NCBI GenBank assembly: GCA_902768125.1 | Contig: CACXKA010000011.1 | Location: 1-56,580, forward strand | Direction: 5' to 3' | Source: an uncultured Bacteroidales bacterium | GTDB lineage: Bacteria > Bacteroidota > Bacteroidia > Bacteroidales > Bacteroidaceae | Length of the DNA stretch: 56,580 bases | Part shown: positions 1 to 56,580 of the stretch, one piece after another | Layout of the letters: each line of letters opens with the position of its first letter | Position numbering within the stretch: the first letter of the stretch is position 1 | Translations under genes and position numbers: made by a program | The notes under the pieces: generated by a model | Told to the model about the DNA's origin: nothing | Database searches by the model: none | What the model saw: the letters and a program-made list of their open reading frames with translations, nothing else

Positions 1-321
1 AAGTGCTGCCAGCCGTAGGCTATTCTGAGTTGTCGGGCAAGGGCTGTTGAGCTTGCTTGAACAGAACTTGAATGAGAACTTAGAATGAGTGCTCGTAGAT
101 CCAGCAGCACCTCCAAGGGTTTTCGTGGTTTTTGTTTTTTCCGTCTTTTTCGGAATCTTTGACCTTGACTTAAAATCTCAAATCTCAAACCTCGAACCTT
201 TAATTCAACTTTTTATAACCAAATATCTAAAATTACTTTCATTTTCACACTATTAACAAATATTTTTAGTACAAATTGAAAGTTTTTTGATTTTTTCTGC
301 AACAAATTGAAATATTATTCA
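1..321. other. Intergenic region before gltB, no supported gene
   Basis: No gene can be supported here. One forward frame is open from the window edge to a stop at about 48-50 and could be the last codons of a gene lying outside the window. A minus-strand frame is also open to the edge for roughly 36 codons, but it has no convincing start. A short T-rich stretch follows, then a small heptamer repeat at 172-200 (units AATCTCA, AACCTCG). The AT-rich end leads into the gltB promoter. Confidence 0.5.
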
Positions 322-329
322 TACCTTTG
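322..329 (+). promoter_or_regulatory. Promoter -7 box upstream of gltB
   Basis: TACCTTTG is an exact match to the Bacteroidetes -7 consensus TAnnTTTG, about 80 bases before the gltB start. No clear TTTG lies at the usual 19-21 base spacing upstream, so the -33 element is weak or absent. Transcription should start near 336. Confidence 0.6.
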
Positions 330-408
330 CAGCCAAAATGACGGACGAAGCAGGAGTGAAGTCGAATTCATTTGAATATAAACACAAACAAGATAAATAG
401 AAAAGGAC

Positions 409-3400
409 ATGAAAAAAGGTAATTTTGGATTGTACAGCAAAGCCTATGAGCATGACGCTTGCGGTGTGGGTATGGTGGTCAACATTCATGGTGGCAAGAG
501 CCATGAGTTGGTGGACAATGCACTGAAGGTGTTGGAAAACATGGAGCATCGTGGAGCAGAGACGCGTGACAAGACAGGTGACGGCGCGGGCATCATGGTG
601 CAGATTCCTCATGAATTCATTCTTTTACAGGGTATCCCTGTGCCAGAGAAAGGAAAGTACGGCACGGGTCTGGTGTTCTTGCCTAAGCAGGAGAAGGAAC
701 AGCAGGGCATCCTGAGTGTGATGATTGAAGAGATTGAGCGTGAGGGTCTCACGCTGATGCACATGAGGGCGGTGCCAACGTGCCCAGAGGTGCTGGGTGT
801 GGGTGCCCGTGAGGTGGAACCTGACATCAAGCAGATTTTCGTCACAGGTGTGAGCGAGGATCAGGTGGAGACGTTTGACCGTATATTATATAAGGTACGC
901 AAGCGCATAGAGAACCGCGTGACGAACGAGGATTTCTATGTTTGTTCGTTGAGCAGCAAGAACATCATCTATAAGGGTATGTTGACGAGTGGACAGCTGA
1001 GACGCTATTTCCCCGACTTGTCAAGTCCCTATTTCACCAGTGGGTTGGCATTGGTTCACTCTCGATTCAGCACCAACACGTTCCCAACATGGAGTTTGGC
1101 GCAGCCTTTCCGTCTTTTGGCGCACAACGGCGAGATCAATACCATCCGTGGTAACCGCGGCTGGATGAAGGCGAGGGAGAGTGTGTTGAACAGTGAGGCT
1201 CTGGGCGACATCAAGGACATCCGTCCGATCGTGCAGGAGGGTATGAGTGACTCTGCCAGCCTCGACAACGTGTTTGAGTTCCTCACCATGAGCGGTCTGT
1301 CTTTGCCACAGGCAATGGCAATCCTCGTGCCTGAGAGCTTCAACGACAAGAACCCTATCAGCGAAGACCTGAAGGCGTTCTACGAGTATCATTCCATCCT
1401 GATGGAGCCTTGGGACGGTCCTGCGGCTCTGCTGTTCTCTGACGGACGTTATGCGGGTGGTATGCTCGACAGAAACGGATTGCGCCCCAGCCGTTACACG
1501 ATTACGAAGAACGGCATGATGGTCGTGGCAAGTGAAGTGGGTGTGATGGACTTCGAACCTAGTGATGTGGTGAGCAAGGGACGCTTGCAGCCTGGTAAGA
1601 TTCTGCTCATTGACACGCAGGAGGGCAAGATTTACTATGACGGAGAAATCAAGGAGCAGTTGGCGAAGGCTCATCCTTACCGCGAATGGCTGAACACCAA
1701 CCGCATCCAGCTGGAGAAGCTGAAGAGTGGTCGCAAGGTGGAGAATGGCGTGGAGAACTACGAACGCAAGCTCATCAACTTCGGTTTCGGACAGGAAGAT
1801 ATCGACAAGACGGTGGTGCCTATGGCTACAGCAGGTCAGGAACCTGTGGCAGCAATGGGCAACGACACGCCGCTGGCTGTCATCAGCGACCGTCCCCAGA
1901 TTTTCTTCAACTACTTCCGACAGCAGTTTGCGCAGGTGACCAACCCTGCCATTGACCCAATCCGTGAGGAATTGGTGATGAGTCTGACGGAGTATATCGG
2001 TGCTGTGGGCACCAATATCCTGACGCCTGATGCTTCCAACTGCAAGATGGTGCGTCTGCCACAACCTGTGCTGACGAACACGCAGTTGGATATTCTTTGC
2101 AATATCCGCTACAAGGGTTTCAAGACCAAGAAGCTTGCGATGCTCTTCGACATTGAGAAGGGTGCCAGCGGACTCCGACAGGCCATTGAGGACTTGTGCA
2201 AGGAGGCTGAGGCAAGTGTGGATGAGGGTGTGAACTACATCATCCTCTCTGATAGAGACATCGACGAGAAGCGTGCCGCCATCCCAAGCCTTTTGGCTGT
2301 GAGTGCAGTGCATCATTACCTCATCAGTGTGCAGAAGCGCGTACAGACGGCGCTGATTGTGGAGAGTGGTGAAATCCGTGAGGTGATGCATGCTGCCTTG
2401 CTGTTGGGTTATGGTGCCAGTGCCATCTGTCCTTATATGACGTTTGCCGTACTGGATGACCTCGTGAAGAAGCACAAGATTCAGGAGGATTACAACACGG
2501 CGGAGGCTCACTACATCAAGGCGGTGGACAAGGGTCTGAAGAAGATTATGTCGAAGATGGGTATCTCAACCATCCGTTCTTATCGTGGTGCGAAGATTTT
2601 CGAGAGCATCGGTTTGAGCGAAGACCTCCTGAGACGCTATTTCGGCACCGAGGTGAGCACCATTGGCGGTATCGGTCTGAAGGATATCGCAAGGGATGCC
2701 ATCCGTCTGCACGACGAGGCATTCAAACCTGCTGAAATCAATGAGATTCTGCCTAACAACGGACAGTTCTCTTATCGCAAGGACGGTATCCTCCACGCTT
2801 GGAACCCCGACACGATTGCCAACCTGCAGATTGCCACTCGTCTGGGCTCTTACAAGAAGTTTCAGGAGTGGGAGAAGATGGTGGACCAGAAGGAGAAGCC
2901 TATCTTCATCCGCGACTTCTTCGGTTGGAAGAGGGCTGCCAAGCCTACACCGATTGACGAGGTGGAATCAGTGGAGAGCATCGTGAAGCATTTCGTGACG
3001 GGTGCGATGAGTTTCGGTGCCCTGAGCATTGAGGCACACGAGGCATTGGCACTCGCGATGAACAAACTCGGCACTCGCAGCAACACGGGTGAGGGTGGTG
3101 AGGACAACGAACGTTACCACACAGAAGTGGACGGTGTGTCGCTCAGCAGCAAGACCAAGCAGATTGCCAGCGGTCGTTTCGGTGTCACTGCCGAATATCT
3201 GGTGAATGCTGAAGAAATACAAATCAAGGTGGCACAGGGAGCCAAGCCTGGTGAGGGCGGTCAGCTGCCTGGTTTCAAGGTGAACAAGATCATTGCCAAG
3301 ACGCGTAACGCCATTCCTGGCATCAGCCTGATTTCTCCTCCACCACATCATGATATCTACAGTATCGAGGATTTGGCACAGTTGATTTTCGACCTGAAGA

Positions 3401-4899
3401 ACATCAACCCAACCGCTGCCGTCAGCGTGAAGCTCGTGGCAGAGAGTGGTGTGGGCACGATTGCCGCAGGTGTGGCAAAGGCAAAGGCAGACCTCATCGT
3501 CATCAGTGGTGCTGAAGGTGGTACGGGTGCCAGCCCTGCTTCTTCTATGCGCTTTGCCGGTATCAGCCCTGAGATTGGTTTGGCTGAGACGCAGCAGACG
3601 CTGGTGATGAACGGATTGAGAAATCAGGTTCGTTTGCAGACCGATGGTCAGTTGAAGACTGCCAAGGATGTGATCATCATGGCTATGCTGGGTGCCGACG
3701 AGTTCTCATTCGGTACGTTGCCGCTCATTGTGCTGGGTTGTGTGATGATGCGCAAGTGTAACACCAACACCTGTCCTGTGGGTGTGGCTACGCAGGACGA
3801 GACGCTGCGTCAGCGATTCAGAGGAAAGTCTGACTATGTGGTCAACTTCTTCACGTTCATTGCCCAGCAGGTGCGTGAATACCTCGCAGAGATAGGCGTG
3901 AAACACCTCAAGGACATCATCGGTCACACCGAGTTGATTGAGATGCACACCGAGAATGCCACCGACAAGCAGAAGACCATCGACTTCGCACGCCTGTTGC
4001 ACAAGCCAGAGACCGATAAACCGCTCTTCTGGGATCGTGGTCAGTTCACGAAAGTGACGGGTGTGAAGGATGAAGATATCATTCAGGCAGCTGCACCAGC
4101 GATTGAGCAGAAGGAAGAGGTGAGCCTCGACTATGCCATCCGCAACACCGACCGTGCTGTGGGTACGATGCTCTCAGGTGTGATTGCCAAGAAATATGGA
4201 GAGGCAGGACTTCCTGACGGAACTGTTCGCCTGAAGTTCAAGGGTTCGGCTGGTCAGTCATTCGGTGCCTTCGCAGTGAAGGGTCTGGACATCCGTCTGG
4301 AAGGTGAGGCCAACGACTACTTCGGCAAGGGACTCTCAGGTGGTCGCATCAGCATCATGCCACCTGTCCGCAGAAGTGCTGACTTCGTGGCTGAGGACAA
4401 CATCATCGCCGGCAACACGGGTCTGTATGGTGCCACCAGTGGTGAGCTGTATGTGAATGGTCGTGTGGGTGAACGCTTCGCTGTCCGTAACTCTGGTGCC
4501 ATCGCCGTTGTGGAAGGTGCCGGTGACCACTGTTGCGAGTATATGACTGGCGGTCGTGTCGTCGTGCTCGGCAAGACGGGTAGAAACTTTGCCGCTGGTA
4601 TGAGTGGTGGTGTGGCTTATGTGTATGACCGCGATCACACCTTCGACTACTTCTGCAACATGGATATGGTGGAACTGAGCCTCGTGGAGGACAGCGTGAG
4701 CCGCAAGGAACTGCTCGAACTCATCCGTCAGCACTATCTCCACACAGGCAGTGCCCTCGCAGGAAGGATGCTCGACGACTGGAACCGCTATGTGGAAGAC
4801 TTCATCCAGGTGGTGCCAATCGAGTACAAGCGTGTGCTGCAGGAAGAGCAGATGGCGAAACTGCAACAGAAGATTGCCGACATGCAGCGTGACTATTAA
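409..4899 (+). CDS. gltB: Glutamate synthase, large subunit
   Basis: The 1496-residue product is the full-length alpha subunit of NADPH-dependent glutamate synthase. It hydrolyses glutamine and passes the ammonia to 2-oxoglutarate to make glutamate in the cytoplasm. The class II amidotransferase nucleophile is Cys18 in HDACGVGM, so a 17-residue propeptide is expected to be removed. The central and FMN-binding barrel domains follow, with the motif GEGGQLPGFKVNK and the 3Fe-4S cysteines 1111, 1117 and 1122 (CVMMRKCNTNTCPVG). A GXGXG beta-helix domain forms the C-terminus. The start at 409 sits 6 bases after an AAAAGGAC stretch and gives the expected N-terminus. It is the first gene of a unit with gltD, 33 bases downstream. 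Confidence 0.97.
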   Translation: MKKGNFGLYSKAYEHDACGVGMVVNIHGGKSHELVDNALKVLENMEHRGAETRDKTGDGAGIMVQIPHEFILLQGIPVPEKGKYGTGLVFLPKQEKEQQGILSVMIEEIEREGLTLMHMRAVPTCPEVLGVGAREVEPDIKQIFVTGVSEDQVETFDRILYKVRKRIENRVTNEDFYVCSLSSKNIIYKGMLTSGQLRRYFPDLSSPYFTSGLALVHSRFSTNTFPTWSLAQPFRLLAHNGEINTIRGNRGWMKARESVLNSEALGDIKDIRPIVQEGMSDSASLDNVFEFLTMSGLSLPQAMAILVPESFNDKNPISEDLKAFYEYHSILMEPWDGPAALLFSDGRYAGGMLDRNGLRPSRYTITKNGMMVVASEVGVMDFEPSDVVSKGRLQPGKILLIDTQEGKIYYDGEIKEQLAKAHPYREWLNTNRIQLEKLKSGRKVENGVENYERKLINFGFGQEDIDKTVVPMATAGQEPVAAMGNDTPLAVISDRPQIFFNYFRQQFAQVTNPAIDPIREELVMSLTEYIGAVGTNILTPDASNCKMVRLPQPVLTNTQLDILCNIRYKGFKTKKLAMLFDIEKGASGLRQAIEDLCKEAEASVDEGVNYIILSDRDIDEKRAAIPSLLAVSAVHHYLISVQKRVQTALIVESGEIREVMHAALLLGYGASAICPYMTFAVLDDLVKKHKIQEDYNTAEAHYIKAVDKGLKKIMSKMGISTIRSYRGAKIFESIGLSEDLLRRYFGTEVSTIGGIGLKDIARDAIRLHDEAFKPAEINEILPNNGQFSYRKDGILHAWNPDTIANLQIATRLGSYKKFQEWEKMVDQKEKPIFIRDFFGWKRAAKPTPIDEVESVESIVKHFVTGAMSFGALSIEAHEALALAMNKLGTRSNTGEGGEDNERYHTEVDGVSLSSKTKQIASGRFGVTAEYLVNAEEIQIKVAQGAKPGEGGQLPGFKVNKIIAKTRNAIPGISLISPPPHHDIYSIEDLAQLIFDLKNINPTAAVSVKLVAESGVGTIAAGVAKAKADLIVISGAEGGTGASPASSMRFAGISPEIGLAETQQTLVMNGLRNQVRLQTDGQLKTAKDVIIMAMLGADEFSFGTLPLIVLGCVMMRKCNTNTCPVGVATQDETLRQRFRGKSDYVVNFFTFIAQQVREYLAEIGVKHLKDIIGHTELIEMHTENATDKQKTIDFARLLHKPETDKPLFWDRGQFTKVTGVKDEDIIQAAAPAIEQKEEVSLDYAIRNTDRAVGTMLSGVIAKKYGEAGLPDGTVRLKFKGSAGQSFGAFAVKGLDIRLEGEANDYFGKGLSGGRISIMPPVRRSADFVAEDNIIAGNTGLYGATSGELYVNGRVGERFAVRNSGAIAVVEGAGDHCCEYMTGGRVVVLGKTGRNFAAGMSGGVAYVYDRDHTFDYFCNMDMVELSLVEDSVSRKELLELIRQHYLHTGSALAGRMLDDWNRYVEDFIQVVPIEYKRVLQEEQMAKLQQKIADMQRDY

Positions 4900-4932
4900 A
4901 CCTCATCAATCAACTATAATATAGAAAAGAAA

Positions 4933-6276
4933 ATGGGAAATCCAAAAGCATTTCTGACTGTGCCTCGTAAGGAGGCTGGTTATCGCCCCATCAACGACCG
5001 TATTCATGACTTTGGTGAGGTGGAACAGACACTGAACACAAAAGACCGACAGGAGCAGGCAAGCCGTTGTATGGATTGCGGTGTGCCTTTCTGCCACTGG
5101 GCTTGTCCGCTGGGCAACAAAGACCCTGAATGGAACGACGCCCTCTATCGTGGCGAATGGGAAACTGCCTACAAGCTCCTGAAGAAGACCAATCCTTTCC
5201 CTGAATTCACAGGACGTATCTGCCCTGCTCTCTGTGAGAAAGCGTGTGTGCTCTATCTCACCACAGGCGATGCGGTGACGAACCGTGAGAACGAATGTGC
5301 CATCGCTGAGCGAGCTTTCCAAGAGGGTTATGTGACCATCGAAAGTCCAAAGAGGAACGGCAAGAAGGTGGCTGTCATCGGTAGTGGACCTGCAGGTCTC
5401 TCTACAGCCAACGCTCTCAACTACATGGGTTACGAGGTGACGGTCTTCGAGAAGAATGAAGCTGCTGGCGGTTTGCTCCGCTATGGCATCCCCAACTTCA
5501 AGCTGAACAAGAAAATCATCGATAGAAGAATCAACGTGATGGAGCAGGAAGGCGTGAAGTTTGTCTATAACTCTGAGTTTTCCGATATTTCCAAGTTTGC
5601 CGACTTCGATGCTGTGGTCATTGCCACCGGTACGCCTACCGCTCGTGACTTGAAAGCACCAGGTCGTGAACTCAAGGGTATCCATCTTGCCCTCGAACTG
5701 CTTTCCCAGCAGAACCGCGTGTTGGCAGGTATGGAATTCTCGAAAGATGAACGCATTTCCGCCAAGGGCAAGGATGTTCTTGTGATTGGTGGTGGCGATA
5801 CGGGTTCTGACTGTATCGGTACGGCACATCGTCAGGGTTGCAAGAGTGTCACCCAGATTGAGATCATGCCGAAGCCTCCAGTGGGTCACAATCCCAACAC
5901 ACCTTGGCCGAACTGGCCAGTCATCCTCAAGACCACTTCGTCGCACGAGGAAGGTTGTACCCGTCGTTGGAACATCAACACGTTGGAGTTCTTGGGCGAA
6001 AATGGCAAGGTGACAGGTGTGCGTGTGCAGCCTATCGACTGGAAACCTAACCCAGAAGGTGGTCGTCCGCTGATGGTGGAAGCTGGTGAACCCGAAATCA
6101 TCAAAGCAGATCTCGTGCTCTTGGCAATGGGCTTCTTGAAACCCGAACATCCTGAATACCCCGAGAACGTCTTCATCTGTGGTGATGCTGCCAATGGTGC
6201 ATCCCTCGTCGTGAGAGCCATCGCCTCAGGACGCAAGACAGCAGAAGCTGTGGATAGCTACCTCAAGAACAAATAG
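4933..6276 (+). CDS. gltD: Glutamate synthase, small subunit
   Basis: This 447-residue protein is the beta subunit that takes electrons from NADPH and feeds them to GltB through FAD and iron-sulfur clusters. Cysteines 46, 49, 54 and 58 (CMDCGVPFCHWAC) form the first N-terminal 4Fe-4S site, and CPALCEKAC forms the second. The FAD-binding loop is GSGPAGLSTA and the NADPH-binding loop is GGGDTGSDC. The length is usual for the family. It directly follows gltB in the same direction, so the two are almost certainly cotranscribed as one enzyme operon. Confidence 0.97.
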   Translation: MGNPKAFLTVPRKEAGYRPINDRIHDFGEVEQTLNTKDRQEQASRCMDCGVPFCHWACPLGNKDPEWNDALYRGEWETAYKLLKKTNPFPEFTGRICPALCEKACVLYLTTGDAVTNRENECAIAERAFQEGYVTIESPKRNGKKVAVIGSGPAGLSTANALNYMGYEVTVFEKNEAAGGLLRYGIPNFKLNKKIIDRRINVMEQEGVKFVYNSEFSDISKFADFDAVVIATGTPTARDLKAPGRELKGIHLALELLSQQNRVLAGMEFSKDERISAKGKDVLVIGGGDTGSDCIGTAHRQGCKSVTQIEIMPKPPVGHNPNTPWPNWPVILKTTSSHEEGCTRRWNINTLEFLGENGKVTGVRVQPIDWKPNPEGGRPLMVEAGEPEIIKADLVLLAMGFLKPEHPEYPENVFICGDAANGASLVVRAIASGRKTAEAVDSYLKNK

Positions 6277-6303
6277 TAAATCGTAAATCGTCCAATCGTA
6301 AAT
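6277..6303. repeat. Short heptamer repeat between gltD and dapL
   Basis: Units of TAAATCG occur twice in a row, then an 8-base variant and a partial third copy (TAAAT). The repeat starts at the base after the gltD stop codon and fills most of the gap to dapL. It belongs to the window-wide family of short intergenic repeats. Confidence 0.6.
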
Positions 6304-6309
6304 ATATTC

Positions 6310-7494
6310 ATGATTCGCACAAACACCAACTATCAGCAACTTTCCCAGCGTTATCTCTTTGCCGAGATTGCGCAGCAGGTGAACGAATATAAAGCTCAGC
6401 ATCCTGACGCCAACCTCATTCGTCTTGGTATCGGTGATGTGACCCGACCTCTGCCCGATGCAGCCATTCAAGCGATGCACCGTGCCGTAGATGAATGTGC
6501 CAACGGAAAGACGTTCCGCGGGTATGGTCCTGAGCATGGTTACGATTTTCTGATTGATGCCATCATTGCTCACGACTTCCAGCCCCGAGGCATCCAACTC
6601 GACCGTGAGGAAGTGTTCATCAGCGATGGCGCGAAGAGCGACACGGGCAACATCGGCGACATCCTTTCCACCGACAACCTCGTAGGTATCACCGACCCCG
6701 TCTATCCTGTGTATGTGGATACCAACATCATGGCTGGACGGAAACTCACTTACATCCCTTGTCATGCAGGCAACGGCTTTACGGGTGATATTCCAACGGA
6801 ACATCTCGACATCATCTATCTCTGCTATCCCAACAACCCAACAGGTGCCGTCATCACAAAAGAGAAACTGGCGCAGTGGGTAGCTTACGCAAGGGAGAAC
6901 GAGGCACTCATCCTGTATGATTCTGCCTACGAAGCTTTCATCCAAGACGATACTCTGCCTCATTCCATCTATGAGATTGAAGGGGCGAAGGAATGTGCGA
7001 TTGAGTTCCGCAGCTTCTCCAAGACGGCAGGATTCACGGGTGTTCGTTGTGGCTACACCGTTATCCCCAAGGAACTGAAAGGTGCTGACGGAACCAGCCT
7101 CAATGCGCTTTGGAACCGTCGTCAGTGCAGCAAGTTTAATGGTGCCAGCTATATCTCTCAGCGAGGTGCGGAAGCTATCTTCACGCCCGAAGGTCAGCGT
7201 CAGGTGCGCACCACGATTCAGCACTATATGAAGAATGCCCAGTTCATTCGCGAGAGTCTTGCTTTCGATGGATTGACGGTGTATGGCGGAGAGCATTCTC
7301 CTTACATATGGGTTTCAACTCCTGAGGGCGAAGACTCCTGGCACTTCTTCCATCGCCTGCTCACCGATGCCAATGTGGTCGTCACTCCAGGCGAAGGATT
7401 TGGCACTCACGGAGAAGGCTATGTGCGCATCACTGCCTTCGGCACGTGGGAGAACAGCCTCGAAGCAATGGAACGCATCAAAAAGATATTGTAA
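6310..7494 (+). CDS. dapL: LL-diaminopimelate aminotransferase
   Basis: This 394-residue class I/II aminotransferase converts tetrahydrodipicolinate directly to LL-diaminopimelate with glutamate as amino donor, bypassing the acylated steps of lysine and cell-wall diaminopimelate synthesis. The PLP lysine is K238 in [12 protein letters not shown]. The N-terminal [14 protein letters not shown] and the [12 protein letters not shown] stretch are typical of DapL rather than of aspartate aminotransferases. Its amino donor is the product of the upstream gltBD genes. DapF, which acts on its product, is encoded on the opposite strand about 3.5 kb downstream. Confidence 0.93.
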
Positions 7495-7496
7495 AA

Positions 7497-7558
7497 CTTC
7501 AACTCTTCAATTCTTCAACTCTTCAATTCTTCAATTTTTCAACTCTTCAATTCTTCAA
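7497..7558. repeat. Octamer repeat before the PurF-like gene
   Basis: Seven to eight tandem units of TTCAACTC, TTCAATTC and TTCAATTT follow one another with a period of 8. The array begins 3 bases after the dapL stop and ends 4 bases before the GTG start of the next gene. It therefore occupies the place where a ribosome binding site would be. Confidence 0.8.
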
Positions 7559-7562
7559 AAAC

Positions 7563-9395
7563 GTGGAACCTCTCAAGCATGAATGTGGCGTTGCAATGAT
7601 TCGCCTCCTGAAGCCCCTCAGCTACTATCAAGAGAAGTACGGCACCTCGACCTATGGTCTCAATAAGCTCTACCTCCTGATGGAGAAACAGCACAACCGA
7701 GGACAGGAGGGTGCGGGTATCGCCTGCACCAACCTCCATGCGAATCCTGGTGAAGAATATATGTTCCGCGAACGTGCGCTTGGCAGCGGTGCCATCACCG
7801 AAATCTTCAGCAAGGTGGGGGAGAACGGATGGAATGAGGCTCAGATTTACATGGGTCATCTCCGCTATTCCACCACAGGCAAGAGCGGTTTGGCTCACGT
7901 GCATCCTTTCATGCGTCGCAACAACTGGAGAGCCAAGAACCTCTGTCTGTGTGGCAACTTCAACCTCACCAACGTGGATGAGGTGTTTGATGAGATCACT
8001 GCCAAAGGTCAGCATCCTCGTATCTATAACGACACCTACATCATGCTGGAGTTGATGGGACATCGTCTGGACAGAGAGAGTGAACGCCTCTACAATATCG
8101 CCAATGTGCAGGGATTGACAGGCACCGACCTGACGCAATACATCGAGGACAACATTGATATCACGAATATCCTGCGCACGTCCACTCCGCTTTTCGATGG
8201 CGGCTATGTGCTGTGTGGATTCACGGGAAGTGGTGAGATGTTTTCTATGCGTGACCCTTGGGGCATCCGTCCTGCTTTCTGGTATCAGGATGATGAGGTG
8301 TTGGTGGTGGCGTCGGAACGTCCGGTTATCCAAACCACTTTCGACTTGAGTACCGACAGCATTCACGAATTGCTGCCTGGTCAGGCACTCACCATCCACA
8401 AGAACGGTAATGTGGCGCTCACGCAGATTCTTCCACCAAAGGGCAACCACGCTTGTTCTTTCGAGCGCATCTATTTCAGTCGAGGCAGCGATCGCGACAT
8501 CTATCAGGAGAGAAAAGCATTGGGTGAACAACTCACACCTCAGATTGACAAAGCCATCGACGGAGATTTGGAACACACGGTGTTCAGCTATGTGCCCAAC
8601 ACCGCAGAAGTGGCTTTCTACGGAATGCTCGACGGATTCAAGAAACAGCTCAACGAGCAAAAGGTGGAACAACTGTTCCGTCTGACACAGCAGCATCGTC
8701 CCACGAGGGAGGAGCTGCGTGCCATCCTTCATAACTATATCCGAAGCGAGAAGGTTGCCATCAAGGATATCAAGCTCCGCACCTTCATCACGGAAGGAAA
8801 CCAGCGCAATGACCTTGCCGCTCACGTATACGATATCACTTACGGCTCTTTGAGACCTTATGTGGATAATCTCGTCATCATCGACGATTCCATTGTGCGA
8901 GGCACCACCCTCCGCGAGAGTATCATCCGCATCCTCGACCGACTGCACCCTAAGAAGATGGTGCTCGTCAGTTCCTGTCCGCAAGTGCGTTATCCTGACT
9001 ACTACGGCATCGATATGTCCCATTTGGATGAGTTCATCGCCTTCCGTGCTGCCGTTGCGCTTCACATCGAACGGGGTGACTGGCAAATCTTGCACGATAT
9101 CTATCGGAAATGTGTGGAGCAGCAATCGTTGCCTGCCGAGAAGATGGTTAACTACGTCAAGGAAATCTATCGACCTTTCAGCACAGACGAGATTTCGGAG
9201 AAGATGCTCGAACTCCTCCGTCCCGAGGGAATGACCACTCCGATGCAACTCGTCTTCCAATCGCTCGAAGGACTTCATCATGCCTGTCCTCACCATCCAG
9301 GTGATTGGTACTTCAGTGGCAACTATCCCACGGCAGGTGGTGTGCGACTGGTCAATCAGGCATACATCAATTGGTACGAACAAAACTATAAATAA
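7563..9395 (+). CDS. purF: Divergent PurF-like amidophosphoribosyltransferase
   Basis: The protein has an N-terminal class II glutamine amidotransferase domain and a C-terminal phosphoribosyltransferase domain. The PRPP-binding motif is intact (VIIDDSIVRGTTLRES). The GTG at 7563 is chosen as start because it places the nucleophile at Cys8 (LKHECGVAM). The next ATG, at 7599, would remove that cysteine. At 610 residues it is about 100 longer than common PurF, and several signature stretches differ: VPNTAE stands where VPDSG is usual, and RYPDYYG where RYPCVYG is usual. The first step of purine synthesis is the natural guess, but a separate canonical PurF may exist elsewhere and this copy could have a specialised substrate. 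It ends 2 bases before pyrG. Confidence 0.82.
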   Translation: MEPLKHECGVAMIRLLKPLSYYQEKYGTSTYGLNKLYLLMEKQHNRGQEGAGIACTNLHANPGEEYMFRERALGSGAITEIFSKVGENGWNEAQIYMGHLRYSTTGKSGLAHVHPFMRRNNWRAKNLCLCGNFNLTNVDEVFDEITAKGQHPRIYNDTYIMLELMGHRLDRESERLYNIANVQGLTGTDLTQYIEDNIDITNILRTSTPLFDGGYVLCGFTGSGEMFSMRDPWGIRPAFWYQDDEVLVVASERPVIQTTFDLSTDSIHELLPGQALTIHKNGNVALTQILPPKGNHACSFERIYFSRGSDRDIYQERKALGEQLTPQIDKAIDGDLEHTVFSYVPNTAEVAFYGMLDGFKKQLNEQKVEQLFRLTQQHRPTREELRAILHNYIRSEKVAIKDIKLRTFITEGNQRNDLAAHVYDITYGSLRPYVDNLVIIDDSIVRGTTLRESIIRILDRLHPKKMVLVSSCPQVRYPDYYGIDMSHLDEFIAFRAAVALHIERGDWQILHDIYRKCVEQQSLPAEKMVNYVKEIYRPFSTDEISEKMLELLRPEGMTTPMQLVFQSLEGLHHACPHHPGDWYFSGNYPTAGGVRLVNQAYINWYEQNYK

Positions 9396-9397
9396 CT

Positions 9398-10996
9398 ATG
9401 AACACAAAATATATCTTCGTCACAGGCGGTGTGGTTTCCTCATTGGGCAAAGGCATCATCTCCGCCAGTATCGGCAAACTGTTGCAGGCACGTGGCTACA
9501 AGGTCACCATCCAGAAGTTTGACCCTTATATCAACATCGACCCAGGCACTCTCAACCCTTACGAACACGGAGAGTGCTACGTCACCGTCGATGGAATGGA
9601 AACCGACCTTGATCTTGGACACTATGAGCGCTTCACAGGTATCCACACCACCCGCAACAACTCCATCACCACAGGTCGTATCTACAAGACCGTCATCGAC
9701 AGAGAGCGTCACGGCGATTATCTGGGCAAGACCATTCAGGTGGTGCCTCATATCACGGATGAGATCAAGCGCAGAATGTTGAGAGAGGATGAGAAGGGCG
9801 AGAACCTTGATTTCGTCATCACCGAAGTGGGAGGAACCATTGGTGACATCGAGAGTGCCCCCTTCATGGAAGCCATCCGACAGTTGCGCTGGCAACTGGG
9901 TCGTGATGCGGTTTGCGTCCACCTCACTTATGTTCCTTATCTGAAAGCTGCCGAAGAACTGAAAACCAAGCCCACCCAGCACTCTGTGAAGGAATTGCAG
10001 GGAATGGGTATTCAGCCTGATATCCTCGTGTTGCGCACCGAACGCCACCTCGACGATGCTGTGCGCATGAAGGTGGCTTCCTTCTGTAATGTGGATCTTG
10101 AGTGTGTGGTGCAGAGCGAAGATATGCCCAGCATCTACCAAGTGCCCGTCAGCATGCAGCGTCAAGGGCTTGATGCTGCCATCATGAGAAAGATTGGAAT
10201 CCCTGTCGGTGAAACTCCTTCTATGAAGTCTTGGCACGATTTCCTCGATAAGCAGAGTAATGCCACTCGTGAAGTCCACATCGGTTTGGTGGGCAAGTAC
10301 GACCTGCAGGATGCCTATAAATCGATTCGTGAGAGCCTGAACCTTGCGGGAATCTACAACGACGTGAAGGTGAAGCTCCACTTCATCAACAGCGAGGACA
10401 TCACGCCTGAGAATGTGGCGAAGAAATTGGAAGGAATGGCGGGTGCCGTCATCTGTCCAGGGTTCGGACATCGAGGCATTGAAGGAAAAATCACGGCTAT
10501 TCAATATACCCGTACCCACGATATCCCTACCTTTGGTATTTGTCTGGGTATGCAGATGATGGTGATTGAGTTTGCTCGTCATGTATTAGGTCTTGCTGAT
10601 GCACATAGTACGGAGATGAATCCTGACACTCAGCATCCAGTGATTGACCTGATGGAAGAACAGAAGAACATCACGGGTATGGGCGGAACGATGCGTCTGG
10701 GCGCATACGACTGTGCTTTGCAGGAAGGAAGCAAAGCTCGTAGCATCTACGGCAAGGCCCTTATTCAGGAGCGTCACCGTCATCGCTACGAGTTCAATAA
10801 CACCTACCTCGATGATTTTGAGAAGAACGGTATGCAATGTGTGGGACGAAATCCAGAGGGTAATCTGGTGGAAGTGGTGGAACAGCCCGATAAGAAATGG
10901 TTCATCGGCACTCAGTTCCATCCTGAATATGCCTCCACCGTCTTACATCCTCATCCACTTTTCATGGACTTCATCAAGGCGAGCATTACAATGTGA
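9398..10996 (+). CDS. pyrG: CTP synthase
   Basis: This 532-residue enzyme makes CTP from UTP, ATP and glutamine. The N-terminal synthase domain starts with the P-loop-like [16 protein letters not shown]. The C-terminal class I glutaminase has nucleophile Cys382 in FGICLGMQ and the His508/Glu510 pair in FHPEYAST. It starts 2 bases after the upstream stop, which suggests translational coupling. Its 3' end overlaps the end of convergent dapF by 11 bases. Confidence 0.97.
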
Positions 10997-11843
10997 TTTC
11001 GCCTTCGAAAGAAATAGCGGCAGGACCGGTCATCAGAATATGATGGTCGGTCTTGTTCCATTCTATATGGAGAGTGCCACCATCCATTTGGATGTTGCTG
11101 TGACGACTGGAACGACCCGTCAGGTGGGCAGCAACCGCTGTGGCACAGGCACCCGTTCCACAAGCGAGGGTGATGCCTGAACCGCGTTCCCACACTCTCA
11201 TGCGGAGTGCACCATTGGGAGAAGGGATGCTGACAAACTCAATGTTGCAACGTTGAGGGAAAATCGGGTGGTGCTCCAAGAGGGGACCATAATGCTCCAT
11301 AGGGAATTGCTCCACGTCCTCGTCCAAGAAAATGACGAAATGGGGATTGCCCATCGAGACAAAAGTGCCGTAGAAGGTACGGTCATCGACGGTGAGGGCA
11401 TAATCTTGTGCTTGTCCATCTTGATCGCCAAACTGCTGAGGCTCACGAAGGACGGGCTCGCCCATATCAACGGTAACGGTCTCCACTTTATTTTCTCCGT
11501 TCAGATGCAATTGCAACACCTTGATGCCCGAAAGCGTCTCAAGACGAATGGGGTTCTTGTTGGTCATTCCCTTGTCATGAAGATACTTCGCCACGCATCG
11601 GGTGCCGTTTCCGCACATCATGGCTTCGGAACCGTCGTTGTTGAAGATACGCATGGAGAAGTCAGCGTCGGGACGGGTGGGGGCTCCAATCAGAATCAAA
11701 CCATCGCTGCCAATTCCGAAATGAGGCTTGCTCCAGGCAATGGAAGCTGCAGCAGGGTCGGGGATATTATATAATAATGTGTTGACATAGATGTAGTCGT
11801 TGCCCGCACCATGCATTTTTGTGAACTTTATGACTCGTTTCAT
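10986..11843 (-). CDS. dapF: Diaminopimelate epimerase
   Basis: DapF interconverts LL- and meso-diaminopimelate for lysine and peptidoglycan. The two catalytic cysteines lie in MMCGNGTRC and LACGTGACA. The start is placed at the Met of [19 protein letters not shown], the usual N-terminus, giving 285 residues. The open frame continues 12 codons further upstream without looking like protein, and a minus-strand promoter box lies at 11877-11884. It is a single gene facing the gltB-pyrG unit and functionally linked to dapL. Confidence 0.94.
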
Positions 11844-11876
11844 ACTTTTTGTTAGTTGTTTTATTAAATTGATGTA

Positions 11877-11911
11877 CAAAGGTAAGCATAATTACCATAA
11901 ATTGTATCAAA
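11877..11911 (-). promoter_or_regulatory. Putative dapF promoter
   Basis: On the minus strand TACCTTTG (11877-11884) matches TAnnTTTG exactly. A TTTG occurs at 11908-11911, but the gap of 23 bases is a little longer than the usual 19-21. Confidence 0.5.
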
Positions 11912-12009
11912 AAGACATTGATAATTGTTGTATTCTTGACATAAGTCAACATGTAAGCAAAAATATGAAAAAAACTTACACTTTGCTTTATCAAATACTA
12001 AAAATGCTA

Positions 12010-12017
12010 TAACTTTG
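12010..12017 (+). promoter_or_regulatory. Promoter -7 box of the P-II/amtB operon
   Basis: TAACTTTG matches TAnnTTTG. A TTTG at 11982-11985 is 24 bases upstream, so the -33 element is imperfect. Transcription should begin near 12023 and would give a leader of about 300 bases before the P-II gene. Confidence 0.55.
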
Positions 12018-12046
12018 CATCGAAATCAAAAACAAATACGTTCATT

Positions 12047-12154
12047 ATGACACTTAACAGTAATTCAATCACAATGAATCTGAATAATAATGATTATCAG
12101 TTTCAGCAGCAGGGCCAGGAGCAGAATCAGGACTCTACATTGCTTGTGGTGTGA
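12047..12154 (+). CDS. Gln/Asn-rich 35-residue leader ORF
   Basis: A short ATG-to-TGA frame lies about 24 bases after the predicted transcription start and 169 bases before the P-II gene. It contains 7 glutamines, all CAG codons, bunched in the second half (QFQQQGQEQNQ), and 7 asparagines, mostly in the first half. That is 40 percent amide residues. The family is unknown to me. The position upstream of ammonium-sensing and ammonium-uptake genes suggests a leader peptide whose translation could report glutamine or asparagine supply, but this is inference. It could also be a chance frame. Confidence 0.45.
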   Translation: MTLNSNSITMNLNNNDYQFQQQGQEQNQDSTLLVV

Positions 12155-12224
12155 ATCTACCAGTCGGATGAACACTTTGAAATCGAGCACAAATACAAAA
12201 ACATACAACACAAACACACACAAT

Positions 12225-12270
12225 GAGGCTGGTTCATAAATAAATGGATCAGCCTCTCCATTTTTGGAGA
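12225..12270 (+). promoter_or_regulatory. Two overlapping leader hairpins before glnK
   Basis: Hairpin 1 pairs GAGGCTG (12225-12231) with CAGCCTC (12250-12256) and is followed within 4 bases by a run of five T, so it could act as a terminator. Hairpin 2 pairs TCTCCA (12255-12260) with TGGAGA (12265-12270). The two share bases 12255-12256, so they compete at that point. They lie between the Gln/Asn-rich ORF and the P-II gene. Confidence 0.5.
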
Positions 12271-12323
12271 ACAGCATTCAAAACAAAATAATTATCAACA
12301 CAAACTTCAAAACACATTAAGGT

Positions 12324-12671
12324 ATGAAAAAGATTGAAGCAATCATCCGTAAGACAAAGTTCGAGGATGTAAAAGACGCATTGTTGCACTCAGACATTGA
12401 CTGGTTTGAGTATCACAACGTGCATGGCATCGGTCAAAGTCGAGAGGAACGCATCTACCGTGGTGTACAGTACTCCACTGACGTGATTGAGCGTGTGGCA
12501 CTGACCATTGTGTGTCGCGACCAATTCGTGGATCCAACGGTGAAGGTCATCCTAAGGGTGGCACACACTGGCGAAATTGGTGACGGTCGCATCTTCGTGA
12601 GCGACATGATAGACACCTGGAGCATCCGTACGGGTGAGAATGGTGACACCGTATTGAGAGATAAGAAATAG
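12324..12671 (+). CDS. glnK: Nitrogen regulatory protein P-II
   Basis: This 115-residue P-II signal protein binds ATP/ADP and 2-oxoglutarate and typically plugs AmtB when nitrogen is plentiful. The T-loop carries both tyrosines of YRGVQY; Tyr50 corresponds to the uridylylated Tyr51 of enterobacterial P-II. The nucleotide-binding signature GEIGDGRIFV and the C-terminal IRTGE are present. The T-loop is one residue shorter than in E. coli GlnB. AmtB follows after 58 bases, the classic glnK-amtB pairing, so the name glnK is used by context. Confidence 0.9.
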   Translation: MKKIEAIIRKTKFEDVKDALLHSDIDWFEYHNVHGIGQSREERIYRGVQYSTDVIERVALTIVCRDQFVDPTVKVILRVAHTGEIGDGRIFVSDMIDTWSIRTGENGDTVLRDKK

Positions 12672-12729
12672 TTAAGGGAAAACAGATTAACTATTAAGGG
12701 TAACAACACAATTTAAACACAACACAACT

Positions 12730-13986
12730 ATGAACGAAGTAGGAATTTCACTCGATACCGTATGGATGCTATTGGCAGCCATGTTAGTTTTCTGGATGCA
12801 ACCAGGATTTGCCTTGTGTGAGGCTGGTTTCACACGTAGTAAGAACTGTGCGAACATCTTGATGAAGAACTTTGTCGATTTCATGTTCGGCTCCCTGTTG
12901 TTCTTCTTCATCGGTTTTGGCATCATGTTCGGAAGCGACATTTTGGGTGGCTTCATCGGATTGCCCAACTGGGGCGACCTCTCTTTCTATGAGGGCGACC
13001 TGCCAGTGGAAGGCTTCCTGATTTTCGAAACAGTATTCTGTGCCACTTCTGCCACCATCGTCAGTGGTGCAATGGCTGAGCGCACAAAGTTCTCTATGTA
13101 CTTGGTATATAGCGCATTCATTTCTCTCATTATTTATCCTATCGAAGGTCACTGGACTTGGGGCGGCGGATGGCTTTGCAACGATGCTGCTGACTCTTTC
13201 ATGATGACAACCTTCGGTGATGTGTTCCACGACTTTGCTGGTTCTGCTATCGTACACTCTGTAGGTGGTGTGCTCGCATTCATTGGTGCCATCGCATTGG
13301 GTCCCCGTCTTGGCAAGTACAGCAAGGAAGGCAAGAGCCACGCTATTCCTGGTCACAACCTGACTTTGGCTTCTCTTGGCGTATTCATCCTTTGGCTCGG
13401 ATGGTTCGGTTTCAACCCTGGTAGTCAGCTGGCTGCTGCTGGTGAAGTGAACCGCATTGCGATCTCTCACGTGTTCCTGACCACTAACCTTGCTGCTGTA
13501 GCTGGTGGTGTGGCAACGATGTTCGTCACTTGGATGAGATATGGCAAACCTTCTCTCTCACTCACCCTCAACGGTATCTTGGCAGGTCTTGTAGGTATCA
13601 CAGCTGGTTGCGACCTCGTTTCTCCTGTTGGTGCTGTCATCATCGGTCTCGTTTGTGGTGTCGTGCTCGTGTTCGCCATTGAATTCATCGATCACAAACT
13701 GCACATCGACGATCCTGTGGGTGCTTCTTCAGTACACGGTGTTTGTGGTATCCTCGGTACCCTGATGACTGGTTTGCTCTCTACCAGCAACGGTGCCTTC
13801 TACGGAGGCGGTTGGGGTTTCTTCGGCGCTGAGTGCTTCGGCATCCTCGTCATCGACCTCTGGGCAGCCGCTTGCGGTCTCATCCTCTTCTTTGGCATCA
13901 AGAAACTGCACGGTCTTCGTGTGGATGCCCGCATCGAGGAAGAAGGTCTCGACATCTATGAGCACGGAGAAAGCTGCTACAACTAA
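12730..13986 (+). CDS. amtB: Ammonium transporter
   Basis: This 418-residue Amt/MEP/Rh family channel has about eleven hydrophobic membrane segments. The paired pore histidines can be seen in FAGSAIVHSVGG and in SSVHGVCGILG. The N-terminal WMLLAAMLVFWMQPGFALCEAG is typical of bacterial Amt. It sits in the inner membrane and is expected to be gated by the P-II protein encoded just upstream. An outer-membrane barrel gene follows after 54 bases. Confidence 0.96.
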   Translation: MNEVGISLDTVWMLLAAMLVFWMQPGFALCEAGFTRSKNCANILMKNFVDFMFGSLLFFFIGFGIMFGSDILGGFIGLPNWGDLSFYEGDLPVEGFLIFETVFCATSATIVSGAMAERTKFSMYLVYSAFISLIIYPIEGHWTWGGGWLCNDAADSFMMTTFGDVFHDFAGSAIVHSVGGVLAFIGAIALGPRLGKYSKEGKSHAIPGHNLTLASLGVFILWLGWFGFNPGSQLAAAGEVNRIAISHVFLTTNLAAVAGGVATMFVTWMRYGKPSLSLTLNGILAGLVGITAGCDLVSPVGAVIIGLVCGVVLVFAIEFIDHKLHIDDPVGASSVHGVCGILGTLMTGLLSTSNGAFYGGGWGFFGAECFGILVIDLWAAACGLILFFGIKKLHGLRVDARIEEEGLDIYEHGESCYN

Positions 13987-14040
13987 ATTGTCCATTTCTA
14001 TTATAATTAACCCATTTAATCAACCTCAAAAAGTACAAGT

Positions 14041-14766
14041 ATGAAAAAGGTAGAAGATTTGTTTAAGGGATTTGTTCTCACGGCATTGTTGCTCTCCGGA
14101 GCAACAGCCGCTGAGGCTCAAGACACAGTAGAAACAACCGTCGAAGCCGATGTGGTGAACCAATATATCTGGCGCGGTCTGGAATTGGGTAACACCGCCT
14201 TCCAACCCACATTGGGCATCGCCTACAAAGGTCTGTCGCTCACAGCTTGGGGAAGTGTAGGATTGACTGACCCAGCCGACACGAAGGAGTTTGACCTCAC
14301 CTTGGGTTACACCATCGGAGGATTCAACATTGGTATCTGCGATTACTGGTTCAACGCAGGTCTTGATCCAGAAAGCCGTTACTTCATGTACGAAGCTCAT
14401 CGCACCAACCACGTCTTTGAGGCAAATGTTGGCTACGACTTCGGAGTGGCAAGCATCCAATGGTACACCAACTTTGCTGGCAACGATGGTTTCAACAAGA
14501 AAGGCAAGCGAGCATATAGCTCCTACTTCGAAGTCAGCGCTCCGTTCAAACTCGCCACTTGCGACTGGACAGCTACAGCCGGTGCGGTTCCTTACTACAC
14601 GGACTTTTACGGAACAACTGGTTTCGCGGTGACCAACCTCGCACTTCGTGCAACGAAAGATATCAAGATCACTGACTCGTTCAGTATCCCGATCTTCGGA
14701 GAGGTGGTCGGCAATCCTTGCAGTCAGAAAGCATATCTGGTTTTTGGATTAACTTTGCGTCCTTAA
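14041..14766 (+). CDS. Outer-membrane beta-barrel protein linked to AmtB
   Basis: The 241-residue product has a signal peptide (hydrophobic stretch after MKKVEDLFKG, cleavage likely after AEA) and a body of alternating aromatic and polar strands, ending in a short FGLTLRP strand. The start of the mature part, YIWRGLELGNTAFQPTLG, resembles the TorF family of putative porins. The likely role is passage of ammonium or small nitrogen compounds through the outer membrane, because it is the third gene of the P-II/amtB unit and is followed by a strong terminator. Substrate is inferred from context only. Confidence 0.7.
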   Translation: MKKVEDLFKGFVLTALLLSGATAAEAQDTVETTVEADVVNQYIWRGLELGNTAFQPTLGIAYKGLSLTAWGSVGLTDPADTKEFDLTLGYTIGGFNIGICDYWFNAGLDPESRYFMYEAHRTNHVFEANVGYDFGVASIQWYTNFAGNDGFNKKGKRAYSSYFEVSAPFKLATCDWTATAGAVPYYTDFYGTTGFAVTNLALRATKDIKITDSFSIPIFGEVVGNPCSQKAYLVFGLTLRP

Positions 14767-14779
14767 TCCGAACCTGACG

Positions 14780-14818
14780 AAGGGGCTGTGTCTCAACAGG
14801 CACAGCCCCTTTCTTTTT
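14780..14818 (+). terminator. Rho-independent terminator of the amtB operon
   Basis: An 11-base perfect stem AAGGGGCTGTG / CACAGCCCCTT with a 10-base loop is followed by TCTTTTTG. It ends the P-II/amtB/porin unit. Confidence 0.9.
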
Positions 14819-14878
14819 GTCTTCATTCCTTCTCTTTTTATCCAAACTGCACTTTGATTTATCATAAATGGAACAGAA

Positions 14879-14910
14879 TTTGGTCACGTTCCATTTTTTC
14901 TGTTACTTTG
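14879..14910 (+). promoter_or_regulatory. Promoter of the pdx regulator-pdxST unit
   Basis: TTTG (14879-14882) is followed after exactly 20 bases by TTACTTTG (14903-14910), one mismatch from TAnnTTTG. The next gene starts 43 bases downstream. Confidence 0.65.
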
Positions 14911-14920
14911 CAGCCGAAAT

Positions 14921-14952
14921 AAAGGTTAAAGATTATAGGTTAAAGGTTAAAG
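14921..14952. repeat. Heptamer repeat touching the regulator start codon
   Basis: Four to five units of AGGTTAA/AGGTTAAAG type with one AGATTAT variant end directly at the base before the ATG at 14953. The repeat takes the ribosome binding site position. Confidence 0.7.
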
Positions 14953-15846
14953 ATGGCCGCAACAATACTGACAATAACGGGTAGTGATGGCACTGGAGGC
15001 TCTGGCGTCCAGGCCGACATTCGTTTTATCAGTGAGTTGGGAGGCGTGGCAGCATCGGCAGTCACTTCCATTACAGTGCAGAATACGCTGGGTATTCAGG
15101 AGTTTCACGACCTGCCCGCCTCAGTAGTGCGTCAGCAAGTGGAGGCTATCGTCAACGACTTGCAGCCACAAGTGGTGAAGATTGGTTTGGTGCGCCGTAT
15201 AGATGTGGTGGAGACACTGGTGGATGTGCTGAAGAAATATAAGCCACGCCACATTGTGTATGCGCCTGTACTGAAATCGACGAAAGGGGAGCAGCTGGTG
15301 TCGGAAAAGGTTTATGATGCCATCAAATGTCTGTTGATACCAATCTGCACCGTTGTATTGGAACCTTCCGATTTACCTGTTGGCTCTCGCAAACACGGTT
15401 CTGCCAACCAGTTGGCTTCTGCTGTGGCATTCTACCTGAGTCGTGAGGAAGAAGTGGATGAGGCGATGCTTCATGCACGAACTTACTTGAAACAATTGCC
15501 TGCCGATTATGCGGATGGCAACAGTCGGAGCGAAGAACTCTACAATCAGTTCCTCAATGCAGTGGAACATTTCTTCAATCGATATGCCGATGTGGCGTTC
15601 TATGCCGAACAGCTGAATGTCAGCCCTCGTTATCTGGGACAGGTGACCCGACGCATTGCCGAGCGTTCCCCGAAATCCATCATCGATGAACGCATCACGA
15701 CGGAGATTGCGCTGTTGCTCACCAAGACCAACAAGCCGTTAAAGGAGATTGCCCAGCAACTCGGCTTCTCTTCGCAGGCACACCTTTCCCGATATTTTAA
15801 GAAACAGAAAGGTGTTTCTCCCAGCCAATACAAACAATCAATATAA
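14953..15846 (+). CDS. ThiD/pyridoxine-kinase-like domain fused to AraC DNA-binding domain
   Basis: Residues 1 to about 185 match the PfkB-type hydroxymethylpyrimidine or pyridoxal kinase fold, with GSDGTGGSGVQADI where ThiD has its substrate loop. Residues about 195-297 are an AraC-family helix-turn-helix pair (QLNVSPRYLGQVTRR and IAQQLGFSSQAHLSRYFKK). The kinase active-site loop, normally HGTGC before a helix, reads HGSANQLASA, so the catalytic cysteine and glycine are gone. This suggests a ligand sensor rather than an enzyme. It stands 12 bases before pdxS, so a B6 vitamer is the most likely signal. That role is inferred; a thiamine precursor remains possible. Confidence 0.82.
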   Translation: MAATILTITGSDGTGGSGVQADIRFISELGGVAASAVTSITVQNTLGIQEFHDLPASVVRQQVEAIVNDLQPQVVKIGLVRRIDVVETLVDVLKKYKPRHIVYAPVLKSTKGEQLVSEKVYDAIKCLLIPICTVVLEPSDLPVGSRKHGSANQLASAVAFYLSREEEVDEAMLHARTYLKQLPADYADGNSRSEELYNQFLNAVEHFFNRYADVAFYAEQLNVSPRYLGQVTRRIAERSPKSIIDERITTEIALLLTKTNKPLKEIAQQLGFSSQAHLSRYFKKQKGVSPSQYKQSI

Positions 15847-15858
15847 AACATTAAGAAA

Positions 15859-16734
15859 ATGAAAGAAGACAGACAAGCGTTAAACCGTCAGTTAGCTCAG
15901 ATGCTGAAAGGCGGTGTGATTATGGATGTGACCACTCCTGAACAGGCTCGTATTGCCGAGGAGGCTGGTGCTTGTGCCGTGATGGCATTGGAAAGAATCC
16001 CTGCCGACATCCGTGCAGCAGGTGGTGTTTCGAGAATGAGTGACCCGAAGATGATTCGTGGCATTCAGGAGGCGGTGAGCATTCCCGTGATGGCAAAGTG
16101 CCGTATCGGACATATTGCTGAAGCACAGATTCTGCAGGCTATCGAGATTGACTATATCGATGAGAGCGAGGTGCTGAGCCCTGCCGACAATATCTACCAC
16201 ATTGACAAGACGAAGTTCGACGTACCTTTCGTATGTGGTGCGAAGAACTTAGGCGAAGCCCTGCGACGCATTGCTGAGGGTGCTACCATGATTCGCACCA
16301 AAGGTGAACCTGGCACGGGCGATGTGGTGCAGGCAGTAAGCCACATGCGACTGATGCAGAGTGAAATCCGTCGTTTGGTCAGCATGAGTGAGGACGAACT
16401 CTTCGAGGCAGCCAAGCAGTTGCAGGCTCCTTACGAACTGGTGAAGTTTGTGCATGAGAACGGAAAACTACCTGTGGTGAATTTCGCTGCTGGTGGTGTT
16501 GCCACTCCAGCCGATGCAGCCCTGATGATGCAACTCGGAGCCGAAGGTGTGTTTGTGGGTAGTGGTATCTTCAAGAGCGGCAATCCTCAGAAACGTGCGG
16601 CAGCCATTGTGCAAGCAGTCACCAACTATCAGGATGCAAAGCTGTTGGCAGAACTCTCCGAGGATCTTGGCGAGGCAATGGTGGGCATCAACGAGCAGGA
16701 GATTGAATTGCTGATGGCAGAAAGAGGAAAGTAG
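15859..16734 (+). CDS. pdxS: Pyridoxal 5'-phosphate synthase, PdxS subunit
   Basis: This 291-residue TIM-barrel lyase makes PLP from ribose 5-phosphate, glyceraldehyde 3-phosphate and the ammonia delivered by PdxT. The catalytic lysines are visible in [11 protein letters not shown] and in [11 protein letters not shown]. It also carries [20 protein letters not shown], the phosphate-binding region. It belongs to one unit with the upstream regulator and downstream pdxT. Confidence 0.97.
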
Positions 16735-16767
16735 GGTTCAAGAAGTTCAAGAGTTTAAGAGTTCAAA
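16735..16767. repeat. Heptamer repeat between pdxS and pdxT
   Basis: About four units of GTTCAAGA/GAGTTTAA/GAGTTCAA fill the whole gap between the pdxS stop and the pdxT start. No other feature is visible in the gap. Confidence 0.65.
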
Positions 16768-16769
16768 GT

Positions 16770-17351
16770 ATGAGAATTGCAGTTCTCGCCCTGCAAGGGG
16801 CATTCATTGAGCACGAACAGATGTTGCAGGAGCTGGGAGTGGAGACCTTCGAGGTGCGACAGTTGTCAGATTGGCAACAACCCAAGGATGGTCTTGTCAT
16901 TCCTGGTGGCGAATCGACCACGCAGACAAAGCTGCTGCATGATTTGGGATTGTATGAACCCATTCGTCAGGCAATTTTGGATGGGCTTCCTGTGTTCGGC
17001 ACTTGTGCAGGATTGATTTTGCTGGCAAAGCAAGAGGATGGACATCCACGCGAAGGATTGGGCACGATGGACATCGATGTGTGTCGTAACGCTTATGGTC
17101 GCCAATTGGGCAGTTTCCATGCGGTGGCACCTGTGGCAGGCATTGGTGAAGAAGTACCTATGACGTTTATCCGTGCTCCTTATATTAATAAGGTGTTGTC
17201 GCCCAGCAGTCAGGTGCTGTCTGTGGTGGACGGACATATTGTGGCGGTTCGGCAAGATCATCAACTGGCTACAGCCTTCCATCCGGAACTGACCACTGAT
17301 TACCATTTGCATCAGTATTTCATCGAACAAATCTGTCAAACTCCATCGTGA
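16770..17351 (+). CDS. pdxT: Pyridoxal 5'-phosphate synthase, glutaminase PdxT
   Basis: The 193-residue class I glutaminase hydrolyses glutamine and passes ammonia to PdxS. The nucleophile is Cys79 in FGTCAGL, with PGGEST as oxyanion region and the His/Glu pair in FHPELTTD. The length is normal. A strong terminator follows 27 bases after the stop. Confidence 0.96.
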   Translation: MRIAVLALQGAFIEHEQMLQELGVETFEVRQLSDWQQPKDGLVIPGGESTTQTKLLHDLGLYEPIRQAILDGLPVFGTCAGLILLAKQEDGHPREGLGTMDIDVCRNAYGRQLGSFHAVAPVAGIGEEVPMTFIRAPYINKVLSPSSQVLSVVDGHIVAVRQDHQLATAFHPELTTDYHLHQYFIEQICQTPS

Positions 17352-17378
17352 TGGATTAAGATGGACAAGATATACATT

Positions 17379-17426
17379 AAAAGGCAAGAATGACGCACGA
17401 AATTGCGGATTTCTTGCCTTTTTTCT
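17379..17426 (+). terminator. Terminator after pdxT
   Basis: A 12-base stem AAAAGGCAAGAA / TTCTTGCCTTTT (17379-17390 with 17411-17422) encloses an inner CGCA/TGCG stem and is followed by a T-rich tail. Confidence 0.85.
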
Positions 17427-17486
17427 TGCAAAATCGATAAAAAATGAATAAAATGACAATGATTTTTAAAATTTCTTGTCAAAATG

Positions 17487-17518
17487 TTTGCATATTAAAT
17501 ATAAAGTATGTAATTTTG
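17487..17518 (+). promoter_or_regulatory. Promoter of asnB-glnN
   Basis: TTTG (17487-17490), a 20-base gap and TAATTTTG (17511-17518) give a perfect Bacteroidetes promoter. Transcription should start near 17524, leaving a leader of about 60 bases. Confidence 0.8.
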
Positions 17519-17582
17519 CAACCAAAATCAGAAAAGTTAAAACAAATTGACATAAACAACACAAGCATAACAGCAAAAAGAT

Positions 17583-19286
17583 ATGTGCGGATTTGTAGGA
17601 ATACTCAAAACGAAAGGTGATGCTCGACAGAAACGTGAGCAGGCATTGAAGATGTCGGCAAAGATTCGGCATCGTGGACCTGATTGGAGTGGGGTATATA
17701 GCAACGACAAGGCGGTGCTGGCGCATGAGCGTCTGGCTATTGTTGACCCGCTGTCGGGTGGACAACCCTTGTATTCGTCTGACGGCAAGATTGTGCTGGC
17801 TGTGAATGGTGAAATTTACAACCATCAGGAGATTCGTCGCCGTTATGCAGGACAGTATGAGTTCCAGACGGGTTCTGACTGCGAGGTGATTCTGGCGCTC
17901 TATCAGGATAAGGGCGTTGATTTCCTCGACGAGCTGAACGGCATCTTCTCTTTTGTGCTCTACGACACAGAAACCGATGATTATCTGGTGGCACGCGACC
18001 CAATCGGTGTGATACCTTTATATATAGGTCACGATAAGGACGGAACGGTCTATGTGGCAAGTGAGTTGAAAGCCCTCGAAGGTCAGTGCGATGAATACAA
18101 GCCCTTCCCTCCAGGTCATTTCTGCACTAGCAAGCATGGTGGACAGTTGGAACGTTGGTATGAGCGTGACTGGATGCAGTATGACGGCATGAAGTGGTCA
18201 ACTTCTGACCATGATGAGGCGGTGCAGATGGTGAAAGACGGATTGATGGCATCGGTGAAGCGTCAGTTGATGAGTGATGTGCCTTATGGCGTGCTGTTGT
18301 CAGGCGGTTTGGACAGTTCAGTGGTGTCAGCCATCGCCAAGCTGTATGCAGCCAAGCGTATTGAGACCAATGATCAGCACGATGCTTGGTGGCCTCGTCT
18401 TCACTCGTTTGCTGTGGGTTTAAAGGGAGCGCCCGATTTGGAGAAAGCACGTGAGGTGGCTGAATTTATCGGCACTGTGCACCATGAAGTGAACTACACG
18501 ATTCAGGAGGGCTTGGATGCCATCCGTGATGTGATCTATCATATTGAGACTTACGATGTGACGACGGTTCGTGCTTCTACGCCGATGTATCTGTTGGCGA
18601 GAGTCATCCGTAGTATGGGTATCAAGATGGTGCTTTCTGGCGAAGGTGCTGACGAGATATTTGGAGGTTACCTCTACTTTCACAAGGCACCTGATGCACG
18701 GGCATTCCACGAGGAGACGGTTCGCAAACTGAGCAAGTTGCATTTCTACGATTGTCTGCGTGCCAACAAGTCGCTGATGGCGTGGGGTATTGAAGGTCGT
18801 GTGCCTTTCCTCGACAAAGAGTTCCTGGATGTGGCGATGCGTATCGACCCAGCTCTGAAAATGTGCGGTCCTCTTCCAAACTCTCCCAAAGGCGCCTTCG
18901 AGATTGAGAAGAAGGTGGTGCGTGAAGGATTTAGCGAGATGCTTCCAGCCAATGTGGCTTGGCGACAGAAAGAGCAGTTCAGCGATGGTGTGGGCTATTC
19001 ATGGATTGACACCCTCAAGAAGGTGACTTCTGAGGCTGTATCCGACGAGCAGATGGCACATGCAGCAGAACGATTCCCTATCAATCCGCCGCTCAACAAG
19101 GAGGAGTACTACTATCGCAGCATCTTTGAGGAGCACTTCCCAAGTGCCTCTGCAGCAAAGAGCGTGAACCAAGAGGCTTCTGTGGCTTGCTCTACAGCGA
19201 TTGCCCTCGAATGGGATGAAGCCTTCAAGAACATGAACGACCCCAGCGGACGTGCCGTCAAGGGTGTGCACGAACAGGCATATTAA
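17583..19286 (+). CDS. asnB: Glutamine-hydrolysing asparagine synthetase B
   Basis: This 567-residue enzyme amidates aspartate with glutamine-derived ammonia and ATP. The start is fixed by Cys2 (MCGFVGIL), the class II nucleophile after removal of Met. The ATP pyrophosphatase loop is LLSGGLDSSVVSA. The C-terminal synthetase domain retains the VLSGEGADEIFGGY motif. It has its own strong promoter and is followed by glnN with no visible promoter or terminator between, so cotranscription is likely. Confidence 0.96.
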   Translation: MCGFVGILKTKGDARQKREQALKMSAKIRHRGPDWSGVYSNDKAVLAHERLAIVDPLSGGQPLYSSDGKIVLAVNGEIYNHQEIRRRYAGQYEFQTGSDCEVILALYQDKGVDFLDELNGIFSFVLYDTETDDYLVARDPIGVIPLYIGHDKDGTVYVASELKALEGQCDEYKPFPPGHFCTSKHGGQLERWYERDWMQYDGMKWSTSDHDEAVQMVKDGLMASVKRQLMSDVPYGVLLSGGLDSSVVSAIAKLYAAKRIETNDQHDAWWPRLHSFAVGLKGAPDLEKAREVAEFIGTVHHEVNYTIQEGLDAIRDVIYHIETYDVTTVRASTPMYLLARVIRSMGIKMVLSGEGADEIFGGYLYFHKAPDARAFHEETVRKLSKLHFYDCLRANKSLMAWGIEGRVPFLDKEFLDVAMRIDPALKMCGPLPNSPKGAFEIEKKVVREGFSEMLPANVAWRQKEQFSDGVGYSWIDTLKKVTSEAVSDEQMAHAAERFPINPPLNKEEYYYRSIFEEHFPSASAAKSVNQEASVACSTAIALEWDEAFKNMNDPSGRAVKGVHEQAY

Positions 19287-19287
19287 G

Positions 19288-19331
19288 GGTTAAAGGTTAT
19301 AGGTTAACGGTTATCGGTTAAAGGTTATAGA
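19288..19331. repeat. Heptamer repeat between asnB and glnN
   Basis: Six tandem units of the type GGTTAAA, GGTTATA, GGTTAAC and GGTTATC begin at the base after the asnB stop region. The period is 7 with single-base variants in the last two positions. Confidence 0.8.
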
Positions 19332-19367
19332 TATCAAACAACACAACTAAACAATACAAACACTACT

Positions 19368-21554
19368 ATGAGCAAACTGAGATTTGACGTGGTGCAGGAT
19401 GCTTTCAAGAAGAAGGCGGTGCCTGCTGAGAGTCCAGCCGAGAGGACTTCGAAGTATTTCGGCGAATTAGTTTTTGACCGCGAGAAGATGCACAAGTATC
19501 TGAGCACAGAGACTTATGAGGCACTCATCGATTGTATCGACAATGGTCATCAGCTCGACCGCGCCATTGCCGACGAGGTGGCTGACGGTATGAAGACCTG
19601 GGCAATGGAGCATGGTGTGACACACATCACTCACTGGTTCCAGCCATTGACTGAGGGTACTGCCGAGAAGCACGACTCACTCATGGAGTACGACGGCAAG
19701 GGCGGTATGTTGGAAGAGTTCACAGGCAAGTCACTCATCCAGCAGGAGCCAGATGCCAGCTCGTTCCCAAGTGGTGGTATCCGTGCCACTTTCGAGGCTC
19801 GTGGCTACACAGCATGGGATCCAACATCTCCTGTATTCATTCAGGACGACACACTCTGTATTCCAACAGTCTTCATCTCTTATACAGGTGAGGCACTCGA
19901 CTATAAGACTCCGCTCAAGAAATCTCTGAAGGCAGTCAGCGATGCAGCTGTGCCAATCTGCCAGATGTTCGACCCTAAGGTGAAGAAGGTTTATTCTTAC
20001 CTCGGTTGGGAGCAGGAGTATTTCCTCGTGGACGAAGACCTCTTTGCTGCACGTCCTGACCTCATGTTGACAGGTCGCACCCTGATGGGTCACGAATCCT
20101 CTAAGAACCAGCAGTTGGACGACCACTACTTTGGTGCTATCCCATCTCGTGTGATGGAATTCATGAAGGATGTGGAGATTGCAGGTTATCGTCACGGCAT
20201 TCCATTGAAGACTCGCCACAACGAGGTGGCACCTAACCAGTTCGAGTTGGCTCCAATCTTTGGTGAGACCAACCTCTCCAACGACCAGAACCAGATGATG
20301 ATGAACCTGATGCAGCAGATTGCCCGCAAGCACGGCTTTGTGCTCCTTCTCCACGAGAAGCCATTCGCAGGCATCAACGGTTCAGGTAAGCACAACAACT
20401 GGTCATTGGGTACAGATACAGGCACCCTGTTGCTCGCTCCTGGTAAGGATGCGATGGGCAACCTCCAGTTCGTCACTTTCTTCGTGAATGTGTTGGTGGC
20501 TGTGCAGAAGCACAACGCCTTGCTGAAAGCCTCTATCGCTACAGCAACCAACGCACACCGTCTGGGTGCAAACGAGGCTCCTCCAGCCATCATATCTTCC
20601 TTCCTCGGACACACAATGACTCAAGTGCTGCACAAGCTGCTCGAAGTGCCATCTGACACACCAATCGAGATTGCAGGCAAGAAGGAAAAGTCTGTAGGTC
20701 TGGTGGAGATCCCAGAAATCTTCATCGACAACACCGACCGCAACCGTACTTCACCATTCGCCTTCACAGGTAACCGCTTCGAGTTCCGTGCTGTTGGTTC
20801 AAGTGCAAACTGCGCTGGTGCGATGACTACCCTCAACGCAGCCGTAGCTGACCAGCTCACCGCCTTCAAGGCAGCTGTCGATAAGGAAATCGCAGCAGGC
20901 AAGCCAATGAACATCGCCTTCATGGACGTGCTCAAACCACTCATCTCCAGCATCATCGACACCGTTTGCTTCGATGGCAACGGCTACACCGACGAGTGGA
21001 AGGAAGAGGCTAAGCGTCGCGGTTTGGACACAGAGACTTGTGTGCCAACGATGTTCGAAGAGTTCACCAAGCCCGCTTCTGTCGAGATGTTCACACGCAC
21101 AGGCGTTTACACAGAAGCTGAACTCAAGGCTCGTAACGAAGTGAAGTGGGAAACTTACACCAAGAAAGTGCAGATTGAGGCTCGTGTGATGGGTCGTATG
21201 GCTCAGAACCACATCATCCCTGCCGCACTTGCATACAAGACTCGTCTGCTCAACATCGTCACTCAGCTCAAGGCGCTCTATCCAGAGGACTTCGAGTCAA
21301 TGGCTCAGACAGAACTGGCACTTCTCCAGCGCGTCACGAAGCTCATCGAAGAAGTGCGCACCAAGTGTGCTGCTATGGTTGATGCCCGCAAGGCAGCCAA
21401 CAAGATTGAGGATGAGCACGAAAAGGCACTCGCTTACCACGACATTGCCGAATCACTCTTCGCCATCCGTCGTCCTATCGACAAGCTCGAAGAAGTGGTT
21501 GACAACGACCTCTGGCCACTGCCTAAGTATCGCGAGTTGCTCTTTATCAACTGA
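19368..21554 (+). CDS. glnN: Glutamine synthetase type III
   Basis: The 728-residue product is the large type III glutamine synthetase found in Bacteroides, Prevotella and cyanobacteria, much longer than the roughly 470-residue type I. It makes glutamine from glutamate, ammonia and ATP. Typical stretches are PSGGIRATFEARGYTAWD at about residue 130, ATNAHRLGANEAPPAIIS around 385-405, and FTGNRFEFRAVGSSANCAG around 465-485. It feeds the glutamine-using enzymes encoded upstream (GltB, PurF-like, PyrG, PdxT, AsnB). A strong terminator lies 50 bases after the stop. Confidence 0.96.
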   Translation: MSKLRFDVVQDAFKKKAVPAESPAERTSKYFGELVFDREKMHKYLSTETYEALIDCIDNGHQLDRAIADEVADGMKTWAMEHGVTHITHWFQPLTEGTAEKHDSLMEYDGKGGMLEEFTGKSLIQQEPDASSFPSGGIRATFEARGYTAWDPTSPVFIQDDTLCIPTVFISYTGEALDYKTPLKKSLKAVSDAAVPICQMFDPKVKKVYSYLGWEQEYFLVDEDLFAARPDLMLTGRTLMGHESSKNQQLDDHYFGAIPSRVMEFMKDVEIAGYRHGIPLKTRHNEVAPNQFELAPIFGETNLSNDQNQMMMNLMQQIARKHGFVLLLHEKPFAGINGSGKHNNWSLGTDTGTLLLAPGKDAMGNLQFVTFFVNVLVAVQKHNALLKASIATATNAHRLGANEAPPAIISSFLGHTMTQVLHKLLEVPSDTPIEIAGKKEKSVGLVEIPEIFIDNTDRNRTSPFAFTGNRFEFRAVGSSANCAGAMTTLNAAVADQLTAFKAAVDKEIAAGKPMNIAFMDVLKPLISSIIDTVCFDGNGYTDEWKEEAKRRGLDTETCVPTMFEEFTKPASVEMFTRTGVYTEAELKARNEVKWETYTKKVQIEARVMGRMAQNHIIPAALAYKTRLLNIVTQLKALYPEDFESMAQTELALLQRVTKLIEEVRTKCAAMVDARKAANKIEDEHEKALAYHDIAESLFAIRRPIDKLEEVVDNDLWPLPKYRELLFIN

Positions 21555-21605
21555 TGAAGCAGCGAGAGCCATCAAGAAGCTAAAAACACAAATCTTCCAA
21601 TACGG

Positions 21606-21648
21606 AAGGAGGGGTTGCATTCCGAAAGGATGCGCCCCTCCTTTTTTT
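21606..21648 (+). terminator. Terminator after glnN
   Basis: AAGGAGGGGTTGCAT (21606-21620) pairs with ATGCGCCCCTCCTT (21630-21643) with one defect, and seven to eight T follow. This is a strong intrinsic terminator. Confidence 0.88.
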
Positions 21649-21655
21649 GTTCCCC

Positions 21656-21988
21656 CACGGGAGAAATTTTGCGCTCCCGTGAGGAAAATATTTTTTCCTA
21701 ACTAGGCAGAAAAATTGCTTCCCCCTAAGGGAAAATTTTGCAGCCCCTAGGGGTAACAAAAATTTCCCTTAGGGATTGCAAAAAAAAATGCCGACGGCTC
21801 TCTAAGGTTTTGCCGACGGCAAAAGTGTGCTTTGCCGCCGCCTCTTTGATGCTTTGCCGTCGGCAATTTAAAAACAGCCTTCTGGTAGTCCGCTTGGCTC
21901 GGACTCCCAATAACCTGCCTCTGCTGAACAATAAGCGTTCCTTATTTCTCAATAAGGTGCCTCTGCTGAGAAATAAGCGTGCCTTATT
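21656..21988. repeat. Palindrome-rich non-coding block
   Basis: At least six inverted repeats stand in a row: CACGGGAG/CTCCCGTG (21656, 21674), GGAAAA/TTTTCC (21683), CCCTAAGGGAAA/TTTCCCTTAGGG (21723, 21763) around a central CCCCTAGGGG, three copies of TGCCGWCGGC (21789, 21821, 21856), AGTCCG/CGGACT (21887, 21900), and CTTATTTCTC/GAGAAATAAG (21941, 21968). Two 31-base direct repeats starting with TGCCTCTGCTGA lie at 21916 and 21958, each with an AATAAG/CTTATT hairpin. A shared AAATTTTGC loop recurs between several arms. No protein frame is convincing. It could be a structured RNA, a protein-binding array or a decayed palindromic element. Confidence 0.7.
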
Positions 21989-22008
21989 GAAAAAAGAAGA
22001 AAATAGTC

Positions 22009-22039
22009 TTTGTCATTCCCGAAGTTTTCTCTACCTTTG
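22009..22039 (+). promoter_or_regulatory. Promoter of the ADP-ribosylglycohydrolase unit
   Basis: TTTG (22009-22012) and TACCTTTG (22032-22039) are separated by 19 bases. A second -7-like box, TATCTTTG, follows at 22057-22064, so tandem starts are possible. Confidence 0.7.
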
Positions 22040-22125
22040 CCAATAATCATCTTGTTTATCTTTGTATTTACAGATATTATCTATAACTTTTTGCCGTTGA
22101 AAGCAGGACCTAAAAATAGAATATT

Positions 22126-22938
22126 ATGGGAAAAGTGAAGATGTTGGGAGCCTTGGTGGGCGACATCGTTGGTTCTGTGTATGAGTTCCATAATGTGAAA
22201 CACACAGACTTTGAGTTGTTCACGCCTTGGACGAATTTCACGGATGATTCTGTGATGACGCTGGCTGTGGCGAAGTGGCTGATGGAAGATGAAAGCCGTT
22301 CGATGCAGGGCTTGGCGTATTATATGCAGGAGTTGGGAAAGAAGTACCCTAATGCTGGCTATGGCGGGAATTTTGCAGCCTGGCTCTATCAAGACCATCC
22401 ACAGCCCTATAACAGTTGGGGAAATGGCTCTGGCATGAGGGTGAGTCCTGTGGGTTTGTATGCGAAGACATTGGATGAGGCGTTGGCACTGGCTGCTGTC
22501 ACAGCTGCTGTCACTCATAATCATCCAGAAGGAGTGAAGGGTGCTCAGGCGATTGCTGCAAGTATGTTCCTGTGCAGGGAGGGCAAATCTAAGGAGGAGA
22601 TCAGGGATTATGTGGAAAGGGTGTTTGATTATGACCTTCATCGCAAGATTGAGGATATCCGCCCTTCTTATTCGTTCGATGTGTCTTGTCAGGGTAGTGT
22701 GCCAGAGGCTATCATCGCTTTCTTGGAGGGCAATGACTTTGAGGAGGTGATTCGCCTGGCTGTTTCTATAGGAGGCGATTCTGACACCATCGCTTGCATG
22801 GCTGGAGCGATAGCTGCTTGTCTGTATCCTATCCCTGACTGGATGGCAGAAAAGTGTGATGCAGTCTTGACCGACGAACTGCGACAGATCAAAGACCAAT
22901 TTATGGAATTGTTGGAGAAAAGAGAATCTACAAAATAA
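22126..22938 (+). CDS. ADP-ribosylglycohydrolase family protein
   Basis: This 270-residue protein belongs to the DraG/ARH family, which removes ADP-ribose from proteins or small molecules using two magnesium ions. Metal ligands are visible in FTDDSVMT near residue 38 and in GGDSDTIACMAGAIAA near residue 215. It is followed at zero spacing by a lipoprotein gene. A link to nitrogen control, as for DraG of nitrogen fixers, is not supported: no DraT-type gene is present. The substrate is unknown. Confidence 0.88.
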   Translation: MGKVKMLGALVGDIVGSVYEFHNVKHTDFELFTPWTNFTDDSVMTLAVAKWLMEDESRSMQGLAYYMQELGKKYPNAGYGGNFAAWLYQDHPQPYNSWGNGSGMRVSPVGLYAKTLDEALALAAVTAAVTHNHPEGVKGAQAIAASMFLCREGKSKEEIRDYVERVFDYDLHRKIEDIRPSYSFDVSCQGSVPEAIIAFLEGNDFEEVIRLAVSIGGDSDTIACMAGAIAACLYPIPDWMAEKCDAVLTDELRQIKDQFMELLEKRESTK

Positions 22939-24042
22939 ATGGATAAAAACACGATTATGAAAAAGATGACGAAACTATGGATGATCGCCGCCATCCTTTT
23001 ATGCGGCACGATGTCATTTGTATCTTGCTCGGACAAGGACGACGAGGTGATTGTTTATTCCACCCCGCTGCGAACCATCATCACGAATATGAGCTATGGC
23101 GACAATGTGTTGGTGGTGGGACACAAGAGCCCTGACTGCGATGCTGTGTGCTCGGCTATGGCTTACGCCAACTTGTTGCAACGCTTGGGCATCAATGCCG
23201 AGGCGAGAGTGGCAGGAAAAGTGGTGTGTGAACCACGCTATGTGTTGCAGGAGGCAGGCGTCACCACGCCTGCTATTTTGGAGAATGCAGCTGGAAAGAA
23301 TATGATTATGGTGGATCATAGCGAATTTTCACAATCACCCGACGGTATGTCTTCTGCGAACATCCTGCACGTGATTGACCATCACGGAACAGGTTCTCTC
23401 ACGACTGCCCATCCGCTGCTCTATTACGCATTGCCTATCGGTTCCACTTGCACCATCGTGGCTTCGATGTATGAGGAACTGGGTGAGAAACCAACACCGA
23501 CTGAAGCGCGATTGATGCTCTCTGGATTGATATCGGACACCGACAGCCTGACCTCTGTAACGACCACAGCCACTGACCGTCGGCTCTTCACCTGGTTGCT
23601 GTCTCAGTCGGACATTACGGACATTGGCGCGTATTATGCCGCTATGCGCAAGGCTCGCACTTCGTTCGACGGTATGACGGATGAAGAGATTCTGCTCTCC
23701 GACTGCAAGGAATATGAGATTGAGGGCGTGAAGATTGCCATCGGCAGCGTCTTTGCCAGTGAAGAGTTGGGCTTAGAGGAACTGTGCCAACGCATGCGTG
23801 CGGTGATGCCTTCAGTACGTGAGCAGCGAGGTCTCGATATGCTCTTCTTGATGCTGGGTGACCGTGATGCCAACGTGACCCACATCCCCTTCTGTGGAGA
23901 AGGTTCCAAAGAGGTGGCAGAATATGGTTTCCAAACCACCGCCACTTCCGATAACTGCATCGTGACCACCTACCTCTCCAGCCGAAAATCGGAGGTTGTA
24001 CCTCCCATCACAAACGGCATTACTCATTGGAAAAACCACTAA
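22939..24042 (+). CDS. DHH-family phosphoesterase, predicted surface lipoprotein
   Basis: The body resembles manganese-dependent inorganic pyrophosphatase and related DHH phosphoesterases: GHKSPDCDAVCSA supplies the first metal ligands, MVDHSE the DHxE motif and VIDHHG the DHH motif, with the DHHA2-like domain after about residue 240. Unusually it starts with a lipoprotein signal (FVSC at the cleavage point) followed by SDKDDE, which resembles the acidic surface-export signal of Bacteroidetes lipoproteins. The start may be the Met at 22957, which gives a more typical signal peptide. It directly abuts the preceding stop codon, so the two genes are likely coupled. An extracytoplasmic pyrophosphatase or phosphodiesterase is the best guess. 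Confidence 0.8.
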   Translation: MDKNTIMKKMTKLWMIAAILLCGTMSFVSCSDKDDEVIVYSTPLRTIITNMSYGDNVLVVGHKSPDCDAVCSAMAYANLLQRLGINAEARVAGKVVCEPRYVLQEAGVTTPAILENAAGKNMIMVDHSEFSQSPDGMSSANILHVIDHHGTGSLTTAHPLLYYALPIGSTCTIVASMYEELGEKPTPTEARLMLSGLISDTDSLTSVTTTATDRRLFTWLLSQSDITDIGAYYAAMRKARTSFDGMTDEEILLSDCKEYEIEGVKIAIGSVFASEELGLEELCQRMRAVMPSVREQRGLDMLFLMLGDRDANVTHIPFCGEGSKEVAEYGFQTTATSDNCIVTTYLSSRKSEVVPPITNGITHWKNH

Positions 24043-24093
24043 CTTTGAATATTGGGAAAGTGTAATTCCTAATCGTAGGTGTATCTAAAAACT

Positions 24094-24134
24094 AAAAATC
24101 AGCAACTTGAATTTCTTCCAAGTTGCTGATTTTT
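24094..24134. terminator. Bidirectional terminator
   Basis: A perfect 16-base stem AAAAATCAGCAACTTG / CAAGTTGCTGATTTTT with a 9-base loop stands between the lipoprotein gene and the tRNA genes. The A and T runs on both sides let it stop transcription from both directions. Confidence 0.92.
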
Positions 24135-24137
24135 GTG

Positions 24138-24211
24138 TGGACCAGCTTGGGCTTGAACCAAGGACCTCCAGATTATGAGTCTGTTGCTCTAACCAACTGA
24201 GCTACAAGTCC
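24138..24211 (-). tRNA. tRNA with CAU anticodon, probably elongator Met
   Basis: The minus strand folds as a 74-base cloverleaf starting GGACTTGTAGCTCAG, with anticodon loop CTCATAA (CAU) and T-arm CTTGG-TTCAAGC-CCAAG. The CCA end is not encoded. One acceptor pair and the top pair of the anticodon stem are mismatched. A lysidine-modified Ile tRNA shares this anticodon, but the acceptor and D-arm look more like elongator Met. Confidence 0.82.
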
Positions 24212-24271
24212 GATGGGGCGAAAAAATGACACCTTTGGAGTGTGATGTCCTTGGATGCCCTTTCCCGTGGG

Positions 24272-24342
24272 TTGTGCTACCAGGATTCGAACCTGGAATG
24301 ACAGAACCAAAACCTGTAGTGTTACCATTACACCATAGCACA
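24272..24342 (-). tRNA. tRNA-Gln (UUG)
   Basis: The minus strand forms a 71-base cloverleaf with acceptor TGTGCTA / TAGCACA, the weak U1-A72 pair and short D-arm typical of tRNA-Gln, anticodon loop TTTTGGT (UUG) and T-arm CCAGG-TTCGAAT-CCTGG. CCA is not encoded. It is upstream of and cotranscribed with the CAU tRNA gene. Confidence 0.93.
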
Positions 24343-24408
24343 ATCCTCATTGAAGCGTTCAACGTAGTGGTGTCTCCCTGAGGGAAGCCCCTTTGTCGAA
24401 TGCGGGTG

Positions 24409-24440
24409 CAAAGTTATGGCTTTATTTTGGATTTCCCAAA
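24409..24440 (-). promoter_or_regulatory. Promoter of the tRNA pair
   Basis: On the minus strand TTTG (24437-24440), 20 bases, then TAACTTTG (24409-24416) form a perfect promoter about 67 bases before tRNA-Gln. Confidence 0.8.
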
Positions 24441-24477
24441 AAGTTTTGAGGAAAAATGCGTAAAAGTTCCGATTTTG

Positions 24478-24509
24478 TTTGTGTTTTATAAGAAAATAAC
24501 CTACCTTTG
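24478..24509 (+). promoter_or_regulatory. Promoter of psd-pssA
   Basis: TTTG (24478-24481), 20 bases, TACCTTTG (24502-24509). It is divergent from the tRNA promoter 37 bases away and lies 21 bases before psd. Confidence 0.8.
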
Positions 24510-24530
24510 CATAAGTTAAGATAATTTGGC

Positions 24531-25238
24531 ATGTCGAAGGAGAAACCGCTGATACATAATAAACGCCGAAATAAAATCCGTCTTCACCATGAAGGCAAGC
24601 ACTCTCTGCTCTATGCGGGCATCTTGGGTGCTATCATCATTTGTTTGGCTTGGTTCGCCAAGGAATCGCTGTGTTGGGCTTCATACATCATCATCGCGAT
24701 TGTGTTGGTGGTGTATGGTATTTTGCTGAATTTCTTCCGTTGTCCGATTCGTATGTTCAATGGTCCGACGAACAAGTCGATTGTTGCGCCAGCTGATGGT
24801 CATATTGTGGTGATTGAGGAGGTGGAAGAGATGGAGTATTTCCACGACAAGCGACTGATGATTTCCATTTTCATGAGTCTGACGAATGTGCATGCGAACT
24901 GGATTCCATGTGACGGTACGGTGGTGAAGGTGGCGCATCAGGATGGCAATTACCTGAAGGCCTATCTGCCAAAGGCAAGTACGGAGAATGAGCGTTCGAT
25001 GGTGGTGATTCGCACTCCGCATGGTGTGGAGGTGATGGCTCGTCAGATTGCGGGTGCGTTGGCACGTCGCATCGTGACCTATCCGAAGGAAGGTGAGGAA
25101 TGTTTCATTGATGACCACATGGGCTTCATCAAGTTTGGCAGTCGTGTGGATGTGTATTTGCCGCTGGATTCTGAGGTGCTGGTGAAGATGGGTCAGGCAA
25201 CTGTAGGTGATGAGACGTTGATTGCCCGACTGAAATAA
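24531..25238 (+). CDS. psd: Phosphatidylserine decarboxylase
   Basis: This 235-residue short-form (PSD-A-type) enzyme converts phosphatidylserine to phosphatidylethanolamine. Two hydrophobic segments near residues 25-65 anchor it in the inner membrane. The self-cleavage site that makes the pyruvoyl group is the Gly-Ser of [10 protein letters not shown] near residue 205. Conserved histidines are in [12 protein letters not shown]. pssA, encoding the preceding step, follows after 9 bases. Confidence 0.95.
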
Positions 25239-25247
25239 TAAAGAATA

Positions 25248-25991
25248 ATGAAAAAGCATATACCTAATATCATTACCTGTTGCAATCTCATCTGTGGTTG
25301 TATTGCAACATATAGTGCCTTTCACCACGGTTATCAAGATGCCTTTATTTTCATTCTGCTGGGTGCTGTGTTCGATTTCTTCGACGGAAGAACGGCACGT
25401 GCATTGGGTGTGAGTGGAAAATTGGGTCTGGAACTCGACTCGCTGGCTGACTGTGTGACCTTTGGTGTGGCTCCTTCAGCAATGATCTTCACGCTGTTCA
25501 ATCATGTGGCATATCCTTCGTTCATGGGCAGCGAGTTCTTTTTCCGCGTGATGCCTTTCACAGCTTTCCTGATGGCGGCGTTCTCTGCTGTTCGTCTGGC
25601 AAAGTTCAATCTTGACGAGCGTCAGCATACAGAATTTATCGGTATGCCGACTCCTGCCAATGCCATTTTTTGGGGAGCACTCATTTCTAGCTGTGAGGCT
25701 TGGCTGACAAGTCCACGTTTCAATGCTTTCTTCCTCTTCCTGTTCATGATTCTGTTCTGCTGGTTGTTGGTGTGCGAGGTGCCGATGTTTGCGTTCAAAG
25801 GTCGTTTCACTTGGCAGAAGGAGAAAGCGAAGATTATCTTTGTGGTGTTGGCAGACTTGATACTCATTCTAAGCGCAATTATGTGTGACGAGGGTATCTG
25901 GATCGGTTTATCACGTGGTGCGGCTGTCAGCATCGGACTTTATGTCGTAACTTCGATGGTGGCATCATTTTTGCCCAAGAATGAGGAGTAA
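25248..25991 (+). CDS. pssA: CDP-diacylglycerol-serine O-phosphatidyltransferase
   Basis: The 247-residue membrane enzyme makes phosphatidylserine from CDP-diacylglycerol and serine. The CDP-alcohol phosphotransferase signature is intact: DFFDGRTARALG followed by GLELDSLADCVTFG, with the spaced Asp residues. Several hydrophobic helices follow. With psd it forms a complete phosphatidylethanolamine route in one operon. Confidence 0.95.
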   Translation: MKKHIPNIITCCNLICGCIATYSAFHHGYQDAFIFILLGAVFDFFDGRTARALGVSGKLGLELDSLADCVTFGVAPSAMIFTLFNHVAYPSFMGSEFFFRVMPFTAFLMAAFSAVRLAKFNLDERQHTEFIGMPTPANAIFWGALISSCEAWLTSPRFNAFFLFLFMILFCWLLVCEVPMFAFKGRFTWQKEKAKIIFVVLADLILILSAIMCDEGIWIGLSRGAAVSIGLYVVTSMVASFLPKNEE

Positions 25992-26025
25992 GGGGGAACG
26001 AACTCCCTTATTCTAAAACGACTGC

Positions 26026-26334
26026 ATGGATATGTCAGCATTCTTAACAGCCTTATTGATAGTTCTTTTCTTTGTGTTGGCGTTCATCCTCATTGGCTTG
26101 TATCTGATGAGCCGAGTAGTGGGTGGATTCGGTAATTTGCGTGCCATTTATCGCTTCTTTACGGGCAAGGGTGCCTCAAAAGCACAAGGAAGTTCTGCCA
26201 AATCGTCATCATCGAACAATTCCTCGCGTACATATACTAATAAGGAGAAGACCACAAAAAAATCTGCCCAAACACCTGGTAAAATGTTTGAGCAGAATGA
26301 GGGTACTTATGTGGAGTTTGAAGAGGTGAAGTGA
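26026..26334 (+). CDS. DUF4834 family small membrane protein
   Basis: The 102-residue product has one strong membrane helix near residues 5-30, then a short RAIYRFFTGKG stretch and a low-complexity Ser/Lys tail. It matches what I recall of DUF4834, a Bacteroidetes family of unknown function. It is third in the psd-pssA unit. Its stop codon is immediately followed by the last codon of convergent proA, leaving no space for a separate terminator. Confidence 0.75.
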   Translation: MDMSAFLTALLIVLFFVLAFILIGLYLMSRVVGGFGNLRAIYRFFTGKGASKAQGSSAKSSSSNNSSRTYTNKEKTTKKSAQTPGKMFEQNEGTYVEFEEVK

Positions 26335-27582
26335 TTATTTAGGTCTTACTTGGCCATCACCTTCAATCAACCACTTGTATGTACAAATTTCTTCCAATGC
26401 CATAGGACCACGTGCATGGAGCTTCTGAGTGGAGATACCGATCTCAGCACCCAAGCCAAACTGTGCACCATCCGTGAATGAGGTGGGCACGTTGTGATAG
26501 ACGCAAGCAGCATCCACTTGTGCCATGAATTGGTCGGCTGTGGCACGATTCTCCGTGATGATACACTCTGAGTGTCCGGAACCGAAACGGCGGATATGAC
26601 GGATTGCTTCGTCTGCTGATGTAACGGTCTTGATTGCCATCGTGTAGGACTGGAACTCTGTGCCGTAGCTTTCTTCTGTCGAAGGCTTGAGCATATCAGC
26701 AGGATAGTTGCCATTAAGTACTGCCAATGCTGGTTCGTCAGCAAAAATCAGCACGTTGCTTTCTTTCAATGGAGCACAAATGGCTGGGAGGTCAGCCAGA
26801 CGGTCAGCATGAACCAAAGTGCAGTCGAGGGCGTTGCAAACACTCACACGACGAGTCTTGGCATTGTTGATGATGCGTGCTCCCTTGTCTGTATCACCCT
26901 CCTTATCGAAATAAGCATGACACACACCCGCACCTGTTTCGATGACAGGTACGGAAGCCTCTTGGCGCACAAAGTCGATGAGGCGTTTGCTACCACGAGG
27001 AATCACCAAATCTACATAGCCGTTGGCATGCAGCAACGCACCTGTTGCCTCATGAGTGGCAGGCAAGAGGGTAATGGCGTTCTCATTGATGCCAAACTCT
27101 TTCAACACCTCTTTGATAAGACCGACGATGGCACGATTGCTGTCATCTGCATCCTTTCCTCCTTTCAGAATACAAGCACTTCCAGCCTTCAAACAGAGTG
27201 AGAAGACATCGAAGGTGACATTCGGACGTGCTTCATACACGATGCCGATAACGCCGAATGGTACACTCACTCGCTTGAGGTCGAGTCCGTTGGGAAGCGT
27301 TGTGTGCTTCAACACCTTGCCGAGAGGCGAGGGGAGTGTTGCCACATTACGAGTGTCTCCTGCAATTCCCTCGATACGTTCTTTCGTCAGTTTCAGACGG
27401 TCGTACATAGGGTTGGCAGGATCCATGCGGCTGAGATCTTTAGCGTTGGCTGCCAAAATGGAATCGGTCTCCTGAATGGCTCTGTCAGCCACAGCGAGCA
27501 ACACCTTGTTGATGGTGTCGTTATGGAGGAGTGCGAGGTCAATGCTTGCATCCCTCGATGCTTGGAATATTTCTTCTAACAT
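26335..27582 (-). CDS. proA: Glutamate-5-semialdehyde dehydrogenase
   Basis: This 415-residue NADPH enzyme reduces glutamyl 5-phosphate to glutamate 5-semialdehyde, which cyclises to pyrroline-5-carboxylate on the way to proline. The catalytic Cys is in [15 protein letters not shown]. Other family stretches are [17 protein letters not shown] and [12 protein letters not shown]. It overlaps proB by 7 bases and is the last gene of the activase-proB-proA operon. Confidence 0.96.
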
Positions 27583-28340
27583 AAGAATTCTGTGCAGGGA
27601 GTGTTACCCCTGTCGTTCATGAGTTTAACCAGTATGTCGTCTTTCTTTCCGTTGGCAATGATGACGCTGATGCCAGCGGATGCTGTCTGTGTTGCCACAT
27701 TCGATTTGCTCTGCATGCCACCACGTCCAGCACTTGACTTCTTGTCTTGGATGTATTCATCGAGTGCCTTACCTGGCTCAACGGTGCGGATGAGGCGTGA
27801 TGTGGGTTCTGCTGGGTCGCCTGTGAAGATGCCGTCGATATTGCTCAGGATGATGAGCATCTGCGACTGCGTCATTTTGGCAATGAGCCCAGAGAGTTCA
27901 TCATTGTCGGTGAACATCAGTTCCGTTACCGATACCGTATCGTTCTCATTGACAATGGGTAGGACATTATTCTCCAGCATCACACGCATGCAATTCTCCT
28001 GATTCTTGCGATGATCGGTGTCGGAGAAATTCTCCTTGGTGGTCAGCACTTGTCCTACAGCAATACCGTATTCTCTGAACAGTTCGAAGTATCGGTTGAT
28101 GAGTTTTGCCTGACCTACGGCTGAGAAAAGCTGTCGCTGATCCACCGAGTCGAGGTCGTGTTGAATGTGTTTCAGTTCGCTCCGACCACTTGCCACAGCA
28201 CCCGACGACACAAGGATAACCTCATGCCCTTCGTTGCGCAGACAAGCAATCTGATCCACCAATGCCGACATACGAGTCACATCCAGCGAACCATCTTTGC
28301 GCGTCAACACATTGCTGCCTATTTTGATGGTAAGTCTCAT
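27576..28340 (-). CDS. proB: Glutamate 5-kinase, short form
   Basis: The 254-residue amino-acid kinase phosphorylates glutamate for proline synthesis. [15 protein letters not shown] opens the domain, and [11 protein letters not shown] is the usual GTGGM-like region. It lacks the C-terminal PUA domain of the roughly 367-residue E. coli enzyme, as do many Bacteroidetes ProB proteins. Its start abuts the stop of the activase gene with no gap. Confidence 0.94.
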
Positions 28341-29246
28341 TTATCCTCCTATTTTTGTATTTAATCCTTTTCTTTTCATGAGTTCCACTGCCCATTGCTG
28401 CACCTCTGCCGATGGAACTTCCATCCAGATGCCTTCGGGGTTGTATGTGGTGCCCAGTCGCGAGTGCTTGCCAATCCCCACATCATGATACACCAGCAGA
28501 TTCACCACTTCTGGTTGAGTGGGCAAAGAGGCTAAGAACTCTGCCGATGCTGTCAGGTTTTCCTCGTCTGCATTCACTCCCACAATCAGTGGAATACGCA
28601 CCCAGTAAGGATGTCCCATCTTGCTCAGCATCTGAGTGTTTGCGAGTATCTGCTCATTCTTCACTCCTGTGTATCGCTGATGCATCTCACTGTTCATCAT
28701 CTTCAAGTCCACCAGCATCAATTCGCACCGATCTGCCACTCGCTTCACGTTTTCTGGGGAAGCAAACAAGGTTGTGTCCACCGTTCGGTGAAAGCCTCTT
28801 CTCCCCAATTCATCCAGTATCTCACACAGCTCCTCTGCATGCATCAGGGGTTCTCCACCACACAGCGTCACACCTCCTCCGCTTTCTTCCATCACCTGCC
28901 GTTCTTTCTCCACCACCTGCATCAACTCTTCCATCTTCCATTCCTTACCCGCCATTTCCAAAGCGAGGGTGGGGCAAGCATCTGCACATTTCCCACAAGC
29001 CACACAATGTCCCAAGTCCTTGATACCCTCTTGGGTTAACACTAAATTCTTCTGCGGACAGGCTTCCACACAGCTTTGGCAACCCATGCACTTCTTCTTG
29101 GTGTACATCTTTACAGCCTCCTCGGAGAACCCTTCGGGGTTGTGACACCATACACATCTCAACGGACATCCCTTCATAAAAATGGTCGTCCTGATGCCTG
29201 GCCCGTCATTGAGCGCAAACCTCTTGATGTCGAAGAGAAGTGCCAT
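28341..29246 (-). CDS. Glycyl radical enzyme activase
   Basis: This 301-residue radical SAM enzyme installs the glycyl radical on a partner enzyme. The SAM cluster cysteines are C27, C31 and C34 (KGCPLRCVWCHNPEG). Two inserted ferredoxin-type sites follow (CMGCQSCVEACP and HCVACGKCADACP), as in activases of dehydratase-type glycyl radical enzymes rather than the short PflA. The partner is the adjacent upstream gene. It has its own promoter and is in one unit with proB and proA. Confidence 0.93.
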   Translation of the reverse strand: MALLFDIKRFALNDGPGIRTTIFMKGCPLRCVWCHNPEGFSEEAVKMYTKKKCMGCQSCVEACPQKNLVLTQEGIKDLGHCVACGKCADACPTLALEMAGKEWKMEELMQVVEKERQVMEESGGGVTLCGGEPLMHAEELCEILDELGRRGFHRTVDTTLFASPENVKRVADRCELMLVDLKMMNSEMHQRYTGVKNEQILANTQMLSKMGHPYWVRIPLIVGVNADEENLTASAEFLASLPTQPEVVNLLVYHDVGIGKHSRLGTTYNPEGIWMEVPSAEVQQWAVELMKRKGLNTKIGG

Positions 29247-29266
29247 GCTGTTCCTTTAATCGACTG

Positions 29267-29298
29267 CAAAGGTACGATTAAGTGAGAGAAATACCAAA
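29267..29298 (-). promoter_or_regulatory. Promoter of activase-proB-proA
   Basis: On the minus strand TTTG (29295-29298), 20 bases, TACCTTTG (29267-29274) form a perfect promoter 20 bases before the activase start, separating its expression from the upstream glycyl radical gene. Confidence 0.8.
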
Positions 29299-29352
29299 TT
29301 TATTTGAGTATTTCCGAACGTGAGTACCTTCGACGAAGTCAACGGTAATGAA

Positions 29353-29385
29353 AAGTTGAGAGTTAAGAGTTAAGAGTTGAGAGTT
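29353..29385. repeat. Heptamer repeat after the glycyl radical gene
   Basis: About four units of GAGAGTT and AAGAGTT lie in the gap between the glycyl radical enzyme and its activase, ending in a run of seven T on the plus strand. Confidence 0.65.
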
Positions 29386-29412
29386 TTTTTCAAAAAGCTA
29401 CTTCCTTCTTTC

Positions 29413-31851
29413 CTAAAACTCATCGTTTTCTGTCCTTGCTATAATCTCGTTCTGCAACTGTTCGGTCATATCGTTGAAGTAGTCGGAGTAGCCAGCCACA
29501 CGCACAAGTAGGTCTTTATAGTCCTCTGGATGCTCTTGGGCATCAAGCAGGGTTTGAGTGTCCACGATGTTGAACTGGATGTGGTGTCCTCCCATATTGA
29601 AGTAGGTGCGGATGAGGGAGACGAGTTTGCGCAAGTCTTCATCCCGTCTGAAGAGTGAGGGAACAAAACGAACATTCAGCAAGGTGCCTCCCGATTGGGT
29701 TTGGTCGAGCTTGCCAAGCGACTTGATGACAGCCGTCGGACCGTGTGTGTCAGCACCATGTGCTGGTGATGTTCCGTCGCTGATGGCAAAGTGAGCCAAA
29801 CGCCCATTGACCGATGCACCACACACCGAACCGAAGTAGTTGTGGCAAGTGGTTGAGAGCATATTGAGCTGCGTCTTGCCGCCACGCGTGTTGGGATGCC
29901 CTTCGATAGCTTCCACGAGGTCATTATACACCTTCACGGCAATGCTGTCGGCATAGTCATCATCATTCCCGAAGAAAGGAGTGCGGTTGAGGATGAACTG
30001 CCTCATTTTCTCGTTACCTTCAAAGTTCTTGCTGACCGATTCGAGCAGCTCGTCCATCGTGAACTTCTTGTCTTCGAAAACGTGCTTCTTCAGCGTTGCC
30101 AAACAGTCGGTGATGGTGCCGAGACCCGTACATTGGATATAGGTGGTGTTGTATCTTGCCCCACCGCTGTAATAATCACGTCCACGGGTGATGCAATCGT
30201 CGATGAAGAGTGACAGGAACGTGGCTGGTGCATAGAGCGAGAACATGCGCTCGATGTAGTTGTTCACCGCCAGTTTCAGGTTGACGAAATACACCATCTG
30301 TTGATGATAGGCGTTGTAGAGTTGCTCATAGGAAGTGAACGTGCGGGGATCACCCGTTTCCAATCCCAACTTTTTGCCCGTCATCGGGTCAATGCCGTTG
30401 TTGAGGGTGATTTCCAGAATCTTGGGAGTGTTCAGATACCCTGTGAGGATATAGGCTTCCTTGCCAAAGGCACCCACTTCTATGCAACCCGAACAACCTC
30501 CTTCATTGGCATCCTCCTGTGTCTTTCCTTGACGAACGAGTTCCTTCGTGTAGGTGTCAGGATTGAAGACAGAAGGGTAGCCGTGACCCTGACGAATCAC
30601 TTTGGCTCCAGCCATCACAAACTCGTCGGGGGTGACCTTGCTCACATGGATGCTCAAACCTGGCTGCAACTCATGCAGTTCCTCCTGTACCTCCAGAATG
30701 ATATAGGAAAGCTCGTTCACTGCATTGTTGCCATTCTTGTCGATGCCGCCGATGTTGATGTTGGTGAAGTCGTTGTAGGTGCCGCTCTCCAACGCCGTGA
30801 TGCCCACTTTCGGAGGGGCAGGCTGGTTGTTGAACTTAATCCAGAAGCAGGAAATCAGTTCCTTCGCTTTTTCGCGGGTTAATGTGCCGTCAGCCAGTCC
30901 TTTCTGGTAGAACGGATAGAGGTGCTGGTCGATGTGTCCTGGATTCATGCAATCCCAACCATTCAGTTCGGTGACCGTTCCGAGGTGAACAAACCAGTAC
31001 ATTTGTATGGCTTCCTGCATATCGCGTGGGGCATGGGCAGGAACCCAACGACACACCTCGGCAATCTTCAACAGTTCTGCTTTTCGTTGCGGATTCGTCT
31101 CTTCGGCTGCCATTTTCTCAGCCAATTCAGCATGACGCTCTGCAAACAGGATGGCAGCATCACAGCTGATGTCCATCGCTTGCAGTTCCTGTTGCTTGTC
31201 AGTTGCTTCGGGGTCATTGATGAAATCGAGTTCGCTGAGTGTTTGGGCAATGAGTGCCTTGCAATCAAGCAAGCCACGTTGGTACATCTTTCCGTCCATT
31301 GCCGTATGGCCACCTGCACGTTGCTCCATGAACTCCGTGAACACACCTGCATGATAAGCCTCTTCCCACTCCTTGCTCACGTGACTGAAGATGCGTTCAC
31401 GCTGAGTGCGCCCTTGCCAATAGGGGATGACCTCTCGTTCGTACCTGTCGATGTCCTCCTGCGAGATGAGGTAGGGCTGCAATTCGCGGTCGTTGAGTGT
31501 GTGGAGGTCCTCCACAGTATGGCAAGTTAACTCTGGGAAGGTGGGCACCGCCTTGGGCATAGGACCGCGTTCCCCCACAATCAGTTCATCCTCGCCGATG
31601 TAGATGGTCTTCTTCTTGCAAATCTCATAGAAGTTTTGGGCACGGAGGATGCAGTTCGGCATCTTGCCGTAGTTCTCCTTGTAGAATGCCGTTTCGATGA
31701 GTGCGCGTTCGATGGTCAACGTGGTGGGCGTGTCGATGCTCTGTTGGTGCAGACGCTTCACGCGGTCGTTCATTCCTCCCTCATTCTCAGGGTACTGTAA
31801 AGCATGATTCATTTTACTATGTGGTGCACGCATGGCGGTGGTTTTTCCCAT
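29413..31851 (-). CDS. hypD: Glycyl radical dehydratase, likely trans-4-hydroxy-L-proline dehydratase
   Basis: The protein closely follows my recollection of the HypD family: MEQRAGGHT, IKFNNQPAPPKVGIT, the thiyl Cys in GGCSGCIEVGAFGKEAY and the glycyl radical loop VRVAGYSDYFND near the C-terminus. HypD removes water from trans-4-hydroxy-L-proline to give pyrroline-5-carboxylate. The frame is open upstream to 31992, but the promoter box at 31885 excludes that start. The Met at 31851 is the first usable one. The Met at 31773 (MNDRVKRL) would give 786 residues, the family length, with the Cys at 430 and the Gly at 761. Its activase and the proline genes proB and proA follow, which fits the pyrroline-5-carboxylate product. 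Confidence 0.82.
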   Translation of the reverse strand: MGKTTAMRAPHSKMNHALQYPENEGGMNDRVKRLHQQSIDTPTTLTIERALIETAFYKENYGKMPNCILRAQNFYEICKKKTIYIGEDELIVGERGPMPKAVPTFPELTCHTVEDLHTLNDRELQPYLISQEDIDRYEREVIPYWQGRTQRERIFSHVSKEWEEAYHAGVFTEFMEQRAGGHTAMDGKMYQRGLLDCKALIAQTLSELDFINDPEATDKQQELQAMDISCDAAILFAERHAELAEKMAAEETNPQRKAELLKIAEVCRWVPAHAPRDMQEAIQMYWFVHLGTVTELNGWDCMNPGHIDQHLYPFYQKGLADGTLTREKAKELISCFWIKFNNQPAPPKVGITALESGTYNDFTNINIGGIDKNGNNAVNELSYIILEVQEELHELQPGLSIHVSKVTPDEFVMAGAKVIRQGHGYPSVFNPDTYTKELVRQGKTQEDANEGGCSGCIEVGAFGKEAYILTGYLNTPKILEITLNNGIDPMTGKKLGLETGDPRTFTSYEQLYNAYHQQMVYFVNLKLAVNNYIERMFSLYAPATFLSLFIDDCITRGRDYYSGGARYNTTYIQCTGLGTITDCLATLKKHVFEDKKFTMDELLESVSKNFEGNEKMRQFILNRTPFFGNDDDYADSIAVKVYNDLVEAIEGHPNTRGGKTQLNMLSTTCHNYFGSVCGASVNGRLAHFAISDGTSPAHGADTHGPTAVIKSLGKLDQTQSGGTLLNVRFVPSLFRRDEDLRKLVSLIRTYFNMGGHHIQFNIVDTQTLLDAQEHPEDYKDLLVRVAGYSDYFNDMTEQLQNEIIARTENDEF

Positions 31852-31884
31852 ATCGTAAGTTTGAAAAGTTGTGCAACAAGCATG

Positions 31885-31892
31885 CAAAGGTA
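31885..31892 (-). promoter_or_regulatory. Promoter -7 box of the glycyl radical gene
   Basis: TACCTTTG on the minus strand matches TAnnTTTG. No clear TTTG stands at the usual spacing. The predicted start near 31878 leaves a 27-base leader to the Met at 31851. Confidence 0.5.
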
Positions 31893-31933
31893 GCAAAAAT
31901 CTATGTATCGGAAAGAAGTTCCTGCAACAAAAG

Positions 31934-31965
31934 TTTGGTGAATCGTATAAATCTCTGTATCTTTG
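31934..31965 (+). promoter_or_regulatory. Promoter of trxB-dsbD
   Basis: TTTG (31934-31937), 20 bases, TATCTTTG (31958-31965) form a perfect promoter 31 bases before trxB. Confidence 0.8.
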
Positions 31966-31996
31966 CACATCTTTATGAACAAATAACGACAAACTT

Positions 31997-32944
31997 ATGG
32001 CATTAAAGACATTGATTATAGGAAGTGGTCCTGCGGGTTACACAGCAGCGATTTACGCTTCAAGAAGTTCGTTGGAGCCAGTGCTCTACGAGGGATTGCA
32101 ACCTGGTGGACAACTGACCCAGACAACTGAGATTGAGAATTTCCCGGGTTACCCTAATGGTATCACGGGTGTGGAGTTGATGGATGACCTTCGCAAGCAG
32201 GCAGAACGTCTGGGAACAGACATTCGCTTTGGTATGATCACGAAGGTGGAGCTCTCGAAGGATGGTTCTGCTCCCCACAAAGTGACGACAGATGATGGTA
32301 CGGTGCTGGAAGCTCACACGCTGATTATTGCCACAGGTGCCTCCGCCAAATATTTAGGTCTTTCCGATGAGACGAAATATGCAGGACAGGGTGTCTCTGC
32401 TTGTGCCACTTGTGACGGCTTCTTCTATCGCAAGAAGGTGGTGGCAGTCGTGGGTGGTGGTGACACCGCTTGCGAAGAGGCACAGTACTTGGCGAGCCTT
32501 GCCAAGAAAGTCTATATGATTGTGCGTCGTGATGTGTTGCGTGCTTCTGATGCGATGCAAAAGAAGGTGAAGGAGGCGGAGAACATCGAGATTCTCTGGA
32601 ACACGCAGACGGAAGGACTGTATGGCGAGAATGGTGTGGAAGGTGCCCATTTGGTGGAGAACAAGGGCAAGGACGCTGAGCGTCGCTACGACCTTCCTAT
32701 TGACGGTTTCTTCTTGGCGATTGGTCACCATCCTAACAGCGAGGTGTTCCGTCCCGATGTGGAGGTGGATGAGCAGGGTTACATCAAGGTGCAGCATCCT
32801 ACTGCTGCCACGAACATCCCTGGTGTGTTTGCAGCAGGCGATGTGGCTGACCCCTTGTATCGTCAGGCGATTAGTGCGGCAGGAAGTGGTTGCCATGCAG
32901 CCATTGATGCATTACATTACTTACAGGAAAAGAACATCGTATGA
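31997..32944 (+). CDS. trxB: Thioredoxin-disulfide reductase
   Basis: This 315-residue flavoprotein passes electrons from NADPH to thioredoxin. The FAD loop is IGSGPAGYTAAIYASR, the redox pair is C136/C139 (CATC) and the NADPH loop is VVGGGDTACEEA. Its stop overlaps the start of dsbD by 4 bases (ATGA), so the two are translationally coupled. Together they form a route moving reducing power from the cytoplasm to the periplasm. Confidence 0.96.
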   Translation: MALKTLIIGSGPAGYTAAIYASRSSLEPVLYEGLQPGGQLTQTTEIENFPGYPNGITGVELMDDLRKQAERLGTDIRFGMITKVELSKDGSAPHKVTTDDGTVLEAHTLIIATGASAKYLGLSDETKYAGQGVSACATCDGFFYRKKVVAVVGGGDTACEEAQYLASLAKKVYMIVRRDVLRASDAMQKKVKEAENIEILWNTQTEGLYGENGVEGAHLVENKGKDAERRYDLPIDGFFLAIGHHPNSEVFRPDVEVDEQGYIKVQHPTAATNIPGVFAAGDVADPLYRQAISAAGSGCHAAIDALHYLQEKNIV

Positions 32945-35013
32945 GAAGACTTTTTGCAATTTTGTTGACCCTCTGCTGTATGGGCGTGGCTTGTGCTCAG
33001 ATGGCAAAGCCTGTCAAGGTGACTTCGTCCTTCAAGATGACTTCGAAAGACGAAGGTGTCCTCACGTTTGTGGCGACTATCGATAACGGATGGCACATGT
33101 ACAGCACAGAAGACGTGGATGGTCCTACCCCTACCACCCTGACGGTGGAGAAGATTTCTGGAGCCCAGTTGGAGGGTGCTTTAACCCATCCAAGTGCGCC
33201 CATCAAAAAGTATGAGGAGATGTTTGGCACAGACGTGTATTACTTCGAAAAGACTGCCACCTTCACCCAGAAAATCAAATTCTTGGGAGGCAAGTACGTG
33301 GTGGAAGGTTATCTGCGTTATGGTGCCTGCAACGACCAAAACTGCACGCCTCCCACATCGGTGGAGTTCAAGATCAATGGAGAAGTAACCTTGCCTCAAG
33401 CTCAGGACGAGGCAAAGAAAGAAGAGGTGTCAGAAGAAGTCCTTGAGGAGCCGCTGGCTGCCAGCGATTCTGTGAGTGAAGAGCCTGCTACAGTTCCTGT
33501 GGCAGTTTCTTCGTCTATTTGGGCACCCGTCACCGACCAGCTTTCCGCTTTCGACGAAGGGGGCAACAGCGACACCTCCAACACCTCCCTGTGGCAAATC
33601 TTTCTCTTGGGATTGGCAGGCGGTCTGATTGCGCTGGTCACACCCTGTGTGTGGCCTATCATCCCCATGACCGTGTCTTTTTTCCTCAAACGAGGCACGA
33701 CCAAGAAATCCACAGAAGAGGAGAAGGCTGCTGCAAAGAAACGGGGTATCCGTGACGCCATTCTCTATGGTATCAGCATCATCGTGATTTATGTGACACT
33801 CGGATTGGCCATCACAGCCATCTTTGGGGCTTCAGCCCTTAACGACTTGGCGACCAATGCCGTGTTCAATATCCTCTTCTTCCTCATGCTGCTCATCTTC
33901 GGTATCTCCTTCATCGGCGGTTTCGAGATCACGCTGCCTTCGAAGTGGAATACGGCTGTTGATAACAAAGCCAACAGCACCACAGGACTGCTCAGCATCT
34001 TCCTGATGGCATTCACGCTGGTGTTGGTCAGCTTCTCCTGCACAGGTCCCATCATCGGATTCCTCTTGGTGCAGGTGGTCACTTCCAGCATTGTAGGTCC
34101 AGTCATTGGCATGCTCGGATTCGCGATTGCGTTGGCATTGCCTTTCACGCTTTTTGCTCTCTTCCCCCAGTGGTTGAATGCTGCGCCGAAGAGTGGCAAT
34201 TGGATGAATGTGGTGAAGGTGACGCTGGGCTTCGTCGAACTCGCGTTTGCCCTCAAGTTCTTCTCGGTGGCAGACCTTGCCTATGGTTGGGGATTGCTCG
34301 ACCGCGAAGTGTTCCTCTCGCTCTGGATTATCCTGGCGGCACTCTTGGGTGCTTACCTCATTGGTTGGATTCGCTTCCCACACGATGAAGAGGAATACGA
34401 CGAGATGGGCAATGTGGTCATGCATCCCAAGACCTCCATTCCTCGTTTCTTCATGGCGCTCATCTCCTTCGCCTTTGCCATCTATATGGTGCCAGGCTTG
34501 TGGGGTGCGCCGCTCAAGGCGGTCAGTGCCTTTGCGCCACCGATGAAGACGCAGGACTTCAACCTCGCTCCTGAACAGGAGGTCAAGCCCATGTTCACCG
34601 ACTACGAAGAGGGTATGACCTATGCGAAAGCCCACAACCTGCCTGTCATGATAGACTTCACGGGCTATGGCTGTGTGAACTGCCGCAAGATGGAGGCTGC
34701 CGTGTTCACCGATCCCACAGTGGCAGACATCATGACCAACAAATATGTGCTCATTCAGCTCTATGTGGACGAGAAGACCAACCTGTCCGAACCGATGCTG
34801 GTGAGCGACAATGGTACGGAACGCAAGCTCCGCACGGTGGGCGACCGATGGAGCTACCTCCAGTCGCAGAAGTTTGGCGCCACCGCCCAACCTTTCTATG
34901 TATTGCTCGACAACGACGGCAACCCGCTCGAAAAGAGCTACTCCTACGACGAGGACATCCCCAAGTTCCTCGACTGGCTCAACAGCGGCTTGTCACGCTA
35001 TAACAATCTCTAA
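32941..35013 (+). CDS. dsbD: Thiol:disulfide interchange protein DsbD
   Basis: The 690-residue protein has a signal peptide (MRRLFAILLTLCCMGVACAQ), a periplasmic N-terminal domain to about residue 165, an eight-helix membrane domain with cysteines 236 (TPCVWP) and 367 (SFSCTGP), and a C-terminal thioredoxin domain with C578/C581 (YGCVNC). It carries electrons from cytoplasmic thioredoxin to periplasmic substrates. An acidic Glu/Ser-rich linker near residues 155-190 joins the N-terminal and membrane parts. Confidence 0.95.
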   Translation: MRRLFAILLTLCCMGVACAQMAKPVKVTSSFKMTSKDEGVLTFVATIDNGWHMYSTEDVDGPTPTTLTVEKISGAQLEGALTHPSAPIKKYEEMFGTDVYYFEKTATFTQKIKFLGGKYVVEGYLRYGACNDQNCTPPTSVEFKINGEVTLPQAQDEAKKEEVSEEVLEEPLAASDSVSEEPATVPVAVSSSIWAPVTDQLSAFDEGGNSDTSNTSLWQIFLLGLAGGLIALVTPCVWPIIPMTVSFFLKRGTTKKSTEEEKAAAKKRGIRDAILYGISIIVIYVTLGLAITAIFGASALNDLATNAVFNILFFLMLLIFGISFIGGFEITLPSKWNTAVDNKANSTTGLLSIFLMAFTLVLVSFSCTGPIIGFLLVQVVTSSIVGPVIGMLGFAIALALPFTLFALFPQWLNAAPKSGNWMNVVKVTLGFVELAFALKFFSVADLAYGWGLLDREVFLSLWIILAALLGAYLIGWIRFPHDEEEYDEMGNVVMHPKTSIPRFFMALISFAFAIYMVPGLWGAPLKAVSAFAPPMKTQDFNLAPEQEVKPMFTDYEEGMTYAKAHNLPVMIDFTGYGCVNCRKMEAAVFTDPTVADIMTNKYVLIQLYVDEKTNLSEPMLVSDNGTERKLRTVGDRWSYLQSQKFGATAQPFYVLLDNDGNPLEKSYSYDEDIPKFLDWLNSGLSRYNNL

Positions 35014-35043
35014 ACCTCAAATCTCAAACCTCAAACCTCAAAC
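35014..35043. repeat. Heptamer repeat between dsbD and the HerA-type gene
   Basis: Four units of CTCAAAT/CTCAAAC begin at the dsbD stop and end 4 bases before the next ATG. The array forms nearly the whole gap. Confidence 0.75.
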
Positions 35044-35047
35044 CAAT

Positions 35048-36883
35048 ATGTATTTAGACGGCAATCTTTATATCGCGCATTGCGATGATGGTCCCATCAA
35101 TCTGGTGGGCAAAATGTGTAATCGTCATGGCCTGATTGCAGGAGCAACGGGTACAGGTAAGACCGTGTCCCTTCAGGTGTTGGCTGAGACCTTCTCTCAG
35201 GCTGGTGTTCCTTGCTTCATGGCAGACATGAAGGGCGACCTCTCAGGCATCTCACAGGCTGGTAAGCTCTCCTCGTTTATCGAGAAGCGCAAGGACGAGT
35301 TTGGCGTGCCCAATCCCGACTTCCAGCCTTGCCCCGTGCGTTTCTACGACGTGTTTGGCGAACAGGGCTATCCCATGCGCACCACCGTGTCGGCGATGGG
35401 TCCTCAGTTGCTCAGTCGTCTGATGGGATTGAGCGATGTGCAGAGCGGCGTGCTCAACATCGTCTTCCGCATTGCCGACGACAAAGAGTTGTTGCTCATC
35501 GACCTCAAGGACCTGCGTCTCATGCTCGATTTCGTGGGACAAAACACCAGTCTCTTCACCACCGTCTATGGCAACATCTCCCCAGCCAGCATCGGAGCCA
35601 TCCAGCGTGCCGTGTTGGAGATTGAGAGCGAGGGAGGTGACAAGTTCTTCGGTGAGCCCGCCTTCAATGTGGAAGACCTCATCGATATGGAAGACGGCAA
35701 AGGCGTGATGAGCGTGTTGGCAGCCGACAAGCTCATGCTCAATCCGAAACTCTATTCCACGTTCCTGCTCTGGCTGATGACAGAACTCTATGCCACCCTG
35801 CCCGAAGTGGGCGATATGGAACTGCCCAAGCTGGTGTTCTTCTTCGACGAGGCTCACATGCTCTTCGACGGCACCTCCAAGGCAATGGTGGACAAGTTGG
35901 AGCAGGTCATCCGTCTCATCCGTTCCAAGGGCGTGGGCATATACTTCATCTCACAGTCGCCTTCCGACATTCCAGACACCATCCTCGGACAGCTCGGCAA
36001 CCGCATCCAGCATGCCCTCCGTGCCTATACGCCCAAAGACCAGAAGGCAGTGCGCGTAGCCGCTCAATCTTTCCGTGCCAACCCTGCTTTCAGCACCGAA
36101 AATGCCATCATGGAACTCGGCACAGGCGAGGCACTCGTGTCTGTGCTTGACGAGAAAGGAGCGCCCACCATCGTGCAGCGTGCCAAGATACTCTTCCCGC
36201 TCAGCCAGATTGGTGCCATCACCGAGGGGCAGCGTCTTGACATCCAGAACGCCGCTCCTGAACACATCAAAGACTATGCCGACTACTTCGATCGCGAAAG
36301 CGCCTACGAAGTGCTCATTGCCCAGAAGGAGCAGGAAGATGCAGAGGCAGCCGCCATGTTGCGTCGTCAGGAAGAGGAGAAGCAGCAGAAGTTGGCAGAG
36401 CAGGAAGAGGAGCGTCGGCGCAAGGAAGAGGAACGCCAGTTGCGCGAGATAGAGAAAGAGGAGGAGAAGAAGAAACGCGCCGCAGCGATTGAAGAAGAAC
36501 GCCAGCGCCGAGAAGAAGAGAAGCGTCTGCGCGATGCGGAGCGAGAGGCAGAGCGTCAGCGTCGTGAAGCAGAACGTGAGGCTGAACGCCAGCGCAAGGA
36601 AGAGGAGCGCAAGGCAAAGGAGAAATCCAAATCCTCCAGCATGTGGAAGCGCACCATCTTCGGCACCCTCATCGGAGCCGTGCTCGGCAGTGTGGGGCAT
36701 CAGGTCGGCACCTCCGTCGGCAAGAAGATCACGGGCAACAGCTCTTCCTCCACCAAGAAAAAGACCTCATCCTCCAAGAAGTCATCCTCTTCAGGTTCCA
36801 TCTGGGGCAGTGCCGCCAAGACTGCCGCCAACACCGCCACCCGCAAGGTGACCGAAGAAATGCTGAAGAGTATCTTCAAATAA
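35048..36883 (+). CDS. HerA-type ATPase (DUF853/YjgR family) with coiled-coil tail
   Basis: The 611-residue protein starts with MYLDGNLYIAHCDDG and a Walker A loop GATGTGKT at 32-39; Walker B is LVFFFDEAHML near 265, followed by FISQSPSDIPD. These match the DUF853 family of HerA/FtsK-like ATPases. Residues about 425-525 are a long Glu/Arg/Lys coiled coil. Near 534-560 a glycine-zipper stretch (GTLIGAVLGSVG) and then a Ser/Lys-rich region follow, suggesting membrane or DNA contact. The open frame upstream overlaps dsbD and is not coding. Its role in the cell is unknown. Confidence 0.85.
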   Translation: MYLDGNLYIAHCDDGPINLVGKMCNRHGLIAGATGTGKTVSLQVLAETFSQAGVPCFMADMKGDLSGISQAGKLSSFIEKRKDEFGVPNPDFQPCPVRFYDVFGEQGYPMRTTVSAMGPQLLSRLMGLSDVQSGVLNIVFRIADDKELLLIDLKDLRLMLDFVGQNTSLFTTVYGNISPASIGAIQRAVLEIESEGGDKFFGEPAFNVEDLIDMEDGKGVMSVLAADKLMLNPKLYSTFLLWLMTELYATLPEVGDMELPKLVFFFDEAHMLFDGTSKAMVDKLEQVIRLIRSKGVGIYFISQSPSDIPDTILGQLGNRIQHALRAYTPKDQKAVRVAAQSFRANPAFSTENAIMELGTGEALVSVLDEKGAPTIVQRAKILFPLSQIGAITEGQRLDIQNAAPEHIKDYADYFDRESAYEVLIAQKEQEDAEAAAMLRRQEEEKQQKLAEQEEERRRKEEERQLREIEKEEEKKKRAAAIEEERQRREEEKRLRDAEREAERQRREAEREAERQRKEEERKAKEKSKSSSMWKRTIFGTLIGAVLGSVGHQVGTSVGKKITGNSSSSTKKKTSSSKKSSSSGSIWGSAAKTAANTATRKVTEEMLKSIFK

Positions 36884-36898
36884 ACCATGTGATATAGG

Positions 36899-36939
36899 AC
36901 AGAGGCTCTCACCCCCTGCATTGGGGTGAGAGCCTCTGT
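36899..36939. terminator. Strong bidirectional terminator
   Basis: A perfect 17-base stem ACAGAGGCTCTCACCCC / GGGGTGAGAGCCTCTGT with a 7-base loop lies between the convergent ATPase and DUF4332 genes. Confidence 0.88.
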
Positions 36940-36966
36940 CTTAAAGGTTCACTGTTTGTTTTGAGG

Positions 36967-37374
36967 TTAGTAGCTGAGCACTGGCTCGAGTTCCTTTGCC
37001 TGAGCAATCATCTTCTCCAGTTCGGAAACGCTGGGGACGCGGTTGCAGAGGTTCTTCTCGTCGTTCACCTCGACAAGCTTGGGCTGGAGGTTGGCTGCCA
37101 CACGGTGACGGAATTCCTTCACGGTGTCAACGCCTGCTGCCTCGAGCAGTTCGGCGAACTGGCTGGCGATGCCGTTGATGCGGAAGAGGTCAGCGTGGTT
37201 TGCCCACTTGAGGATGAGCTTGGGGCTGATGTCTGTCTCTTCAGCCAATGCCTTGCGACCTGCTGGAGTTGCACACTTTTCCAGATACTCTTCGGTGGTT
37301 TTGATGCCGACTGCTTGCAGTTTCTCAGCATACACGGGACCGATACCCTCTACGTCAATGATTTTGTAGGCCAT
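36967..37374 (-). CDS. DUF4332 helix-hairpin-helix protein
   Basis: This 135-residue protein begins MAYKIIDVEGIGPVYAEKL, a helix-hairpin-helix motif, and repeats it as ADLFRINGIASQFAELLEAAG near residue 60. This fits DUF4332, a family with tandem HhH units related to DNA-binding modules. The exact role is unknown. It is a single gene that faces the ATPase gene across a terminator. Confidence 0.82.
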   Translation of the reverse strand: MAYKIIDVEGIGPVYAEKLQAVGIKTTEEYLEKCATPAGRKALAEETDISPKLILKWANHADLFRINGIASQFAELLEAAGVDTVKEFRHRVAANLQPKLVEVNDEKNLCNRVPSVSELEKMIAQAKELEPVLSY

Positions 37375-37436
37375 AGTAGTAAAAGTTTTGAATGTTGATA
37401 ATAAATGGATTGTTGTTGCTCAATCGCTTCTGGTGG

Positions 37437-37444
37437 CAAAGGTA
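37437..37444 (-). promoter_or_regulatory. Promoter -7 box of the DUF4332 gene
   Basis: TACCTTTG on the minus strand matches TAnnTTTG, 62 bases before the gene. No clear -33 element is seen. Confidence 0.5.
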
Positions 37445-37451
37445 CAAAAAA

Positions 37452-37482
37452 GTTTAGAGTTTAGCGGTTAGCGGTTAGAGTT
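37452..37482. repeat. Heptamer repeat in the DUF4332-manA gap
   Basis: Four units TTTAGAG, TTTAGCGG, TTAGCGG and TTAGAGT lie just upstream of the DUF4332 -7 box on the minus strand, where its -33 element would be. Confidence 0.6.
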
Positions 37483-37515
37483 TTTTTCATTGTGAACGTA
37501 TTTTTATCCATAAAT

Positions 37516-37546
37516 TTTGTTTTGTGCTCACTTAATTGTAACTTTG
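37516..37546 (+). promoter_or_regulatory. Promoter of manA
   Basis: TTTG (37516-37519), 19 bases, TAACTTTG (37539-37546). The start of transcription near 37552 excludes the upstream in-frame ATG at 37517 and supports the ATG at 37571. Confidence 0.75.
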
Positions 37547-37570
37547 TGCCCGCTTAAGTTTTTCATTGAT

Positions 37571-38614
37571 ATGGAGAAGTTGTATCCGTTCTTGTTTGAA
37601 CCGAATCTGCATGAGATTGTGTGGGGAGGCAGGCGTCTGCGTCCCTACAAGGGCTTGGAGGCGTCGGATGAGCCGATAGGGGAGAGTTGGGAGGTGAGTG
37701 CCGTGCCGTCGAGCACGAGCATCATCAGCAACGGAGCCTATGCGGGACAAGACCTGAACAGCGTCATCAGCCTGTCGCCTGCCCGTATCCTGGGCGGAAA
37801 GGTGGCAAGGAAGTATGGCGGCAAGTTGCCCTTGCTGGTGAAGTTCATCGACGCGGAGAAGGACTTGAGCATTCAGGTGCACCCGAACGATGCGATGGCG
37901 CAACGGGAGCATGGGAAGTTTGGCAAGAGCGAAATCTGGTACATCATCGATGCGAAGCCTGGAAGCCACCTCTATGCGGGATTCAAGGACGAGATCACGC
38001 CTGAGGACTATAAGCGGAGGGTGGAGGACGGCACGATCGTGGAGGTGCTGGCAAGGCACGAGGTGAAGGCTGGGGATGTGTTCTACCTGCCTGCCGGACG
38101 AGTGCATGCCATCTGTGGCGGCATCCTGCTGGCGGAGGTGCAGCAGTCGTCGGATGTGACCTACCGCATCTTCGACTACAACCGTCTGGGGATGGACGGC
38201 AAACCCCGAGAACTGCACACGGAACTGGCGTCGCAGGCGTTGGACTTCAAGGTGGAGGAGGAGTACCGCACACAATACAATGATGCCGTCGGACGTGCCA
38301 ACCGCATCATCGACTCTCCCTATTTCAGTGTGAGGGTGACGGAGATGACGGGCACGTTCCACCGCAACCTCATCAAGTATGACAGTTTCATCATCAGCAT
38401 GTGCATCAAGGGCGATTGCCAAATCCGCATGCGCACCACGGGGGACGAAATCCTCCTTCGTGAGGGAAACAGCACCCTGATTCCTGCCTCCATCGCTGAC
38501 TATGACGTCATTCCGCTCCACGGAAAGACCCGTATTCTCGATGCCTATATCGACAATATGGATAAAAGTATAGGAAGCGTCATTTCGCGCTTCCTACACA
38601 TCACGGAGAAGTAA
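37571..38614 (+). CDS. manA: Mannose-6-phosphate isomerase, class I
   Basis: The 347-residue cupin enzyme interconverts mannose 6-phosphate and fructose 6-phosphate. Zinc ligands are in LSIQVHPNDA, GKSEIWYII and GRVHAICGG. The start MEKLYPFLFEPNLHEIVWGG is chosen because it lies after the promoter and fits the family. Its stop codon directly abuts the end of the convergent GH2 gene. Confidence 0.93.
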   Translation: MEKLYPFLFEPNLHEIVWGGRRLRPYKGLEASDEPIGESWEVSAVPSSTSIISNGAYAGQDLNSVISLSPARILGGKVARKYGGKLPLLVKFIDAEKDLSIQVHPNDAMAQREHGKFGKSEIWYIIDAKPGSHLYAGFKDEITPEDYKRRVEDGTIVEVLARHEVKAGDVFYLPAGRVHAICGGILLAEVQQSSDVTYRIFDYNRLGMDGKPRELHTELASQALDFKVEEEYRTQYNDAVGRANRIIDSPYFSVRVTEMTGTFHRNLIKYDSFIISMCIKGDCQIRMRTTGDEILLREGNSTLIPASIADYDVIPLHGKTRILDAYIDNMDKSIGSVISRFLHITEK

Positions 38615-40438
38615 TCACTTATTCTTGTACCATTCTTGCAACACGTAAAAGGCTTTCTTCTTCTCGCCCTTGTCGCTGAAGAGTCCTTTGCGGTTGTAGT
38701 ATTGCTGGATGTCGGGAAGCACGCGACGGGGTGAACGGAAGTCCTTGAGAATCCAAGGCGTGGTGCCTGCCAGTCCCTCAATCTTGTCAATCATGGCGAT
38801 GTTCTCGCGATAGAGGTTCTCTTGGAACTCCTCTGTCCAGCGCTGGTTCTGGGCTCCATGATAGCCCGCTTTGGCACCACCACCGAACTCGCTGATGATG
38901 ACGGGCTTGTTGTAAGGAATCTCCCACTTCATCTTGGGCGCATCGTTCACGTCGCGATACCAGCCGATGTACTGGTTGAAGCTCACCACATCCACATATT
39001 GATTCATGTTGTCGTTCAGACGGTTCACGTAGTTCGAAGCTCCCGTCACTTCCATCGCCATCGAGATGAGGCGGGTGTTGTCCTGCGTGCGGGCATACTG
39101 AGAAAGTCTGCTGAGGAAGGAATCGCGCTGAGGAGAGTGGGGCGTCTCGTTGGCGATGCTCCAGATGATGATGTTGGCGCGGTTCTGGTCGCGTGCAATC
39201 ATATCACGCAACTGTGCCTGTGCATTCTCGAAGGTCAGGGTGTTGGTCCAGGCGATGGTCCAATAGACGGGAATCTCCGACCAGACGAGGATGCCCATGC
39301 GCTCTGCCTCACGGATGGTGTATTCGTTGTGGGGATAGTGTGCCAGACGCACGAAGTTGCAGCCCAGTTCCTTTGCCCAAGAGAGGAGGGTGTGAGCGTC
39401 CTCAGTGGAGTTGGCACGACCGCCGCCGTTGGGCTTCTCCTCATGGATGGAGATGCCCTTGAGGAAGATAGGCTTGCCGTTGAGCAGAATCTCCTTGTCG
39501 CGGGTCTCGATGGTGCGGAAACCGATGTTGTCGGTGAGGGTCTCGCCGTTCAGGGTGAGTTCCACCCGATAGAGTTTGGGATTCTCAGGCGACCACAACT
39601 GGGGCTTTGCCATAAAGGGCAGCGCTGCCTTTCCCTCCGCATCCGTGGTGAGGGTGGCCTTGTATTTCAGTTCTGGAATGCTCAGCGTCACTTGCTGCCC
39701 AGCCTCTGCCTTGTTCAGCTTCACAGCAAACTGCAGGAGCTGTTGTGCGTTGAGCTTGTCGCCCTTCTTCTGGAAAGGCTTCTGGATTTGCAGGGAGTAG
39801 TTCTCGATGTAGAGTGGCGCCACATCCACCAGCAGCACGTCGCGGGTGATGCCGCCGTAGTTCCACCAGTCGAAGATCTGCGTGGGCACATCCTCTGCAT
39901 GGCGCTTGTTGTCCACCTTCACGATGACGGTGTTCTCGCCCTCCTTCAGCTGCTGGGTCACATCGAAGTTGAAAGCGGTGAAGCCACCGATGTGGTGTCC
40001 CACCTTCGTGCCGTTCACATAAACGTGACAGTCGTAGTTGACCGCACCAAAGTAGAGCAGGGTGTTGCGTCCCTGAGTGGGATGCCAGTCAAAGCTCTTC
40101 TTGAACCACACCGTTCCCTCGTAGAAGAACAGGCGTTCGTCCCTCGTGTTCCAATCGGATGGAATGGGCATGGTGGGAGAGGTGTCGAAGTCATACTCGA
40201 TGAGGTCTTCTGGACGCTGTGGCTTCGCATTGCGGAAGAATCCCCAAGAGGTCGGGTTCATGCGATAGTCATAATAGCCCTCTTCCTGCACATCCACGAT
40301 GTAGTTCCAGTCGCCGTTCAGCGAGGTGATTTTGCGTTCCAATACGTTGCCCACCAAGGGAATCGTTTCAGCCATGATGGAGGTGGGGAGCAATGTCCCC
40401 AAGACGAGTGTCAAAACAAGATGCAATGTTCTTTTCAT
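38615..40438 (-). CDS. GH2 beta-glucuronidase-like glycoside hydrolase
   Basis: This 607-residue secreted enzyme has a signal peptide (MKRTLHLVLTLVLG..SIMA), a jelly-roll sugar-binding domain, an immunoglobulin-like domain and a barrel with acid/base Glu431 (SIANE) and nucleophile Glu517 (IISEFG). The N-x-K motif that contacts the glucuronate carboxylate is present as N582-R-K584 (YYNRKG), which supports beta-glucuronidase over beta-galactosidase. The substrate may be plant glucuronoxylan or host glucuronides. It faces manA with no space between the stops. Confidence 0.87.
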   Translation of the reverse strand: MKRTLHLVLTLVLGTLLPTSIMAETIPLVGNVLERKITSLNGDWNYIVDVQEEGYYDYRMNPTSWGFFRNAKPQRPEDLIEYDFDTSPTMPIPSDWNTRDERLFFYEGTVWFKKSFDWHPTQGRNTLLYFGAVNYDCHVYVNGTKVGHHIGGFTAFNFDVTQQLKEGENTVIVKVDNKRHAEDVPTQIFDWWNYGGITRDVLLVDVAPLYIENYSLQIQKPFQKKGDKLNAQQLLQFAVKLNKAEAGQQVTLSIPELKYKATLTTDAEGKAALPFMAKPQLWSPENPKLYRVELTLNGETLTDNIGFRTIETRDKEILLNGKPIFLKGISIHEEKPNGGGRANSTEDAHTLLSWAKELGCNFVRLAHYPHNEYTIREAERMGILVWSEIPVYWTIAWTNTLTFENAQAQLRDMIARDQNRANIIIWSIANETPHSPQRDSFLSRLSQYARTQDNTRLISMAMEVTGASNYVNRLNDNMNQYVDVVSFNQYIGWYRDVNDAPKMKWEIPYNKPVIISEFGGGAKAGYHGAQNQRWTEEFQENLYRENIAMIDKIEGLAGTTPWILKDFRSPRRVLPDIQQYYNRKGLFSDKGEKKKAFYVLQEWYKNK

Positions 40439-40474
40439 GTTAGCAACTGATTAAATAGGTTTTGAATTTCGGGA

Positions 40475-40482
40475 CAAAGGTA
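40475..40482 (-). promoter_or_regulatory. Promoter -7 box of the GH2 gene
   Basis: TACCTTTG on the minus strand, 36 bases before the GH2 start, matches TAnnTTTG. The -33 element is not clear. Confidence 0.5.
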
Positions 40483-40522
40483 CGAAAAAGTTGGGAGTTG
40501 GGCGTCAGAAGAGGGAAAATAT

Positions 40523-40555
40523 TTTGTTGTGTTTAAAAACTTTTGCCTATCTTTG
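40523..40555 (+). promoter_or_regulatory. Promoter of the outer-membrane receptor gene
   Basis: TTTG (40523-40526), 21 bases, TATCTTTG (40548-40555). The resulting leader is about 180 bases long. Confidence 0.7.
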
Positions 40556-40577
40556 TACATAAAATTATCTCTAACTC

Positions 40578-40640
40578 CTAAAAGAGACGCCATAAAACCA
40601 TGTATTTGTGCTTATCCGGATGAAAAAATGCGTCTTTTAG
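40578..40640 (+). other. Leader inverted repeat
   Basis: CTAAAAGAGACGC (40578-40590) can pair with GCGTCTTTTAG (40630-40640) with a two-base bulge, enclosing about 39 bases. It sits in the 5' leader of the receptor gene and has no terminator tail. Confidence 0.4.
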
Positions 40641-40741
40641 TTAAAAAAATCATAATAGATTCATGCTTCTTTTTGACATTTATGTCAGAGAGAGGTCTAT
40701 GAATGGAGAGAGAAATCATAACACACACAACACAACACTTT

Positions 40742-43639
40742 ATGAGGAAGATATTATTGTTATTTGTGCTCCTTTGTGTAACCGCGTTGTGCGCTTTTGC
40801 GCAGGAAGCACGGCGTTTTACAATTAATGGTAATTTGACGGATATCGATTCGAAAGAACCGATGGAACATGTGTCTGTGCAGTTGTTTACTGTGGCAGAT
40901 AGTGTGTTCGTGGGAGGAACTGTCTCCAACGAGCGAGGAAACTTTTCAGTGGATGTACCCACGGTGGGCACGTTCCGACTGAGGATTTCGTTTGTGGGTT
41001 ATCAGACGATAGAACGGGAAGTGACGCTCCGTCGGGAACAGAATTTGGATTTGGGCAATATCCGTATGGCGACAGACGACCGGATGCTGAAAGAGGCAGT
41101 GGTGTCGGCGAATGTGGCACAAGTGGTGGTGAAGAAGGACACCTTGCTCTACAACCCCGAGGCATTCCGCACCCCTGAAGGTTCGGCGGTGGAGGAACTC
41201 ATCAAGCGACTGCCTGGTGCCGATATCGACGAGGATGGTAACATCACCATCAATGGTAAGGTGGTGCAAAAAATATTGGTGGACGGCAAGGAGTTTTTGC
41301 TGGGTGATATCGAGACCGCTTTGAAGAACCTCCCTGTGAGTATCATCCAGAACGTGAAATACTATGACCAGCAGAGTGACCAGTCACGCATCACAGGCAT
41401 TGATGACGGAGAGAAGGAAACCGTGTTGGATTTCACCATCAAGAAGGGAATGAATCGTGGCTACATGACCAATCTCGATATTGCAGGAGGTACGGAAGAG
41501 CGTTATGCGATGCGTGGATCGGGCAGTAGTTTCACGGACAAGACACGCATCATGATTATGGGCAATGCCAACAACAAGGAGGAGAATGCAGGTTGGTGGA
41601 ACCGTCGAGGATTGAACACCAACAAGATGTTGAGCGGTAACCTGAACTATGATGATGATGAAAAGTTGAAGGTGGACCTCAGTGTGCGTTGGAACCATCG
41701 AAATGGTGACAACCGTAACGAGAATGCCCGTGAGAACTTCTATAGCCAGGACTACCGTACTTTCTCCAACAGCACTTCCGTGAACTTGACGCGTAGCAAT
41801 AATTGGAATGGGAACCTGCGTGTGGAGTGGAAGCCTGACACCTTGAGCAACATCATGTTGCGTGCCAATGGTTCGACGGGTACCAACGATGGAACGACGA
41901 CTTCCCTTTCTGCCACCTACAGCGATGACCCTTATCTTTATACGACGAATCCGCTGACCGACGAAGCCATCGACCTCATGACTCAGCAGAAACTGGCGGT
42001 GAACAGAAACGATCAGGCAAGCCTCAGTTATGGGCGCAACCGAAACATCTGGGGAATGTTGCAGTTCTATCGTCGTTTGAATCCGAAAGGAAGAAACGTC
42101 ATGCTCCGTGTGGAGGGTAGTGCAGGGGACAATCGCCAGAAGAATGCTTCGAACAACGAGGTGCACTTGTTCCTGAAACAGAATCAGGCAGGACAGGACT
42201 CCACTTATTTCACCGCTCGCTACAACGAAACGCCCAGCGACAACAAGGGCTATGTGTTGAGGACCAACTATACGGAACCGCTCTGGAAGGGTGCCCATTT
42301 GACGGTAAGTTATGAACTTCGTTACAACCAGAACAAGAGTGATCGTCAGACATTCGATTTCAGTCATGAGGCTACGGATGTCTTTGCCGGCATCGTGCCA
42401 GCCTATCGGGATTGGGGCAGTTGGCTCGGACCTAACTCGGCGTTTGCCGCTTTGGATGCTCCGCTGGAGGATTTTCTGGATAAGAACCTGAGCCGCTATT
42501 CTGAGTACAAGAACTACACTCACAATATCCGCTTGACCTTGCGCCACCGTGAGGAGAAATACGACTACAACGTGGGTGTGCTCCTGCAACCTCAGCGTTC
42601 CAACTTCATTCAGGACTATCGTGGCAAGTATGTGGACACTGTCCGCACGGTGACGAATTTCACGCCAACCTTCAACTTCCGTTACAAGTTCAGCGACCAG
42701 AGCAGTTTCCGCATTCAATATCGTGGTGACACGCGACAGCCCGACATCACGCAGTTGCTCGACATCACCGACGACTCCAATCCGCTCTACATCACGCAGG
42801 GAAACCCGGGATTGAAGCCTCAGTTCACCAACACGCTCAATCTTTATTACAACAATTACATCTCCAAGTGGAAACGCTCCATCGTGGTCTATGCCAACTA
42901 TCGCCACATCCGCAACAGCATCTCCAACTTGGTGCGCTACAATGCCGAGACGGGTGGAAGCACTTCACGTCCTGAGAACATCAACGGAAACTGGAACGCG
43001 GATGGTGGTTTCACGTTCAATACAGCGATTGACACATTAGGGCGTTGGAATATCGGAACGGACACCCGTGCGCGCTATAATAACTATGTGAGCTATGTGG
43101 CGCAGCAGAAGGCGGATGCCCAGAAGAACACCACCCGTTCCATCAACCTGAACGAACGACTCAATGCCAGCTTCCGCAATTCTTGGCTCGAAGTGACACT
43201 CGACGGAAACGTGACTTATCAGCATACTCGCAACGAATTGCAGCCGAATGCGAATCTGGATACGTGGCAGTTCAGTTATGGTGGTCAGATGCTTGTCCGA
43301 CTGCCTGCAGACTTCGAAATCAGCACGAACCTGCGTCAACACAGCCGAAGGGGGTACAACGACCCATCGATGAACACCAACGAACTCATCTGGAATGGAC
43401 AGATTTCCAAGACATTCCTCAGAAGCAAGACGCTCGTGGTGGCACTCAACTTCTACGACCTCTTGCGAGAGCAGAGTAACTATGACCGATGGGTGAATGC
43501 CACCAGCCGAAGTGATACACGCTACAACAGCATCAACTCCTACGCTATGCTGCACGTTCGCTACCGACTCAACGTGTTTGGCGGAAAGGCTGATACGGAA
43601 GGAAAGTATGACAAGAAGTGGGGTAACAAAGACAGGTAA
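40742..43639 (+). CDS. Outer-membrane beta-barrel protein with carboxypeptidase-regulatory-like N-terminus
   Basis: The 965-residue product starts at MRKILLLFVLLCVTALCAFAQ, a clear signal peptide; the in-frame ATG at 40703 would put 13 extra residues before it. Residues about 25-105 form a beta-sandwich domain (GNLTDIDSKEPMEHVSVQLF), about 130-220 a plug-like domain (LIKRLPGADIDEDGNITING), and the rest a large beta-barrel of the PF14905 type. It resembles TonB-dependent receptors but not SusC, and no SusD gene is adjacent. It may import a ligand or export a product; the ligand is unknown. Confidence 0.83.
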   Translation: MRKILLLFVLLCVTALCAFAQEARRFTINGNLTDIDSKEPMEHVSVQLFTVADSVFVGGTVSNERGNFSVDVPTVGTFRLRISFVGYQTIEREVTLRREQNLDLGNIRMATDDRMLKEAVVSANVAQVVVKKDTLLYNPEAFRTPEGSAVEELIKRLPGADIDEDGNITINGKVVQKILVDGKEFLLGDIETALKNLPVSIIQNVKYYDQQSDQSRITGIDDGEKETVLDFTIKKGMNRGYMTNLDIAGGTEERYAMRGSGSSFTDKTRIMIMGNANNKEENAGWWNRRGLNTNKMLSGNLNYDDDEKLKVDLSVRWNHRNGDNRNENARENFYSQDYRTFSNSTSVNLTRSNNWNGNLRVEWKPDTLSNIMLRANGSTGTNDGTTTSLSATYSDDPYLYTTNPLTDEAIDLMTQQKLAVNRNDQASLSYGRNRNIWGMLQFYRRLNPKGRNVMLRVEGSAGDNRQKNASNNEVHLFLKQNQAGQDSTYFTARYNETPSDNKGYVLRTNYTEPLWKGAHLTVSYELRYNQNKSDRQTFDFSHEATDVFAGIVPAYRDWGSWLGPNSAFAALDAPLEDFLDKNLSRYSEYKNYTHNIRLTLRHREEKYDYNVGVLLQPQRSNFIQDYRGKYVDTVRTVTNFTPTFNFRYKFSDQSSFRIQYRGDTRQPDITQLLDITDDSNPLYITQGNPGLKPQFTNTLNLYYNNYISKWKRSIVVYANYRHIRNSISNLVRYNAETGGSTSRPENINGNWNADGGFTFNTAIDTLGRWNIGTDTRARYNNYVSYVAQQKADAQKNTTRSINLNERLNASFRNSWLEVTLDGNVTYQHTRNELQPNANLDTWQFSYGGQMLVRLPADFEISTNLRQHSRRGYNDPSMNTNELIWNGQISKTFLRSKTLVVALNFYDLLREQSNYDRWVNATSRSDTRYNSINSYAMLHVRYRLNVFGGKADTEGKYDKKWGNKDR

Positions 43640-43689
43640 TTGCTAACCCATCAAACAGAGACTTACTAACCAATCAATATGATAGAGAT

Positions 43690-44874
43690 ATGAAGGATTT
43701 TAGTTTTTATGCTCCGACCGAAGTGGTCTTCGGTGAGAAATCAGAAGAGCAAGTGGCTCGTCTGGTGAAAAAGTATGGCGGCAAGAAGGTGCTGGTACAT
43801 TATGGTGGTCAGAGTGCCATTCGTTCAGGACTCTTGGTCAAGATTATCAATCAGCTTCAGGAGGCTGGTATCGACTTTGTGAAATTAGGTGGTGTCGTAC
43901 CTAACCCCCGACTCTCATTGGCTCAGAAGGGTATTGAACTGTGTCGCCAGAAGGGGATTGACTTCATCTTGGCTGTAGGTGGCGGCAGCGTTATCGATTC
44001 AGCCAAGTGCATCGCTTATGGTGTGCCTTACAAGGGAAATGTGTGGGATTTCTATCTCGGCAAGGAAAAGGCGACGAAGATGCTGCCTGTGGCGGCTGTG
44101 CTGACCATTCCTGCTGCAGGTAGTGAGATGAGTGAATCCAGCGTCATCACGAATGAGGAGGGTGATGTGAAACTGGGCTATTCCAACAATTTGTCCCGTC
44201 CGAAGTTCGCCATCATGAATCCTCGTCGCACATTCACGTTGCCTCCTTATCAGACGGCGGCTGGTGTGACGGATATGATGATGCATACAATGGAACGTTA
44301 CTTCACCAAAGATGATGATATGGACTTGACGACCGATTTGGCTGAGGCGATGTTGCGCAGCATGAAGAATGCCGTGTTTGCCGTGTTGAAGAATCCTGAA
44401 GATTATCGTTATCGTGCCCAGATCATGTGGGGCGGCAGTTTGATGCACAACGGTCTGACGGGCTGTGGTGTGGACGAAGACTGGGCAACGCATCAGTTGG
44501 AGCATGAACTCAGTGGTATGTTCGATGTGACGCATGGTGCAGGTTTGGCTGCTATCTGGCCAAGTTGGGCACGCTATGTGATGCATGAGAACCTGCGTCG
44601 TTTCGTGCGCTTTGCTGTCAATGTGATGGATGTTCCTAATGACTTCACCAACCCAGAGGGAACCGCCCTGAAGGGTATCGAGGCGATGGAGCGTTTCTAT
44701 CACGCCATCGGTATGCCTATCAACATCAAGGAGTTGATCGGACGTGATATCACTGATGCGGAAATCAAGGAGATGACCCGCAAGTGCAGTCGTGACGGAA
44801 AGAGTACCTGTGGCGGCTTGAAAGTGCTGGAGGCAAAAGATATGCAAGCAATCTATCAAATGGCAAGAGGATGA
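43690..44874 (+). CDS. Iron-containing alcohol dehydrogenase (YqhD/butanol dehydrogenase type)
   Basis: This 394-residue type III alcohol dehydrogenase starts MKDFSFYAPTEVVFGEKSEE. The nucleotide-binding GGGSVIDSAK is near residues 95-105. Metal ligands lie in VTDMMMHTMERYF, HQLEHELSGMFDVTHGAGLA. The family reduces aldehydes with NADPH. It overlaps the following esterase gene by 4 bases (ATGA), so the two are translationally coupled, which is an unusual pairing. The substrate is unknown. Confidence 0.92.
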   Translation: MKDFSFYAPTEVVFGEKSEEQVARLVKKYGGKKVLVHYGGQSAIRSGLLVKIINQLQEAGIDFVKLGGVVPNPRLSLAQKGIELCRQKGIDFILAVGGGSVIDSAKCIAYGVPYKGNVWDFYLGKEKATKMLPVAAVLTIPAAGSEMSESSVITNEEGDVKLGYSNNLSRPKFAIMNPRRTFTLPPYQTAAGVTDMMMHTMERYFTKDDDMDLTTDLAEAMLRSMKNAVFAVLKNPEDYRYRAQIMWGGSLMHNGLTGCGVDEDWATHQLEHELSGMFDVTHGAGLAAIWPSWARYVMHENLRRFVRFAVNVMDVPNDFTNPEGTALKGIEAMERFYHAIGMPINIKELIGRDITDAEIKEMTRKCSRDGKSTCGGLKVLEAKDMQAIYQMARG

Positions 44875-46025
44875 AAAAGTTCATGATTTATGTGTGCTGC
44901 AGCCTGATGGCGATGAGCAGTTTCGCTCAGCAGCAGCTGGGACAGCGTTCCCGTGTGCAGTCCCCTGTAGTGAATGCTGATGGTACTGTGACGTTCAATT
45001 TCTACGATCCTTCTGCCCAGCGGGTGACGGTCAGTGGCGATTTCAACGAGATTGGCAATCAACGACTGAACCTGACGAAGCAGGAGAATGGTGTCTGGAC
45101 AGGAACGACGACCGCGTTGAATCCTGAGTTGTATTCTTACAGCCTCTCTGTGGATGGTCAGCGTTTCATCGACCCTGCCAACAGCTATGTCAATCGCGAC
45201 ATCTCGACCTTGAGCAATATCTTCATTGTGACGAAGTCTAACGATGACAAGGGACACCTCTATTCTGTCAATAACGTGCCTCATGGAACGCTGAGCCGTG
45301 TGTGGTACGATAGCCCCACCTTGGGGCAACAACGTCGCATGACGGTCTATTTGCCTGCTGCCTACGACGGCAAGAAAGCCTTCCCTGTGATGTATCTGTT
45401 GCATGGACACGGAGGTGATGAGACCGCTTGGGGCGACTTGGGTCGTGCTTCACAGATTATGGACAACCTCATTGCTGAGGGCAAGTGTGTGCCGATGATT
45501 GTGGTGATGCCGAATGGTAACCCAACCTGCAATGCGGCTCCTGGTTGGTGGCATGAGGGGATGTACACCCCTGATGGAAACGCCTTCAACCAACGTGGTG
45601 CCAAAGCGACGATGGAGGAAAGTTTCATGGATATCGTGAACTATGTGGACAGCCACTACAAGACCATTAAAAAGCGTTCAGGACGTGCTGTGACGGGACT
45701 TTCAATGGGTGGTGGTCACACCTTCGGCATCTCGCGTCTTTATCCTGAGGTGTTCGACTACTACGGACTTCAGTCGGCAGCAGCACGGATGCAGCAGAAT
45801 GATGCGAAGTTTGATGAGCAGATGGCTCGCCTCTTCGCTTCGAAGCCCAAGCTCTTCTGGATCGCTATCGGCAAGGAGGATTTCCTGATGCAGATGAACA
45901 CGCAACTTCGTGGTTATCTTGACGAACATCACTATCCATACGAATATTACGAGAATGATGGGGGTCACATTTGGCGTAATTGGCGCATCTACCTGACGCT
46001 CTTCGCACAGAAGATTTTCAAGTAG
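44871..46025 (+). CDS. Secreted esterase with N-terminal CBM48-like domain, feruloyl-esterase type
   Basis: The 384-residue protein has a signal peptide ending near SSFAQ, an E-set/CBM48-like domain at about 25-115 (FYDPSAQRVTVSGDFNEIG) and an alpha/beta hydrolase domain. The nucleophile is Ser278 in GLSMGG. The catalytic His is likely in GGHIWRNW. This layout is that of the Fae1/esterase D family acting on feruloyl or acetyl groups of arabinoxylan. GH9 and a Gfo/Idh gene follow, consistent with plant cell-wall breakdown. Activity on ferulate is inferred. Confidence 0.86.
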   Translation: MKKFMIYVCCSLMAMSSFAQQQLGQRSRVQSPVVNADGTVTFNFYDPSAQRVTVSGDFNEIGNQRLNLTKQENGVWTGTTTALNPELYSYSLSVDGQRFIDPANSYVNRDISTLSNIFIVTKSNDDKGHLYSVNNVPHGTLSRVWYDSPTLGQQRRMTVYLPAAYDGKKAFPVMYLLHGHGGDETAWGDLGRASQIMDNLIAEGKCVPMIVVMPNGNPTCNAAPGWWHEGMYTPDGNAFNQRGAKATMEESFMDIVNYVDSHYKTIKKRSGRAVTGLSMGGGHTFGISRLYPEVFDYYGLQSAAARMQQNDAKFDEQMARLFASKPKLFWIAIGKEDFLMQMNTQLRGYLDEHHYPYEYYENDGGHIWRNWRIYLTLFAQKIFK

Positions 46026-46028
46026 TGA

Positions 46029-46202
46029 CCCTTCATTCCGGGCAACGTGGCTCCAGGCTTGCTGTTCCGTCGTCCTGACCACTTCGAGAACTTCGACGAC
46101 TGGCCATTCCTCTGGGGACAGAATGAGGGCACCATTGCAGGCAACACGCAGTACATCATCTTTGGCTCTGCGTTGAAGAATATTGTAAATGGAACTAAAT
46201 AA
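46029..46202 (+). pseudogene. Coding remnant between esterase and GH9
   Basis: After the esterase stop (TAG, then TGA) the same frame stays open for 57 codons to a TAA. It reads like real protein: PGLLFRRPDHFENFDDWPFL, then a Trp/Gly-rich part and a YIIFGSALKNIV end. There is no ATG start; one in-frame GTG is at 46047. It looks like the C-terminus of a deleted gene, possibly another cell-wall enzyme; I do not recognise the family. Readthrough of two stops is possible but less likely. Confidence 0.6.
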
Positions 46203-46209
46203 CTGAAAA

Positions 46210-47955
46210 ATGAAAAGGACGCTATTGGTCATTGCACTCTCAGCCTCCGTGTGGGGCTTGCAGGCACAGAATCAGGTGGAAATCCGTCGCAATCAGGTGG
46301 GTTGCTACCCGAGTCAGGAGAAAGTCATTGTCGTGGAGGGAGTCAATCCTGAGGGGAAAGTGAAAGTCACGACACCCAAGGGGAAGGTGCTCACTCCTAA
46401 GGTGATGCGTGAGGCGGTTTCGCCTTGGTCGGGTAAAACCCGTTATCTCGTTGATCTTGGGGAACTCACTGCCACAGGAAACTATCAGGTGAGTGTTGGG
46501 AACCAGTCATGCGATTTCCTCGTGTCGAAGCGTCCTTATCAAGACATAGCGAAGGCATCTCTTCGTCTGTTTTACCTCATCCGTTCAGGCATCGCCATTG
46601 AGCAGGGTGGGGCGTACAACCGACCGCTGGGACATCCAGACACTCAGGTGCTGGTGCATCCTTCGGCAGCAACAGAAAAGCGTCCTGCTGGCACCGTTAT
46701 CAGCTCTCCCTATGGCTGGTACGATGCTGGCGACTACAACAAATATGTCGTCAACTCGGCATTCAGCATCGGACTCATGTTTGTCACTTATGAGCAACAG
46801 CGCGATTACTTTGTGCGCCTCAAGACTGACATTCCTGAGAGTGGCAACAAGACTCCCGATTTCTTGGATGAGATGATGTTCAACCTGAAGTGGTTGCTCA
46901 CCATGCAAGACCCCGATGATGGTGGTGTGTATCACAAACTCACCACTCCCAACTTCGAGGGCTTCGTGTTGCCCACCGACTGCCATCAGACGCGCTATGT
47001 GGTGGCGAAGAGTGTGACTGCCACCCTCGACTTTGCTGCCGTGATGGCGGATGCAGCACGTCTTTTCGAACCTTACCAGAAAGACTATCCCGACTTCGTG
47101 GCACAGGCGACTGAGGCTGCCGAACGTGCCTACCAGTGGGCAAAGGAACATCCGACGGCGTTCTATCGTCAGGAGCAGCTCAAAGATCCAGCTGTCAGCA
47201 CAGGCACCTATGGCGACGGCAATGCCCGCGACGAATTCTTTTGGGCATCATCGGCACTCTATCGGCTCACTCAGAAACCTGCTTATTTGGAAGATGCTCG
47301 CCAGTATCAGCCACAAAGCTTCTCCACACCTTCGTGGGGCAACGTGTCCGCTTTGGGTGCGTATGAGTGGTTGTCAGATATGCTGGTCACCATCGGCACG
47401 AACGCCCGACCTAAGGAGGCGCAGGAATTGGCTGCCGACCTGCTCGTTCCCTTCTGTGCCTATTGCAACAATGTCATCAAGGGGGTGGATGCCTCCTGCT
47501 TCCAGTCGCCCTATGGCAACAGTCCTCGCGACTTCGGTTGGGGTTGTCTGGCGGAACATTGCTGCTGTCAGGCAATGGCGCTCCTCTATGCCGACCGCCT
47601 GTTGGGCACCACCCAGTATCGTCGCTATGCCTTGCAGAATGCCGACTACCTCTTGGGACGCAACGCCACCGGTTACTGCTATGTGACGGGCTTTGGCGAC
47701 AAATCGCCCATGCATCCTCATCATCGCATCTCTGAGGCAGATGCAGTGGAAGCACCCTTCCCTGGCATGTTAGTAGGCGGTCCTAATCCAGGACAGCAGG
47801 ACAAGCGAGACATGCACGATGCCGTCTATCCCTCCAACTATCCTGACGAATCCTACATCGACAACATGGAGTCCTACGCCTCCAACGAAATCGCCATCAA
47901 CTGGAATGCCTCCCTCGTCGCCTTCCTCTGCTGGCTCGATGCCCTCCCCCAATAA
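46210..47955 (+). CDS. GH9 endoglucanase
   Basis: The 581-residue secreted enzyme has a signal peptide (MKRTLLVIALSASVWGLQAQ), an N-terminal Ig-like CelD_N domain to about 105, and a GH9 alpha6/alpha6 barrel. Catalytic residues are D172 and D175 in WYDAGDYNKY and E560 in YASNEIAINWN. PMHPHHRISEAD is the conserved histidine region. GH9 enzymes cleave beta-1,4-glucan or related mixed-linkage glucans. It starts 8 bases after the remnant's stop. Confidence 0.93.
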   Translation: MKRTLLVIALSASVWGLQAQNQVEIRRNQVGCYPSQEKVIVVEGVNPEGKVKVTTPKGKVLTPKVMREAVSPWSGKTRYLVDLGELTATGNYQVSVGNQSCDFLVSKRPYQDIAKASLRLFYLIRSGIAIEQGGAYNRPLGHPDTQVLVHPSAATEKRPAGTVISSPYGWYDAGDYNKYVVNSAFSIGLMFVTYEQQRDYFVRLKTDIPESGNKTPDFLDEMMFNLKWLLTMQDPDDGGVYHKLTTPNFEGFVLPTDCHQTRYVVAKSVTATLDFAAVMADAARLFEPYQKDYPDFVAQATEAAERAYQWAKEHPTAFYRQEQLKDPAVSTGTYGDGNARDEFFWASSALYRLTQKPAYLEDARQYQPQSFSTPSWGNVSALGAYEWLSDMLVTIGTNARPKEAQELAADLLVPFCAYCNNVIKGVDASCFQSPYGNSPRDFGWGCLAEHCCCQAMALLYADRLLGTTQYRRYALQNADYLLGRNATGYCYVTGFGDKSPMHPHHRISEADAVEAPFPGMLVGGPNPGQQDKRDMHDAVYPSNYPDESYIDNMESYASNEIAINWNASLVAFLCWLDALPQ

Positions 47956-48000
47956 ACCTCCAATCTCTTATCGTATCTTTAGCACGCTTGGCTTGCCAAT

Positions 48001-48052
48001 AAACCTCCAATCTCAAACCTCCAATCTCAAACCTCAAACCTCCAACCTCAAA
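48001..48052. repeat. Heptamer repeat before the Gfo/Idh gene
   Basis: Seven units of CTCCAAT, CTCAAAC and CTCCAAC end one base before the ATG at 48054. A shorter copy of the same text (AAACCTCCAATCTC) sits just after the GH9 stop at 47954-47967. Confidence 0.78.
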
Positions 48053-48053
48053 C

Positions 48054-49043
48054 ATGAAAAAAATTCCATTCCGCGTCGGCATCATCGCCACAGGCTGGAT
48101 TGCCGAGAAAGCTGCCATCACCTTGAACGGATTGGCTGATTGTGAAGCCTATGCCGTTGGGTCAAGAACCTTGGAGAAGGCGCAAGCCTTTGCCCAGAAG
48201 TGGAACATCCCCAAAGCCTATGGCTCGTACAGCGAACTCATCGCCGATCCTGACATCGACCTCGTCTATATCGGCACCCCTCACTCCCACCACTACGATG
48301 TGACCAAGGAAGCCATTTTGGCAGGCAAACCCTGTCTGGTGGAGAAAGCCTTTATGGCAAACGCACGTCAGACGAAGGAAGTGCTGGATTTGGCACACGA
48401 ACGGAAGGTGTTCATTGCCGAAGCCATTTGGACACGCTATCAACCAGCTGTCAAGATGGTGCGCGACCTCATCAGCAGCGGACGCATCGGCACCCCACGC
48501 CTCGTCACAGCCACGTTGGGCTATTCGATGGGTGACAAGCCCCGTATCATGCGTGCCGACCTCTGTGGTGGCGCTTTGCTCGACTTAGGTGTCTATGCCC
48601 TCAACTTCGTCCGTATGTTCTTCCCTGCCGACATCGTGAGCATTGAGAGCCAGTGTGTGAAGAGCGACACAGGCATGGACTTGACCAACGCCATCAGTCT
48701 TGTCCTCTCCGACGGCATCCTTGCCAACGTGCAGAGCAGTGCCTCCTGTGTGGGCGACAACATCGGCGTCATCGCTGGCACCGACGGCAACCTGATCATC
48801 GACAACATCAACAATCCCCAGCGCATCACCGTCAACACCCACGACCGTGAGTTCGTTGAGGACATCCACGTGCCCCAGCAGATTACGGGCTACGAATACC
48901 AGTTCCTTGCCTGTCGTGATGCCCTTGCAGAAGGACTTCTCGAACCCCGTGAGATGCCTCATGCCGAAACTCTCTACATCATGCAACTCATGGACGATTT
49001 CCGCCAGAAATGGGGCGTCCATTACCCCTATGACAATATGTAG
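48054..49043 (+). CDS. Gfo/Idh/MocA-family oxidoreductase
   Basis: This 329-residue NAD(P)-dependent dehydrogenase has the Rossmann start FRVGIIATGWIAEKAA and the VEKAFMANARQ motif, in which the common EKP reads EKA. The C-terminal substrate domain includes GGALLDLGVYALNF. Relatives act on sugars, inositols or dihydrodiols. It is the last gene of the receptor-to-oxidoreductase unit, before a strong terminator. The substrate is unknown. Confidence 0.88.
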   Translation: MKKIPFRVGIIATGWIAEKAAITLNGLADCEAYAVGSRTLEKAQAFAQKWNIPKAYGSYSELIADPDIDLVYIGTPHSHHYDVTKEAILAGKPCLVEKAFMANARQTKEVLDLAHERKVFIAEAIWTRYQPAVKMVRDLISSGRIGTPRLVTATLGYSMGDKPRIMRADLCGGALLDLGVYALNFVRMFFPADIVSIESQCVKSDTGMDLTNAISLVLSDGILANVQSSASCVGDNIGVIAGTDGNLIIDNINNPQRITVNTHDREFVEDIHVPQQITGYEYQFLACRDALAEGLLEPREMPHAETLYIMQLMDDFRQKWGVHYPYDNM

Positions 49044-49047
49044 CAAT

Positions 49048-49082
49048 AAGGAGAGGTATCCACACGGAACCTCTCCTTTTTT
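49048..49082 (+). terminator. Terminator after the Gfo/Idh gene
   Basis: AAGGAGAGGT (49048-49057) pairs with ACCTCTCCTT (49069-49078), followed by seven or more T. It ends the polysaccharide unit. Confidence 0.9.
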
Positions 49083-49091
49083 TGCGAGAAA

Positions 49092-49123
49092 TTTGGTAGT
49101 GTTCTCAATTAGTCGTAACTTCG
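49092..49123 (+). promoter_or_regulatory. Promoter of the pectate lyase gene
   Basis: TTTG (49092-49095), 20 bases, TAACTTCG (49116-49123), one mismatch from TAnnTTTG. The predicted start near 49129 argues for translation from the ATG at 49144 rather than 49132. Confidence 0.6.
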
Positions 49124-49143
49124 CACTCATAATGGAGAAAGTT

Positions 49144-50238
49144 ATGAAACGTATCGCAGTCATCGTGTTGCTTTGTTGTGGGGCGCTGGGCTTGGCGGCT
49201 CAGCCGAATGTGCAGCAGATGGCAGACTCGATTGTGAAGTACCAGATGAAGTCGGGTGGATGGCCGAAGAACCAGGATTGGCTGAAGGGCATGAGTCCGA
49301 AGGACCTGAAGGCGTGGATGAAGGGTGTCGGTGCAACGATTGACAACGGGGCGACGACTTCAGAGATGGAGACGCTGGCGAAGGCGGTGGCGAAACTGGA
49401 TCAGGTTGTGGTGGGAAACCACAGGGAGATGGACAAAGAGGTGGTGGCTGTGACCAGGGAGCAGTACACGACGGCGTTCAAACGGGGTGTGGAGTATTTG
49501 CTGAAGATGCAATATAAGAATGGTGGATTCCCTCAGTTCTTCCCTGCGAAGAAGGTGGATGACTATTCGATGCAAACCACGTTTAACGACAATGCAATGG
49601 TGAATGCGCTGAAGATGTTGCGAGATGTGGCGATGGATGCGGAGCGTTTCCAATGCATGGGCGTGGAGAAGTCGATGAAGAAGAAGTGTCGGGAGGCTTA
49701 CGAGCGGGGATTGCAGTGTGTGCTGGATTGCCAGATTCGTGTGGATGCCGAGGGTAGGGTGCTGGATTATGGCACGGAGGCTTGGAAGGCAGGGAAGCGG
49801 ACAGTGTGGTGCTCGCAGCATGACAGGGAGACATTGATGCCGGTGAAGGCTCGTGCGTATGAGTTGCCTTCCTATTCAGGTTATGGGGAGACGTGTGGCA
49901 TCTTGAACTTGTTGATGGATGTGGAGAATCCGTCGGCGGAGGTGCTGGAGGCGGTGAAGTGTGGCGTGGAATGGCTGGAGGCTCACGCGATGAAGGATGT
50001 GGTGCTGGAGCAGTTCACGAATGAGGAGGGGAAGAAGGATGTCCACTTGCTGGAACGTCAGGGTGCGGAACTGCTGTGGGCAAGGTTCTATGACTTGGAA
50101 CGGGCGGAACCGATGTTCTGCGATCGCGACGGGGTGCCCCACAAGAAGTTGTCGGAGGTGGGGTATGAAAGGCGAACGGGTTACTCGTGGGTGGGCAAAG
50201 GTCCCCAAAAGGTGATTGAGAGGTACAAGAAAATGTAA
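49144..50238 (+). CDS. Pectate lyase, PL10 family
   Basis: The 364-residue protein has a signal peptide (MKRIAVIVLLCCGALGLAAQ) and a PL10 catalytic domain. Family stretches include QMKSGGWPKNQDW, TFNDNAMVNALKMLRDVA, TVWCSQHDRETLMP and MFCDRDGVPHKKLSEVGYER, containing the usual Asp/Arg active-site residues. It cleaves polygalacturonate by beta-elimination. It has its own promoter after the terminator of the upstream unit. The ATG at 49132 would add four residues. Confidence 0.92.
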   Translation: MKRIAVIVLLCCGALGLAAQPNVQQMADSIVKYQMKSGGWPKNQDWLKGMSPKDLKAWMKGVGATIDNGATTSEMETLAKAVAKLDQVVVGNHREMDKEVVAVTREQYTTAFKRGVEYLLKMQYKNGGFPQFFPAKKVDDYSMQTTFNDNAMVNALKMLRDVAMDAERFQCMGVEKSMKKKCREAYERGLQCVLDCQIRVDAEGRVLDYGTEAWKAGKRTVWCSQHDRETLMPVKARAYELPSYSGYGETCGILNLLMDVENPSAEVLEAVKCGVEWLEAHAMKDVVLEQFTNEEGKKDVHLLERQGAELLWARFYDLERAEPMFCDRDGVPHKKLSEVGYERRTGYSWVGKGPQKVIERYKKM

Positions 50239-50290
50239 AGGTTAATGGTTAAAGGTTAAAGAGGTCAAAGGTCAAAGGTCAAAGGTTAGC
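50237..50290. repeat. Heptamer repeat after the pectate lyase gene
   Basis: Seven units change along the array from GGTTAAT and GGTTAAA to GGTCAAA and back to GGTTAGC. It begins at the stop codon of the pectate lyase gene. Confidence 0.78.
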
Positions 50291-50313
50291 GAGGGCTGAC
50301 GCGCCGCATGGTA

Positions 50314-50355
50314 AAAATCTCAAACCTCAAACCTCAAACCTCCAACCTCAAATCA
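50314..50355. repeat. Heptamer repeat of opposite sense before the DUF3467 gene
   Basis: Five to six units of CTCAAAC, CTCCAAC and CTCAAAT lie 24 bases after the preceding array, with a GC-rich spacer (GACGCGCCGC) between. The two arrays have opposite purine bias, so they face each other across the spacer. Confidence 0.72.
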
Positions 50356-50389
50356 TAAAAATTACACATATTTAAATATATAATAGATT

Positions 50390-50710
50390 ATGGCAGAAAA
50401 TAACAATCAGCAGCTTCAGATTGAACTGAAGCCAGAGGTGGCTGAGGGTACGTATTCGAACCTCGCCATCCTTACCCATTCAAGTAGTGAGTTTGTGGCA
50501 GACTTCATCCAGATGATGCCTGGCATGCAGAAGGCACAGGTGAAGAGCCGCATCATCTTGGCTCCTGAGCACGCAAAGCGTCTGCTCATGGCGTTGCAGG
50601 ACAACGTGAAGAAGTATGAGCAGCAGTTTGGCACGATCCGTCTGCAGCAGGCGCAGCAGCAGGACGAACGCACAATTGCGCCGTTCACCATCAAGCAGGG
50701 GGAGGCGTGA
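50390..50710 (+). CDS. DUF3467 family protein
   Basis: The 106-residue product matches DUF3467, a small soluble family common in Bacteroidetes, with the stretch GTYSNLAILTHSSSEFVADF and RIILAPEHAKRLLMALQDNV. The C-terminal part is Gln-rich (LQQAQQQ). The function is unknown; no signal peptide or membrane helix is visible. It stands alone between repeat arrays and is followed by a terminator. Confidence 0.82.
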   Translation: MAENNNQQLQIELKPEVAEGTYSNLAILTHSSSEFVADFIQMMPGMQKAQVKSRIILAPEHAKRLLMALQDNVKKYEQQFGTIRLQQAQQQDERTIAPFTIKQGEA

Positions 50711-50810
50711 GTGAGTAACGGTTAACGGTTATCGGTTAACGGTTATCGGTTAACGGTTATCGGTTATAGGTTTACGGTTATAGGTTAACGATTAAGGGTT
50801 AACGGTTAAA
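50711..50810. repeat. Longest heptamer repeat array
   Basis: About fourteen tandem heptamers cover 100 bases directly after the DUF3467 stop. CGGTTAA and CGGTTAT alternate regularly in the first half; GGTTTAC, GGTTATA, GATTAAG and GGTTAAA occur later. Confidence 0.9.
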
Positions 50811-50816
50811 GCAATG

Positions 50817-50849
50817 GGTGTCGGAAGGGTGTTTTCCGACACCTTTTTT
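50817..50849 (+). terminator. Terminator after the DUF3467 gene and repeat array
   Basis: GGTGTCGGAA (50817-50826) pairs with TTCCGACACC (50834-50843) and six T follow. The repeat array is therefore inside the transcript. Confidence 0.88.
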
Positions 50850-51000
50850 GTGGGTTGAAAATGCACAAGTGGGAGGTTTTTTGCCATTTGAGGGACGATT
50901 TTGTGTGGTTAATATGTTAAATAATGCTAAAAATACAAGTTTTTGGCGGTGTGGAGAGAAAAAGGTTTCTTCGAAAACATGTTATTCGGCAGAAAATGCG

Positions 51001-51008
51001 TAACTTTG
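51001..51008 (+). promoter_or_regulatory. Promoter -7 box of the ribosomal protein cluster
   Basis: TAACTTTG matches TAnnTTTG. No TTTG is seen at the normal distance. The leader to rpsL would be about 230 bases. From 50850 to 51000 I see nothing else of note. Confidence 0.6.
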
Positions 51009-51029
51009 CACCACTTTTTGGAGTAGTGC

Positions 51030-51194
51030 GTGCCTTAGTTAGGTACATTGAGTGTCGTGTGGAGTGTATGGCTCCGTTGGAAACGGGACGCGGAATTGGT
51101 GAAAAAGGCGACACTAAATTTAGCACGAAGCAAAGCGGGTAGCTGACCATAAAGCAATGGTTCCCCCTTCGGGTGGAAGGGATATGGTAGGCAC
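51030..51194 (+). promoter_or_regulatory. Structured leader upstream of rpsL
   Basis: Nested and distant pairings can be drawn: GTGCCT (51030-51035) with AGGCAC (51189-51194), AGTGTCG (51051-51057) with CGACACT (51109-51115) enclosing CCGTT/AACGG (51074, 51082), and a UUCG-capped hairpin at 51161-51178. This gives a closed multi-branch fold in the leader. It may be a ribosomal-protein autoregulation site; I do not recognise a named class. Confidence 0.5.
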
Positions 51195-51244
51195 TCGGAC
51201 AAGAATGTATATCATTAAATAATAACAATAAAAAATTAAACAAA

Positions 51245-51625
<381 letters not shown>

Positions 51626-51784
51626 TCCTTTTTCTTACACAAGTAAAAAAGTAACTACAGTTTTTTCACAACGTTTGGTTTGACGGAAATGCTTGAAGGG
51701 TTGAGTAAATGCCCTTGAGTGGGCGTTGAAGACACACACACAAATGCAGCCTCAGACTAAAGAAAGATTAAATCAAACAAAAAA

Positions 51785-52261
51785 ATGAGAAAAGCTAAAC
51801 CAAAGAAGCGTGTGGTGCTTCCAGATCCAGTTTACGGAGATGTGAAGGTGACAAAGTTTGTTAACAACCTCATGTATGATGGAAAGAAGAGCGTGGCTTA
51901 CACCATCTTCTACACTGCGCTGAAGAATGTAGAGAACAAGATGAAGAACGAGGAGAAGTCTCCACTGGAAATCTGGAAGACTGCCCTTGACAACATCACT
52001 CCACAGGTGGAGGTGAAGAGCCGCCGTATCGGTGGTGCCACTTTCCAGGTGCCAACAGAAATCCGTGCTGACCGCAAGGAGGCTATCTCCATGAAGAACA
52101 TGATCTCTTTCGCTCGTAAGCGTTCGGGCAAGAGCATGGCAGACAAGCTCTGCGCTGAGATCATGGATGCTTTCAACCAGCAGGGTGGTGCATTCAAGCG
52201 TAAGGAGGACATGCACCGCATGGCAGAGGCTAACCGTGCATTCGCACACTTCCGCTTCTAA
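51785..52261 (+). CDS. rpsG: Ribosomal protein S7
   Basis: The 158-residue S7 organises the head of the small subunit. Typical stretches are [23 protein letters not shown] and [21 protein letters not shown] at the end. A 159-base gap to rpsL holds no gene or clear terminator. Confidence 0.98.
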
Positions 52262-52315
52262 TACAACACATTCATTAAACATTCAAGGTTAATAAGGTAA
52301 AAAGGAAAAAAGAGT

Positions 52316-54433
52316 ATGGCAAAGCAAGATTTGCATCTTACGCGTAACTTTGGCATCATGGCCCACATCGATGCTGGTAAGACTACCACATCTGAGCGTA
52401 TCCTGTTCTACACAGGTAAGACTCACAAGTTGGGCGAGGTTCATGACGGTGCCGCAACAATGGACTGGATGGCTCAGGAGCAGGAGCGTGGTATCACTAT
52501 CACTTCTGCTGCCACAACTGCATATTGGACTTGGAACGGCAACAAGTACAAGTTCAATCTGATTGACACTCCGGGACACGTGGACTTCACTGCTGAGGTG
52601 GAGCGCTCTCTGCGTGTGCTCGATGGCGCCGTTGCCACTTACTGTGCTGTGGGTGGTGTGGAACCTCAGTCAGAGACCGTTTGGCGTCAGGCTGACAAGT
52701 ACAACGTTCCACGTATCGGCTACGTGAATAAGATGGACCGTTCTGGTGCTGACTTCTTCGAGGTGGTTCGCCAGATGAAGGAAGTGTTGGGCGCAAAGCC
52801 TGTTCCTGTGGTGATTCCTATCGGCGCTGAGGAGAACTTCAAGGGTGTGGTTGACCTCATCAAGATGAAGGCTATCCTGTGGCACGATGAGTCGCTGGGT
52901 GCTGACTATGACGTGGAGGACATCCCTGCTGACCTTCAGGCTGAGGCTGAGGAATGGCGCGGCAAGATGCTCGAGGCTGTTGCTGAGTTCGATGACGAAC
53001 TCATGGAGAAGTTCTTCGACGATCCTTCAACCATCACTGAGGAAGAGTGCATCCGCGCTCTCCGCAAGGCTACTTGCGCACTCGAGTGCACTCCTATGCT
53101 TTGTGGTTCTTCATTCAAGAACAAGGGTGTGCAGACGCTGCTCGACTATGTGTGTGCGTTCTTGCCTTCACCACTTGACACTCCAAACATCGTGGGTTCT
53201 AACCCAACGACCAAGGAGGAAGAGGATCGCAAGCCATCTGAGGATGAGAAGACTTCTGCTTTGGCATTCAAGATTGCCACTGACCCATACGTGGGCCGTC
53301 TCACCTTCATCCGTGTTTATTCAGGTAAGGTAGAGGCTGGTTCTTATATCTATAACACCCGTTCAGGCAAGAAGGAGCGTGTGTCTCGTCTGTTCCAGAT
53401 GCACTCTAACCACCAGAACCCTGTAGAGGAAATCGCTGCTGGTGACATTGGCGCTGTGGTGGGCTTGAAGGACATCCACACTGGTGACACTCTCTGTGAT
53501 GAGGACGCACCAATCGTACTGGAGTCTATGGACTTCCCAGACCCAGTGATCGGTATCGCCGTTGAGCCTAAGACTCAGAAAGACCTCGACAAGCTTTCTC
53601 TCGGTCTGCAGAAGTTGGCTGAAGAAGACCCAACCTTCACTGTGAGAACTGACGAGCAGTCAGGTCAGACAGTCATCTCTGGTATGGGTGAGCTTCACCT
53701 CGACATCATCATCGACCGTCTGAAGCGTGAGTTCAAGGTTGAATGTAACCAGGGTAAGCCTCAGGTGAACTACAAGGAGGCTATCACGAAGACTGTTGAC
53801 CTCCGTGAGGTGTACAAGAAGCAGTCTGGTGGTCGTGGTAAGTTCGCCGACATCATCGTGAAGGTGGGTCCTGTAGATGAGGACTTCGAGGGTACTGGTC
53901 TTCAGTTTGTTGACGAGGTGAAGGGTGGTAACGTGCCTAAGGAATTCATCCCTGCCGTTCAGAAGGGCTTCGCAGATTCCATGAAGAATGGTGTGCTGGG
54001 TGGCTTCCCAATGGACAGCATGAAGGTGACGCTCGTGGATGGTAGCTTCCACCCAGTCGACTCTGACCAGTTGTCATTCGAAATCGCAGCACGTCAGGCT
54101 TACAAGAACGCTTGCGCTCAGGCTAAGCCAGTGCTGATGGAGCCTATCATGAAGCTCGAGGTGGTTACTCCTGAGGAGAACATGGGTGACGTGATTGGTG
54201 ACTTGAACAAGCGTCGTGGTCAGGTGGAAGGTATGGACAATGCCCGTTCTGGTGCCCGCATCGTGAAGGCAATGGTTCCACTGGGCGAGATGTTCGGTTA
54301 TGTGACCGCTCTCCGTACCATCACTTCAGGTCGCGCCACTTCGTCTATGCAGTATGATCACCACGCACCTGTGTCAAGCACAATCGCCAAGGCTGTGCTC
54401 CAGGAGTGCAACGGTCGCGTAGATCTCGTATAA
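52316..54433 (+). CDS. fusA: Elongation factor G
   Basis: This 705-residue translocase GTPase has G1 AHIDAGKTT, the effector [13 protein letters not shown]3 DTPGHVDF and G4 NKMDR, followed by the five EF-G domains. It is in the normal str position after rpsG. The usual tuf gene does not follow; rpsJ does. Confidence 0.98.
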
Positions 54434-54447
54434 TCAAGAAAAAGTTT

Positions 54448-54488
54448 GGGGGTGCAGGCAAGCATACGACTCTTTGCCTGCATACCCT
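54448..54488 (+). other. Hairpin between fusA and rpsJ
   Basis: TGCAGGCAA (54453-54461) pairs with TTGCCTGCA (54474-54482) and is flanked by a further G-rich/CCC pairing. No T-run follows directly, so it may be a processing or partial termination site within the cluster. Confidence 0.5.
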
Positions 54489-54526
54489 CTTACTTATATA
54501 TAATAATTACATAAATAATTAAAACA

Positions 54527-54835
54527 ATGAGTCAGCAAAAAATTCGTATCAAACTGAAGTCTTACGACCACAACCTCGTTGACAAGTCAGCAGAGAAGAT
54601 CGTGAAGGCAGTGAAGGCTACTGATGCTATCGTGAGCGGTCCTATTCCACTCCCAACGCACAAGCGCATCTTCACAGTGAACCGTTCTACATTCGTGAAC
54701 AAGAAGTCTCGTGAGCAGTTCGAGCTCAGCACTTACAAGAGACTGATTGACATCTACAGCTCAACTACCAAGACTGTGGACGCACTCATGAAGCTTGAAC
54801 TTCCCAGCGGTGTGGAGGTAGAGATTAAGGTCTGA
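54527..54835 (+). CDS. rpsJ: Ribosomal protein S10
   Basis: The 102-residue S10, also a transcription antitermination partner (NusE), begins [19 protein letters not shown] and contains [20 protein letters not shown]. It opens the S10 cluster, here joined to fusA. Confidence 0.98.
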
Positions 54836-54867
54836 TCAATTTAGAGAACAATTAAAAGTTTATTGAA

Positions 54868-55482
54868 ATGCCAGGATTAATTGGAAAAAAAATCGGAATG
54901 ACATCCGTTTTCAGTGCTGATGGCAAGAACATGCCATGCACTGTTATCGAAGTAGGTCCTTGTGTTGTAACTCAAGTAAAGACTGTTGAGAAGGACGGTT
55001 ATGCTGCTGTGCAGGTGGGCTTCCAGGACAAGAAGGAAAAGCACACCACCAAGCAGATGATGGGTCACTTCAAGAAGGCAGGTACAACACCTAAGAGACA
55101 CTTGGCCGAGTTCACTTTTGACGAGGAACACAACCTCGGTGACGTAATCACAGTCGAACTTTTCAACGATGCTGCTTACGTTGATGTAACAGGCACATCT
55201 AAGGGTAAGGGATTCCAGGGCGTTGTAAAGCGTCACGGTTTCGGTGGTGTAGGTCAGGCTACTCACGGTCAGGACGACCGTCTGCGTAAGCCAGGTTCTA
55301 TCGGCGCTTGTGCCACTCCTTCTCGCGTGTTCAAGAACGTCCCCATGGGCGGTCAGATGGGTAACGAGCAGGTGACTACACACAACCTTCAGGTAATTAA
55401 GGTAGTTCCAGAGCACAACCTCCTTCTCTTGAAGGGTAGTGTTCCAGGCTGCAAAGGTTCAATCGTTATAATCAAGAAGTAA
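54868..55482 (+). CDS. rplC: Ribosomal protein L3
   Basis: The 204-residue L3 starts [20 protein letters not shown] and contains [15 protein letters not shown] and the [11 protein letters not shown] loop that reaches toward the peptidyl transferase centre. It is 3 bases from rplD. Confidence 0.98.
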
Positions 55483-55485
55483 GCA

Positions 55486-56115
55486 ATGGAAGTTTCTGTA
55501 TTAAATATCAAAGGTGAGGACACTGGTAAGAAGGTGGTTCTGAACGATGCAATCTTCGGAATTGAACCTAACGACCACTGTATCTACCTCGCAGTGAATC
55601 AGTACCTCGCTGCTCAGCGTCAGGGTACTCACAAGTCTAAGGAAAGAAGCGAAATCGCAGGCTCTACTCGCAAACTCATCCGCCAGAAGGGTGGTGGCGG
55701 CGCTCGCCGTGGCGACATCAAGTCTCCAGTGCTTCGTGGTGGTGGCCGCGTGTTCGGTCCACGTCCTCGTGACTATTGGTTCAAACTGAACAAGAAAGTG
55801 AAGGCTTTGGCTCGCAAGAGTGCACTCTCATACAAGGCTCAGCAGAATGCTATCATTGTCGTTGAGGACTTCGATTTTGAGGCTCCAAAGACAAAAGACG
55901 GCGTTGCACTGTTAAATAATCTTAAAGTTGAGGGTAAGAAAACACTCATCGTTTTGCCAGAAGTTAAAAAGAACGTAAATTTGTCAGTCCGTAACATTCA
56001 GCGTGTTGACGTTATGACGGCTAGTGCACTCAATACTTACAAGGTAATGAATGCAAATGTGCTTGTTGTGACCGAAAATGCGCTCAAGTTGGTTGACGAG
56101 ACTTTTAACAAATAA
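55486..56115 (+). CDS. rplD: Ribosomal protein L4
   Basis: The 209-residue L4 has the tunnel loop with [27 protein letters not shown]. The ATG at 55486 follows rplC closely, which implies coupled translation. Confidence 0.97.
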
Positions 56116-56118
56116 GGT

Positions 56119-56125
56119 AAGGAGG
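56119..56125 (+). promoter_or_regulatory. Strong Shine-Dalgarno site of rplW
   Basis: AAGGAGG stands 7 bases before the rplW ATG. Such a full site is uncommon in this window, where most gene starts have none. Confidence 0.7.
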
Positions 56126-56132
56126 TTTAGAC

Positions 56133-56426
56133 ATGGCATATATCGTAAAACCATTGGTTACAGAGAAGATGACAGCTATTTCGGAGAAGCAGAACAACAA
56201 GTTCGGCTTCATCGTGCTTCCTTCTGCCAATAAGATTGAGATCAAAAAAGAAATAGAAGCTAAGTATAACGTAAATGTAGTTTCGGTTAACACGATGAAC
56301 TACGCTGGTAAGCGTAAGAGCCGCTACACAAAGGCTGGTGTTATCAAGGGCCGTACGAAGGCGTTCAAGAAGGCTATCGTTACCCTGAAAGAAGGCGAAA
56401 CTATTGATTTCTATAGTAACATTTAA
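56133..56426 (+). CDS. rplW: Ribosomal protein L23
   Basis: The 97-residue L23, at the tunnel exit, starts [19 protein letters not shown] and contains [19 protein letters not shown]. It is 8 bases from rplB. Confidence 0.97.
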
Positions 56427-56434
56427 TTAAACAA

Positions 56435-56580
56435 ATGGGTATTCGTAAATTTAGACCAGTAACTCCTGGTCAAAGACACAAAGCTATTGGTACGTTCGAT
56501 GATGTTACTACATCAGTACCAGAGAAAACTCTTGTTTTCGGTAAGCGCAGCACTGGCGGTCGTAACAACTCCGGCCAGAT
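56435..56580 (+). CDS. rplB: Ribosomal protein L2, N-terminal part
   Basis: The frame starts [16 protein letters not shown] and runs through [18 protein letters not shown] to the window edge, 48 full codons. It is L2 by sequence and by position after rplW. The window cuts the gene. Confidence 0.96.

Follow-up and report, generated by a model that had tools for sequence, protein, structure and literature searches.

A glutamine- and asparagine-rich leader ORF as a candidate ribosome-read attenuator ahead of P-II/amtB and other nitrogen-assimilation genes in Bacteroidales

The P-II/amtB operon in the window, the whole 56,580-nucleotide stretch of DNA from a Prevotella-like member of the Bacteroidales that was analysed, is preceded by a short leader ORF rich in glutamine and asparagine codons, and this leader most probably forms part of a transcription attenuator that is read by the ribosome and acts in nitrogen assimilation. 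Judged from sequence, the candidate is well supported and has several nitrogen targets. The sequence-only reading had suggested that glutamine or asparagine supply sets expression of the ammonium operon through ribosome stalling, and the make-up of the leader, the pattern of changes in the hairpins and the nitrogen functions of the targets all speak for that suggestion.

The leader ORF, with its stretches of CAG (Gln) and AAT (Asn) codons, would be translated in the wake of RNA polymerase. A shortage of glutamine and/or asparagine would lower the level of charged tRNA, and the ribosome, stalling on these codons, would leave a downstream stem-loop uncovered, the ACCAGUC loop of which could then pair with the emerging GGCUGGU arm of the terminator. 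With the seed and arm so paired, no terminator would form and P-II/amtB would be transcribed. When glutamine or asparagine is plentiful, the ribosome would reach the stop codon, open the stem-loop and cover the seed, and the terminator would then fold and presumably end transcription in vivo. In relatives, the same device would operate ahead of gltB and asnB and of a CP-ATP-grasp gene, and the predicted sense of the response is that low glutamine/asparagine turns P-II/amtB, gltB and asnB on.

Leader ORF, promoter and RNA elements in the window

The elements and genes concerned are these:

12010-12017, + strand: -7 promoter element TAACTTTG, 29 nt upstream of the ATG
12047-12154, + strand: leader ORF of 35 codons, with 7 Gln (all CAG) and 7 Asn (6 AAT, 1 AAC)
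12141-12146 (TGCTTG) and 12184-12189 (CGAGCA), + strand: possible outer stem P0, suggestive only
12149-12175, + strand: stem-loop P1 (H1), GUGU-GA-AUCU [ACCAGUC] GGAU-GA-ACAC; -5.7 kcal/mol
12152-12154, + strand: stop codon UGA of the leader, within the 5' strand of P1
12159-12165, + strand: putative antiterminator seed ACCAGUC, the 7-nt loop of P1, complementary to GGCUGGU at 12227-12233
12225-12256, + strand: terminator-like hairpin, 5' arm 12225-12237, 3' arm 12244-12256; -19.4 kcal/mol alone
12261-12265, + strand: U-run of the terminator, starting four bases past the stem
12324-12671, + strand: P-II nitrogen regulatory protein (PF00543)
12730-13986, + strand: amtB, ammonium transporter (PF00909)
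14041-14766, + strand: unclassified gene next to amtB, perhaps encoding an outer-membrane protein; no Pfam match

The leader ORF, with the translation MTLNSNSITMNLNNNDYQFQQQGQEQNQDSTLLVV, has a Gln plus Asn share of 40% versus 7.6% in the ten neighbouring ORFs taken as genes, and the binomial probability of 14 or more such residues in 35 at that background is 1.1e-7, uncorrected for the number of ORFs read. A recount gave the same seven CAG and seven Asn codons in 35 as had been reported before. The promoter element TAACTTTG is of the Bacteroidetes -7 type TAnnTTTG.

The last CAG codon is at 12128-12130 and the stop codon at 12152-12154. A ribosome has a footprint of roughly 12-15 nt, and the geometry of the stop and last CAG fits this value. 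Constrained folding, in which only nested pairs are allowed, agrees in part: a mask for the terminating ribosome abolishes P1, a mask for a ribosome stalled on the last CAG keeps P1, and under the stalled mask the 5' arm of the terminator forms a small hairpin of its own. The antiterminator was never predicted by this folding, which is limited to nested pairs and has pseudoknots outside its model. The seed duplex (-13.0 kcal/mol) is weaker than the terminator (-19.4 kcal/mol), and antitermination would therefore have to be kinetic, occurring before the 3' arm of the terminator is made.

The U-run is nearer to the terminator stem in several relatives than in the window, and a small hairpin, CTCC-ATTTTT-GGAG, adjoins the last bases of the 12225-12256 hairpin. 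Two hairpins that share bases had been described from the sequence, one of them with a T-run. The latter is the hairpin at 12225-12256; the second is presumably, as a guess, the adjoining CTCC-ATTTTT-GGAG. That layout consisted of hairpins only and had not named the seed at the end of the ORF, which is the likely antiterminator.

Recurrence, target genes and codon usage

In g1, the genus of the window, 45 genomes yielded 41 P-II places in 39 genomes, and a Gln/Asn-rich leader is present at 17 of the 41 (16 genomes), mostly with differing sequences, as exemplified by MSSISEYFTAVLNQNNQQQNQQQNLNNQQNQAQQIACCGILPAG. Leaders also precede P-II operons at five loci in g29, a second genus of the family, and seven more distant Bacteroidales P-II loci carry one. 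A named genome collection, from which 80 of 563 P-II loci were kept (two, L035 and L052, with short upstream regions), has the leader at five loci, L026, L028, L031, L032 and L033. An order-wide sample of 69 stretches besides the window, covering part of the places listed and including three that meet contig ends (L261, L269 and L271), has it at two, L231 and L232. Taken together, these sequences indicate that the leader is a real arrangement, and a minority one, in several Bacteroidales groups. Composition in close relatives, on which the sequence-only reading had staked its case, is kept, in that the leaders remain rich in Gln and Asn though the peptide sequence drifts.

Q/N-containing ORFs in L223, L267 and L273 were judged spurious. 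L259 is ambiguous, with a Q/N-containing ORF, a weak hairpin and no seed; the ORF, MRRINNILQNRKQQPERAVNCVWSHNNDR (1106-1195, reverse strand of the locus), lies ahead of an OMP-P-II operon together with hairpins of the form CAGCCC-GAAA-GGGCTG, and is perhaps an attenuator of another design.

Among the loci read, the leader stands ahead of the operon's first gene; the P-II operons are ordered either as P-II-amtB or, in G031, L032, L231, L232 and three g29 loci, as OMP-P-II-amtB. In such other genomes a similar-looking OMP-like gene opens the operon behind the leader, and the product of 14041-14766 in the window is perhaps of this outer-membrane type and its gene perhaps akin to them, as judged by eye. 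One g1 genome (G025) has two P-II/amtB operons (C45, read as L151/L193, and C27, read as L091), each with its own Gln/Asn leader and the two leaders differing in sequence.

Some leaderless P-II loci have a different feature, a perfect palindrome, CATTGCAATG, positioned just 3' of the promoter TTTG. It is present about 46-60 nt before P-II in L100, L101, L105, L107-L110 and L115-L117, and also occurs in L017, L018, L022, L029 and L222. In g1 it occurs at 10 of 24 leaderless versus 0 of 17 leader-bearing loci (Fisher P 0.002, uncorrected for kinship), and it looks like a candidate operator that takes the place of the attenuator.

Searches with covariance models extended the list of target genes. 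R1, a model of the 3' part of the element, gave matches at E <= 1e-5 in 26 of 399 genomes of the family, 15 in g1 and 6 in g29, where the element was located ahead of P-II operons (5 genomes) and of gltB; those in the other five (G082, G090, G105, G108 and G359) were judged to be plain terminators. R2, a model built without six distant elements, gave matches at E <= 1e-4 in 21 of 393 genomes of the order; at 24 loci of 20 of these genomes, the window aside, none looked like these leaders, and Q/N-containing ORFs in L198, L214 and L216 were judged spurious. Terminators of the AGGCTG..CAGCCT type are frequent after unrelated genes in these genomes, for example at 14771-14820 in the window, and being so common they give rise to weak false matches of the models.

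The leader precedes gltB in five genomes (G072, G189, G266, G278 and G215), of which G215 was added by running R2 on 25 chosen genomes, a search in which the match in G278 also proved to be gltB. The gltB of L195 was identified by PF00310 and by a glutamate synthase large subunit score of 463.5 bits, which is below the full-length cut-off because the protein is partial at the end of the locus; the other four were assigned by eye from a shared start sequence. In L033, a second leader precedes a gene that matches asparagine synthase B over its first 209 residues, with 271.5 bits, again below the full-length cut-off because the protein is partial at the locus end. A further leader, from the R1 search, lies before a CP-ATP-grasp gene (PF14403) in G011. 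PF14403 is present in 12 of the 45 g1 genomes and its upstream region is readable in ten (L170-L179), the stretch being short in G021 and the gene split over contigs in G023; among these the leader is found only in G011. The contig of G029 ends within a near-identical leader, perhaps a second CP-ATP-grasp leader, PF14403 itself not having been found there. By eye, no such leader is present in the 231 bases that precede the asnB of the window (17583-19286).

These targets make sense as one nitrogen-assimilation set: asnB and gltB supply the amino acids that would be sensed, and P-II/amtB is upstream in the pathway. Expression changes of the predicted sense are reported for Prevotella ruminicola 23 in section 7 of PMC5552732, where limiting ammonium raised amtB 69-fold and glnK 46-fold, gltB/D 27-33-fold and asnB 38-fold. 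The same paper contradicts itself, as a passage in section 13 and the legend to Figure 4 put the highest amtB expression under non-limiting ammonium.

Codons were counted in 32 leaders, near-identical ones (G006, G025:C27 and L183) and the gltB leaders of L317 and L319 being excluded. Their Q+N fraction is 17-50%, and a slightly looser -7 pattern is present ahead of 29 of the 32, with a spacing of 27-31 nt in 27 of them and of 10 and 18 nt in L026 and L028, respectively; this pattern was not found in L032, L231 or L232. Gln is encoded by CAG 177 times and CAA 17 times (of 194), compared with 90/55 in the ten window ORFs, and Asn by AAT 195 times and AAC 59 times (of 254), compared with 41/87, giving Fisher P values of 9e-11 and 3e-17 that are overstated, the rows being related. 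The odds ratios against background are 6.4 for CAG and 7.0 for AAT, which is the rarer Asn codon among the background ORFs. Biased choice of synonymous codons is known for attenuators (PMC1183508, in part).

The same attenuator might respond to asparagine, or to both tRNAs read together, with glutamine secondary, and we regard this as a possible reading, short of the favoured one. Every leader counted outside g1 has more Asn than Gln codons, with 8 Asn and 1-2 Gln in three gltB leaders and 11-12 Asn and 3-5 Gln in four g29 P-II leaders; AAT lies slightly further from background than CAG (7.0 vs 6.4), and one leader precedes asnB. In g1, however, the 15 P-II leaders counted are divided, seven with Gln ahead, seven with Asn ahead and one tie, 6 Gln codons stand against 2 Asn in the CP-ATP-grasp leader, and the two signals are in any case linked because AsnB makes asparagine from glutamine. 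The assembly to which the window belongs (89.66% complete) encodes a GlnRS (628.6 bits, over the cut-off) and GatB_N had no match in it, so that charging of Gln-tRNA should follow free glutamine. A tRNA-Met gene stands beside a tRNA-Gln gene (anticodon TTG) at 24137-24343 of the window, on the - strand.

More broadly, we see about even chances that parts of the Bacteroidales have a nitrogen regulon run by the ribosome, in which a modular Gln/Asn attenuator with a pseudoknot-forming loop seed has spread to P-II/amtB, gltB, asnB and CP-ATP-grasp genes, the Gln:Asn ratio tunes the response gene by gene, and sister lineages use the promoter-proximal CATTGCAATG instead.

Conservation of the hairpins and of seed pairing

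Alignment A2 has 25 of the 28 assembled rows, L128, L183 and L185 being identical in the columns concerned to rows that were kept, and A3 has 18 rows, six distant rows and four near-duplicates having been left out; L231, L232, L317 and L319 are in no alignment. A CCRGYC seed is present at the leader end in the 28 assembled rows, mostly within the P1 loop. Over the 25 rows, seed and arm are paired in 97.1% of cells (slid controls <=50.9%) and the terminator in 98.2%, percentages that lean towards structure because seeds were positioned from a pattern or by eye and, for the 3' arm of the terminator, the sequence within 40 nt with the best complementarity was taken. There is little variation in the seed-arm pairing, four of the seven pairs never varying, and the terminator has both-sided changes in 6 of 11 pairs (slid versions <=2). 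For P1, 68.4% of cells are paired (slid <=47.6%), a value that is low because distant rows are off-register or weak and because of the GA/GA internal loop; its covariation score is 0.227 (slid <=0.174), and its two-sided changes, in 9 pairs and 16 cells compared with 8 pairs and 18 cells in slid versions, are no proof alone. Covariation of the hairpins had been raised as a point on which the initial interpretation could fail, and the terminator and parts of P1 show compensatory changes. RNAalifold applied to A3 predicted seven P1 pairs unprompted, and likewise the terminator.

P1 is kept in most near relatives, and seed pairing and the terminator in nearly all 25 rows. Three gltB rows have CC/GG, in the same register, in place of the GA/GA internal loop. 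L026 and L028 have a weak P1, that of L127 has its outer half unpaired as aligned, and in L031-L033 and L135 the stem is found in other registers, as with UACCU..AGGUA in L031. Four gltB cases have an A-C mismatch in the terminator where the seed pairs with that A; the fifth (L319) has A-U. The outer stem P0 looks good by eye, yet it was not accepted as an established element, as the g1 rows are not above shuffles (p 0.185 in the window and 0.07-0.83 in the others); p is 0.003-0.043 in eight g29 P-II and gltB rows.

Dinucleotide shuffles were applied to seven elements found by leader make-up, L135 being excluded as it was found by R1. Seed complementarity is jointly above shuffles (Fisher 9e-5 for seven loci), also with one locus per related group (0.009 at worst, 0.0005 at best); the alignment rows being related, shuffles overstate significance. 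For single loci, the seed helix alone is not above shuffles in L026 (p 0.44-0.61), is marginal in L032, L231 and L232 (p 0.11-0.15) and has p 0.07 in the asnB copy of L033, where a better-scoring helix is another one; in the first shuffle test, the best helix in L026 and L033 was not the seed itself. R2, run on 58 loci, had its best matches in the asnB copy (E 5e-6) and P-II copy (0.0037) of L033 and in L031 (0.0068), ranked L032 ninth (0.17) and L026 twelfth (0.43), and missed L028.

An arrangement closer to that of trp attenuators deserves consideration, in which P1 would serve for pausing or sequestration, folding when no ribosome is near, and a stalled ribosome breaks P1 so that the seed pairs without any loop-arm pseudoknot. 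An extended pairing of UGAA-UCUA-CCAGUC with GGCUGG-UUCA does exist in the window (duplex -13.0 kcal/mol), and 84.1% of the cells of its outer helix are paired over 13 g1 P-II rows and the CP-ATP-grasp row. As the main model, this extended antiterminator was set aside, fitting most of these 14 rows but not those of gltB, in which the UGAA part is lost (UCCAUC) while the seed is kept; moreover, in rows with a recognisable P1 the seed is found within the P1 loop. We therefore consider the arrangement rather unlikely and favour pairing of the arm with the loop of an intact P1.

The strong conservation of P1 with its GA/GA internal loop within g1 could also be that of a riboswitch or protein-binding site, for glutamine or P-II for example, with the ORF incidental or serving only to couple translation. 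This is improbable, given that P1 falls within the ORF or at its end, that leader make-up and codon bias are kept where the P1 sequence differs, and that neither the window nor the eight element loci have a riboswitch match at the Rfam gathering score. A functional small protein rich in Q/N is a very improbable role for the ORF: with a plausible promoter and start it may be translated, but the peptide is conserved in make-up only, had no match in Pfam, and has a C-terminal part that tracks the RNA motif in varying frames (LLVV*, GILPAG*, STSRMNI*). Least credible of all is a chance placing of a low-complexity ORF beside an ordinary terminator; AGGCTG-type terminators are common here and most P-II loci read have no leader, but recurrence before four kinds of nitrogen gene and the structure statistics argue against it. 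The attenuator remains the reading that we prefer.

Relation to known regulatory systems

No Rfam family reaches its threshold in this region of the window, the best weak match being an unrelated sRNA with 22.1 bits against a cut-off of 56, and neither the glutamine riboswitch models (glnA and Downstream-peptide) nor the T-box model had a match in the window or at the eight element loci. We know of no described leader for Gln or Asn, and none was among the papers listed by a literature search that had most subscription journals outside its reach. To our knowledge, nitrogen sensing in the dominant gut and rumen Bacteroidales is poorly known. If the reading is correct, a leader that responds to charging of Gln and Asn tRNAs would provide a direct and testable answer to how ammonium uptake and assimilation are sensed, and would extend ribosome-mediated attenuation to two further amino acids. 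An element common to several nitrogen operons would also make the regulon findable by sequence.

The glutamine riboswitches of cyanobacteria, glnA and Downstream-peptide RNAs, likewise place nitrogen genes under glutamine-responsive RNA control, whereas here the sensor would be the ribosome. The Bacteroid-trp leader motif of Bacteroidetes has Trp codons, trp genes and a leader peptide plus terminator; it shares the phylum and the combination of leader peptide and terminator with the element described here, differs in codons and genes, and had no Rfam match above the gathering score here. Long 5' UTRs of B. thetaiotaomicron contain sORFs reminiscent of leader peptides (PMC7366714), a paper in whose main text amtB and glutamine are absent. 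The LEU element is located upstream of leuA in Actinobacteria, for which a conserved pseudoknot is reported along with leader peptides in the regulatory regions of amino-acid genes (PMC1262725); glutamine, asparagine, amtB, gltB and ammonium are absent from the main text of that paper. The LEU element resembles the present one in its leader peptide; in the present element loop and arm are complementary and might form a pseudoknot. The amino acid and phylum are different.

The classical attenuators are those of the trp, his, thr and leu operons of enterobacteria. The window has the sequence features of an attenuator, namely a codon-rich leader near the promoter, a terminator before the first gene and mutually exclusive seed-arm complementarity. 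As in the classical cases (for theory, see PMC1183508, in part), a leader ORF holds regulatory codons with strong codon bias, a terminator precedes the first gene and its 5' arm has an alternative pairing. Unlike them, the leader described here would be read for Gln and/or Asn, its seed is the loop of a stem located where the ORF ends, and the predicted targets are ammonium sensing and uptake and nitrogen assimilation rather than one biosynthetic pathway.
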